A stretch of DNA of 44,820 bases. Source: Pseudomonadota bacterium. Lineage in GTDB: Bacteria; Desulfobacterota; Anaeroferrophillalia; Anaeroferrophillales; Tharpellaceae. The stretch lies in assembly GCA_011049115.1 (NCBI GenBank), contig DSCM01000083.1, forward strand, positions 1-44,820, written 5' to 3'. Positions 1-44,820 of this stretch are shown here, piece by piece; the first letter of the stretch is position 1, and each line of letters starts with the position of its first letter. Below the pieces are notes generated by a model that did no database searches, was not told the origin of the DNA, and saw only the letters and a list, made by a program, of their open reading frames with translations. Both the position numbers and the translations under genes were made by a program.

Positions 1-1799
1 CTGGTATTCCGACAACGCAGGGTTTTTTATGTTTTCATCCCGGCTACAAAGGGAAACCGCTGGTTTTTGTCGGCACCGTAGGTTTGTTGCCGCGGCGCAC
101 CGAAGCCGGCCGTTTAAGTCATGAAAAGGCGGCCCGTCCCGGAGATCTGGTGGTTATGGTTGGTGGCCGGGTCGGTCTTGACGGTATTCATGGGGCGACC
201 TTTTCTTCGGAGGCCCTGACCGGCGGCAGTCCGGCGACTGCGGTTCAGATTGGTGATCCGATTACGCAGAAAAAATTTACCGACGCGATCGTGAAAGAGG
301 CCCGGCAGCGCAATCTGTACAGCAGTATTACTGATAATGGAGCCGGGGGAATTTCCTGTTCGGTGGCCGAAATGGCGCGTGAATGTGGTGGTTGCCGGGT
401 TGATCTGGAAAAGGTGCCGGTTAAATATCCGGGCATGGCCCCCTGGGAAATCTGGATCAGTGAATCCCAGGAACGAATGACCCTGGCCGTGCCCCCGGAA
501 AAATGGCCGGAGCTCGAGACCTTGTTACGGCTGCGCGGGGTCGAGGCGACCGTTATCGGTGAGTTTACGGCCAGTGGTCGTTGTAAGGTCACATTCGCGG
601 GGGAAATGGTCATGGATATGGATCTTGATTTTCTCCATAACGGCCTGCCTCGGAAACAATTGCATACCCGGGCCTGGCCTCGGGCCCTGGCGCCCGCGAT
701 CCTGCCGCAAGCTTTGCCGCTACCTGAGCTTTTTATCGCCATGTTCGGCCGCCTTAATCTGGCCTCGCACGCTTATGTCACAACCCAGTATGATTTTGAA
801 GTTCAGGGCGGAACGGTTTTAAAACCCCTGCTCGGGAAAAACCAGATTGACGCTTTTACAACCGTGGTTCAGCCCCTGCCGCATTCGGAAAAAGGGGTTG
901 CCCTGTCGCAGAGTCTTTATCCGGCGGTCAGCGATCTGGATACTTATGCTGCGGCGGTCATGGCGATTGATACTGCGGTTCGTAATCTGCTGGCGGTGGG
1001 TACGCCGCTGGGCCAGATTGCCCTGCTGGATAATTTCTGCTGGTGTTCCTCCGACGAGCCCGAACGGCTCTGGCAGCTGAAGGAATGCGCCCGGGCCTGC
1101 TATGAAACCGCAGTTGTTTACGGAACCCCGTTTATTTCGGGCAAGGACAGCATGTATAATGACTTTCGCGGTTTCACGGAAGCTGGGCAGGCGGTTTCGA
1201 TTTCGGTGCCGCCGACCATTTTGATTTCCTCGATCGGCGTGCTTCCTGATGTCGCCCGGCTGCGCACCTTTGCCTTGGTACGGCCCGGTGATCGTCTCTA
1301 TCTTCTCGGACGCAGCGGCAAAGCTCTGGGCGGCAGTGAATATCTGGCCCTGTTAAGAGAACGCGGCCTGGTAGCGAAGGAGACTTCCGGCCTGGTGCCG
1401 GAGTTTGATCCGGCGACGGCGTTGCCGTTGTATGAAAAGCTTCAGGCCTGGCTTGAAGCCGGCCGATTGCGCTCGCTCTATCCCCTGGCTCAGGGGGGGC
1501 TGGCTCTGGCTGTCGGCAAGGGCGCCCTGGCTGAAGGCCTGGGGCTGGCGCTTGAAATTCCTTTGGCGGAGCGTCCCGATCTCTTTCTTTTTAATGAGTA
1601 TCCAGGTCGTTTTCTAGTCAGTCTGGCTCCGGAGTTGAGTGCCGCCCTGGAGAATGATTTAGCTGATTGTGGTTGTCTTGCTCTTGGAGAGGTGCTGGCG
1701 GAGAACCGAATTTCAATCCGGCAGGGGGGCGAGCTTTGTTTCGTTACGGAGATTGAAGCCCTGCTCACGGCCTATCGCTCGACCTTTGCCGGTTTTTAG
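1..1799 (+). CDS. purL: phosphoribosylformylglycinamidine synthase, synthetase subunit (5'-truncated by window edge)
   Basis: This is the C-terminal 598 residues of PurL, which makes formylglycinamidine ribotide from FGAR, ATP and glutamine-derived ammonia in purine synthesis. The frame is open from the window edge (codons in phase with base 3), so the true start lies upstream. AIRS/PurM-type landmarks are visible: GDPITQKKF, then DNGAGGISCSVAEMA, and FISGKDSM in the second half. There is no fused glutamine amidotransferase domain; the separate purQ follows after 9 bases, with its ribosome site AGGAG overlapping the purL stop. The sequence is of the long PurL kind rather than the short Bacillus kind, but this cannot be confirmed without the N terminus. 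Confidence 0.96.
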   Translation, partial: GIPTTQGFLCFHPGYKGKPLVFVGTVGLLPRRTEAGRLSHEKAARPGDLVVMVGGRVGLDGIHGATFSSEALTGGSPATAVQIGDPITQKKFTDAIVKEARQRNLYSSITDNGAGGISCSVAEMARECGGCRVDLEKVPVKYPGMAPWEIWISESQERMTLAVPPEKWPELETLLRLRGVEATVIGEFTASGRCKVTFAGEMVMDMDLDFLHNGLPRKQLHTRAWPRALAPAILPQALPLPELFIAMFGRLNLASHAYVTTQYDFEVQGGTVLKPLLGKNQIDAFTTVVQPLPHSEKGVALSQSLYPAVSDLDTYAAAVMAIDTAVRNLLAVGTPLGQIALLDNFCWCSSDEPERLWQLKECARACYETAVVYGTPFISGKDSMYNDFRGFTEAGQAVSISVPPTILISSIGVLPDVARLRTFALVRPGDRLYLLGRSGKALGGSEYLALLRERGLVAKETSGLVPEFDPATALPLYEKLQAWLEAGRLRSLYPLAQGGLALAVGKGALAEGLGLALEIPLAERPDLFLFNEYPGRFLVSLAPELSAALENDLADCGCLALGEVLAENRISIRQGGELCFVTEIEALLTAYRSTFAGF

Positions 1800-1808
1800 G
1801 AGAACATA

Positions 1809-2612
1809 ATGGCGTGTCCGAAAGTTTTATTGCTGACCGGTTACGGGATCAATTGTGAAGAGGAGACCGCTTATGCCTTTCAGGCTTGCGGGGCTAAATC
1901 CGCGATTGTTCATGTCAACGATCTGATTGCCGCCCCGGAAAAACTTGCCGATTACCAGATTTTTGTCGTTCCCGGGGGGTTCTCCTATGGCGATGACACC
2001 GGTTCGGGAAATGCACTGGCCAATAAAATGCGGCATTCCCTCTGGGAAGAACTGATGGCCTTTGTCGCGGCGGATCATTTGGTTTTGGGTATCTGTAATG
2101 GTTTTCAGGTGCTGGTCAATCTGGGTCTGCTGCCGGGTGATGGTGACTCCAGTTTCGGGAGTCGTCGCGTTGCCTTGCTCGCCAACAGCTCGGCTCGCTA
2201 TGAGTGTCGCTGGGTCCACCTGGCGAAAGGTGAGTCGGACTCGGTTTTTTTGCGCGGGGTTGAGTCTCTGTTTCTGCCGGTGGCTCATGGTGAGGGGCGT
2301 TTTTTTTGTGCCCCGGAAACCCTGGCCGAACTTCAGGCACAACGTCAGGTGGCGTTGCGTTATGTGGATGATCAACAACAGCCGGCCCGGGGAGTTTTTC
2401 CGGTCAATCCCAATGGCTCTCTGGATGATATCGCCGGGCTGAGCGGAGCCCGGGGGCGGATTTTGGGGCTGATGCCGCACCCGGAGAGAGCTTTTCGTTT
2501 AAACCACTTACCTGACTGGCCTTTACGGGCGGCGTTGGATCCGGGACTGGACTGGCGTGGACCTGGGCCCGGCCAGGTGATTTTTGCCAATGCCGTAAGT
2601 TATTTCTCTTGA
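1809..2612 (+). CDS. purQ: phosphoribosylformylglycinamidine synthase, glutamine amidotransferase subunit
   Basis: PurQ is a class I glutamine amidotransferase that releases ammonia for PurL. At 267 residues it matches the longer PurQ type. The nucleophile is Cys96 in GICNGFQ, and the His-Glu pair of the triad is H224/E226 in MPHPERAF near the C terminus. The start ATG has AGGAG about 6 bases upstream and lies 9 bases after purL, so the two are almost certainly co-transcribed. PurS was not seen, which fits a long PurL that carries a PurS-like N-terminal region; that part is inference because the purL N terminus is outside the window. Confidence 0.96.
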   Translation: MACPKVLLLTGYGINCEEETAYAFQACGAKSAIVHVNDLIAAPEKLADYQIFVVPGGFSYGDDTGSGNALANKMRHSLWEELMAFVAADHLVLGICNGFQVLVNLGLLPGDGDSSFGSRRVALLANSSARYECRWVHLAKGESDSVFLRGVESLFLPVAHGEGRFFCAPETLAELQAQRQVALRYVDDQQQPARGVFPVNPNGSLDDIAGLSGARGRILGLMPHPERAFRLNHLPDWPLRAALDPGLDWRGPGPGQVIFANAVSYFS

Positions 2613-2696
2613 GTCAAACCCTGGTTTTGCTCCGGGTCTGATTTTAAAAAACGGACTAAATGTTCGCTTCCGAAAAAATGACGAAGGAGAGAACGA

Positions 2697-3665
2697 TTGA
2701 AAAATTTTATTCTGATGATTTACTGTCTGGGCTCAGCCCTGATGGTGTTGCCGGATGAATCAGGGGCGCGAATGCAGTTCGTCGCAATCGGAACCGGCGC
2801 TGTGAGCGGCGTTTACTATCCGACTGGAGAGGCCCTCTGCCGCATGATTAATTCAAAGTCCGGAGATTATAAGCTTAAGGCTACAGTGGAAGCGACCAGC
2901 GGCTCGGTCTACAATATCAACGCCGTTGTTAATGGAGATCTTGAGTTTGGTCTGACGCAGTCGGATCGGCAGTATCAGGCGGTCAGCGGCAAAAATGAGT
3001 GGGAAGCTGAACCCCGGAAAAAACTGCGGGCGGTTTTCAGTCTTCATCCGGAAGCCGTTACTTTGATTGCCGGCGACGACAGCGGCATTGATTCTCTGGC
3101 CGCGATGAAAGGCAAACGTATCGGGGTCGGCAATCCGGGCTCGGGCCAGCTGGGTAATTCACGCGACGCCCTGATGCTTGCGGGCTTGGATGAAAAAGGT
3201 GATATCCAGGCTGAGTATATTCAGGCGGAGGCGGCCGCTGGTGCTTTGCAGGAGGGACGTATCGACGCTTTTTTTTATACGGTGGGTCACCCCAACGACT
3301 CTGTCCGGGAAACCACCGAGGGACGGATCAGAGTGCACATAGTTGAAATAGCCGACGTGCAGCCCCTGATTGCCAGGTACCCTTATTATGCCAAGACCTG
3401 TATTCCGATGAGTTTTTATCCCAAGGCTGCTAATCAGACGAAACAGGTCGCCACGTTCGGGGTGAAGGCCACCCTGGTGACTTCCGCCGATATTCCGGAT
3501 GAGATAGTGTATGTCCTGGTCAAGGAAGTCTTCTCTAATCTTGAAGAATTCAAAAGGTTGCATCCGGCCCATTCGGTTCTGACCAGGGAAAACATGTTGG
3601 AAGGGCTTTCCGCCCCCCTTCATTCCGGGGCCGTCAGATATTATAAGGAAGCCGGTTTGATGTGA
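2697..3665 (+). CDS. TAXI-family TRAP transporter solute-binding receptor
   Basis: A 322-residue periplasmic receptor of the TAXI (TRAP-associated extracytoplasmic immunogenic) family, which binds small organic anions such as dicarboxylates or glutamate for a TRAP permease. A hydrophobic N terminus (about residues 1-24) looks like a signal peptide. Right after it comes the family hallmark FVAIGTGAVSGVYYPTGEAL. GKRIGVGNPGSGQ in the middle and the C-terminal RYYKEAGL are also typical. The start is TTG, supported by AAGGAGAG a few bases upstream. TAXI genes usually sit beside a fused 4TM/12TM TRAP permease gene; none is nearby, so its partner must lie elsewhere or it is an orphan. The ligand is unknown. 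Confidence 0.88.
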   Translation: MKNFILMIYCLGSALMVLPDESGARMQFVAIGTGAVSGVYYPTGEALCRMINSKSGDYKLKATVEATSGSVYNINAVVNGDLEFGLTQSDRQYQAVSGKNEWEAEPRKKLRAVFSLHPEAVTLIAGDDSGIDSLAAMKGKRIGVGNPGSGQLGNSRDALMLAGLDEKGDIQAEYIQAEAAAGALQEGRIDAFFYTVGHPNDSVRETTEGRIRVHIVEIADVQPLIARYPYYAKTCIPMSFYPKAANQTKQVATFGVKATLVTSADIPDEIVYVLVKEVFSNLEEFKRLHPAHSVLTRENMLEGLSAPLHSGAVRYYKEAGLM

Positions 3666-3774
3666 CGAGCTCCAGTTTAGTTTAAAATTGTCCGCGTCAT
3701 TTTGACGGCAGCCGCGGCGGGGTTGGCGGTGGATACAGATCCGCATGGTTACATCCGGTGGGGAGAAGGTGCTG

Positions 3775-4605
3775 ATGAAGTGTAGAATTACGGTTTTATG
3801 TGAAAACTCAGTGGGAATGCCCTTTGGCGGGGTTGGTGAGCACGGCTTTTCCTGTTTTATCGAAACCGGTCAGGGGAACTATCTTTTTGATACCGGTCAG
3901 GGGTTGGGAATTTCCGGAAACGCCCTGGCTCTGAAAAAAGATCTGGCTTCGTTGCGGGCGATTATGATCAGCCATGGACATTATGATCATACCGGCGGTT
4001 TGCCCCAGGTTCTGCGCCAGTGTGGTCGGATTCCGGTGTATGCCCATCCGGAGATTTTTATCGAGCGTTTCTGGGGTGAGCTGCGACGGGATATAGGGAT
4101 TCCTTTTCGCCGCAATTATCTTGAGTCCCTGGGGGCCGATTTTCGCTTTTCCCGGGAGTTGCGGGAACTGGCTCCCGGCCTTTTTCTGACGGGAGAGATT
4201 CCCCGGCGTAATGATTTTGAACTAGGTGATGAGAACATGGTCGCGGTTACTGCCGATGGTCGGGAACTCAGGCCCGATCCGATCAACGATGATCTTTCAC
4301 TGGTGCTGGATTCCGATCAGGGCCTGATCGTTATTTTAGGCTGCGCTCATGCCGGAATGGTCAATATTCTTGATTATGTCCGGGAAAAATTCAACCGTGA
4401 GCGGATTTACGCGGTGATCGGCGGCACTCACCTTGGCTTTTCCAGTCCTCTGCAGTTTGAGCGGACCCTGGAAGTCATCGATAGCTACCAGATCGAAAAA
4501 CTGGGCGTCTCGCATTGCACCGGACTCGAGCCGGCGGCCAGGCTTTACGCTCGCATGCCGGAGCGTTTCTTTTTCGCCTGTGTCGGCGCCGTGCTGGAAG
4601 CGTAG
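3775..4605 (+). CDS. MBL-fold metallo-hydrolase (dihydropterin-phosphate-synthase-like family)
   Basis: A 276-residue metallo-beta-lactamase-fold protein. The zinc motif HGHYDHTGG is intact, followed by an Asp region and further His residues (GCAHAGMVNIL, GGTHLG, VSHCTG) as expected for a binuclear metal site. The ordering matches the archaeal-type family annotated as 7,8-dihydropterin-6-methyl-aminobenzene-5'-phosphate synthase, but in bacteria the substrate is unknown. I chose ATG 3775 over the in-frame ATG at 3745 because GGGAGAAGG sits 5 bases ahead of it and the protein then begins MKCRITVLCENSVG, the usual family start. It stands alone between the TAXI gene and mqnE. Confidence 0.86.
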   Translation: MKCRITVLCENSVGMPFGGVGEHGFSCFIETGQGNYLFDTGQGLGISGNALALKKDLASLRAIMISHGHYDHTGGLPQVLRQCGRIPVYAHPEIFIERFWGELRRDIGIPFRRNYLESLGADFRFSRELRELAPGLFLTGEIPRRNDFELGDENMVAVTADGRELRPDPINDDLSLVLDSDQGLIVILGCAHAGMVNILDYVREKFNRERIYAVIGGTHLGFSSPLQFERTLEVIDSYQIEKLGVSHCTGLEPAARLYARMPERFFFACVGAVLEA

Positions 4606-4825
4606 TCTAAAAAGTCAGCTAACTTTCAGCGTAGTTGATTTCGGCATGTATGACGACGCGGAAATTAGAATATGCGGGATGGTCGAATCGTTTCAAAATC
4701 AGATGTAAATCTGCATAACGAAGACGAATTGGTTTGGTCTGTCTGGTAAACCTTTAGTAATGGTTTATACGGTCACTCGCGGCCGGTATCTGAATGAGTT
4801 TGTAAAGTAGTCAAGGATTAAGCTT

Positions 4826-5908
4826 TTGGACAATTTTAGGAAAATCGCCGAAAAACGCCGGGCCGGAGAGCGCCTGAGCCGGGCCGACGCCCTTTTTCTT
4901 TATGAAGAGGGCGATTTTTTCGCTCTGGGCAAACTCGCTGCGGAAATCAATCAACGCCTCAATGGCGACGTGGTTTACTACAACATCAATCGCCATATTA
5001 ACCCGACCAACATCTGTGTCAATCAATGTCGTTTCTGTGCTTACAGCAAGCTCAAAGGCGAAGCCGGGGCCTACGAACAGCGGATCGAGGAGATTCTTTC
5101 CGAAGTCAGGCAAGCCGAGGCCGCGGGCATTCGGGAATTTCATATCGTTGGCGGGCTGCATCCGGATCGGCCCTTTGCCTGGTATCTTGAGCTTTTACAA
5201 AGCCTGAAAAAGGTTCACCCCACAATTGTTCTCAAGGCCTTCACCGCCGTCGAGATTGATTATTTCGCCCGCATCAGCGGACTTGAAGTCAGTGCTGTGC
5301 TGGCCGCGCTCAAGGAGGCTGGTCTTGCGGCGATGCCCGGCGGCGGAGCCGAGATTTTCAATCCTGAAGTACGCAACCGTATCTGTCCCGAAAAGATCAG
5401 CGGCCGCCGCTGGCTGGAGATCACGGCCCAGGCCCACGCGGCCGGAATCCCCACCAACGCGACGATGTTGTACGGACATGTGGAAAGCCTGGCCGACCGC
5501 ATCGATCATATGGAGGAGCTGCGTTGTCTGCAGGATCGGACCGGTGGTTTTCAGGTCTTTATTCCCCTGGCTTTTCACGCCACCAATACCGACATTCGTA
5601 AAAAGGGCGAAACCAGTGCCATTGATGATCTGAAGACCTTGGCCATTGCCCGTCTTTATCTGGATAATTTTCAGCATATCAAAGCTTACTGGGTGATGCT
5701 CGGTGAAAAAATTGCTCAGCTCGCCCTGCTCTTTGGGGTCAATGATCTGGACGGAACGGTTATCCGGGAGCGGATTACCCATGCCGCCGGGGCCAGAAGT
5801 GCGACCGGGTTAAGTGAGGACCATCTGCGTAACCAGATCATTCGGGCCGGACGCCGGCCGGTGGAACGGGATACCTTTTATCGACCGGTGTCAGGGAGTA
5901 TTGCATGA
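4826..5908 (+). CDS. mqnE: aminofutalosine synthase (radical SAM)
   Basis: MqnE makes aminofutalosine from 3-[(1-carboxyvinyl)oxy]benzoate and S-adenosylmethionine, an early step of the futalosine menaquinone route. The 360-residue protein has the radical SAM CX3CX2C cluster motif at C64, C68 and C71 (NICVNQCRFCAY). The MqnE-specific stretches KAFTAVEIDYFA, MPGGGAEIF and NATMLYGH separate it from MqnC. The start is TTG with AAGGA about 8 bases upstream; no ATG is available at the family N terminus. The stop overlaps the mqnC start (ATGA), implying translational coupling. Other mqn genes are not in the window. Confidence 0.93.
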   Translation: MDNFRKIAEKRRAGERLSRADALFLYEEGDFFALGKLAAEINQRLNGDVVYYNINRHINPTNICVNQCRFCAYSKLKGEAGAYEQRIEEILSEVRQAEAAGIREFHIVGGLHPDRPFAWYLELLQSLKKVHPTIVLKAFTAVEIDYFARISGLEVSAVLAALKEAGLAAMPGGGAEIFNPEVRNRICPEKISGRRWLEITAQAHAAGIPTNATMLYGHVESLADRIDHMEELRCLQDRTGGFQVFIPLAFHATNTDIRKKGETSAIDDLKTLAIARLYLDNFQHIKAYWVMLGEKIAQLALLFGVNDLDGTVIRERITHAAGARSATGLSEDHLRNQIIRAGRRPVERDTFYRPVSGSIA

Positions 5909-6951
5909 AAGAGGGCAGATTGAATCGCGAGCAGGCTTTGGCGCTTTATTTAAACGCCGATCTGCTCGATCTCGGGGCTCGGGCGCAGGCGCTGCGGCTG
6001 CGCCTGCACCCGAAAAAACGGGTGACCTTTGCGATTGACCGCAATATCAACTATACCAATATCTGTGTTTGTCAATGTCGTTTCTGTGCTTATTACCGCA
6101 AACCCGAAGACGCCGAAGGTTTTGTCATCGATGAAATCACGCTTAAGGCCAAGATCGAGGAAACCCTGGCCTTGGGCGGCACGCAGATACTGCTTCAGGG
6201 CGGACTTCATCCGCATCTCGAGATCGACTATTATACCGGGCTTCTGCAGACCATTAAACAGAATTTTCCGCAGATTCATATTCACGGCTTTTCTCCTCCG
6301 GAAATCGCCCATATCGCCGACCTTTCCGGTCTCGGTCTGCAAGAGACCCTGTTGCGGCTGCGGGCCGCCGGGCTGGGCTCGATTCCTGGTGGTGGGGCTG
6401 AGATTCTGGCTGATCGTGTTCGTCGCCGACTCAGTCCCAACAAGATCGGCCGGCGGCGTTGGCTGGAGGTTATGGAGACGGCTCATAATCTCGGGCTGAG
6501 AAGTACGGCGACAATGATGTTCGGTTCCCTGGAAACCCCGGAGGAGCTGATTGAGCATCTGTTTCGCGTACGTGAGGTGCAGGACCGTACCGGTGGTTTT
6601 ACAGCCTTTATCCCCTGGAGCTTTCAGCCGTCTAATACCGCTTTGGCGGAGGAGGTGCCCCTGGCCGCCACCGGGATTGACTATCTCAGGGTTTTGGCTA
6701 TTTCCCGTCTGGTTCTTGATAATATCCTCAGCCTTCAGGCTTCCTGGGTAACGCAGGGGATGAAAATGGCCCAGGTGGCCCTTTATTTCGGGGCCAATGA
6801 TTTCGGCTCGACCATGATCGAGGAAAATGTCGTCGCCGCCGCCGGGGTTCATTTTTCTATTTCTCTGGAGGAAATGCTTGATACGATTCGCGAAGCCGGT
6901 TTTCAGCCGGTGCAAAGGGATACGCTTTATAACGAGCTGAAGGCGTTCTGA
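5905..6951 (+). CDS. mqnC: cyclic dehypoxanthinyl futalosine synthase (radical SAM)
   Basis: MqnC cyclises dehypoxanthine futalosine in menaquinone synthesis. The 348-residue protein has the radical SAM Cys triad C54, C58 and C61, with an extra Cys at 56 (ICVCQCRFCAYYR). The stretches HGFSPPEIAHIA, SIPGGGAEIL, STATMMFGS and FIPWSFQPSNT are MqnC-like and differ from the neighbouring paralogue. It overlaps mqnE by 4 bases and ends before a strong hairpin terminator. The pair indicates that this organism uses menaquinone made from chorismate by the futalosine pathway rather than by Men enzymes. Confidence 0.93.
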   Translation: MKEGRLNREQALALYLNADLLDLGARAQALRLRLHPKKRVTFAIDRNINYTNICVCQCRFCAYYRKPEDAEGFVIDEITLKAKIEETLALGGTQILLQGGLHPHLEIDYYTGLLQTIKQNFPQIHIHGFSPPEIAHIADLSGLGLQETLLRLRAAGLGSIPGGGAEILADRVRRRLSPNKIGRRRWLEVMETAHNLGLRSTATMMFGSLETPEELIEHLFRVREVQDRTGGFTAFIPWSFQPSNTALAEEVPLAATGIDYLRVLAISRLVLDNILSLQASWVTQGMKMAQVALYFGANDFGSTMIEENVVAAAGVHFSISLEEMLDTIREAGFQPVQRDTLYNELKAF

Positions 6952-6967
6952 GCCGGATAAATCGTGT

Positions 6968-7005
6968 AAAAAAGGGCCTTCTTTTTTTTGGGAAGGCCCT
7001 TTTTT
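6968..7005. terminator. bidirectional intrinsic terminator between mqnC and eno
   Basis: A perfect 14-base inverted repeat (left arm 6968-6981, right arm 6992-7005) encloses a 10-base loop. Each arm has a G/C-rich core GGGCCTTC flanked by an A-run on one side and a T-run on the other, so a U-tract follows the hairpin on either strand. It lies between the convergent genes mqnC (+) and eno (-) and can end both transcripts. Confidence 0.92.
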
Positions 7006-7025
7006 ACAGCTTGCTTGGCGTTTTA

Positions 7026-8324
<1,299 letters not shown>

Positions 8325-8440
8325 TTAGAACAGCGGTTTTGGTTGCCCGGTCATGAGCTTGCCTGGCAAGAAAGCGTCTTTTTACAATCAGCAAGACCGT
8401 AACCGGACAGAGCGGGATGCTTATGCGAAAAAAATATGAC

Positions 8441-9661
8441 TTAAAAGACGGTTCCCTTGGGGACCACCACTACCCCGCCGGGAGAAACCGTAAATCTTTG
8501 CCGATCCTTTGCCAGATCATAACCGATCTCGGCTCCGGGTGGAATCTGCACCCCTTTGTCGATGATAGCTTTACGAATTCGCGCTTTACGACCGATCTGC
8601 ACCTGGTGCATGAGAATCGATTCATATACCTGTGAAAAACTGTTGACCCGGACCCCGGGCGAGAGGATTGAGCGCTCGACCAGGCCGCCGCTGATGATGC
8701 TGCCGTTGCAGACCAGTGAATCCAGGGCGCGGCCGACGCGCTGCTCGCGGACGTTGGCGAAAACGAACTTGGCCGGCGGCATCTGGGCCTGATAGGTGCG
8801 CAGGGGCCAGTCGGTATCGTAGAGGTTAAAGGTCGGGTCAACCCCGGCCAGGCTGATGTTGGCTTCCCAGTAAGCGTCGATGGTGCCGACATCACGCCAG
8901 TAATCGGCGTCGCGTTTATTGCTGTCGCAGCCGAAAGGATAGGCAAAGACACGTTCCTGCGGGTAGAGGGCGGGAATGATATCCTTGCCGAAATCATGGC
9001 TGCTGTTTTCGTTGCGGGCATCGGCTTCAAGTATTTCTTTCATCAGCGCAAAATTAAAAATATAGACCCCCATTGAAGCGTAGGCATGATCGGGCTTGCC
9101 GGGAATGGTCAAGGGGGTTGCCGGTTTTTCCTGAAAGCCGATTACCCGCTGGCTCTCATCCACCTGAAGTACTCCGAAGCCGTCGGCCTCTTCGCGTTTA
9201 ACGGTGATCGCGGAAATCGTCAGGACGGCGTTGTTGGCTTGGTGAAAGGCCAGCATTTTGCCGTAATCCATTTTGTAGATATGGTCGCCGGCCAAGACCA
9301 CAACATATTTAGGTTTGATTATATCGAGGGAATAAAGATTCTGATAAATGGCGTCGGCCGTGCCCTGATACCATTGTTCGCCGACTCGCATCTGCGGGGG
9401 GATTTCGTAGATGAACTCACCCAGCTCGGGATTGAAAATACTCCAACCCGCCGCCAGATGGCGCGAGGCGGAACCGGATTTGTACTGGGTCAAAACGATA
9501 ATTTTGCGGATGTGGGAATTGAGGCAGTTGCTCAGGGAGAAATCGATGATCCGGTACTGCCCGGCGAAGGGGACGGCCGGTTTGGCTCGATCCTGGGTCA
9601 GAGGGCTTAAACGCTTACCTTCACCGCCGGCCAGGACTACGGCAAGAAGATCATTCAACAT
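8441..9661 (-). CDS. glgC: glucose-1-phosphate adenylyltransferase (ADP-glucose pyrophosphorylase)
   Basis: GlgC makes ADP-glucose for glycogen synthesis. The 406 residues comprise an N-terminal nucleotidyltransferase domain with [29 protein letters not shown], and [11 protein letters not shown], and a C-terminal left-handed beta-helix ending in the family's typical [14 protein letters not shown] and VVPKG. The start has a strong AAGGAGG six bases upstream. glgA and glgB are not in the window. Co-orientation with eno suggests a central carbon/storage unit, but the 134-base gap leaves operon status open. Confidence 0.97.
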
Positions 9662-9798
9662 CGACGTCCTCCTTAATCAATTCTGGTATGTAGAAAAACC
9701 GTGAATTATTTTTTAGCAAAGCAGGACTGCAAATGCAAGGTTGAATTTCGCGTTAAGAAGAAGTGGGGCCGGGATAGCGGTTCGGCTAAAAGGATTTA

Positions 9799-10275
9799 TT
9801 AATTGCGCAGCCCTGCAAGCAGACGCCGGGGGTGCAGAAAAAGCTCCAGGGCGGCACCAGGATCGGGAACCAGCAAGTCGGCGGCCGTCAGGGCCAGGCG
9901 GTGTGCTCCTTCGCGACCGAGGACACAGATTCCGATGGCCGCTTCGGCCAGCATCAGATGGTCGTTATAGCCGTTGCCGAGGACGGCGTGGGTGGCGACG
10001 CCCAGCGTTCTCAGGAAGTCGCGTTTGGCGACGGCGCCCGGAACTCCAGCCGGCATGGCGATTAGTTTTACCGGCAGTTCGGCGAAGGTTAGAGCCGCCG
10101 TGCCGAAAGTATCGGCGGTCATGATATAAAGGTTCAGCCTTTCCGCCAGTTGCCGCAGCCCCACGGCCACGCTTGCGTCCAGTCTGCCGTCGACGGTCAG
10201 GGTGCCGTTCATGTCACAGAGCAGGCCTTGCAGTTCAAGACGAATGCCGCCGGGGATATCGAGAGCCAGACTCAT
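9799..10275 (-). CDS. soluble P-type-ATPase-like HAD protein (COG4087 type)
   Basis: A 158-residue HAD-superfamily protein resembling the cytoplasmic P domain of P-type ATPases, without membrane segments. Motif I is DMNGTLTVDG (nucleophile D21; residue 23 is Asn where ordinary HAD phosphatases have Asp), motif II is TADTFGTA, a Lys follows in VAKRDFL, and motif IV is GNGYNDHLML. The Asn in motif I is expected for this COG4087 family and for P-type ATPases (DKTGT-like), so it need not mean loss of activity. Substrate unknown. It is the last gene of the metal-cofactor block, 23 bases after the IscU-like gene; no strong ribosome site is seen, so translation may be coupled. Confidence 0.8.
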   Translation of the reverse strand: MSLALDIPGGIRLELQGLLCDMNGTLTVDGRLDASVAVGLRQLAERLNLYIMTADTFGTAALTFAELPVKLIAMPAGVPGAVAKRDFLRTLGVATHAVLGNGYNDHLMLAEAAIGICVLGREGAHRLALTAADLLVPDPGAALELFLHPRRLLAGLRN

Positions 10276-10298
10276 TTTGAGCTTTTTGCCTCAGGATT

Positions 10299-10700
10299 TT
10301 ATAAGGTTGGTTTTCGCGGAACCGAAAAAGGCGTGCAGATTCGCGCCATGATATAGTTATGGACGGCGTTGCGCAGGGCTTCGGGCCCCATCAGGGAACA
10401 GTGGATCTTTTCTTCAGGTAGCGAGCCTAAATGTTCGACGACATCGTCCCCGGAAATCAGCATGGCATCATCCAGGGGCTTACCGGTAATTAATTCGGTA
10501 AAGGCGCTGGTCGTGGCAATGGCGTAAGGGCAGCCGGCCACCATGGCGGTGGCTCGGGTAATGCGGTCGTTATTGATTTTCAGATAGAGTTCGATATAGT
10601 CGCCGCAGCCGGGGTCGCCACCCTGGCCCATGACCGTGGCATCGGGCATCACCTCAAGGTTGCGCTGGCTTTTAAAATAATCTTTGACCTTTTCGTTCAC
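10299..10700 (-). CDS. IscU/NifU-N-like iron-sulfur cluster scaffold
   Basis: A 133-residue protein of the NifU N-terminal/IscU fold, which assembles [2Fe-2S] clusters for delivery to apoproteins. The three cluster Cys are C32 in GDPGCGDYIEL, C57 in AGCPYAIATTSAF and C101 in KIHCSLMG, and the stabilising Asp is D34. There is no cysteine desulfurase (IscS/NifS) gene beside it, so sulfur must come from elsewhere. It sits between the radical SAM gene and the HAD gene in the same direction, suggesting a dedicated scaffold for this locus rather than general Isc machinery; that role is inference. Confidence 0.85.
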   Translation of the reverse strand: MNEKVKDYFKSQRNLEVMPDATVMGQGGDPGCGDYIELYLKINNDRITRATAMVAGCPYAIATTSAFTELITGKPLDDAMLISGDDVVEHLGSLPEEKIHCSLMGPEALRNAVHNYIMARICTPFSVPRKPTL

Positions 10701-10765
10701 ACCCGTCTCCGTTTTTGTTGGTTCCGGTAGCTTTATCCGGACAAGGGAAAGTTAAGGCCTGCCGA

Positions 10766-11710
10766 TCAAATACTCTGGTAATAGCGCCGGCCCTCATGAT
10801 CGAGGGGCTTGATCTGCTTTTTCTCAAGCAGCAGCGAGATTATTTTCAGGACCTCGACCCTTTTTAGGCCCATGGCTTTTTCCAGATCCGCCAGTGTGCA
10901 GGGGCGGCGTTTCAGGGTTTCGATGATTAACTTTTCACTCTTTTCAAGGCCGCAGGTTTGCGCACCGGGGTATGAAAACGGCGCGATGATTTCCGCAGGC
11001 GGTGTAAAATGCGAGGCCCATGCGGCCAGGAATTCGGCGCTGACCGCTTGGGCGCTGCTCAGCACTCCGGGGCGGACGACGGTGTTAAGCTGAATCCTAT
11101 CGGGCATAATTTGTTTTGCGGCGGCAATCAGGCGGAAAATCTCTTCGGGGTTGTCATTAAATCCCCGGCAGAAGAGAATTTCCAGCCAGATCTGCCCGCT
11201 GAATTCACGGCGCAGGGCGATCAGGCCGGCGATGATCTTTTCATTATCCAGTTCAGGGGCGGGGCGGTTAAGTTTTGCGAAAATCTCCTGGCTGACCGCA
11301 TCCAGGGAGGGTAAAATCAGATCGACCCCAAGGGCCGCTTGGCGGACAGCAAGATCTGAAAATAGGGTGCCGTTGGTCAGCAGGGCGATCGGAGTCGTGG
11401 TTTTTCGGCGCAAAAGCTCGACCACCTGTGGCAGGGCGGTGTTAAGAGTCGGCTCCCCGGAGCCGGACAAGGTGATGTAGTCGATTCGGTTTTCCAGAGG
11501 GTTGAGATCGAAAAATCGGTTGATTTCTTCTTCCAGGACGGCGTAGGAAACATATTCTTTCCTCTCGGTCATTGGCTGGGCGGTTTTCCCGAGTTCGCAG
11601 TAGATGCAATTCAGTGTACAGGTCTTGAACGGGACTAAGTCGATGCCAAGCGAGAGTCCGAGCCGTCGGGATGGAACCGGACCGAAGAGATGGGATGATT
11701 TGGGACTCAA
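10766..11710 (-). CDS. radical SAM protein with C-terminal winged-helix domain (COG0731-like)
   Basis: A 314-residue radical SAM protein. The cluster motif CX3CX2C is at C31, C35 and C38 (CTLNCIYCEL), preceded by the characteristic FGPVPSRRLGLSLGID. Further core motifs are LSGSGEPTLN (SAM binding) and LLTNGTL. The last 60 residues (about 255-314) look like a winged helix (TLADLEKAMGLKRVEVLKII). This resembles COG0731 proteins, relatives of wyosine-type tRNA enzymes, whose bacterial role is unknown. The start is TTG 11710, which has only a weak ribosome site; the MIP18-family gene stops 11 bases before it, so coupling is plausible. Confidence 0.85.
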   Translation of the reverse strand: MSPKSSHLFGPVPSRRLGLSLGIDLVPFKTCTLNCIYCELGKTAQPMTERKEYVSYAVLEEEINRFFDLNPLENRIDYITLSGSGEPTLNTALPQVVELLRRKTTTPIALLTNGTLFSDLAVRQAALGVDLILPSLDAVSQEIFAKLNRPAPELDNEKIIAGLIALRREFSGQIWLEILFCRGFNDNPEEIFRLIAAAKQIMPDRIQLNTVVRPGVLSSAQAVSAEFLAAWASHFTPPAEIIAPFSYPGAQTCGLEKSEKLIIETLKRRPCTLADLEKAMGLKRVEVLKIISLLLEKKQIKPLDHEGRRYYQSI

Positions 11711-11721
11711 AGGTAGTGTAC

Positions 11722-12021
11722 TCAGGTGTCGGAGAGAAACTCTTCGATCTCCTGTTTGCGTTTATGGTTATTAATCAAAAAATGAATCGGCACCCCGGGA
11801 GCTGCTTCCTGCACGGCCTGCTTAATATCACTGCCGAGCTTGAAAATCAAGGGGCAGACGTTTGAAGAGGGGCTCAGGCTGAGATTGATGCCCTTTTCAT
11901 CAATCTCAAGGCCGTCAAGTAAGGGCAAGTCTTCCAGGCGCATCCCGGTCGAGGGGTCGCGGAGTGAACCCAGCACCTTTTGCAGGTGGGGTTTTAATTC
12001 CTTTTGAGCCGTTGTCGTCAT
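11722..12021 (-). CDS. MIP18/DUF59-family iron-sulfur assembly protein
   Basis: A 99-residue protein matching the MIP18 (DUF59, SufT/PaaD-like) fold: an N-terminal helix, then SLRDPSTGMRLEDLPLLDGL, a strand with NLSLSPSSNVCPL carrying the single conserved Cys, and a terminal helix. Family members help load Fe-S clusters onto target proteins. I chose ATG 12021, which has GAAGGA 7 bases upstream, over an in-frame TTG at 12048 that lacks one. It is followed closely by the radical SAM gene. The similarity is by pattern only, so the family call is moderately sure. Confidence 0.7.
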   Translation of the reverse strand: MTTTAQKELKPHLQKVLGSLRDPSTGMRLEDLPLLDGLEIDEKGINLSLSPSSNVCPLIFKLGSDIKQAVQEAAPGVPIHFLINNHKRKQEIEEFLSDT

Positions 12022-12128
12022 GGCGAGTCCTTCATCTTGTTTTTGCAATGCCGCGCGGTTTTGCTCGGTCGGGGTTCTTGAGCTTGGGGCAGCCTACCCG
12101 AAGGCGGAGCTTTTCAAAGCAAAAAACA

Positions 12129-13007
12129 TTACTTTTCCTGCAGCGCCATTTCAACCTTGCGCCACATTTCGCGGACAATCTGATTGATTAAGCCACAGTC
12201 ATATTCAATGATACTCTGGCGTGCGACCTGAGCCCGATTGACCACGGTGTCCAGCGGAATTTCGCCGACCAGAGGGAGCTCATTTTTGGTGCAGTAAGCG
12301 CGGATCTTTTCCGTGTTGAGCAGGTTCAGATCAAACCGATTCACGCAAACCATCGCGGGAATGTCGAAGTGTCGGCAAAGCTCATGCACCCGCTCCATAT
12401 CGTGAATGCCGGAAAGGCTGGGCTCCGTGACAATCAGGACCAGGTTAACCCCGGTAATAGCGGCCGTAACCGGACAACCAATTCCCGGAGGGCCGTCGTT
12501 GATCTGGAGTTCCAGGCCCTCCTGCAGGGCCAGCCTGCGGCTCTGACGGCGTACCAAGGTGACCAGCTTACCGGAGTTGTCCTCGCCGATTCCGAGACGG
12601 GCATGAACCATTTTCCCGGCCCGCGTGGCTGAAATAAACCAGCGGCCATTAATGCTTTCAACCATGCCGATGGCGTTTTCCGGACAGACGTAAGCGCAGA
12701 GGCCGCAATTATCGCAGGCAAAGCTATTGATCGTAAAACCTGTGGCTTCGCTGAAATCAATTGCCCCGAAACGGCAAAGACGCCGACATTCACCGCAGGC
12801 GACGCATTTATCCTGATTCAGTACGGGGCTGCGACCTCCGCTAAAATCGGCACTGGAGATTTCCTCGGGCTCCAGAATGAGATGCAGATCGGCGGCATCG
12901 ACATCACAATCGGCCAGAATCTTGTTTTCAGCCAGCGTTGCAAAAGCTGCGGTTATGGTGGTTTTGCCCGTGCCGCCTTTGCCGCTGATAATGGTCAGTT
13001 CTTTCAT
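12129..13007 (-). CDS. MinD/ParA-type ATPase with inserted ferredoxin domain (second of pair)
   Basis: A 292-residue P-loop ATPase of the deviant-Walker MinD/Mrp class (GKGGTGKTT at residues 9-17) with a two-cluster ferredoxin inserted after the first strand-helix unit. The [4Fe-4S] ligands are C68, C71, C74, C78 and C98, C101, C104, C108. The later NDGPPGIGCP corresponds to the switch region. Its ATG overlaps the stop of the upstream paralogue by 4 bases (ATGA), so the two are translated together and probably form a heterodimer. Paired proteins of this type occur in the orange-protein (ORP) operons of Desulfovibrio. The exact activity is unknown. Confidence 0.9.
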   Translation of the reverse strand: MKELTIISGKGGTGKTTITAAFATLAENKILADCDVDAADLHLILEPEEISSADFSGGRSPVLNQDKCVACGECRRLCRFGAIDFSEATGFTINSFACDNCGLCAYVCPENAIGMVESINGRWFISATRAGKMVHARLGIGEDNSGKLVTLVRRQSRRLALQEGLELQINDGPPGIGCPVTAAITGVNLVLIVTEPSLSGIHDMERVHELCRHFDIPAMVCVNRFDLNLLNTEKIRAYCTKNELPLVGEIPLDTVVNRAQVARQSIIEYDCGLINQIVREMWRKVEMALQEK

Positions 13008-13855
13008 TTGCTCACCTCCGCGACAATCTTTTCGTAAAGTCCGACAAAGGCTTTTCGCAGGTCCGGATTGCTGATGACCGCAGCTAGACCCCGGGAGTAG
13101 GCAAAGGCCAGATCGCGATTAAAAGGAATTTCAAGTAAAATCGGCAGCTTCTCCCGGTTACAGTATTTAACGACTTCATCATCTCCGCTGTCAGACCGGT
13201 TGATGACAATTCCGCAGGGGATTTGAAGCTGCCGGGCGACGCCAACGGCCAGTTTCAGATCGTTGAGGCCGAAAGGGGTTGGCTCGGTGACAAAAAGGCA
13301 GTAATCGCTGCCCAGCATGGTCTGAACCATGGGGCATGAGGTGCCGGGGGGAGCATCCAGAATCGCAAAGCGCTCCGGGTCGATCAGCTTTTTGAGCTGT
13401 TTGATGACCGGTGGGCTTAAGGGGTTGCCGATCTGTGAAATTCCTTGAGCAAAAAGCAGGCTTTCGGCCCCTGGTAGGCCGGCATGTCCCAGTTCCAGGC
13501 AGCCGATTTCTTTGCCGCCTTCGTGGATGGCTTTTTTAGGGCAGACGTAAGTGCAGGTGCCGCAGCCGTGGCAGAGCTCGGCAAAGAACATTACCTTTTC
13601 GCCAATCACGGCCAGGGCGTTGAACTCACAGGCTTTCGCGCATTGTCCGCAGCGGTCGCAGAGTTTTTCATCAATCTCCGGTATCGGGATGGTGACCTCG
13701 CGCCGCTCGCTGATGGTGGGCTTGAGAAACATATGGCCGTTAGGTTCCTCGACATCGCAGTCAAGATATTGTGCGCTCGAAGCAGACAGGGCCAAGTTGG
13801 TGGCGATAGTGGTTTTACCGGTTCCACCTTTACCACTGGCAATCGTGATAATCAT
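13004..13855 (-). CDS. MinD/ParA-type ATPase with inserted ferredoxin domain (first of pair)
   Basis: A 283-residue paralogue of the downstream ATPase. It has Walker A GKGGTGKTT (residues 8-16), a DCDVEEPNGH region, an inserted 2[4Fe-4S] ferredoxin with C66, C69, C72, C76 and C95, C98, C101, C105, and DAPPGTSCPMV as the switch II-like motif with a Cys. Such tandem pairs (COG1149 type) are common in anaerobes beside NifX-family and Mrp genes. They are thought to couple ATP use to metal-cluster or electron handling; that role is known only by association. It reads directly into the second ATPase through an ATGA overlap. Confidence 0.9.
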   Translation of the reverse strand: MIITIASGKGGTGKTTIATNLALSASSAQYLDCDVEEPNGHMFLKPTISERREVTIPIPEIDEKLCDRCGQCAKACEFNALAVIGEKVMFFAELCHGCGTCTYVCPKKAIHEGGKEIGCLELGHAGLPGAESLLFAQGISQIGNPLSPPVIKQLKKLIDPERFAILDAPPGTSCPMVQTMLGSDYCLFVTEPTPFGLNDLKLAVGVARQLQIPCGIVINRSDSGDDEVVKYCNREKLPILLEIPFNRDLAFAYSRGLAAVISNPDLRKAFVGLYEKIVAEVSK

Positions 13856-13978
13856 AAATTATCCCTTGCGGTTGATGTTCAAACGGAACTGTCGAGCAGT
13901 TCTGGGCTGCATTTGAGCCCGGGACTCTGAGGTTAAAGTTTTCCTGATAACCTCAGGGCGCCCCGGCCCAAATTAAGT

Positions 13979-14263
13979 TTATGGTTTTGTGCCCCGGCCG
14001 CGTCCGCCACCGGCTCCGCCGCCACCGCCCTGGCCGCGTCCGCAGCCGCGGGGTCGGCCGCCACGGCCACGTCCCATGATTTCTTCATCGCGGTCAGCAG
14101 GGGTTGAATTATCAAGATTTTCGGGGTCTATTTTTATCAGTTGATCGCTTACGGTCTCCGCTGTTTGCGAGGCGGATGACTTCCCCGCCGGTCGGCAGCG
14201 ACCAAGGCCGCGTCCGCTTTGCGGGCCTTGGTTCAGAGGCCCCTTACCATCTAATCCGGGCAT
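13979..14263 (-). CDS. DUF5320-like small protein with Gly/Arg-rich tail
   Basis: A 94-residue protein beginning MPGLDGKGPLNQGPQSGRG followed by LGRC, the typical opening of DUF5320 proteins that accompany MinD/NifX-type genes in anaerobes. The middle (about 30-62) is polar and probably disordered. The end (about 63-94) is a low-complexity Gly/Arg run, GRGRGG repeats with one Cys. The ATG follows AAAGGAGA. The Cys pair could bind a metal cluster, but the function is unknown. It precedes the ATPase pair by 123 bases; a G+C-rich skewed stretch at its 3' end reflects the repeats. Confidence 0.8.
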   Translation of the reverse strand: MPGLDGKGPLNQGPQSGRGLGRCRPAGKSSASQTAETVSDQLIKIDPENLDNSTPADRDEEIMGRGRGGRPRGCGRGQGGGGGAGGGRGRGTKP

Positions 14264-14438
14264 GGTGATCTCCTTTATTATTGACAGGTTACGGAAAATC
14301 AGGGGACCCGACTCCGTTTTCCCGCAGAAATCAGGTCAACTCACAGTTTTCCCTGAGGTTCACGTCTACGCTGAACAGTTTCAACAGGTTGATGTGGCGT
14401 CAGGCCTTTTGCGGCCGGCCTCCTGAGAACCGCTGGAG

Positions 14439-14786
14439 TTAATATCTCTGAATCGCGTATTCCTTGAGGTTTCCGGCCTGCCATTTAGCGATAGTTTCAG
14501 CCAGAGGAAGATCTGCGGGAGCGAGCAGCATTTTGACCTTGGCGCTGTTCAGAATCTGGGCCGCCTTGGGGCCGAACTGACCGCTGATCACAACCTCGAC
14601 CCCGCGGTCGAGCAGCGCCTGTGAAGCCCCGGTTCCGGCTCCTGAGGCGGCCTTGATACCGCTGTTTTCAAACCATTCATACGCTTGAGTATCGCTGTCG
14701 TAAACTGCAAAATAAGGACAGCGGCCAAAACGCATTTCCAGGGTGGCATCATTTCCGGCCTTGGTCACGCTGATTGCAACTTTCAT
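14439..14786 (-). CDS. NifX/NifB-C-family metal cluster-binding protein (second copy)
   Basis: A 115-residue protein of the dinitrogenase iron-molybdenum cofactor biosynthesis fold (NifX, NifY, VnfX, C-terminal NifB; also orange protein ORP). It has MRFGRCPYFAVYD near the N terminus and EVVISGQFGPKAAQIL in the second half, both typical. I chose ATG 14786, which overlaps the upstream stop codon as TAATG; a possible ATG nine bases earlier lies directly against the GGAGG ribosome site and is unlikely. It is translationally coupled to the first NifX-like gene. With no nitrogenase genes here, it more likely carries another metal cluster. Confidence 0.87.
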   Translation of the reverse strand: MKVAISVTKAGNDATLEMRFGRCPYFAVYDSDTQAYEWFENSGIKAASGAGTGASQALLDRGVEVVISGQFGPKAAQILNSAKVKMLLAPADLPLAETIAKWQAGNLKEYAIQRY

Positions 14787-15172
14787 TATTGACATCCTCC
14801 ATGTTCGTGGTCATGATCGTGACTGCAGCCTGCGGCCCCTGAAATTTCGCCGGCAAGGTAAGCTTTGAGAACGTTGCCGACTCGACCGCCGACTCCGGTG
14901 ACCACTTCAATCCCAAAAGCATTAAACATCTCAATGGCTTTCGGTCCCATTCCCCCGGCGATTATGGTATTGACTTCCAGGGAGTTGATAAAGCGTGGAA
15001 CCTGTCCCGGGGTATGCTGTTTGAAATAGGGATTCTCGACGATTTCGCTGGCCTTGATTTCGCCGTTTTCATCGACCTGAGCCAGGACATAGGCCGGACA
15101 GCGGCCGAAGTGCATGCTCATTTCTCCGTCAAGGCCAAGCATGTCATCGGCCGCGAGAGCAATCTTTTTCAT
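14786..15172 (-). CDS. NifX/NifB-C-family metal cluster-binding protein with His-rich tail (first copy)
   Basis: A 128-residue paralogue of the next gene, with MSMHFGRCPAYVLAQV and TIIAGGMGPKAIEMFN as family landmarks. Its C terminus is CSHDHDHEHGGCQ, a two-Cys, His/Asp-rich tail that could bind a soft or transition metal; the neighbouring copy lacks it. Start ATG has a strong AGGAGG at good spacing. In Desulfovibrio, ORP of this family holds a molybdenum-copper sulfide cluster; whether either copy here does so is not known. It lies just downstream of a long hairpin that separates it from the nitroreductase gene. Confidence 0.87.
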   Translation of the reverse strand: MKKIALAADDMLGLDGEMSMHFGRCPAYVLAQVDENGEIKASEIVENPYFKQHTPGQVPRFINSLEVNTIIAGGMGPKAIEMFNAFGIEVVTGVGGRVGNVLKAYLAGEISGAAGCSHDHDHEHGGCQ

Positions 15173-15215
15173 TGTTTGTTCCTCCTGATGTTCTTATGGT
15201 TAGCTAACTCTTGTC

Positions 15216-15273
15216 CCCGAAAAAAGCTCCGCCTCGGATTGTTCGCCCAAGTAGAGGCGGCGCTTTTTTCGGG
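15216..15273 (-). terminator. long hairpin, probable terminator between nitroreductase and NifX-like genes
   Basis: Two 20-base arms (15216-15235 and 15254-15273) pair with a single mismatch around an 18-base loop. Read on the minus strand, the descending arm contains a six-T run before CGGGG, which fits termination of the upstream nitroreductase transcript. Because the T-run is inside the stem, it could instead act as a processing or stability element ahead of the NifX-like genes. Confidence 0.65.
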
Positions 15274-15314
15274 AGTTAAAATATCTTTTTAGGGAGCGGA
15301 TTCCCGCCGCATCC

Positions 15315-15917
15315 TTACATGTCTTCTCCCAGAAAGCAGAGATTCTGTTCGTCACCGGAAACCCAGCCGTTTTCATAGCGATTGCTGAACACAAACTCAC
15401 ACAGAGGTTTGCGGGTCGGGGCTGTTCCCCCCTCTTTGAGAGGGTAGCCGAGAGGCACCATGGAAACTACCTTCACTGAATCCGGCAGGTTCAGGATGTT
15501 GCCGGCCGCCTCAGCATCGAAAAGACCGAGAATCACCGTACCCAGCCCCATGGCATGAGCCGCCAGAGAGATATTCTGGACCGCCAGCCCGACATCGAAA
15601 AGATACCAGTTGTCACCCTTGCTGGTTGCGGCCTGGCCTTTGTAAAAACCAGAGGTGCCGAGTTTGCCGCAGGCGACGAGCAACACCGGGGCATTCGCGG
15701 CCGCCTTGCGGGCCGGATTGCCTTCGGGCAGGGTTTCGGCCAGTTTTGCCTTTGTCGCGGTGTCTCTGACGATAACAAATTCCCAGCACTGGGTATTTGC
15801 CCAGGAGGGAGCTAGGCGGGCGGCCTGCATCAGCTCTTTGAGCTGCTGGTTGCTGACTTCCTGTTCGGTGAATTTTCTGACACTGCGACGTTGAGCGATG
15901 CATTCCAGAGTTTCCAT
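15315..15917 (-). CDS. nitroreductase-family FMN oxidoreductase
   Basis: A 200-residue flavoprotein of the nitroreductase fold. It has the FMN-binding start RRSVRKFTEQEV, then ARLAPSWANTQCWEF, the central GLAVQNISLAAHAMGLGT helix and MVPLGYP near the end. These enzymes use NAD(P)H to reduce nitro groups, quinones or other acceptors; the substrate cannot be told from sequence. I chose ATG 15917, which follows AGGAGGT at good spacing; an upstream in-frame ATG at 15971 has no such site. It lies 126 bases downstream of the Mrp gene and is followed by a long hairpin. Confidence 0.88.
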   Translation of the reverse strand: METLECIAQRRSVRKFTEQEVSNQQLKELMQAARLAPSWANTQCWEFVIVRDTATKAKLAETLPEGNPARKAAANAPVLLVACGKLGTSGFYKGQAATSKGDNWYLFDVGLAVQNISLAAHAMGLGTVILGLFDAEAAGNILNLPDSVKVVSMVPLGYPLKEGGTAPTRKPLCEFVFSNRYENGWVSGDEQNLCFLGEDM

Positions 15918-16043
15918 CCAGTTACCTCCTGCAGTAATTTTACTTGTCGTGACACGGCTTGATTGAGTCAATTCTTACAAGCAGTATAAACCTTTTTCGC
16001 GGGAAAAACAACCGTAGCTTTTTGTCACTGTTTCCGCAAGCCT

Positions 16044-16919
16044 TTAGGCGTTGACGGAGGTTTCAATTTTCGCCACGATCTCTTTGAAAACCGCCGCTGC
16101 CGGGGTGTCGGGAAAGGTCGTGACAAAGGGTTTGCCGGCATCTCCCTGGATGACAACCTGAGGATCAAGGGGAACCGCTCCCAGAAAAGGTACCTGAAGA
16201 TCCCCAGCCGCCTTACGGCCGCCACCTTGTTTAAAAAGATCTATGGATTGCCGGCAATGGGGGCATTTGAAGCCGCTCATGTTTTCGACGATGCCCAGTA
16301 CCGGAACCTCGATCTGCTGACTGAAGACCACGGATTTACGCGAGTCGAGCAGGGCCACGTCCTGGGGAGTGGTGACGATAATGCTGCCATCCAACGGCTT
16401 GATCACCTGGGCCACGCTCAAAGCCTCATCCCCGGTTCCCGGCGGCAGGTCAACAATCAGAAAGTCAAGTTCGCCCCACTGCACATCCGCGACGAACTGG
16501 CGAATGACCGTATGTTTCAACGGGCCGCGCCAAACAATCGGATTATCCTGGTTTTCAAGGAGAAACGCCATCGAGACCACGGTTAGGTTTTCCATGGCAG
16601 GTTCCGGAATAATGCCGTTTTCACCAGCTTGCAGGCGTTTGTTGTCGAGGCCCAGCATCTTGGGGATATTGGGACCATGAATGTCGGCGTCGAGCAGTCC
16701 GACTCGATATCCTTGTCTGGCGAGACAGACCGCGAGACTGACCGCAACCGTACTTTTGCCGACTCCACCCTTGCCGCTCATGACCACCAGGCGATGTTTG
16801 ATGTGGGAGAGACGGGAATTTAAAACCTCTTCCTCACGGGCTTTTTTTTCTTCCGCGGAACATTTTTCGGAACTGCTACAGCTGCCGCAGGTCGCGCCGT
16901 CACTACATTTTTCACTCAT
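16044..16919 (-). CDS. Mrp/NBP35-family iron-sulfur carrier ATPase
   Basis: A 291-residue Mrp/NBP35-type P-loop ATPase that binds and transfers [4Fe-4S] clusters. The Cys-rich N terminus (C5, C11, C14, C20) resembles NBP35, followed by GKGGVGKST (residues 49-57), LLDADIHGPNIPKMLG, the DLPPGTGDE switch and the bridging-cluster motif CPHC near residue 220. The ATG follows GAGGA. It heads the co-oriented metal-cofactor block and is preceded by a clear promoter with a palindrome at its start site. In Desulfovibrio, an Mrp-like ATPase belongs to the ORP operon. Confidence 0.93.
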   Translation of the reverse strand: MSEKCSDGATCGSCSSSEKCSAEEKKAREEEVLNSRLSHIKHRLVVMSGKGGVGKSTVAVSLAVCLARQGYRVGLLDADIHGPNIPKMLGLDNKRLQAGENGIIPEPAMENLTVVSMAFLLENQDNPIVWRGPLKHTVIRQFVADVQWGELDFLIVDLPPGTGDEALSVAQVIKPLDGSIIVTTPQDVALLDSRKSVVFSQQIEVPVLGIVENMSGFKCPHCRQSIDLFKQGGGRKAAGDLQVPFLGAVPLDPQVVIQGDAGKPFVTTFPDTPAAAVFKEIVAKIETSVNA

Positions 16920-17009
16920 TAGTAAATCCTCAGGTTGTTGAAATTACAGAAAAATACATCAAAAAAAAGACGAACTCAAAAATCATGTCCGCATAAAACC
17001 ATTAAAAAC

Positions 17010-17021
17010 GTGAGGCCTCAC
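17010..17021. promoter_or_regulatory. 12-base palindrome, operator candidate at the mrp start site
   Basis: GTGAGGCCTCAC is a perfect palindrome. It begins right after the -10 element of the minus-strand mrp promoter and covers the expected transcription start. That position suits a repressor operator. The regulator is unknown. Confidence 0.5.
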
Positions 17022-17023
17022 AT

Positions 17024-17051
17024 AAGATAGCACTGAAAACTTTCTTGTCAA
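17024..17051 (-). promoter_or_regulatory. sigma70-type promoter of mrp
   Basis: On the minus strand a perfect -35 TTGACA (17051-17046) is followed after 16 bases by TATCTT (17029-17024), preceded by TGC in extended -10 fashion. Transcription would start near 17017, leaving a leader of about 100 bases before the mrp ATG. The leader is A/T-rich with an eight-A/T run. Confidence 0.7.
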
Positions 17052-17337
17052 GAGGCAAATTACTGGATTGAACTGAAATGAATGGCTTTCGAGAAGGTGC
17101 TTTATGTGGCGTCGCGAACCGTTGCCGTGATTCTGGGTTGCGACGTTCTTTTGTAACCACAATGTGCGCTAAATTTTTATTGGTTTTTCAGGTTGCGAAA
17201 AGTTTAACTCTGGCATAAGATACCCGATCTGAATTACCAATAGCGCTGCCTGAGGTAAAGCCGGGCGCGGGATGAGGAAAACGTGGTCTGCGGGAAGTCT
17301 TTTCCCGGGCAACATTATTCAATGAGGGCATTAAGTG
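17052..17337 (+). other. 286-base non-coding stretch upstream of the DUF3842-cooT pair
   Basis: I found no open frame of note here on either strand. The right half has pairable segments: TTACC/GGTAA flanked by CCCG/CGGG (about 17227-17272) and CGGGAA/TTCCCG just before the ribosome site (about 17298-17310). This might be a structured 5' leader of the DUF3842 gene, but it matches no riboswitch consensus I can recall. No convincing plus-strand promoter was seen. Confidence 0.35.
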
Positions 17338-17757
17338 ATGCGGGTAGCGGTCGTAGACGGTCAGGGCGGAGGGATCGGTAGTGCGATTATCCGGCGTCTG
17401 AAAGAGGAGTATGGCGAAAAAGTTGAGGTCTGGGCACTGGGAACCAATGCGATAGCCACTTCCGCCATGATGAAGGTTCGGGCTAATCGTGGAGCCACCG
17501 GTGAGAACGCGATTGTTCGTTCCGTGGGGCGTGCGGATATCGTGGTCGGGACGATTTCTGTCATTATGGCCCACGCCATGATGGGAGAACTGACTCCAGC
17601 CATGGCTACAGCCATTGCCTCCGGGCCGGCGAAAAAATTTCTCCTTCCCCTGAATCAGGAAAATGTCGAAGTTGTCGGGGTGCAGAGGGAGCATTTGCCG
17701 GTTCTGATCGATAATCTGATTTTTTTGATCAATGAGGAGCTGAGCAAAAATGTGTGA
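17338..17757 (+). CDS. DUF3842-family protein
   Basis: A 139-residue protein that begins MRVAVVDGQGGGIGSAI, a Rossmann-like glycine-rich opening typical of DUF3842, and continues with ALGTNAIATSAMMKVRA and IVVGTISVIMAHAMMGELT. The function is unknown; the fold suggests nucleotide or cofactor binding. Either GTG 17335 or ATG 17338 could be the start; the family normally begins M-K/R-V/I-A-V-I/V-D. A weak GAGGG lies upstream. It overlaps the nickel protein gene cooT by 8 bases, so the two are coupled, hinting at a shared role in nickel handling (inference). Confidence 0.88.
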   Translation: MRVAVVDGQGGGIGSAIIRRLKEEYGEKVEVWALGTNAIATSAMMKVRANRGATGENAIVRSVGRADIVVGTISVIMAHAMMGELTPAMATAIASGPAKKFLLPLNQENVEVVGVQREHLPVLIDNLIFLINEELSKNV

Positions 17758-17953
17758 AGCAAATGCCTATCTTGAGCAAGATGGCCGGGAAAACTTGGTT
17801 ATGGAGGGGGTTTATATTCTGAAACCCGAGGGAGGCAAGATTCTGCTGGAAAATATTTTCGGGGAACAAAAACTTGTTGATGCCGCACTCCGTCGCATCT
17901 CCCTGATGGAGCACAAAATCATTTTAGTACCTGACAGTTCATTCTCGGTTTAA
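17750..17953 (+). CDS. cooT: CooT-family nickel-binding protein
   Basis: A 67-residue protein of the CooT family, small dimers that bind nickel through an N-terminal Cys and were first studied in carbon monoxide dehydrogenase maturation. The conserved MCEANAYL start (Cys2), the central GGKILLENIFGEQKLV and the terminal MEHKIILV are all present. The start lies inside the end of the DUF3842 gene, with GAGGAG upstream. No CO dehydrogenase, hydrogenase or urease gene is in the window, so its client is unknown. Its last codons are part of an intergenic repeat copy. Confidence 0.88.
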   Translation: MCEANAYLEQDGRENLVMEGVYILKPEGGKILLENIFGEQKLVDAALRRISLMEHKIILVPDSSFSV

Positions 17954-18056
17954 AAAACAAGAAGATGAACTGATGAGAGTGCTTCTTTGTGACCAGCGGA
18001 AGCTCCGTCAGGTGCGGGCCGACAAGGCCGTTTGGGTTGGGGGGCTTATTCCCGCA
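17915..18056 (-). repeat. dispersed intergenic repeat, copy C
   Basis: Read on the minus strand this stretch matches the repeat copy at 34749-34867 in order and along most of its length. Shared parts are a TGCGGGA..TAA block, CGGCC..CGGCCCGC, then ACTCT-ATCAG, TTCTTGTTTTT, AAACCGA and AATGAACTG. It carries about 22 extra bases in the middle. It overlaps the 3' end of cooT, including the stop codon. Confidence 0.7.
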
Positions 18057-18068
18057 TTCGAGTGAAGT

Positions 18069-18118
18069 CTTGGGCTTGCGCCTTTTTTGCGGCCCCAAGC
18101 CTGAGGCGAGGTTTTTTT
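18069..18118 (+). terminator. possible terminator between cooT and the LOG-family gene
   Basis: CTTGGG (18069-18074) pairs with CCCAAG (18094-18099), with GCC/GGC pairs inside and a bulge. A seven-T run at 18112-18118 lies about a dozen bases downstream and overlaps the stop codon of the convergent gene. The distance to the T-run makes this uncertain. Confidence 0.35.
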
Positions 18119-18800
18119 ATTCGTACTCGGGTCTTTCGAAAATGTACTGTCTGACGATGTCGACCACTTCTTCAACATCGTCACTGACCTGAAAAAGATC
18201 GAGATCGTCTTCCGCGATAAGTCCGGCGCTCACCAGTTCATCCTGAAACCATTCCGTCAGATTGCGCCAGAAGTGGGAACCGTAGAGAATGATGGGAAAA
18301 GGTTTGATCTTGTTGGTTTGAATCAGAGTCAGGGCTTCAAAGGTTTCGTCCATGGTGCCGTATCCACCCGGAAAGACCACGAAAGCGCGGGCGTACTTGA
18401 TGAGCATGACCTTGCGGACGAAGAAGTATTTAAAGGAGACCAGACGAGAGGTGAACTCGTTTGGTTTTTGTTCCATCGGCAGAGTGATATTCAGGCCGAT
18501 GGAAGTGCCCCCGGCTTCCTTAGCGCCGCGGTTGGCGGCTTCCATGATGCCGGGGCCGCCCCCTGTAATCACGGTGATCTTCTCCTTGGCCAGGAGATTG
18601 CCCAGATAGAGGGCCTGTCGATAATCAAGATGCTCGGGACTGGTTCGGGCCGAACCGAAGACCGAAACCGCCGGTCCTATGCTGGCAAGCTGTTCGAAAC
18701 CTTCAACGAACTCTGCCATGATTTTAAACATTCGCCAGCTTTCTTCCAGCTTGAAATCGTCAATCAGATACTGATCTCGTTTATCAATGTTTTTAATCAT
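18117..18800 (-). CDS. LOG-family protein (TIGR00730-like Rossmann fold)
   Basis: A 227-residue protein of the LOG/'lysine decarboxylase-like' family. The two hallmarks are present: GGGPGIMEAANRGAKEAGG at about residues 79-97 and PGGYGTMDETFEALT at about 143-157. Many members cleave nucleoside monophosphates to free base and ribose 5-phosphate, including cytokinin activation in plants and nucleotide recycling in bacteria. The N-terminal 40 residues are the longer type. It begins 57 bases after the PFL-family gene and ends at the convergent cooT region. The physiological substrate is unknown. Confidence 0.88.
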   Translation of the reverse strand: MIKNIDKRDQYLIDDFKLEESWRMFKIMAEFVEGFEQLASIGPAVSVFGSARTSPEHLDYRQALYLGNLLAKEKITVITGGGPGIMEAANRGAKEAGGTSIGLNITLPMEQKPNEFTSRLVSFKYFFVRKVMLIKYARAFVVFPGGYGTMDETFEALTLIQTNKIKPFPIILYGSHFWRNLTEWFQDELVSAGLIAEDDLDLFQVSDDVEEVVDIVRQYIFERPEYE

Positions 18801-18856
18801 GCAACCAGCCTCATTCCGGCCCTTTTAAATGTCTGCGTCCGCGGCGCGGGTTGAAA

Positions 18857-20242
18857 TCAATTTCTGAAACTTGTGACTGGTGCAGGAATCTGCCCCTTGC
18901 GCCAGATAAAGTAGTCGCTGCTTTCCTGATGCAGCGGTACAATCCAGGCCTCGCCCAGAAGTCCGCCCCAGGAAACCATATCACCGGCTTTTTTGCCGGG
19001 CACCGGAATCAGGCGCACGGCCGTGGTTTTATTGTTCATGACTCCGATGGCCAGCTCATCGGCGATGATGGCCGAGATCGTCGTGGTCTTGGTGTCGCCG
19101 GGGACCGGAATCATATCAAGTCCGACGGAGCAGACCGTGGTCATGGCTTCGAGCTTGTCGATGGTCAGCGCTCCGCACCTGACCGCTTCCGATAGACCGA
19201 TATCCTCGCTTACCGGCACAAAAGCCCCGCTCAGGCCGCCGATGTGACTGGAGGCCATGAGACCTCCTTTTTTAACGGCATCGGTGAGCAGGGCCAGGGC
19301 CGCAGTGGAACCGTGAGTGCCGACTCTTTCCAGGCCCATGGCTTCAAGGATGCGCCCGACACTGTCGCCGACCGCCGTCGTCGGGGCCAGGGAAAGATCG
19401 AGTGAGCCGAAGCGTACGCCCAGGTCGCGGGCCAGTTCACGCCCGACGAGCTCGCCGGCCCGAGTGATCTTGAAGGCGGTTTTTTTGATGAGCTCGGCAA
19501 TCTTATCCAGGGGCAGGTCCCGCGGGGCGGCCTCTACCGTGCGTCGCACGACGCCGGGGCCGGAGATTCCGATATTCAGGACGTTGTCGGCTTCCTGCAC
19601 GCCATGAAAGCCACCGGCCATGAAGGGATTATCACTGACGGCGTTGGCGAAAACGACGAACTTGGCGGCTCCGATGGCGTTTTCGCTGTTTAAGGCCAGA
19701 TCCCGGATCACCGAGCCGATTTTGGCGACCCCCCGCATGTTGATTCCCGACTTACTGCTGGCCAGATTAATGCAGCCGCAGATTTTTTCGGTTGAGCCCA
19801 GGGCTTCCGGAATCGCGTCAACCAGAGCCTGATCGGCGTAGGTCATGCCTTTCTCCGCCAAGGCGCCAAAGCCGCCGAGAAAATCAACCCCGACCTCGTG
19901 GGCGCAATGATCCAGCAAATGGGCAAAACGCACCACTCGGAACCGGTCTTCTTCGGCATTCCCGGTCAGGGCTCCGGCCAGAACCAGGGCCGCCGGTGTA
20001 ATCGTCAGGCGTTTGTTGATGATTGGAATTCCGAAGCGGGCATCAACCTGTTCCGCTCTTTTAACAAATTGCCGGGCGGTCGTTATGATTTTTTTCTCGA
20101 CCCGGCGGCAGAGCTGATCGAAGTCGTCCGCAGTACAGGGCAGCAGATTGATGCCCAGAGTCACGGCCCGAATATCGAAATGCTCCTTTTCGGTCATGCG
20201 GTAGGTTTCGTAAATTTCTTCCAGGGACACGTCTAATGGCAT
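18857..20242 (-). CDS. PFL-family protein (UPF0210/DUF711)
   Basis: A 461-residue protein of the UPF0210 (COG2848) family, structurally related to pyruvate formate-lyase but of unknown activity. Family landmarks are SLEEIYETYRMTEKEHFDIRAVTLGINLL at the start (given here only as its residues 6-34), then GFGALAEKGMT, ASSKSGINMRGV, NPFMAGGFHG, GISGPGVV and GRILEAMGLERVGTHGS. I chose ATG 20242, with GGGAG about 9 bases upstream; the frame is open further upstream but that part runs through the neighbouring ACT gene. Such proteins are nearly always paired with the ACT regulator, as here, 16 bases apart. Confidence 0.9.
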   Translation of the reverse strand: MPLDVSLEEIYETYRMTEKEHFDIRAVTLGINLLPCTADDFDQLCRRVEKKIITTARQFVKRAEQVDARFGIPIINKRLTITPAALVLAGALTGNAEEDRFRVVRFAHLLDHCAHEVGVDFLGGFGALAEKGMTYADQALVDAIPEALGSTEKICGCINLASSKSGINMRGVAKIGSVIRDLALNSENAIGAAKFVVFANAVSDNPFMAGGFHGVQEADNVLNIGISGPGVVRRTVEAAPRDLPLDKIAELIKKTAFKITRAGELVGRELARDLGVRFGSLDLSLAPTTAVGDSVGRILEAMGLERVGTHGSTAALALLTDAVKKGGLMASSHIGGLSGAFVPVSEDIGLSEAVRCGALTIDKLEAMTTVCSVGLDMIPVPGDTKTTTISAIIADELAIGVMNNKTTAVRLIPVPGKKAGDMVSWGGLLGEAWIVPLHQESSDYFIWRKGQIPAPVTSFRN

Positions 20243-20258
20243 TTCGCTTTTTCTCCCG

Positions 20259-20558
20259 CTAAACCCGGTGCATGGCCGTGAAAATCCGCTGATGCTGAAT
20301 CTGGATCGAAAGACCGATTTTGTCTCCGAGCTTTTCGATTTTGGGGGCCAGTACCCCGAGATCGCTGCGGGCGTTAGCAAGATCAACAAGCATTGCCATC
20401 ACGAAGATACCCTGCATGATTTTCTGTGAAATATCCTCGATATTGATTTCCTCTTTCCAGAGAAAATCGGAAATCTGGGCGACAATGCCGCTGCGATCCC
20501 TGCCGACCACCAAGACCACGGCCAGATCCTTGTCGGCTTGGTTGTTATTGTAATCCAT
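20259..20558 (-). CDS. ACT-domain protein (UPF0237)
   Basis: A 99-residue single ACT domain. It begins AVVLVVGRDRSGIVAQISDFL after a short polar N terminus and continues NIEDISQKIMQGIFVMAMLVD, the glycine/aspartate ligand-binding loop and helix of ACT folds. It likely senses an amino acid or similar small molecule and regulates the PFL-family protein encoded 16 bases downstream; the pairing is common in anaerobes but the ligand is not known. The start ATG has AAAGGA upstream. Confidence 0.9.
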   Translation of the reverse strand: MDYNNNQADKDLAVVLVVGRDRSGIVAQISDFLWKEEINIEDISQKIMQGIFVMAMLVDLANARSDLGVLAPKIEKLGDKIGLSIQIQHQRIFTAMHRV

Positions 20559-20631
20559 GGCTTAACTTTCCTTTGCAAGAATGGCCGGTTACGGTTCTTG
20601 CTGATTATCGATTCATCGTTTGGGGTGACTT

Positions 20632-21432
20632 CTATATTCGGCCCGCCGCCAGACGCCAGACGATTCTGGTTGTCGCCGCTTCCGCTTGCAGGGCGGCAAA
20701 GAGCTTAGGCACCAGTTGACGGCGCTCTTCGTAGTCAAGCCGGGGGAAAAGTGAGGCGGACTGCGCCGGAATTGAAAAGAAATCACAAAGAAAGCTTTCC
20801 GTATAGGGAAATTCCCAGCTGCCTTCGATGACTTCCCGGCAACATTGTTGCAGCCCCTGCAAGGCTTTTTCATAACTGGTGACCACCTGGGCTTTGGGTC
20901 TCGGCAAGGCGCAGCGCTCAAAACACAAGGGAAAGAGTTCGCTGCCGTCGGCGGCCAGGATCTGCGGGTAGAAGGAAAAACCCAGTGACCCTTCCGGCTT
21001 GAGGCAGGCCGCTGCCGCGCGGAGACTCTTTTCGGCATCGGGAATAATGAAGATGGCCGCGTTATAGAGGGCGGCATCAAACTTTTTCCCTTTGGTTACC
21101 GTCTCCGGGGTGGCCGCGTCACCGACTTCCAGTCTGACCCTGGAATCATGGATCAGCTGTCGACCCTGTTCAATCATGCCGGGAGAAAGGTCAAAGCCTA
21201 AAACCTCGCATTCGAGTTCTCGGCTCAGAATCGCGGCCGAGGCGCCATTTCCGCAGCCGATATCAAGCACTTGCGAGCCTTTTCCGACTCCGGCCAGCGC
21301 CGCCAGTTTCAGTGTCAGGGCGGCAAAAAAACCATGTTTTTCTTCAAAATCCTGGTAGTGCCCGCAGCTGTTGTTGAAATTGGCGGAGACCACCTGTTTG
21401 ATTTTGCGGATTATCGCGTCATCCATGATCAT
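20632..21432 (-). CDS. class I SAM-dependent methyltransferase
   Basis: A 266-residue methyltransferase with the SAM-binding motif VLDIGCGNGASAAIL at about residues 54-68, motif II around GFDLSPGMIEQ, and DAALYNAAIFIIPDAE as the motif IV region. The C-terminal third (LFPLCFERCALPRP and after) is not a family I recognise, so the substrate is unknown. ATG 21432 or ATG 21426 could be the start; both follow GGAAAG. It stands alone between the ACT gene and the isochorismatase-like gene, on the same strand. Confidence 0.83.
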   Translation of the reverse strand: MIMDDAIIRKIKQVVSANFNNSCGHYQDFEEKHGFFAALTLKLAALAGVGKGSQVLDIGCGNGASAAILSRELECEVLGFDLSPGMIEQGRQLIHDSRVRLEVGDAATPETVTKGKKFDAALYNAAIFIIPDAEKSLRAAAACLKPEGSLGFSFYPQILAADGSELFPLCFERCALPRPKAQVVTSYEKALQGLQQCCREVIEGSWEFPYTESFLCDFFSIPAQSASLFPRLDYEERRQLVPKLFAALQAEAATTRIVWRLAAGRI

Positions 21433-21519
21433 TCTTTCCGTGTCGAGCCAGGTCGCTCAGTATAAAATCAGCTTTGCTGGTTCTTGAACCGCAGAGCCCA
21501 AGTTATGGTTTACTGCATT

Positions 21520-22080
21520 TCACTGCTTTAAAAACGGCAGCATATTCTTGAAATTCGGCCCCTCGGCCGCGCCCAGATAGTTATAAAGAACCGTTTGCAG
21601 GGTTGTCGGCAGACCACCGGCCCGGGTAATCAGATCACAGCCCGCCCGCCAGTCGTGGGTGTAGCGGGAGCCGACGACATCGGTCAGCAGAAAGAGCGCG
21701 TAACCAATGTCCAGCAGGTCAACTGCGGTCTGCATGACGCAAATATGGGTCTCGATGCCGATGATCAGCAGCTGGTTGCGTTTCAGCTCCGGCAGCCGCT
21801 CCTGAATCAGGCCGGCGCCGGAAAAAACCTTTTTGTCCAGAGGTTGATAATCCTTGCCGAGAAGCTCCCGGACTTCTGCATTGGTGGCGCCCAACCCTTT
21901 GGGATACTGTTCAAGCACGATGATCGGCAGCTGCAGCTGCTGCGCCATACGAATGCAGAGCAGGGTCTGTCGGTGCAGCTGCTCGCGAATCTTGGCCGCA
22001 AAGGTGTTCAGGATCGCATCCTGGTAATCGACTATGATCAGGGCGCTGTCGGCCTGTACCGGGCAAAATGAACGACTCAT
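21520..22080 (-). CDS. isochorismatase-family cysteine hydrolase
   Basis: A 186-residue cysteine hydrolase of the isochorismatase fold. The catalytic triad is visible: D18 in IIVDYQ, a Lys in LDKKVFSG (K83/K84), and C114 in GIETHICVMQTAVD. Families in this group hydrolyse isochorismate, nicotinamide or related amides; this length and the EQYPKGLG loop are closest to YcaC-like proteins of unknown substrate. A strong GGAGG precedes the ATG. The C-terminal 25 residues are hydrophobic/aromatic. Confidence 0.87.
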   Translation of the reverse strand: MSRSFCPVQADSALIIVDYQDAILNTFAAKIREQLHRQTLLCIRMAQQLQLPIIVLEQYPKGLGATNAEVRELLGKDYQPLDKKVFSGAGLIQERLPELKRNQLLIIGIETHICVMQTAVDLLDIGYALFLLTDVVGSRYTHDWRAGCDLITRAGGLPTTLQTVLYNYLGAAEGPNFKNMLPFLKQ

Positions 22081-22148
22081 TTTTTACCTCCTTAGAAGCG
22101 TTAAAATTTCCGGGCTGTCCGGGGTTTTCTCGTGAAGACCTTATAAAA

Positions 22149-22169
22149 CGGCCCGCGTTTTACGGGCCG
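22149..22169 (-). terminator. intrinsic terminator of mutM
   Basis: On the minus strand CGGCCCG (22169-22163) pairs perfectly with CGGGCCG (22155-22149) around a seven-base loop, followed directly by TTTTATAA. It begins 8 bases after the mutM stop codon. Confidence 0.8.
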
Positions 22170-22176
22170 GCAATTT

Positions 22177-23001
22177 CTAGGCTTTTTGACACCGGGGGCA
22201 GAAGAAGGTGGCGCGCCCGCCGATGACCGTTCTTTCTATCGGTTTTTGACATTTTAGGCAAGCTTCACCGTTGCGGCCGTAAACTTCCAGTTTGCGGACA
22301 AAGGCCCCCTCGCTGCCGTCGACGGCGTGGAAGTCGGAAATCGTGGTGCCGCCGCTGGCGATAGCCTCGCTCAGGACCTCCTTGATTCTGTTTACCAGAT
22401 CGTGGCAGCGTTCCCGGCTGAGCCTGCCGACCGGCGTGCTCGGCAGGATTTGGGCGCGAAACAGGCATTCGCTGGCGTAGATATTGCCGACCCCGACCAC
22501 CCGGTGCTGATCCATGATAAAGTTTTTTACCGGGGTGTTTCGCTTGCGGCTGAGTTCATAAAAATAGGCGGTCGAAAAATCAGCGCTCAGTGGTTCCGGG
22601 GCCAGGGCTGCAAGTTCCTGCACGCCGCCATCGGGATTCGGTTTAACCACGGCCACCAGGCCGAACTTGCGCGGGTCGCGAAAGCGCAGAATCAGGTTGC
22701 GGTCAAGTTCGAGATCCAGGTGGTCATGGCGTCCGGGAAGAGCCGTCGGGGGATCAAGGCGTAAGGTGCCGGTCATGCCTAAATGCAGCAGCAGTACGTG
22801 TCCGTTGCTGATGGTCAGCAACAGATATTTAGCCCGGCGTTCCACGGCAAGGATGGTTTCGTTGACCAGCTTCGCCAGTTCCGCCAGCGGCAGCGGCCGG
22901 CGCAGTTGTAGACAGCGGGTCTTGATGTCGGTGATGCGACGGCCCGGCAGCGGGCCGCGCAACGCCGCGGCGATGGTTTCAACTTCGGGAAGTTCCGGCA
23001 A
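22177..23001 (-). CDS. mutM: formamidopyrimidine-DNA glycosylase
   Basis: MutM (Fpg) removes oxidised purines such as 8-oxoguanine from DNA and nicks the site. After the initiator Met the protein begins PELPEVET, exposing the catalytic Pro and Glu. Other landmarks are RRAKYLLL (Lys), HLGMTGTL, the helix-two-turn-helix VGVGNIYASECLFRA, and a C-terminal zinc finger CLKC...CPRC. Length 274 is normal. The start is TTG; AAAGGA lies six bases upstream, and no ATG exists at the required place. A three-unit tandem repeat lies further upstream. The terminator follows the stop closely. Confidence 0.97.
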   Translation of the reverse strand: MPELPEVETIAAALRGPLPGRRITDIKTRCLQLRRPLPLAELAKLVNETILAVERRAKYLLLTISNGHVLLLHLGMTGTLRLDPPTALPGRHDHLDLELDRNLILRFRDPRKFGLVAVVKPNPDGGVQELAALAPEPLSADFSTAYFYELSRKRNTPVKNFIMDQHRVVGVGNIYASECLFRAQILPSTPVGRLSRERCHDLVNRIKEVLSEAIASGGTTISDFHAVDGSEGAFVRKLEVYGRNGEACLKCQKPIERTVIGGRATFFCPRCQKA

Positions 23002-23044
23002 AATTTTTCCTTTGGGGATGGTTGTCGTGCTGCTAAAGGTCGGC

Positions 23045-23071
23045 GCCTTTTCCGCCTTTTCCGCCTTTTCC
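23045..23071. repeat. tandem repeat of a 9-base unit
   Basis: GCCTTTTCC is repeated three times exactly. Read on the minus strand it gives purine-rich GGAAAAGGC units 44-70 bases upstream of the mutM TTG start. It could vary in copy number by slippage. The rest of the 23002-23276 gap shows no gene. Confidence 0.8.
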
Positions 23072-23276
23072 GTTGTTGGTATTCATTTTCAGCCCCGAGG
23101 TGTAGCATTTTAATGGCCGACTAACAAGCGTTTTCTAAAGTTGAGTCGGGGCGTTTTCATCCCTTGGGCTGCGGTGGCGTTTGGTTGCGGACGGTCAAAT
23201 TGCGCAAAACCCGGTTAACCCCCGAGAGTGCAACGGTCTGAAGCCGTCTCGTTCGCGGCGAAACTATCTTTTCAAG

Positions 23277-23591
23277 TTATGGCCGCGAGGTTGCTCCTGC
23301 GCTGATGGGAAAGGAGGAAGGGCAGGGGCGGACCGGTTTTTCTTTTTTGCCGGTGGGATTATGCGGATTGTTGTTGTCGAGGGCCAGGCGGACCGTTAAG
23401 CCGGTTTCACTGCAGTGAATTTCGGCCCGACGCCAGATGGGATTTTCGCCGGTCGCGGCGTCGATCATATTCTGCCAGCCGAAACAGCCGCGGCAGAAGG
23501 CATAGCCGGGGTCCAGGCAGGGCGGTCGCCGGCCTGCCTGGATAACCCTGAAGCCGTTTGTAAGCTTTTTCGGGTCTTCCTTTTTTTTCAC
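23277..23591 (-). CDS. small Cys-containing protein of the molybdenum hydroxylase operon, function unknown
   Basis: A 104-residue protein starting at a GTG with CAGGAG upstream, though at rather long spacing. It lies 34 bases after the Mo-subunit gene on the same strand. Codon third positions are G/C-rich like the neighbours, and the central region is protein-like: RRPPCLDPGYAFCRGCFGWQ with three Cys, then GENPIWRRAEIHC. The C-terminal 30 residues are Pro/Lys/Asn-rich and low in structure. I do not recognise the family. The CX8CX2C pattern could bind a metal. It may be a subunit or maturation factor for the adjacent enzyme; that is inference. Confidence 0.6.
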   Translation of the reverse strand: MKKKEDPKKLTNGFRVIQAGRRPPCLDPGYAFCRGCFGWQNMIDAATGENPIWRRAEIHCSETGLTVRLALDNNNPHNPTGKKEKPVRPCPSSFPISAGATSRP

Positions 23592-23625
23592 AAGATTAAT
23601 GATCTCCTGAAGTGTTTTCCCCGGT

Positions 23626-25923
23626 TTATATTTCCCTGATGCGGCCGATGCCGGTCAGAATCTTTTGCGGAGTAATCGGCAGATCCATGCAACGGTAGCC
23701 GGTGGCGTTGTAGACGGCGTCGGCAATCGCCGGCGCGGTCGGCGAAACCAGGCCTTCACCGGCTTCCTTGGCGCCGAAGGGACCGTCCGGTTCATAGGTA
23801 TCGATATGGACCGAGACCCCCGGCGGCATATCCTCGGCGCAGGGAATCTTGTAATCGAGAAAGGTGGTGGTCAGGGTCTTGCCTTCCTTCATGATAAACT
23901 GTTCGCACAGGGCATAACCCAGACCCATGTGAACCGAACCTTCGAGCTGGCCTTCGACCGACATCGGGTTGATCGGTGTGCCGCAGTCGTGGGCGGTGGT
24001 CATGTATTTGACCTCAACGGCGCCGGTTTCTTTGTCCACCTGGCATTCCGCCACCTGGGCTCCGAAGCTGAAAGCCGGAGTCACCAGCCCCTTGTTGCGC
24101 GGGGTGTAGGAGCCGTAACCGATAATCGGCTCACCCCGATTGGCGCGCTGGGCCATCTTGACGGCTTCGCCGAAAGGCACGGCCCGATCCGGGCGGTTGG
24201 CGGGGAAAATCTTGCCGTCGCCACAGCGTAAATCATGAATGACATTGAGATCGAATTTCAGGGAGACAACCCTGAAAAGTTCTTCCTTGACCTGCTGCGC
24301 CGCCTTGCGCACGGCGTTGCCGGCCATCAGGGTCACCCGGCTGCCCCAGGTGCCGAGATCGGCCTGCGGCGTGACCGCCGTATCGGCCGCGGTCAGGCGG
24401 ATATCACCAACCTGCAGGCCAAGTTCCTCGGCCAGAATCTGGCGTAAAACCGTATCGCAGCCCTGGCCGATGTCGGAGGCCATGGTCAACAGGTGGACGG
24501 TGCCGTCATCAAAGGCGCGCACCTCGGCCCGCGTAAAGTTGTAGCGGGTGTTGAACCAGTTGAAAACCCCGCCCGAAATAAAACTGTAACAGCCCAGGCC
24601 GATACCTTGCCCGGGTTTAAGATTTTTGCGTTTGTTGCGCCAGTCGGTCATCTCCGCGACCTTTTCCAGCGATTCCTTGAAGCCGCAGCTAGAAATCGTG
24701 GCCACGCCTGGGATTTCGTCGCCGGTTTCCATGGCGTTCATCAGGCGAATATCCAGTGGATCGAGACCGAGTTTTTCGGCCGCCATGTTCATCTGGGTTT
24801 CAGCGACGAACAGGGCCTGGGGCGCGCCGAAGCCGCGCATTGCGCCGGCCGGGGGCTTATTGGTGTAAACATGAGCACCGTAGTAACGATAATTGGGATA
24901 ATTGTAGAGCATGGCCCCGAAATTTCCGCATAAAAAGCAGGCGGTCGGTCCCATGCTGTTGTAGGCGCCGCCGTCGAGATAGACGTTGAATTCCTTGCCC
25001 AGAATCATGCCGTCTTTACGAAACGCAACCTTCGAGTGAATCCGCATCGGGTGGCGCCGCCGGCCAGTGGCCAGTTCCTCTTCCCGGGTCAAAGTGAACT
25101 TGACCGGGCGACCAAGCTTGCGGGCCATGAAGGCGGCGCAGAATTCCCAGGGACGCATTTCCATCTTGCCGCCGAAACCGCCGCCGACAAAAGGTTTGAT
25201 GACGCGAATGTCGTTTTCCCGCATTTCCAGGGTCAGGGCCAGCAGGCACTGGACAAAATAGGGGGTCTGTGTCGAGGTCCAGATCGTCAGGCGGCCATCA
25301 TGATCGTATTCGGCAACGCAGGCGCAGGGTTCCATGTAGGCGTGACTGGTGGCGTGCACTGTAAAGACATCGTCAAGTACGAGGTCGGCTTCGGCGAAAG
25401 CGCGGTCAAGATCACCGTATTCGATTTTCCGGTCGAGACTGATATTGGGAATGTCCTGGTGATATTCGTCGTGAATTACCGGGGCGACGGCGGCCAAAGC
25501 TTCCTCAACCGAGTAGGCTCCGGGCAGCTCTTCGTATTCAACCCGAATCAGGCGAATCGCTTCTTCGGCGCTGTCCTTGTCGAGGGCCGCCACCGCCGCG
25601 ACCTCGTCACCGATAAACCGAACCTTGTCGATGGCCAGGGCGTATTCATCCTGGCTTTCCGGGACCAGGCGCCAGTTGCCGTATTTGATTTTTGGAATAT
25701 CCTGGCCGGTAATCACGCATTTGACGCCGGGCAGGGCTTCGGCCGCGCTGGTGTCGATGCTTTTGATGCGGGCGTGGGCTACCGGACTGCGCAGCAGTTT
25801 GCCGTAAAGCATGCCGGGGAGAAAAATGTCATCCGCGTACTTGGCCGCGCCGACCGCCTTGATTCTAGCGTCGGAACGGGGCAGGCTTTTGCCGACCACC
25901 GAATAATCAAGTTTTTCACTCAT
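23626..25923 (-). CDS. molybdenum hydroxylase, molybdopterin-binding large subunit (xanthine dehydrogenase family)
   Basis: The 765-residue large subunit of a xanthine dehydrogenase/CoxL-type enzyme. The N-terminal domain has GKSLPRSDARIKAVGAAKYA, and the Mo domains carry KPFVGGGFGGKMEMR, RPVKFTLTREEELATGRR, GAMRGFGAPQA, and the catalytic Glu in GAKEAGEG near the C terminus. The MRGFG arginine is shared with purine hydroxylases, but at the place of the substrate Glu in bovine xanthine oxidase the sequence reads GGKMEMR, so the substrate (purine, N-heterocycle, aldehyde) is open. I chose ATG 25923 with AAAGGA upstream rather than an in-frame start 27 bases earlier. FAD and 2Fe-2S genes precede it. 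Confidence 0.92.
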   Translation of the reverse strand: MSEKLDYSVVGKSLPRSDARIKAVGAAKYADDIFLPGMLYGKLLRSPVAHARIKSIDTSAAEALPGVKCVITGQDIPKIKYGNWRLVPESQDEYALAIDKVRFIGDEVAAVAALDKDSAEEAIRLIRVEYEELPGAYSVEEALAAVAPVIHDEYHQDIPNISLDRKIEYGDLDRAFAEADLVLDDVFTVHATSHAYMEPCACVAEYDHDGRLTIWTSTQTPYFVQCLLALTLEMRENDIRVIKPFVGGGFGGKMEMRPWEFCAAFMARKLGRPVKFTLTREEELATGRRRHPMRIHSKVAFRKDGMILGKEFNVYLDGGAYNSMGPTACFLCGNFGAMLYNYPNYRYYGAHVYTNKPPAGAMRGFGAPQALFVAETQMNMAAEKLGLDPLDIRLMNAMETGDEIPGVATISSCGFKESLEKVAEMTDWRNKRKNLKPGQGIGLGCYSFISGGVFNWFNTRYNFTRAEVRAFDDGTVHLLTMASDIGQGCDTVLRQILAEELGLQVGDIRLTAADTAVTPQADLGTWGSRVTLMAGNAVRKAAQQVKEELFRVVSLKFDLNVIHDLRCGDGKIFPANRPDRAVPFGEAVKMAQRANRGEPIIGYGSYTPRNKGLVTPAFSFGAQVAECQVDKETGAVEVKYMTTAHDCGTPINPMSVEGQLEGSVHMGLGYALCEQFIMKEGKTLTTTFLDYKIPCAEDMPPGVSVHIDTYEPDGPFGAKEAGEGLVSPTAPAIADAVYNATGYRCMDLPITPQKILTGIGRIREI

Positions 25924-26013
25924 GAGGTAGATCCTTTTGTTTAAAACCACGGTTTCGCCGGGAAATCCCGGGTTTTTCCGCGGGTGGTTGGTAATCTGGA
26001 CGGTCCGTTGTTT

Positions 26014-26883
26014 CTAAGCCAGGCCCGCGGCTTCCAGCAGAGCCCGTTTGGTCAGAACTTCGACCATCAGTTTACGATATTCACGGCTGGCTCGGACATC
26101 TGAGATCGGGGCGGCGTCTTCGGCCGCCAGACGGCCGGCCTCGGCCAGGGTTTCTTCGTTGAGAAATTTGCCCGGCAGAAAAGCCTCGGCCTGCATCGCG
26201 TGTAGCGGCGTCGGCCCGACCGCGCCCATGACGATACGCACCTCCCGACATCTTTTTTCCGCGTCGAGAGCAATCATCGCCCCGATATTGACGGCCGCGA
26301 TATCGACCTTGGAGCGCGGCGAAATCTTCTGGTAGCTGACGCCGTTTTGCAGAGAGGCCGCCGGAACTTTGATGGCGGTCGCGATTTCATCGGCGGCCAG
26401 GGCGGTTCGTCCCGGCCCGAGAAAAAATTCGTCCAGGGGGATTTCCCGGGCCCCTTTTCCGGAAACCGTGGTAATCGAGGCGTTCATCGCCATCAGGGTC
26501 GGAATGTTGTCGGCCGAGGGCGAGGCGTTGCAGAGATTGCCCATGACCGTACCCATGTTGCGAATCTGGACCGTGGCCGTGGCGTGTGCGGCCCGGGCTA
26601 CCATCGGGGCTTTTTCCAGAATCAGCGGATGACTTTCAACCTGGCGTAACAGCGCCAGCGCGCCGATGGTCAGACCGTTTTCCTGATCATGGCTGATTTC
26701 ATTCAAGCCCGGCAGCTGTTTGATGCTGAGCAGGTAATCGGGTTTGACGGCCCGGTGCGACAGACGGACCAGCATGTCGGTGCCGCCGGCTTTAAGTTTG
26801 ATTCGGCCCTGGTGCTTTTCCAGAAGCGCGCAGGCTTCGGCCAGGGTGGTGGGCGCGAGAAAATTGAATTTGGGCAGAGTCAA
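26014..26883 (-). CDS. molybdenum hydroxylase, FAD-binding medium subunit
   Basis: A 289-residue CoxM/XDH FAD subunit that passes electrons between the 2Fe-2S clusters and the acceptor. Flavin-binding motifs are KAGGTDMLV at about residues 31-39 and GTVMGNLCNASPSADNIP in the middle, followed by a CO-dehydrogenase flavoprotein C-terminal domain ending EVLTKRALLEAAG. Only two bases separate it from the 2Fe-2S gene upstream, and 90 bases from the Mo-subunit start downstream. The split into three chains is the CoxMSL-like arrangement seen in many anaerobes. Confidence 0.93.
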   Translation of the reverse strand: MTLPKFNFLAPTTLAEACALLEKHQGRIKLKAGGTDMLVRLSHRAVKPDYLLSIKQLPGLNEISHDQENGLTIGALALLRQVESHPLILEKAPMVARAAHATATVQIRNMGTVMGNLCNASPSADNIPTLMAMNASITTVSGKGAREIPLDEFFLGPGRTALAADEIATAIKVPAASLQNGVSYQKISPRSKVDIAAVNIGAMIALDAEKRCREVRIVMGAVGPTPLHAMQAEAFLPGKFLNEETLAEAGRLAAEDAAPISDVRASREYRKLMVEVLTKRALLEAAGLA

Positions 26884-26885
26884 GG

Positions 26886-27386
26886 TTATTTCTCCTGAAG
26901 TTTAGTGGCGGCGTCGGCAATCGCCTCGACTATTTTATTGTAACCGGTGCAGCGGCAGAGGTTACCGGAGAGACCGGCGCGAATCTCGGATTCATTCGGG
27001 AGTGGAGTATGGTCGAGAAGGAACTTGCTCGACAAAATCATTCCCGGGGTGCAGAAGCCGCACTGAATCGCACCCTTGGCGATAAATGACTCCTGCAGCG
27101 GGTGGAGTTCCTGGTGTTCCGGGTCGGCGGCTTTTTCCTTTCCGGCCAGGCCTTCGATCGTCGTGATTTTATGACCGGCGGCCTCGATCGCCAGGGTCAG
27201 GCAGGAAGAAACGCTCTGATTGTCGAGCAGCACCGTGCAGGCCCCGCAGTCACCGGTGCCGCAGCCGTGTTTGGTGCCGGTCAGGTGGAGTTCGTCGCGC
27301 AGAATTTCGTTCAGGGTGCGCCAGGGATAAACCGCAAGCTCGTAATCGTCGCCGTTGATGTGGAGAGTGATCAGCTCTTTTTTCAT
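26886..27386 (-). CDS. molybdenum hydroxylase, 2Fe-2S small subunit
   Basis: A 166-residue CoxS-type subunit with two [2Fe-2S] clusters. The plant-ferredoxin cluster is bound by C42, C47, C50 ([10 protein letters not shown]) and C62; the second by C109, C112, C144 and C146 (QCGFCTPGM and CRC). It relays electrons from the molybdenum site to the FAD subunit. The gene sits three bases after xdhC-like and two before the FAD gene, so the operon is tightly packed. Confidence 0.95.
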
Positions 27387-27389
27387 TTA

Positions 27390-28439
27390 TCAGGCTCCTT
27401 GTTGGTGTTTTTTCAAGATGATTTCAGCCATGATGCTGATCGCAATCTCGGCCGGGGTTTGGGCTCCGATCTCAAGGCCTATCGGGGAGCAGAGTCTTTT
27501 GATTTCGTTTTCGCTGAAACCTTCGTCAAGCAGTCGTTGTTTTACCTGGCTGGTTCGCCTCCGGCTGCCGATCATGCCGAGATAGGCATATTCAGTGCCG
27601 AGCAGTTGTTTCAGTAGAATATAATCATGTTTATGTTCCCGGGTAATCAGTATCAGATAGACCTGGGGGCCGGGTTGGTGAAAACCGCGGATATCTTCCA
27701 TGTCAGCGGTCAGGACGCGGTCGGCCGCCGGAAAGCGTTCGCGATTCGAAAACTCCGGGCGGTCGTCGATAACCGTTACCGCAAAACGGCACCATGCGGC
27801 CATTTCGACCAAAGGTCGGGCCAGATGTCCGCCCCCGAAAATGATCATTTGCGGAGCTGGAATGATATGCGAAAGCAGGCAGTCCAGGCCCGCGATTTCT
27901 ACCGGGCGAACCGCCGCTTCAGGGTTTGTGTCGATTGTTGGCGGATTCAGGTGGAGCGGCGGAACGCCGGACTTCCCGAAGGTGGTGATAGCTTGCCGGT
28001 GTTCCTGGTTGTACAGAGCGCGAAGGGTTTTTCCGGGCCCGCCTTGTGGGCGGGTTTCCAGCAGCCAGGGTGTTTTCCCTTGTTCCAGGTTAACGCAGAT
28101 GCCGGCGGCCAGATCTCCGTCTTCATTTTTTTCCCAACAAGCAATGAAAATCGTAAAGTTGCCGCCGCAGATCGCGGCTGAATCCAGCCCCTGTTCACCG
28201 GCCAGGGAAAAGTTCAGTTCCCGGCTTAAACCGAGATGCAAATTTTGCAAAGCCGCTTTGATGACCTCATGCTCGCCGATGCCGCCGCCGATGGTGCCGC
28301 TGATCGAGCCGTCGGGCCGCACCAGCATTCGGGCTCCAACCTCACGGGGAACGGAGCCTCGTCGCTCGATAATCGTGCACAGGGCGGCCCGCCCTTCTTT
28401 TTCCAGGGTCTGCAGCAGATCTTTCCAGCAAAATTCCAT
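27390..28439 (-). CDS. XdhC-family molybdenum hydroxylase maturation factor
   Basis: A 349-residue XdhC/CoxI-type protein. In characterised members XdhC binds molybdenum cofactor, protects it, and promotes sulfuration before insertion into the hydroxylase. The N-terminal XdhC/CoxI domain has IIERRGSVPREVGARMLV and GTIGGGIGEHEVI. The C-terminal XdhC Rossmann domain begins MIIFGGGHLARPL at about residue 196 and contains YLGMIGSRRRTSQVKQRL. No clear ribosome site precedes the ATG. It is the first gene of the hydroxylase operon and, with mocA just upstream, supports a sulfurated or cytosine-dinucleotide form of the cofactor. Confidence 0.93.
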   Translation of the reverse strand: MEFCWKDLLQTLEKEGRAALCTIIERRGSVPREVGARMLVRPDGSISGTIGGGIGEHEVIKAALQNLHLGLSRELNFSLAGEQGLDSAAICGGNFTIFIACWEKNEDGDLAAGICVNLEQGKTPWLLETRPQGGPGKTLRALYNQEHRQAITTFGKSGVPPLHLNPPTIDTNPEAAVRPVEIAGLDCLLSHIIPAPQMIIFGGGHLARPLVEMAAWCRFAVTVIDDRPEFSNRERFPAADRVLTADMEDIRGFHQPGPQVYLILITREHKHDYILLKQLLGTEYAYLGMIGSRRRTSQVKQRLLDEGFSENEIKRLCSPIGLEIGAQTPAEIAISIMAEIILKKHQQGA

Positions 28440-28499
28440 GTTGAGTCGAGTTGTATTTGTGGGTTCTCACTTGATTTTCAGGTCCGCGCCGCAGCCCTG

Positions 28500-28522
28500 A
28501 AAAAACTTCGCCGGCGTTTTTT
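28500..28522 (-). terminator. possible weak terminator after mocA
   Basis: Minus-strand AAAAAAC (28522-28516) can pair with GTTTTTT (28506-28500) around a G/C-rich GCCGGCGAA core, ending in a T-run. It is 47 bases after the mocA stop and 61 before the XdhC start. The A/U stem makes it weak, so read-through into the hydroxylase operon is possible. Confidence 0.35.
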
Positions 28523-28568
28523 ATCTGCCACATTCATAATGATTCGAATAAAGCAATTAATAGGCCAT

Positions 28569-29252
28569 TTATTCGGGTGGTGTTACGGGGTGATAGGTTG
28601 AAATGACCGCGGCTGAGTCGCTGGGGCGCAGAGTGAAATAGCTTTCCCAGGTATCGATGTCGCGGCGCCCGGCTTGGTTGTCGACTGCGATTTTTACGGC
28701 TTCGGCAAAATGTTTTTGGATGAAGGGTCGGATGCCGAATTCACCGCTTAAGGATAAAATCTCACCGATATGCCGGGCTCGCAGCAGGTAGGGATGGGCC
28801 GGCCGGCCATTTTCCGTGGCGATGACCGGGGTGCTGCCTTCCCTGGTGGCCGCCCCGATGAATTTTTTAAGCAGGGCTGAACTGACAAAGGGCATATCGC
28901 CGAGCAGGACCAAAATGCCGTCCGCCGGGGCCGGGTTTTGTCCGGCGCAATAGTCCAGGCCGGCGCGAATTGAACTGAACATGCCCTCTTGCCAGGTTGG
29001 GTTAGGGATAATGTTGACCGTTTGCAAGGCTAATTTCAGCTGTTTGCGAATTTCGGTCAGCCGGGCTCCGAGAATGACGTTAATCGTGTCGATTCCTGGT
29101 GTTTCACTTAGTTGACGGAGTACGTGACTTAAAATGGTTTCTCCGGCTCCCCAAGGGAGCAGCTGCTTTGCCTGGCCGAAGCGCCGGGCTTCTCCGGCCG
29201 CTAGGACCAAGGCCGTAATTTTTATTTGTCGGGGGAGCGTGGGCTGAGTCAT
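28569..29252 (-). CDS. mocA: MocA-like molybdenum cofactor nucleotidyltransferase
   Basis: A 227-residue MobA/MocA-fold nucleotidyltransferase. The signature is LVLAAGEARRFGQAKQLLP at about residues 16-34, with VLLGDMPFVSS and the RPAHPYLL stretch further on. MocA adds CMP to molybdopterin to give the cytosine dinucleotide cofactor used by xanthine-dehydrogenase-type enzymes, which fits the downstream operon. MobA (GMP transfer) is less likely given the context, but the two cannot be fully separated by eye. AAGGAGA precedes the ATG at ideal spacing. The last 25 residues are Ser/Pro-rich. Confidence 0.83.
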   Translation of the reverse strand: MTQPTLPRQIKITALVLAAGEARRFGQAKQLLPWGAGETILSHVLRQLSETPGIDTINVILGARLTEIRKQLKLALQTVNIIPNPTWQEGMFSSIRAGLDYCAGQNPAPADGILVLLGDMPFVSSALLKKFIGAATREGSTPVIATENGRPAHPYLLRARHIGEILSLSGEFGIRPFIQKHFAEAVKIAVDNQAGRRDIDTWESYFTLRPSDSAAVISTYHPVTPPE

Positions 29253-29556
29253 TTTCTCCTTGAGCCGGCATGCGGCTTTTTCGCTGCTTGTAAAGCAAGA
29301 TACCGAGGTGACTGGTTACGGATGGCTTCGTAACGGCTCCATCTTCTTCTGTTACTGCTGGTGCGGGTATAATCCCGCAACCTCATTGCCGCTTTTCGGT
29401 CCGCGAAGAAGAGCGCTAAATTATCACGATTCGCACCTGGCGTGAATGCGCGCAAAAGCCGTGCCGGGTTGATGAAAGTCGGCGATTGGCTTTTCCGGGA
29501 ATGGGGCGAGATGTGGTTTCTACAGGCCGATTTTAGGGGCCGTGAGATTATAGAGC
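29253..29556. other. non-coding divergent region between mocA and tRNA-Ser
   Basis: Reading direction changes here. Besides a repeat copy at 29362-29411 I see no gene that looks real: the open frames are short, lack ribosome sites and run across the repeat. The mocA promoter (minus) and the tRNA promoter (plus, 29557 onward) should lie in or next to this stretch. Confidence 0.5.
29362..29411 (+). repeat. dispersed intergenic repeat, partial copy A
   Basis: The first 21 bases match the start of copy B at 34749 at 19 positions, including the hairpin GCGGG-N6-CCCGC. A shorter CGG-CCGC-AA block follows, as in the other copies. The second half of the repeat (TTCTTGTTTTT and AATGAACTG) is not recognisable here. 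Confidence 0.55.
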
Positions 29557-29583
29557 TTGACAGGGCTTGTTTTATTTGCTAAT
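29557..29583 (+). promoter_or_regulatory. promoter of tRNA-Ser
   Basis: A perfect -35 TTGACA (29557-29562) is followed after 15 bases by GCTAAT (29578-29583), four of six matches to the -10 consensus. Start would be near 29590, about 14 bases before the mature tRNA. Confidence 0.5.
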
Positions 29584-29603
29584 CGGAGCGGTTTCACCGG
29601 TCC

Positions 29604-29693
<90 letters not shown>

Positions 29694-29716
29694 TTTGCAT
29701 AAGAAGAGTGTGACTG

Positions 29717-29750
29717 TTCAGCTAGGTGATTATCTGCTCGAATTGAACCG
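29717..29750 (+). repeat. 34-base repeat, copy 1
   Basis: This stretch matches 32093-32126 at 28 of 34 positions, with the blocks GTGATTA, GCTCGAAT and GAACCG fully shared. It lies between the tRNA and SRP RNA genes. Function unknown. Confidence 0.5.
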
Positions 29751-29831
29751 CGGAGATCTTGCGGGCTGTCTGCACGGTTACAAAAAAGTTAGGCATTTGG
29801 GATAGCGGCTTTTAAGGCTGCCGCCATTTTT

Positions 29832-29958
29832 GTCCCCATGGGTGATAACCAGGTCCTGTGCAACGGCGACGGCGTGAACCCCGTCAGGTCCGGAAGGAAG
29901 CAGCGGTAGCGCCGCTTGCCGTGTGCCGCAGGGTAGCCTGGTTATCACCCATGGGGAC
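29832..29958 (+). ncRNA. ffs: signal recognition particle RNA (small bacterial type)
   Basis: The conserved domain IV GTCAGGTCCGGAAGGAAGC, with its GGAA tetraloop and symmetric and asymmetric loops, is centred at about 29883-29902. The outer ends (29832-29853 and 29937-29958) form a perfect 22-base-pair stem, so the transcript is a long rod-like hairpin. SRP RNA binds Ffh and guides co-translational membrane targeting. The position just before dnaX is a known arrangement. Exact mature ends are not determined; the outermost pairs may belong to the precursor. Confidence 0.95.
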
Positions 29959-30011
29959 AACTTTTTGGGTGAAAAGCGCAGCGGCGAAGGAAAAACAATT
30001 GGTGGGGTTGC

Positions 30012-31964
30012 ATGACTGAAACGGTTTATCAGGTTTTGGCGCGCAAGTGGCGCCCGCAGCGTTTTGCCGAACTCGCCGGTTTGGAGCATATCGCCCGAAC
30101 CCTGCAGAACGCAATTCGAGCGAATCGGGTCGGGCACGCTTTTCTCTTTACCGGAACCCGGGGGGTCGGAAAGACCTCGGCGGCGCGGATTCTGGCCAAG
30201 GCTTTGAATTGTCGCCGGGGGCCCGCCCCCGAGCCGTGCAATCAATGTGGAAACTGCCTCGCGGTAACCGCCGGCAATGCCGCCGATGTGATCGAGATTG
30301 ACGGCGCTTCCAATCGCGGCGTCGGCGAGATTCGTCTGTTGCGCGATAACGTCACCTACCTGCCTCAGACTTCGCCTTACAAGATTTATATTATCGACGA
30401 AGTTCACATGCTGACCCCGGAGGCTTTCAACGCTCTTTTAAAAACTCTGGAAGAACCTCCCGCCCATATCAAGTTCATCATGGCGACAACCGACGCTCAC
30501 AAGGTGCCGATGACGATTCTGTCGCGTTGTCAGCGTTTTGATTTCGGACGTTTAACCGGCGCCACGATTGCGGCAACGCTTACCGAGATCGGCCGGCGCG
30601 AAGATCTGACCTTTGCAGCAGGAACCGTTGAGCTTCTCGCCCGTGAGGCCCGGGGCAGCATGCGCGACGCCCTGAGCTTGCTTGATCAGGTTCGCTCTTA
30701 TGCGGGGGATATGATCGCGGTCGAGGATCTGCGTATTGCCCTGGGTTTGATTGAAGCCCGGCATAATTTCGGCCTGCTCGAAAAGCTGGTCAAGGGAGAT
30801 TTGGGCGGCGCGATTTTTCTGGTCGACGAACTTGAGCGGGCCGGGGTTGATCTGAAAAAATTTGTCGAAGATTTTCTTTTTTATCTGCGGGATGTTCTTT
30901 TTCTGAAAATTTCCGGCGAACTCAAAAAACTACTGGGTATCGGGGCGGATGACATCGCCCGGCTCGAACCTTTGCTGGCCGAGCGTTCACTGGCCTACTG
31001 GCAGCAGCTTTTCGATCTCTGGCAGACGCACTATATTAAAATAAAGGCCTCGCAGAGCCCCCGTCTGACCCTGGAAAGTTCTTTGGTGGAACTCGGCATG
31101 GCTCGTGATCTGCAGCCTCTGGGCCCGCTGCTCGAACGTCTGGAAGGTCATTTGTCCCAAGCTTCCGCTTTTGCCCGGCCCGCAAACCCCTCGGTTTTGT
31201 CTTCGGAACCGCGGCGCGTCAGAGAAGCGGTGGCGAAAGCCGAAGTGCGGAAAGCTGCTTCGGCGCCCGGTCGTCTGGGGGCCGGGAGTTGGTCCGGAGA
31301 GCGGGGGCCGCGTCCGAGTTCGGCGGCGCCGGAGATGCCCCCGGAACCACCGCCCTTTGTCTATGATGATTTGTCGCGGAGTTCGTCTGTGTCCGATGAT
31401 GCCGGGCCCACGCCGGCCGCGGCGCCGTCAAGGTTTATTGCCGCTCCTGATCCGGTTGCGCCGCCGGCTTCGTTTCGATCGGAAACGGTGGGTGGCGGGG
31501 ATTGTAGCGGCTCGGCCGGGGGGAAAGATTTCGGTTCGCCCCAGGTTTTAAATCAGACCGTCCCCCCTGCGAATCTTGAGTTGCAGTGGCGTGATTTCCT
31601 GGTCTTCGTGGCGGCGCGAGAGGCGCGACTCGGTGCTCTGCTGCAGCGCTCCCGACGGGAAGTTGGGGCGGCTGAGCGTCTGCGGATTAAGGTCGCGCCG
31701 CATGCCCGGCTGTTGCTCGATAACCCGGGTGCAAGATCCGACCTCCTGGCGCTCTGGGCTGAGTTTCTGGGCCACGCCGAATGCGTTGAGCTCGAACTGC
31801 TGGAGTTAAAGCCGGGGGGCGAGACTTCCGGCCCGGTTCGTAATGGCGGTGGCTCCCGGCGTCCCCTGCCGAGCAAGGAGGAGATTTTTAACGATCCCAG
31901 CATTCGTTTTATCAGCGATCGCTTTGGGGGTCGAGTCGTTGAAATCAAGGCGCGCAGGCCTTAA
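30012..31964 (+). CDS. dnaX: DNA polymerase III tau (and possibly gamma) subunit
   Basis: A 650-residue clamp-loader ATPase. Walker A GTRGVGKTS is at residues 48-56, the zinc module ligands are C67, C76, C79 and C82, Walker B is IIDEVHML, and TTDAHKVPMTILSRCQRFDF holds the sensor 1 and SRC motifs. Domains I-III run to about residue 370. An Ala/Pro/Arg-rich linker (about 385-510) precedes a C-terminal domain that should contact the polymerase. No A-rich frameshift site is seen at the end of domain III, so a separate gamma product is not predicted. It follows the SRP RNA gene by 53 bases. Confidence 0.96.
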   Translation: MTETVYQVLARKWRPQRFAELAGLEHIARTLQNAIRANRVGHAFLFTGTRGVGKTSAARILAKALNCRRGPAPEPCNQCGNCLAVTAGNAADVIEIDGASNRGVGEIRLLRDNVTYLPQTSPYKIYIIDEVHMLTPEAFNALLKTLEEPPAHIKFIMATTDAHKVPMTILSRCQRFDFGRLTGATIAATLTEIGRREDLTFAAGTVELLAREARGSMRDALSLLDQVRSYAGDMIAVEDLRIALGLIEARHNFGLLEKLVKGDLGGAIFLVDELERAGVDLKKFVEDFLFYLRDVLFLKISGELKKLLGIGADDIARLEPLLAERSLAYWQQLFDLWQTHYIKIKASQSPRLTLESSLVELGMARDLQPLGPLLERLEGHLSQASAFARPANPSVLSSEPRRVREAVAKAEVRKAASAPGRLGAGSWSGERGPRPSSAAPEMPPEPPPFVYDDLSRSSSVSDDAGPTPAAAPSRFIAAPDPVAPPASFRSETVGGGDCSGSAGGKDFGSPQVLNQTVPPANLELQWRDFLVFVAAREARLGALLQRSRREVGAAERLRIKVAPHARLLLDNPGARSDLLALWAEFLGHAECVELELLELKPGGETSGPVRNGGGSRRPLPSKEEIFNDPSIRFISDRFGGRVVEIKARRP

Positions 31965-32092
31965 TCCTTTGTCTGAGGTCGGAAGGCTTTTGATGCTTCA
32001 GGATTATTTCTTGGCGCTTGCCTTTGTGGGCTTTTTAAGATTAGCCGGCGGCATTACGATAAGCCGCCCAATTTAAACAGTTAACGTAATTA

Positions 32093-32126
32093 TTCAGGCA
32101 AGTGATTAACCGCTCGAATCGAACCG
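32093..32126 (+). repeat. 34-base repeat, copy 2
   Basis: It matches 29717-29750 at 28 of 34 positions. It lies in the dnaX-ybaB gap, 75 bases ahead of the ybaB start. Together the two copies bracket the SRP RNA-dnaX unit. Confidence 0.5.
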
Positions 32127-32200
32127 TGTAAATTCGGACATTCCGGGTTGGCTGAGTAGTTGCCGGTTATCAAGGTAATGTTTTCGTAAGGAGAAAGCGT

Positions 32201-32515
32201 ATGGCTAAAGGGATGGGAAACCTGATGAAGCAGGCGCAGCAGATGCAGGCGCGAATGGCGAAAATGCAGGAAGAGGTTGGCAAGCGTCAGGTCGAGGCGG
32301 CGGCCGGCGGCGGCATGGTCAAAGTCGTGGCAAACGGCCGGCAGGAAATTCTTTCGATTGTTCTTGAACCGGCCGTGGTTGACCCCGAGGATATCGAAAT
32401 GCTGCAGGATTTGATTCTGGCCGCGGTTAATCAGGCCCTGCGGGAAGCCCAAGCGATGATGGCCGACGAAATGAGCAAACTCACCGGTGGTCTTAAGATT
32501 CCGGGACTTACTTGA
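32201..32515 (+). CDS. ybaB: YbaB/EbfC-family nucleoid-associated protein
   Basis: A 104-residue DNA-binding dimer of the YbaB/EbfC family. It has the N-terminal coiled-coil helix MGNLMKQAQQMQARMAKMQ, the central GMVKVVANGRQEILSIVLEP strands and the terminal helix AVNQALREAQAMMADEMSKLTGG (residues about 77-99). The ATG follows AAGGAG. It sits after dnaX as usual, but recR, its normal downstream neighbour, is replaced by argD. A 236-base gap from dnaX suggests its own promoter. Confidence 0.96.
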   Translation: MAKGMGNLMKQAQQMQARMAKMQEEVGKRQVEAAAGGGMVKVVANGRQEILSIVLEPAVVDPEDIEMLQDLILAAVNQALREAQAMMADEMSKLTGGLKIPGLT

Positions 32516-32588
32516 TTTTTTAACCCCATATTTTTATCTCTTTGTTTGACCGGTGCCGAGTCGTAAATCCGGCCGGGAGAATTAAATA

Positions 32589-33800
32589 ATGAGTAAATCG
32601 GAAGAAGTTTTCGCGCTGACCCAAAAACACCTTGCTCCGACCTATAACCGTTTCCCCGTGGCCCTGGTTCGCGGTGAGGGGGTAAAGGTCTGGGATGCCG
32701 AGGGTCGGGAGTATCTTGATTGCCTGGCCGGAATCGCGGTCTGCAATCTGGGCCATTGCCATCCGCGCGTGACGGCTGCGATTGTCGAACAGGCTGGCCG
32801 CCTGCTCCATGTTTCCAATCTCTATCATATCGAGCCTCAGGCCCGTCTGGGCCGGCTTCTGGGAGAGATGGCCTTCGGAGGCAAGGCTTTTTTCTGTAAC
32901 TCCGGGGCCGAGGCCAACGAAGCCGCGATTAAGCTGGCTCGACGCTACGGGCATGAGGTTTTGGGTGAGGGAGCCAAGCGCATTATTACCATGCAGCGCT
33001 CCTTTCACGGGCGGACGATGGCGACGATTGCCGCCACCGGCCAGGAAAAGGTGCAGATCGGTTACAATCCCCTGCTTGATGGTTTTGATTACGTTCCCTT
33101 TAATGATCCGGCGGCGGTGGCGGCGGCGATTACGGAAAAGACCTGCGCGGTCCTGGTGGAACCGGTCCAGGGCGAAGGCGGGGTCATTGTTCCGGCTCCC
33201 GACTATCTCGTTTGTCTGCGGGAAATCTGCGACGCGCACAAGATCCTTCTGCTTTTGGATGAGGTGCAGACCGGCGTCGGTCGTACCGGGACCTTTTTCG
33301 CCTATCAACAAAGCTCGATTGTCCCCGACATTCTGACCACGGCTAAAGCCCTGGGTAACGGTTTTCCGATCGGAGCGATGCTTGCCGGTGACCGGATCAT
33401 CAGTCATTTCGGGCCCGGCAGTCACGCCTCAACCTTCGGCGGCAATCCGCTGGCCGCGGCGGCGGCGCTGGCTGTACTGGAAACCCTGCGGGAGACCGGT
33501 CTGATTGACCGGGTGAATGAACGCGGTGACTTTCTTCGGAAAGGGCTTGAACGTCTGCGCGGCGTTTTCCCCCAATTGCTGGGCGAGATACGCGGACTTG
33601 GTCTGATGTTCGGGGTCGATCTCAAAATACCGGTTGCCGAGGTGGTCGGCGCCTGTCTTCAGCGTGGCCTGCTGGTGGGCTCGGCCGGAAGCAATACTTT
33701 GCGTCTGACCCCGCCGCTGATTATCAAGGAGGTCGAACTTGAATCCCTGCTTGCGATTTTGACCGAGGTGCTGAGTGATGTCACAAAATCCGCGACCTGA
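32589..33800 (+). CDS. argD: acetylornithine aminotransferase
   Basis: ArgD is a PLP enzyme converting N-acetylglutamate semialdehyde to N-acetylornithine in arginine synthesis. The 403 residues include NSGAEANEAAIKLAR, RSFHGRTMATIAATGQ, LLLDEVQTGVGRTG and the PLP Lys K253 in TTAKALGNGFPIGAML. Other ornithine-type aminotransferases look similar, but the argF and argG genes next to it settle the role. A GGGAGAATTAAATA site precedes the ATG. Its end overlaps the argF start by 23 bases. Confidence 0.95.
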   Translation: MSKSEEVFALTQKHLAPTYNRFPVALVRGEGVKVWDAEGREYLDCLAGIAVCNLGHCHPRVTAAIVEQAGRLLHVSNLYHIEPQARLGRLLGEMAFGGKAFFCNSGAEANEAAIKLARRYGHEVLGEGAKRIITMQRSFHGRTMATIAATGQEKVQIGYNPLLDGFDYVPFNDPAAVAAAITEKTCAVLVEPVQGEGGVIVPAPDYLVCLREICDAHKILLLLDEVQTGVGRTGTFFAYQQSSIVPDILTTAKALGNGFPIGAMLAGDRIISHFGPGSHASTFGGNPLAAAAALAVLETLRETGLIDRVNERGDFLRKGLERLRGVFPQLLGEIRGLGLMFGVDLKIPVAEVVGACLQRGLLVGSAGSNTLRLTPPLIIKEVELESLLAILTEVLSDVTKSAT

Positions 33801-34722
33801 ACATTTTCTTGATCTGGCGCAGTGGTCCGGGGAGCAGCTGGGAGAGGTTCTGAGTCTTGCGGTTCGGCTGAAATCTGATCCCCGGAAATATGCACGGTCG
33901 CTGACTGGAAAAACACTGGCTATGATTTTCACCAAGTCCTCAACCCGCACCCGGGTTTCTTTCGAGGTCGGTATGTTTCAACTTGGCGGCCATGCGATTT
34001 TTATGAGTTCGGCGGCCACTCAGGTGGGCCGCGGCGAGCCCCTTGAGGACACGGCTCGGGTGCTGTCGCGTTATGTCGATGGCATCATGGTGCGCACCTA
34101 CGCGCATGAAGATGTTGAGTTGATGGCCCGCTATGCGAGTATTCCGGTGATTAATGGTCTGACCGATCTGGTTCACCCCTGTCAGGTACTGACTGATGTT
34201 TTTACGATTATGGAGCAGCTTGGTCTTGTTTATGAGGAATTGCAAGGCTTGCCCATCGCCTATATCGGAGATGGCAATAATATGGCCAATTCCTGGATCA
34301 ATGCGGCCCGGATTTTTGGGTTGCATCTGAAACTCGCTTGTCCTCGCGGTTATGAGCCGGATGCCGGAGTCCTAGCTCGCTTTAACCAGGATGCCGGCGC
34401 CGGTCGGGTTGAAGTTCTGACCGAGGCTTCAGCGGCGGCCGCCGGAGCCCGGGTTTTGAATACCGATGTCTGGGCGAGCATGGGGCAGGAGAAAGAAGCC
34501 GCGATCCGCCGCCGGGTTTTTCAAGGTTACCAGATCAATGACGAGCTTTTACGGATCGCAGCCCCTGGGGCTCTGGTGTTGCATTGTCTGCCGGCCCATC
34601 GGGGAGAAGAGATTACGGCAGCTGTTTTCGAGCGCTGTCAGGATGTTATTTTCACCCAGGCGGAGAACCGGCTGCATGTCCAGAAAGCTTTGTTGCTGAC
34701 CCTGCTGGGATCAGCTGATTGA
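33778..34722 (+). CDS. argF: ornithine carbamoyltransferase
   Basis: ArgF joins ornithine and carbamoyl phosphate to give citrulline. The 314-residue protein has the carbamoyl-phosphate motif S55-T-R-T-R59, the LTDLVHPCQVLTD stretch, GDGNNMANSW, and the ornithine-binding HCLPAHRGEEI near the end. I chose ATG 33778; a GTG three bases earlier is also possible. It overlaps argD by 23 bases, so translation is coupled. The 177-base gap to argG holds a dispersed repeat rather than a clear terminator. Confidence 0.96.
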   Translation: MSQNPRPEHFLDLAQWSGEQLGEVLSLAVRLKSDPRKYARSLTGKTLAMIFTKSSTRTRVSFEVGMFQLGGHAIFMSSAATQVGRGEPLEDTARVLSRYVDGIMVRTYAHEDVELMARYASIPVINGLTDLVHPCQVLTDVFTIMEQLGLVYEELQGLPIAYIGDGNNMANSWINAARIFGLHLKLACPRGYEPDAGVLARFNQDAGAGRVEVLTEASAAAAGARVLNTDVWASMGQEKEAAIRRRVFQGYQINDELLRIAAPGALVLHCLPAHRGEEITAAVFERCQDVIFTQAENRLHVQKALLLTLLGSAD

Positions 34723-34748
34723 AGTAAATCGCAAGTAAGCCTGTCTAA

Positions 34749-34867
34749 TGCGGGAGTAATCCCGCAACCAAAATGGGGGCCTTCACGGCCCGCAAATAAG
34801 TACTCTTATCAGAACATTTTCTTGTTTTTAAAACCGAAAATGAACTGATGAGGTGCTATAAAATTGA
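34749..34867 (+). repeat. dispersed intergenic repeat, copy B (argF-argG gap)
   Basis: It is composed of a small hairpin GCGGG-N6-CCCGC, a GGGGCC..GGCCC block, and a larger imperfect hairpin whose arms are 34803-34820 and 34837-34853 around CTTGTTTTTAAAACCG. The same order is seen inverted at 17915-18056 (copy C) and in part at 29362-29411 (copy A). It fills most of the gap inside the arg cluster and could act as an attenuation or stability element. Confidence 0.72.
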
Positions 34868-34899
34868 TTTGTAATTCGCGATGTTGGGAGATTCTGACG

Positions 34900-36105
34900 A
34901 TGAGTGATATAAAAAAGATCGTTCTGGCTTATTCCGGGGGGCTCGACACCTCGGTTATACTAACCTGGTTGAAAGAAGAATATAACTGTGAGGTCATTGC
35001 TTTTGCCGCTGACATCGGCCAAGGAGCAGAACTTGGAGGTATCAAGGAAAAAGCTTTGGCGACCGGGGCTTCAAAAATCTATGTCGATGACCTGCGTGAA
35101 GAATTCGTGCGGGATTTTGTCTTTCCGATGTTTCGCGCCAATGCGGTTTATGAAGGTGTTTATTTGCTGGGCACTTCCATAGCCCGGCCTCTGATTGCAA
35201 AACGGCAGATCGAAATCGCTCGCCTGGAAGGGGCGGATGCCGTCGCGCATGGGGCCACCGGCAAAGGCAATGATCAGGTTCGTTTTGAGTTGACTTTTTA
35301 TGGGCTTGAGCCCCAGATCAAAGTGATTGCTCCCTGGCGTAGTAACTGGGGGCTCAATTCTCGTGAAAAGCTGATTAATTACGCCGCGAGCCATAATATT
35401 CCAATTCCGGTGTCCAAGGATAAGCCCTACAGTTCGGATCGAAACCTTCTTCATATCAGTTTCGAAGGCGGTGTGCTTGAAGATCCCTGGCATGAGCCCA
35501 AGGAGGATATGTTTCAACTGACGGTTTCTCCTGAACAGGCTCCCAACCGGGCTGAATATGTCGAGATTGATTTTGTCAAGGGTGATCCGGTGGCGGTTAA
35601 TGGTGAGTGTTTGAGCCCGGCTGCACTGTTGGCGTGGCTCAATGAACTGGGTGGAGCCCATGGTATCGGCCGGGTCGACATGGTGGAAAATCGTTTTGTC
35701 GGAATGAAATCCCGAGGAGTTTACGAAACTCCTGGCGGCACCATCTTGCTGCATGCTCGGCGTGCGGTTGAATCGCTGACTATGGATCGTGAGGCCATGC
35801 ATCTGCGTGATTCACTCATGCCCGAATACGCCCGTATGGTTTATAATGGTTTCTGGTTTGCTCCCGAGCGTGACGCCCTGCAGGCCCTGGTTGATAAAAC
35901 TCAGGAAAATATCTGCGGCACCGCTCGTCTCAAACTCTATAAGGGTAATTGTATGGTGGTCGGCCGGAAATCAGATAATTCACTTTATCAGCCGGAAATG
36001 GCGACCTTTGAAGAGGATCAGGTTTACAATCAGTTCGATGCCGAGGGCTTTATCCGTTTACAGGCCCTGCGCCTAAAGGCGCGGGCTGCTGTGAAAGGGC
36101 GATAG
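34900..36105 (+). CDS. argG: argininosuccinate synthase
   Basis: ArgG condenses citrulline and aspartate using ATP. The 401-residue length is standard for bacteria. It begins with the ATP pyrophosphatase loop [18 protein letters not shown], and has [26 protein letters not shown] and the C-terminal tetramer region. I chose ATG 34900, with GGGAG 9 bases upstream, as the family N terminus is M-x-x-I-K-K-I-V-L-A; the open frame extends 36 bases further upstream into the repeat-containing gap. lspA starts about a dozen bases after its stop. Confidence 0.96.
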
Positions 36106-36117
36106 CTGGCGGTGGTG

Positions 36118-36693
36118 ATGTCTGCGGGGAATATTCTTTGTGAGCCGGCGGCTGCGCCGAGGAAAGGGTTTTTCTCTTTTTTCCGGGACTCTTCCTTCGG
36201 TCGACTGGTTTTTTTGTTTTTGATCGTCGCGGGGGTGCTTTTTATTGATCAATTGAGTAAGATAATCGTTCTGCAGCGGTTGTCTTCGGTCTACAGCCAA
36301 AAGGTAATCGATGGTTTTTTTTCATTAACCTTGGTCATGAATTCCGGGGTGGCGTTCGGAGTCTTCAGTGGGATTAACTGTGTTTATAAAGCCTGGGTGT
36401 TGCTGGCAGTTTCCGGGATAACCACTGTGGCCGTGGTGATTTATTATTTTTATGATCAAGCCCTCACACTTTTTAGTCGTCTGGCTCTGGCTATGGTTGT
36501 CGGTGGGGCGCTCGGCAATATAATCGATCGCTGGCGTTATCATAAAGTTGTGGATTTTCTTGATTTTTATTGGGGTGACTATCATTTTCCGGCTTTTAAT
36601 GTCGCCGATTGCGCAATCAGTATAGGGGTGTCGTTGTTGTTATGCGAGGTTCTTTTATTGATGTGGAAACAGAATGCATCCAGTTTTGATTAA
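36118..36693 (+). CDS. lspA: lipoprotein signal peptidase (signal peptidase II)
   Basis: LspA cleaves prolipoproteins after lipid attachment by Lgt. The 191-residue membrane protein has four predicted membrane segments. The two catalytic Asp are in NIIDRWRYHKVVDF and FNVADCAIS, and VMNSGVAFGVF is the conserved loop. The N terminus has about 30 residues before the first segment, longer than usual, so a downstream start is possible; GTG codons at 36112 and 36115 are also in frame and no ribosome site is decisive. It overlaps lgt by 20 bases, an expected functional pair. Confidence 0.92.
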   Translation: MSAGNILCEPAAAPRKGFFSFFRDSSFGRLVFLFLIVAGVLFIDQLSKIIVLQRLSSVYSQKVIDGFFSLTLVMNSGVAFGVFSGINCVYKAWVLLAVSGITTVAVVIYYFYDQALTLFSRLALAMVVGGALGNIIDRWRYHKVVDFLDFYWGDYHFPAFNVADCAISIGVSLLLCEVLLLMWKQNASSFD

Positions 36694-37438
36694 AGTAGGG
36701 CCACTGACCCTGCATGCTTACGGTTTTTTTGTCGCCCTGGGTTTTTTGCTGGCGGTACTATGGACTACCCGGGAAGGGCGGAGGCGGGGAGTCGAACCGG
36801 AGATCTTTCATGATCTCTTTTTTTATGTGATTCTCTCGGCCTTGATCGGCGCCCGGTTATTTTATGTAATCCTGAATTTTGCTTACTTTAGGCACGATCT
36901 TCTCGCCGTCTTCAAATTGTGGGAGGGCGGCTTGGTTTTTTATGGTGGTTTTCTCGTGGCGGTTCCGGTTTTTATCCAGCGTCTACGGAAATCATCCTAC
37001 AAGGTGCTTGAAATTCTTGATATCGCGGCGCCGGCGCTGGCGTTGGCGCAGGCGATCGGGCGCCTGGGCTGTTTTTCCGCGGGGTGCTGTTACGGTAAAC
37101 CTTGTGATTTGTTTTTTGCGGTTAAATTCAGCGACCCTTTAAGCCATGCGCCTTTGCATGTACCTTTGCACCCGACGCAAATTTATCATACTCTGGCTAA
37201 TCTTTTGTTGTTTGTGCTTTTGGTTTATGTTCCGCGACGTTTTCCTGTGCGTGGACTTGCCGTGGCTCTCTACCTGGTTTTTTACAGCCTCTTTCGTTTT
37301 CTGGTTGAATGTTTTCGCGGCGATCCACGTGGTTCTTTTGCGGGGTTTTCGACCTCGCAGTGGATCAGCGTCTTTCTTTTCGGAGTGGGAAGCTGTTTTT
37401 TGCTTTATCTTTTTCGTAAACATAGTCGAAATGGTTGA
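36674..37438 (+). CDS. lgt: prolipoprotein diacylglyceryl transferase
   Basis: Lgt transfers diacylglycerol from phosphatidylglycerol to the lipobox Cys. The 254-residue, seven-segment membrane protein has LHAYGFFVALGFL, WEGGLVFYGGFL, the signature QAIGRLGCFSAGCCYGKPCD and HPTQIYHTLANL. The CysCys-rich form of the signature is common in deltaproteobacteria. The start lies inside the end of lspA, so the two lipoprotein-processing enzymes are coupled. Its stop overlaps the region just ahead of the maf start. A lipoprotein gene follows a few genes downstream. Confidence 0.94.
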   Translation: MHPVLIKVGPLTLHAYGFFVALGFLLAVLWTTREGRRRGVEPEIFHDLFFYVILSALIGARLFYVILNFAYFRHDLLAVFKLWEGGLVFYGGFLVAVPVFIQRLRKSSYKVLEILDIAAPALALAQAIGRLGCFSAGCCYGKPCDLFFAVKFSDPLSHAPLHVPLHPTQIYHTLANLLLFVLLVYVPRRFPVRGLAVALYLVFYSLFRFLVECFRGDPRGSFAGFSTSQWISVFLFGVGSCFLLYLFRKHSRNG

Positions 37439-37440
37439 TC

Positions 37441-38031
37441 ATGCTTTTTAAAAATATTCGTCCTTTGGTTCTCGCTTCCCAATCACCCCGGCGGGTTGAA
37501 TTATTGCGGCGTTTAGGTTTGGATTTCATACAAAAGGGGGCTGACGTTGATGAATCTCCCTTGCCGTCTGAGGAGCCTGAGGCTTATTGCCTCCGTCTGG
37601 CCGGTGAAAAAGCCGCTATGGTCGCCCGTGACTATGTCTACGATTGGGTTCTGGCGGCCGATACGATTGTCGTTCGGGAGGGTCGGATTCTCGGCAAGCC
37701 GCGCGATCAGGACGAGGCTTGTTCCATGTTGCAGGCTCTGGCCGGTAACTGGCATCAGGTAATCACTGCTTTCTCTTTGCATAATCTGAGCCTTAATTCT
37801 GAATTTTCATGCGCGGATGCGACACAGGTCCGTTTTTCAGTTTTATCACCCTCCTTGATCGCGGCCTATGTCGGCAGCGGCGAACCCATGGATAAGGCCG
37901 GCGCGTATGCCATGCAGGAGTTGGGAGCCTTTTTTGTCGAGGGGATCAAGGGCTCGCCGACGACGGTGATCGGCCTGCCCTTGCCGTTGGTGGTATCCAA
38001 ACTCCTGGAATTCAAGATAATTGCGGTTTGA
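37441..38031 (+). CDS. maf: Maf-family nucleotide pyrophosphatase
   Basis: Maf proteins hydrolyse non-canonical or excess nucleoside triphosphates (dTTP/UTP or m7GTP classes). The 196-residue protein has the phosphate-binding LASQSPRRVELL, WVLAADTIV with the catalytic Asp, GKPRD, and EPMDKAGAYAMQE. ATG 37441 is two bases after the lgt stop; an in-frame TTG six bases earlier overlaps lgt. The class is not certain from sequence alone, though the QELGAFFVEGI stretch resembles the YhdE dTTP/UTP type. Confidence 0.93.
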   Translation: MLFKNIRPLVLASQSPRRVELLRRLGLDFIQKGADVDESPLPSEEPEAYCLRLAGEKAAMVARDYVYDWVLAADTIVVREGRILGKPRDQDEACSMLQALAGNWHQVITAFSLHNLSLNSEFSCADATQVRFSVLSPSLIAAYVGSGEPMDKAGAYAMQELGAFFVEGIKGSPTTVIGLPLPLVVSKLLEFKIIAV

Positions 38032-38097
38032 TGAATTTCGATGTCTATGGATGTCTGAATAAACGGGGAATAAATTAGCTGCTTCAGTAGGTTATTT

Positions 38098-38805
38098 ATG
38101 CTTGAAACATCACAATTTTCGCTGCGTTTAGCAGCTGTGCGAAGGCAGATCGCACTAGTCTGCGCTGAGTCTGGACGCCGACCGGAGGACATTACTTTGG
38201 TTGCGGTTAGCAAAACTTTTTCTTTTGCGGTTGTTGCCGATGCTTATCAATGTGGGCAGCTGCATTTTGGCGAAAATTACATGCAGGATTGCTTGCCGAA
38301 GATCGAACAGGCCGCGGTTTTGAACTTACCCCTTAAATGGCATTTTATCGGTCATTTGCAACGCAATAAGGCCAGGTATTTTGATGCTCGTTTTTTTATG
38401 CTGCACTCCCTGGATTCGCTGGAGCTGGCCCGCCAGCTGGGCCGGCAGGCCCTTGTCGGAGGCTATCGGCAATCGGTTCTGGTGCAGGTTAATGTCTCTC
38501 ATGATAAGGCGAAATATGGAGTTAAGCCTTCGTTATTGCTTGCTTTTATGGATCGTTTACGATATGTTGACGGTCTTTCGGTCGAGGGTCTGATGACGAT
38601 TCCCGCAATTACCGGAGATGATGTCGAGACCAGGTCTTGTTATCGGAGGCTGGCAGGTCTTTTTGCTGAGGTCCGGAATGCTTATTATCCGGATGACCCA
38701 GGTTTCAGGCATTTGTCAATGGGGATGTCCGGCGATTTTATGACGGCTATCGCCGAGGGGGCGACAATTATCAGGATCGGCACATTACTATTTGGAGAAA
38801 GATGA
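38098..38805 (+). CDS. YggS-family pyridoxal-phosphate homeostasis protein
   Basis: A 235-residue alanine-racemase-fold protein with a single domain that buffers PLP. The cofactor Lys is K39 in LVAVSKT; other marks are FGENYMQDCLPK, WHFIGHLQRNKARY, VLVQVNVSHDKAKYG, LMTIPA and the phosphate-binding LSMGMSGDFMTAIAEGATIIRIG. Loss of YggS homologues disturbs amino acid and PLP pools. It follows maf by 66 bases on the same strand and is separated from argH by 148 bases. Confidence 0.95.
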   Translation: MLETSQFSLRLAAVRRQIALVCAESGRRPEDITLVAVSKTFSFAVVADAYQCGQLHFGENYMQDCLPKIEQAAVLNLPLKWHFIGHLQRNKARYFDARFFMLHSLDSLELARQLGRQALVGGYRQSVLVQVNVSHDKAKYGVKPSLLLAFMDRLRYVDGLSVEGLMTIPAITGDDVETRSCYRRLAGLFAEVRNAYYPDDPGFRHLSMGMSGDFMTAIAEGATIIRIGTLLFGER

Positions 38806-38953
38806 ACTGTAACTATCCGGTCGGCACGGAAAATTTGAGGGCACGATTCGATTCCCTGCAGAAATCAGGTAGGTTCTCAGCATTTTCTGCTTGTAGCGTT
38901 GAAATTCAGGCTGAAAATAATTGCGTTTAATTGTACGATAAACTTAGGGCTTT

Positions 38954-40363
38954 ATGATGGTGCAGAACAGGAATAAAAAACTATGGGGTGGACGTTTTAA
39001 TGCTCCCACTGATGAGTTGGTGGAAGAGTTTACGGCCTCAATTGAATTCGATCGCAGGCTTTTTCAGGAAGATATAGATGGGAGTATGGCTCATGCCCGG
39101 ATGCTGGGAAAGCAAGGCATTATTTCTGTAAATGACAGTCAAAGGTTGATCGAGGGGTTGGAACAGATACGCCGGGAAATCATGTCGGGGACGTTTGTTT
39201 TTTTGACCTCACTTGAAGATATTCATATGAATATCGAAAGCCGTCTGGCGGAAATTATCGGACCCGAGATTGCGGGACGTTTACATACCGGGCGCAGTCG
39301 CAATGATCAGGTAGCCCTGGATTTGCGGTTGTATATGCGGCGCCGAATTCCTGAGATTCAGCGCTTTCTCTTGGACCTGATTCTCGGTTTGGTTGATCAA
39401 GCGGAAAAATATAAGTCCGTGGTAATGCCGGGCTTTACTCATTTGCAAACCGCGCAACCGGTGTTGTTTGCGCACCATCTTTTGGCTTATGTGGAAATGT
39501 TGCGGCGAGATTTTTCTCGACTTGAAGATTGTCATGCACGGCTTAATGTTTCTCCTTTGGGTTCCGGCGCTTTGGCCGGGAGCAGTTTTGCTCTCGATCG
39601 TAAGGCGGTGGCCGAGGAGCTCGGTTTTGCCGGTTTGACGGCTAATAGTCTTGACGCGGTCAGCGATCGGGATGGGGTCGCCGAGCTGCTTTTTATTTTT
39701 TCCTTGTTGATGCTCCATCTTTCGCGTTTCTGTGAAGAGCTGGTTTTATGGTCCTCGGTCCAGTTCAGGTATGTAACTTTAAGCGATGGTTTCTGTACCG
39801 GCAGCAGTATCATGCCGCAGAAGAAGAATCCGGACGTGCCGGAATTGATCCGAGGGAAAACCGGACGAGTGACCGGCGCTTTGGTTTCTCTGTTGATGAC
39901 ACTTAAGTCTCTTCCCTTGGCGTATAATAAGGATTTACAGGAGGATAAGGAGCCACTGTTTGATGCTCTTGATACGGTTGTCGCTTGCTTGCGGATTATG
40001 ACCCCGATGATTCAGCAGATGGAGGTCCACGCGGAAGTCATGCTTGCACAGGCAGGCGCCGGTTTTTCCAACGCAACCGAAATTGCGGATTACCTGGTGC
40101 GTAAAGGGCTGCCGTTTCGTCAAGCCCATGAAATTGTTGGACGCTCGGTTTCTTTTTGCGAGGCCCGTGGCTTGTCTTTTACAGAGCTTAAACTTTCCGA
40201 TTGGCGTAGTTTTAGTGATTTATTTGAAGCGGATATTTTTAATTATCTCGGGCCGCTCGATGCCGTTAATGCAAAAAATATTTATGGTGGAACCGCCATG
40301 GCTCAGGTTGAGGAGCAGATTCTCAGGGTCAGAGGATTTATACAATCTCTTGGGGCTCGTTGA
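38954..40363 (+). CDS. argH: argininosuccinate lyase
   Basis: ArgH splits argininosuccinate into arginine and fumarate, the last step of the pathway. The 469-residue protein begins [22 protein letters not shown] (residues about 8-29), carries [17 protein letters not shown], the catalytic loop [20 protein letters not shown] with Ser at about 284-285, and [18 protein letters not shown]. The first of two adjacent ATG codons is used; the ribosome site is weak. It is parted from argDFG by lspA, lgt, maf and the yggS-like gene. Confidence 0.96.
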
Positions 40364-40414
40364 GAGGTTGAATTGATCATAGGTTATCGGTTAATTGATA
40401 TATAATTGAAGAAT

Positions 40415-41482
40415 ATGAAAAATTTCTCATTTTTATTTGCTTTGATTTTTTCGCTTTTGCTTGGCGGAATGTTGTTGCTTTCCTGCGGCAAGCGCGCTGA
40501 GCCGTTGCCGGCTCTGAGTTTTGTCCCTCCGCAGATTGAAGATTTGCAGGTTGAGGTATTACCGGGGCGGCGGCTTTTGTCCTGGACGATTCCTTCCGCT
40601 TTAAAGACAGGCGATATTCCTGATGAGCTGATCTACGTTGTTAAAGCAAAGACGGTTTACACCGGCCAGGAAGGTTGTTTGTTTTGTGATGAAGGTTTTT
40701 CCGATATACTGAAGCTGAAGGTGAAGTCTCCGGCTCCGGCTTTCGTTAGGGGAAACTCGCTCTGTTTGCCGTTACCTGAGCTTGAAATTAATACGGTCGG
40801 TGTTTTCGCTCTTTTACTTAGAAGTCAGGCTGGTTGGGAAGGTCCGCTTTCAAATAAGGTTGCTGCAGCTTATCTGCCTGAGATTATGCCGCCGGAGTCG
40901 GTTCAGGTTCTGCCTTCGGCTTCGTCGGTTGAGTTGAGTTGGCGGCCGCCGGCTTTGCCGATGACGGAGACGGCAACTCTATCTTACCGGGTTTATCGTG
41001 CATCCGGAGCCGATGATTTATCCTCCTACACCCTCGTCAGCCGAGAGCCGGTGGTCGAGCCTCGGTTCTACGATGTCGGTCTGCGTGACTGGGATCAATA
41101 CCGCTATGCGGTCACCGCCCTGATTACCATGGGTACCAGTTCCTTTGAGAGTCGGTTTTCCGAATCGGTGATGGTTGCCGCTGGAGATTTTACTCCTCCC
41201 GAACCTCCGGAAAGTCTGACCGCTTTTTATTTTGAAGGATCAGTGCAACTGCTTTGGTCGCTTTCTTCTTCCGCGGACGTTTTAGGTTACAATGTTTATC
41301 GTCGTGATCTTTCGAGTGGCATTGAAAGCCGTATCGCCGTACTTTCTCAGGGAGTGAAGACCTTTACCGATTGTCGGGTTATGAAGGGTCAGCAATTTTC
41401 TTACAGGGTGACAGCGTTCGATAATTCAATGCGGCGCAATGAAAGCCTTTCAACGGATGAGGTAAATGTTGATTTGCGCTAG
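40415..41482 (+). CDS. outer-surface lipoprotein with fibronectin type III-like domains
   Basis: A 355-residue predicted lipoprotein. The signal peptide (residues 1-23) ends in a lipobox LLLSC with C24 as the lipidation site. At least two fibronectin type III-like modules follow, about 150-250 (ESVQVLPSASSVELSWRPP, YRVYRAS, YRYAVTAL) and about 255-352 (ESLTAFYFEGSVQLLWSLS, GYNVYRRD, YRVTAFD); the first 130 residues probably form another. ATG 40415 gives the best signal peptide; an in-frame TTG lies nine bases earlier. In related bacteria a lipoprotein gene often follows argH; function unknown. Confidence 0.82.
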   Translation: MKNFSFLFALIFSLLLGGMLLLSCGKRAEPLPALSFVPPQIEDLQVEVLPGRRLLSWTIPSALKTGDIPDELIYVVKAKTVYTGQEGCLFCDEGFSDILKLKVKSPAPAFVRGNSLCLPLPELEINTVGVFALLLRSQAGWEGPLSNKVAAAYLPEIMPPESVQVLPSASSVELSWRPPALPMTETATLSYRVYRASGADDLSSYTLVSREPVVEPRFYDVGLRDWDQYRYAVTALITMGTSSFESRFSESVMVAAGDFTPPEPPESLTAFYFEGSVQLLWSLSSSADVLGYNVYRRDLSSGIESRIAVLSQGVKTFTDCRVMKGQQFSYRVTAFDNSMRRNESLSTDEVNVDLR

Positions 41483-41511
41483 ATTGCGTAAGTGGCGACG
41501 GTAATTATTTT

Positions 41512-42459
41512 ATGACGGACCAAGCTTCGGGAACTTCCTTTCTTGCCAGTATGACCGGATACGGCGAAGCCGAGCGAAGGATTAATCGTTTTTTAATTCG
41601 TTTTGTCTTGCAATCGGTTAACAGTCGTTTTCTGGATGTACGTTTTCGCTTGCCGCATTCTTTTGCCGGGCTGGAGGCCAGGCTGAGGGAAAAGATCACA
41701 GCGAGTCTAGAACGGGGCAAGGTAGATGTGTTTCTTTATCATGAGGCTGTGGCTGACTCTTCTGATGCGTTTGCGGTTTCCGTTGATTATTCACTGCTGA
41801 ATGTGGATTACATTTCCAGATTTTATCGTGAGGCCCGGGCGGTGCTTGCCGATCTTGGTTGTGAGCGACAGACTGATATCCTTTTGCCAGCGCTTTTCAG
41901 CTCCGTTTTCTCTCGACGCGAAGCTTATGATACTTCCGAGGCGGCGTTGCCGGTGACGCATGAAGAAGTCCTTTTGGTTTTTGATGAGGCCTTGCAGGCG
42001 CTGGCCGCGGCTCGATTGGCGGAAGGGAAAAACCTGGCTGCGTCTTTTGCTTGTGGTTTGTCTAATTTATCCGACCTTATAGTTTCTATCGAGAATCGGG
42101 CAGACGGGTTGACTGCGGTTTTGTTTGAGCGCCTTCATAACCGGCTGACTTCTATTCTTTCGGGCCAAGGCGTGGAGCTTGATCCGTTCAGAGTGCATCA
42201 GGAGGTGGCATTGTTGGCCGAAAAGGCGGATATTGCCGAGGAGCTTCTCCGTTTTAAATCGCATGTGCAACAATTCGATGCGGAAATTGTCGAGCCGGTT
42301 CTACGTAAAGGCAAGAAGCTTGAATTTCTGTTGCAGGAAATGTTGCGTGAAGTTAATACGATTGGTTCAAAGGCAAACTGTCTTGAAATTACTAAGTTGG
42401 TGCTGGAAGCTAAGAATGAAGTTGAAAAGATGCGTGAGCAGGTCCAGAATGTTATTTGA
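41512..42459 (+). CDS. YicC-family endoribonuclease
   Basis: A 315-residue YicC-type protein, a family shown in E. coli to cleave RNA and affect small RNA turnover. The N terminus has SMTGYGEAERR and LQSVNSRFLDVRFRLP; the C terminus has the family's most conserved region, RKGKKLEFLLQEMLREVNTI followed by GSKANCLEITK. It overlaps gmk by 11 bases, and yicC-gmk-rpoZ linkage is widely conserved. The remA-like (DUF370) gene sometimes found between yicC and gmk is absent. Third codon positions here are more A/T-rich than in the first 30 kb. Confidence 0.94.
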   Translation: MTDQASGTSFLASMTGYGEAERRINRFLIRFVLQSVNSRFLDVRFRLPHSFAGLEARLREKITASLERGKVDVFLYHEAVADSSDAFAVSVDYSLLNVDYISRFYREARAVLADLGCERQTDILLPALFSSVFSRREAYDTSEAALPVTHEEVLLVFDEALQALAAARLAEGKNLAASFACGLSNLSDLIVSIENRADGLTAVLFERLHNRLTSILSGQGVELDPFRVHQEVALLAEKADIAEELLRFKSHVQQFDAEIVEPVLRKGKKLEFLLQEMLREVNTIGSKANCLEITKLVLEAKNEVEKMREQVQNVI

Positions 42460-43096
42460 TTTAACGCACAAATCGTTTATCTTTTTGGTTTCAGCGCCAT
42501 CCGGCTGTGGCAAGAGCACCTTGTTAAGTTTATTGTTTCAGGATGTGGCGGGTTTGTCTTATTCAATTTCACACACCACCCGCCCCCCTCGGGCCACAGA
42601 AACCGAGGGGATTGATTATTTTTTTGTCGATGAGGCGCAATTTATCGACATGTGTAATCGGGATATGTTTCTTGAGTGGGCCTGTGTTCATGGCCATTAT
42701 TATGGAACTTCCAAGGCGGCGGTAGATGCTCTGATCCGTACCGGCAATGATGTGGTGCTGGACATCGATGTTCAGGGATTTAAAAGGATCAAGGATCTTG
42801 CCGGGTTGGATATTGTTTCTCTTTTTATTATGCCTCCTTCAATGAAGGAGTTGCGTCGCCGGCTGGAAGCTCGAGGTCAGAATGAACCGCAGGATCTTGA
42901 GCGCCGTTTGGGTGCGGTGGAAACTGAGTTGCGCCATGCCCATGAGTATGATTATATTTTGGTCAATGATGTTCTTTCCGTCTCAAGGTTGCAAATGCAA
43001 GCCATTGTTTTGTCGGAAAGAATCAGGTCTGTAAGGCTTTTTAGGCTGTTTGAGGAGTGTGATTATGGCGAGAATAACGGTAGAAGATTGTCTTGA
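42449..43096 (+). CDS. gmk: guanylate kinase
   Basis: Gmk phosphorylates GMP to GDP. The 215-residue protein has the P-loop [12 protein letters not shown] (residues 15-26), the GMP-binding [20 protein letters not shown], and [15 protein letters not shown]. The chosen ATG 42449 is inside the end of yicC; the frame is open further upstream but that part overlaps yicC and has no kinase homology. Its last 32 bases overlap rpoZ, so yicC, gmk and rpoZ form a chain of overlapping genes. C-terminal residues after about 195 are extra and basic. Confidence 0.96.
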
Positions 43097-43262
43097 GAAT
43101 GTGGAAAATCGTTTCGAGCTTATATCTTTAGCGTCAAAGCGGGCAAAACAGATTGTCGCGCAGAAAAAATCATTGTTGGATAATTATAAAAATCGTCCGA
43201 TAGTCATGGCTTTGCGAGAAATTGCCGCCAAGCGAGTATGGTCTGTGATAAATCAGGATTGA
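43065..43262 (+). CDS. rpoZ: RNA polymerase omega subunit
   Basis: Omega (65 residues) stabilises the beta' subunit of RNA polymerase and helps ppGpp binding. It begins [19 protein letters not shown] and continues LASKRAKQI and [12 protein letters not shown], the standard family blocks. The ATG 43065 has GAGGAG 9 bases upstream and lies within the last part of gmk. The gene is a little short at the C terminus compared with the E. coli protein, which is normal outside gammaproteobacteria. A parS-like palindrome follows 14 bases after the stop. Confidence 0.95.
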
Positions 43263-43275
43263 TAACCAGGATTGT

Positions 43276-43291
43276 GGTTTCACGTGAAACA
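43276..43291. promoter_or_regulatory. parS-like centromere site (ParB-binding)
   Basis: The 14-base perfect palindrome GTTTCACGTGAAAC (43277-43290) with a following A gives 15 of 16 matches to the bacterial parS consensus TGTTTCACGTGAAACA; only the first base differs. It lies in the 50-base gap between rpoZ and the glycosyltransferase gene. ParB loads at such sites and spreads to organise the replication origin region. No parA or parB is in the window. Confidence 0.85.
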
Positions 43292-43312
43292 GCTGCTGCT
43301 TGAGGGAATGCG

Positions 43313-44362
43313 GTGAATTTCAACTGGAATATTCTGAAGCTGCAAATTGTATCGTTGGGCGGCCTGCTCTTTCTGTCCCTGTCGATCACTTGGGTGATTC
43401 TATATTATGTCCGCCTGCTGGATCACCCTAATGAACGTTCTTCACATTTTCAGGCGACACCCAAATGCGGCGGGGTTGGTATCGTGACGAGCTTCGTTAC
43501 CGGGGTCCTTCTTTCTCAGGGCTGGGGAGGACGGTATGTGGTCGGCCAGAGAGAGCTAAGCGCGATGGTTGTGCCGCTGCTGCTGGTTGCCGTGGTTTCT
43601 CTGCTGGATGATATCAGGGAACTGCCGACGTTGTTCCGGCTTCTGGTTCAAGTTGCGGCGGCGCTGCTGTTTCTCAGCCTGCTTGGCGGAACCGGGCAGG
43701 TGAACGGCGGCGGCTGGGTTTGTCCTGAGGCCTGGTTTTATTGGCTGACGGCGTCGGTATGGATAGTCGGCCTGGCCAATGCCGTTAATTTCATGGACGG
43801 CATAGACGGTATCGCGGCTGGTCAGGGACTGATTGCCGCCTTTTTTTTTGGTATCGTCCAGTTCAGCACGGGGGACTATTATCTAGGATACCTGTCTTTT
43901 GTTCTGGTCGTAGGTTGTCTGGGTTTTTTGGCATTTAATTTTCCGCCGGCCAAAGTCTTCATGGGCGATGTCGGCAGCGTCAGTATTGGTTTCATCCTGG
44001 CTACCATGAGCCTGTCCGCCTGGAGTAAAAGCCATTCTGTGTCGGCTTTAATTCTCATGCCGCTGCTCATGGCTAATTTTATCTTTGACACGGTTTTTAC
44101 TCTGGTCAGACGGCTGGCGCGTCGGGAAAATATTTTTAAAGCTCACCGCAGCCATCTTTACCAGCAGTTTGCGCAATGTGGATTTAGTCAGAGAACCGTA
44201 ACCATGACGAATTTCGGCATGGCTATAACTCAAGGGATGGTGGTTTTGCTGGCGGGGAATAAGATTATGCTCCCTATCGGAGCCTGCCTGGGGTTACAAC
44301 TGGGATACGCCTGGTGGGTAAAAAATCGAATGGCGCTGAGCCGAAGGAATAACATCTCATAA
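43313..44362 (+). CDS. WecA/TagO-family undecaprenyl-phosphate sugar-1-phosphate transferase
   Basis: A 349-residue polytopic membrane enzyme (about ten segments) of the MraY/WecA family, which starts surface polysaccharide chains by moving a sugar phosphate from a UDP-sugar to undecaprenyl phosphate. Catalytic and metal residues are present: D99-D100 in SLLDDIRELP, NFMDGIDG (D162, D165), D219 in FMGDVGS, and the HRSHLYQ loop. The last motif and the lack of MraY-specific muramyl-peptide residues favour WecA-type sugars (GlcNAc or similar). The start is GTG with GAGGGA upstream. A GDP-mannose dehydratase gene follows 209 bases later. Confidence 0.92.
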   Translation: MNFNWNILKLQIVSLGGLLFLSLSITWVILYYVRLLDHPNERSSHFQATPKCGGVGIVTSFVTGVLLSQGWGGRYVVGQRELSAMVVPLLLVAVVSLLDDIRELPTLFRLLVQVAAALLFLSLLGGTGQVNGGGWVCPEAWFYWLTASVWIVGLANAVNFMDGIDGIAAGQGLIAAFFFGIVQFSTGDYYLGYLSFVLVVGCLGFLAFNFPPAKVFMGDVGSVSIGFILATMSLSAWSKSHSVSALILMPLLMANFIFDTVFTLVRRLARRENIFKAHRSHLYQQFAQCGFSQRTVTMTNFGMAITQGMVVLLAGNKIMLPIGACLGLQLGYAWWVKNRMALSRRNNIS

Positions 44363-44571
44363 AGAGAATCTCAATATTCTGCGTAGCTGATTTGAGCCTG
44401 TAGAGAAAGGTGAAAGACCAAAAAATCAGGAGGCTTGGCCGGAGTTATGCTGGAAATTGGGAGCGAGCCCACTGATTGCTCAGCTTAGTTGAAAAGTTAC
44501 AACATGCATGTCCGCAAGTTTCGCATTGTGACGATGAAAGTATATGAATGGGTGAAAAGGGAAAAAGAGTA

Positions 44572-44820
44572 ATGAGTAAGGATCAGAAAGTGAAAAGAAC
44601 TGCGCTTATTTTTGGAGTGTCGGGGCAGGATGGAACTTTTCTGGCCGATTTTCTGATAAAAAAAGGTTATAAGGTTGTCGGGGTCTCACGTGATGTATTC
44701 GGGGCGAGCTTTACTAATCTGGAGAGGTTGGGCATCAAGAATGACGTGTGTCTCAGGTCGGCTTCAATTCACGATTTCAGAAGTGTGCTGCAAATTATCA
44801 GTCATGAAAAACCCGATGAA
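44572..44820 (+). CDS. gmd: GDP-mannose 4,6-dehydratase (3'-truncated by window edge)
   Basis: Only the first 83 residues are visible. The NAD(P)-binding GVSGQDGTFLADFL at about residues 16-29 and VVGVSRDVFGASFTNLERLGI, then SIHDFRSVLQIISHEKPDE, match the GDP-mannose 4,6-dehydratase branch of extended short-chain dehydrogenases. That enzyme makes GDP-4-keto-6-deoxymannose for fucose, rhamnose or perosamine-type sugars. The related name could change with the rest of the sequence. A GAAAAAGAG site precedes the ATG. It marks entry into a surface polysaccharide region. Confidence 0.85.
   Translation, partial: MSKDQKVKRTALIFGVSGQDGTFLADFLIKKGYKVVGVSRDVFGASFTNLERLGIKNDVCLRSASIHDFRSVLQIISHEKPDE

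Follow-up and report, generated by a model that had tools for sequence, protein, structure and literature searches.

What is the repeat that recurs three times in the window, the whole stretch of 44,820 nucleotides analysed here, and that runs into the 3' end of cooT? The first-pass annotation described it as a dispersed family with an internal inverted repeat, free of genes and distinct from insertion sequences. A profile built on the leftmost 52 nt, with a training set that excluded the third copy (the left fragment), scored 43, 39 and 22 bits on the three copies, against 10.8 bits for the best match in 50 Markov-1 sequences of the window's length. This bears out the three copies, whose coordinates we refined (Table 1). 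The proposed order of shared blocks also holds: CTAA, hairpin A, AACCC, a CGGCCCGC box, an optional hairpin, CAAATAAG, a long terminal hairpin and CTAA. The internal inverted repeats, the lack of a gene inside and the distinction from classical insertion sequences were likewise judged right. The gene names cooT, argF, argG and mocA are those of the first-pass annotation, cooT and argG being judged by eye only. Its picture of a dispersed, gene-less family stands, but it overlooked that the units are mobile, have exactly defined ends and modular hairpins, target a tetranucleotide and form head-to-tail arrays.

Table 1. Positions of the repeat units, their parts and the overlapped gene in the window
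Feature	Position	Strand	Remarks
cooT reading frame, 67 aa	17750..17953	+	codons 59-67 and stop (17924-17953) are repeat sequence
Full unit, flanks CGAA (left) and terminal CTAA (right), one extra hairpin module	17924..18060	-	overlaps the cooT 3' end
Left fragment of unit (hairpin A and degenerate B box)	29358..29422	+	upstream of tRNA-Ser
Full unit with flanking target CTAA	34745..34861	+	argF-argG gap; type II right hairpin; right end slightly decayed, GTGCTATAA
Hairpin A, TGCGGGAGTAATCCCGCA	34749..34766	+	left end, directly after the target tetranucleotide
Hairpin B, GGGCCTTCACGGCCC (the CGGCCCGC block of the first-pass annotation)	34777..34791	+	
Conserved TAAG, 5' foot of right hairpin	34797..34800	+	candidate guide for the terminal CTAA; putative role
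Right terminal hairpin, AGTACTCTTATCAG...CTGATGAGGTGCT	34799..34857	+	

Finding no further copies in the genome had been named among the results that would speak against a family. This was clearly not the outcome: BLAST searches returned 73 pieces at about 40 loci of the source genome (2.64 Mb in 143 contigs, 97.4% complete), and 36 copies could be delimited. An internal 25-mer, with up to 3 mismatches allowed, matched 35 times in this genome, against 0 for the reversed control. It was present in 20 of the 22 genomes of the class, with 1 to 821 copies each, and was absent from all 377 genomes sampled elsewhere in the phylum; the reversed control gave zero in every genome. In one genome, units make up about 3% of the sequence. 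A looser BLAST search gave a single weak match outside the class (G043, E 1.7e-4). The family is confined to one class of uncultured bacteria. Exact matches occur in named public MAGs, including WFRP01 (S015_14), JAOZRP, JAADEO, JANTFH, JAFGVI and MUKC01; such draft MAGs break at repeats. The phage, plasmid and viral contigs searched contained no unit, and the open-licence literature yielded papers on REP and IS200 elements, none describing this hairpin family.

The unit extends from TGCGGG to GGTACTAA and sits 3' of a YTRA tetranucleotide. It is about 110-160 nt long, reaching about 280 nt with extra hairpin modules. Read in the orientation of the 34745 copy, YTRA is followed by hairpin A (TGCGGG-AATAAT-CCCGCA), AACCCAAA and a variable arm with the CGGCCCGC box (hairpin B). 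The right part comprises 0 to 4 extra hairpins of CACCCAGGGGCAATCCGCTGGTCG type, CAAATAAG, a long right hairpin (AGTRCTC-TTATCAG ... CTGTAAG-GYACT), whose tips are of at least four module types, and an AA end. A subset of units in the source genome (L021:1502-1731, L015, L016, L022, L025, L038, L039) carries an optional 68-nt double-hairpin module (GCCCAGCAGAGCTGGATAAGTTTC...GAAACTT) between CTTATCAG and AACATTTT.

Hairpins are present near both ends, and folding is strong, with z-scores of about -5 to -8.7 for full units relative to shuffles and only -1.9 for the decayed copy at cooT. The compensatory hairpin changes anticipated in the first-pass annotation were found at the base of the right stem, where the basal R:Y pair is A-T in 184 units, G-C in 44 and A-C or G-T (mismatch or wobble) in 33. 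The signal is modest: the A-T to G-C exchange goes partly with module type, and most pairs of hairpin A are nearly invariant. RNAalifold on a mixed-type MAFFT alignment was uninformative, 3' modules of unequal length having been forced together. A hammerhead-like CTGATGAG in the 34745 copy had no Rfam match and was judged to be due to chance. TAAG occupies the right-hairpin foot in 257 of 270 units, a proportion somewhat inflated by the public-record set, which was picked with a pattern overlapping the TAAG region.

The insertion rule emerges from the comparison of empty and filled sites in S015_14. This genome contains a host repeat of ~240 bp with inverted ends GTAACTATTCAG/CTGAATAGTTAC, about 20 copies of which are empty and read GTTGCAATG-CTAA-TGGGCTCCCGC or GTTGCAATG-CTGA-TGGGCTCCCGC. 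Filled sites read GTTGCAATG-CTRA-[unit]2-3-TGGGCTCCCGC. In all 14 right junctions, the four bases immediately preceding TGGGC are CTAA; the filled host repeats may derive from few original insertions. One filled site (L175, +5401) combines a left CTGA with a right CTAA. Among 281 units delimited across all genomes, with right ends located by a pattern tolerating only some variants, a left CTGA went with a right CTAA 13:0, and the only concordant end pairs were CTAA/CTAA. The left tetranucleotide is, therefore, the target, and the right CTAA belongs to the unit. With a CTGA target, only the left junction reads CTGA and the right one reads CTAA, so that insertion creates no second copy of the target; the unmatched ends rule out a target-site duplication. 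Away from arrays, the left target profile is C.88 T.09 / T.93 / A.88 G.11 / A 1.00. The family is mobile: its units insert 3' of YTRA, with a left end TGCGGG, a right end formed by their own CTAA and an unduplicated target.

The same ~240-bp repeat, itself non-coding and presumably IS66-like, both hosts units and inserts into them (L097:985-1362, L130:4602-5007, L139, L183, L049; S015_14 / G010). Two of its insertions into units are flanked by 8-bp duplications (GCTTGTTT, AACTGTCG).

Once inserted, CTAA becomes the point at which additional units join head to tail. In S015_14, where 227 units were delimited, 72 same-strand neighbours share exactly these 4 bases, against a single pair at another offset within 60 bp. 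Array neighbours are on average 74.5% identical and random pairs 73.8% (p = 0.84). Since adjacent units resemble each other no more than randomly paired ones do, arrays grow as unrelated units insert at CTAA junctions, and tandem duplication is ruled out as their source.

These ends recall a known mode of transposition. In the IS200/IS605 scheme, a target tetranucleotide flanks the left end, a final tetranucleotide closes the right end, and guides lie at the feet of the hairpins (PMC6006769); the end rules have also been published elsewhere (PMC8266576). Like non-autonomous derivatives of these elements, with ends of the IS608/ISDra2 kind, the unit has terminal hairpins, a retained left target tetranucleotide, a right tetranucleotide of its own, no duplication and a candidate guide at the foot of its right hairpin. 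We consider it probable (roughly 60%) that this repeat represents a mobile, non-autonomous hairpin unit with the ends and insertion rule of single-strand (HUH/Y1, IS200/IS605-like) transposition, served by an enzyme acting in trans. The transposase would act on folded single strands, cutting after YTRA on the left and after CTAA on the right. The cut ends would then be joined, and the CTAA|TGCGGG junction of the arrays resembles the expected circle junction; the joined unit would reinsert after a new YTRA. Pairing with the conserved TAAG would position the terminal CTAA. An enzyme working in trans may since have been lost from the source genome.

The pairing behind this scheme is partial. TAAG is complementary to three of the four CTAA positions, namely 1, 2 and 4. 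Left targets start with C or T (pairing as G-C or G.T), are strict at positions 2 and 4 and vary at the third between A and G only, otherwise fitting TAAG pairing. No left guide tetranucleotide was found in the unit, where hairpin A abuts the target and leaves no room for one. Further observations count against the single-strand reading. The third target position is confined to R instead of being free, and a lagging-strand bias was not seen: the replication-orientation (GC-skew) test gave a weak skew (73/185) with a sign opposite to the lagging-strand expectation, confounded by gene direction. The unit also departs from IS608 and its relatives in its different tetranucleotide, its lack of a left guide, its modular hairpin inserts, its mixed head-to-tail arrays at CTAA and the lack of a Y1 gene in its genome. 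No related element combining a Y1 (TnpA) gene with the same ends was found in the available, incomplete drafts, so we do not file the unit as a member of IS200/IS605 but only as working like one.

The search for the enzyme covered several families. A PF01797 (Y1 transposase) search had no match in the source genome, at 97.4% completeness, and detected Y1 genes in 12 of the 21 other genomes of the class; several unit-bearing relatives, all draft genomes, had none. The RAYT-like Y1 genes examined (L070-L084) mostly have GGGGACAG-type inverted ends. No unit occurs in the 1.5 kb flanks fetched around the Y1 and RAYT-like genes examined in relatives, and their unrelated ends rule out these RAYT/IS200 genes as the partner. 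Across the orphan ends examined, no unit copy carrying its own transposase was found; these ends are truncations, diverged ends or host-repeat insertions. Genes of IS91 type (PF04986) occur in a scattered fashion without linkage to units, and the same holds for reverse transcriptases (PF00078), which include one group II intron-like maturase and one gene likely of DGR type (named by eye, without a family search). The partner may have been lost, may lie in the few percent missing from the genome or may come from another family. In one relative (L216:815-3421, G009:C40), the unit most similar to the source-genome type has a DGR-type-looking reverse transcriptase gene and a RAYT gene no more than 5 kb away, in a stretch that is possibly a horizontally acquired region.

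It is conceivable, though considerably less probable than Y1-type transposition, that the same insertion rule is executed by an enzyme outside Y1/HUH, such as another single-strand nuclease, a recombinase or an unrecognised family. Unit-rich genomes without a detectable Y1 gene would fit this, as would the unit's lack of a left guide and the unrelated flanks of the single Y1 gene in the 821-copy genome. However, the end rules match those of IS200/IS605 closely, and the gap is accounted for just as well if the enzyme has been lost or is missing from the draft assemblies. Only tentatively do we suggest a new class-specific mobiliser, distinct from the recognised Y1/REP transposases, that would read the hairpin-plus-CTAA end, build the mixed CTAA arrays and have filled ~3% of one genome.

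REP-like hairpins fill many bacterial genomes; their movement is mostly inferred, and clean empty and filled sites are rare. Like REPs, REPINs and TnpA-REP (RAYT) REPtrons, the unit is high-copy, intergenic, non-coding and lineage-restricted, with a tetranucleotide beside a hairpin foot. It differs from them in its tag (YTRA/CTAA, not GTAG (GTRG) or CGTC), in its size (several hairpins in 110-160 nt, against 20-40 nt for REPs) and in forming head-to-tail arrays rather than inverted pairs. BOX and other modular intergenic repeats are short gene-less units with modules in variable number. The unit resembles BOX in both respects, but an exact tetranucleotide insertion rule is specific to the family studied here. 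CGTC-tagged REPs are tagged palindromes that occur in abundance although no transposase is dedicated to them (PMC3733652), a situation that the unit shares while differing in tag, size and architecture. Also unlike REPtrons, none of the RAYT genes examined is flanked by the unit; the RAYT-like genes of the class, mostly with unrelated GGGGACAG-type ends, match the TIRYT kind described previously (PMC3733652). Because its ends are exact, its target follows a rule, a guide is predicted and young insertions number in the hundreds, the family makes the spread of high-copy bacterial hairpins directly testable, and the range from 0 to 821 copies within one class should let genome comparison reveal the mobiliser.

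Strong folding (z down to -8.7), some covariation and a mostly intergenic location, with 0 of 18 tested source-genome copies inside ORFs of at least 100 aa, could also suggest a cis-acting RNA element or an sRNA family that is kept for regulation and whose copies spread by recombination. We regard this as improbable given the exact insertions into host repeats, the mixed arrays, the lineage-specific presence and the lack of a fixed orientation relative to genes; Rfam covariance models gave no match above threshold for the unit. The copy between argF and argG, two same-strand genes, has no terminator-like tail on their strand. Units may, nevertheless, affect mRNAs as a side effect. Least probable is a MITE moved by a DDE transposase with a 4-bp target duplication, for instance an IS5-group enzyme (IS5-group elements have CTAR targets): most copies do have CTAA on both sides, but the unit lacks terminal inverted repeats (left TGCGGGA, right TTAGTACC in reverse complement), and unmatched end tetranucleotides, including CTGA and CTAA at a site with a known empty form, already contradict it.

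The left end of all units has a further property: TGCGGG has two possible partners, the CCCGCA next to it and the CCCGC(A) in the B box, and, judged from these complementarities, the end could switch between two folds.

At cooT, the claim that the repeat includes the stop codon and has shaped the gene end was upheld. The unit, on the strand opposite to the gene, provides residues 59-67 and the TAA. In 11 relatives of the class, CooT ends at 60-68 aa with short unrelated tails and no repeat, and the presence of the unit at this locus differs among relatives. CooT is, thus, a protein whose end was contributed by a non-coding repeat.
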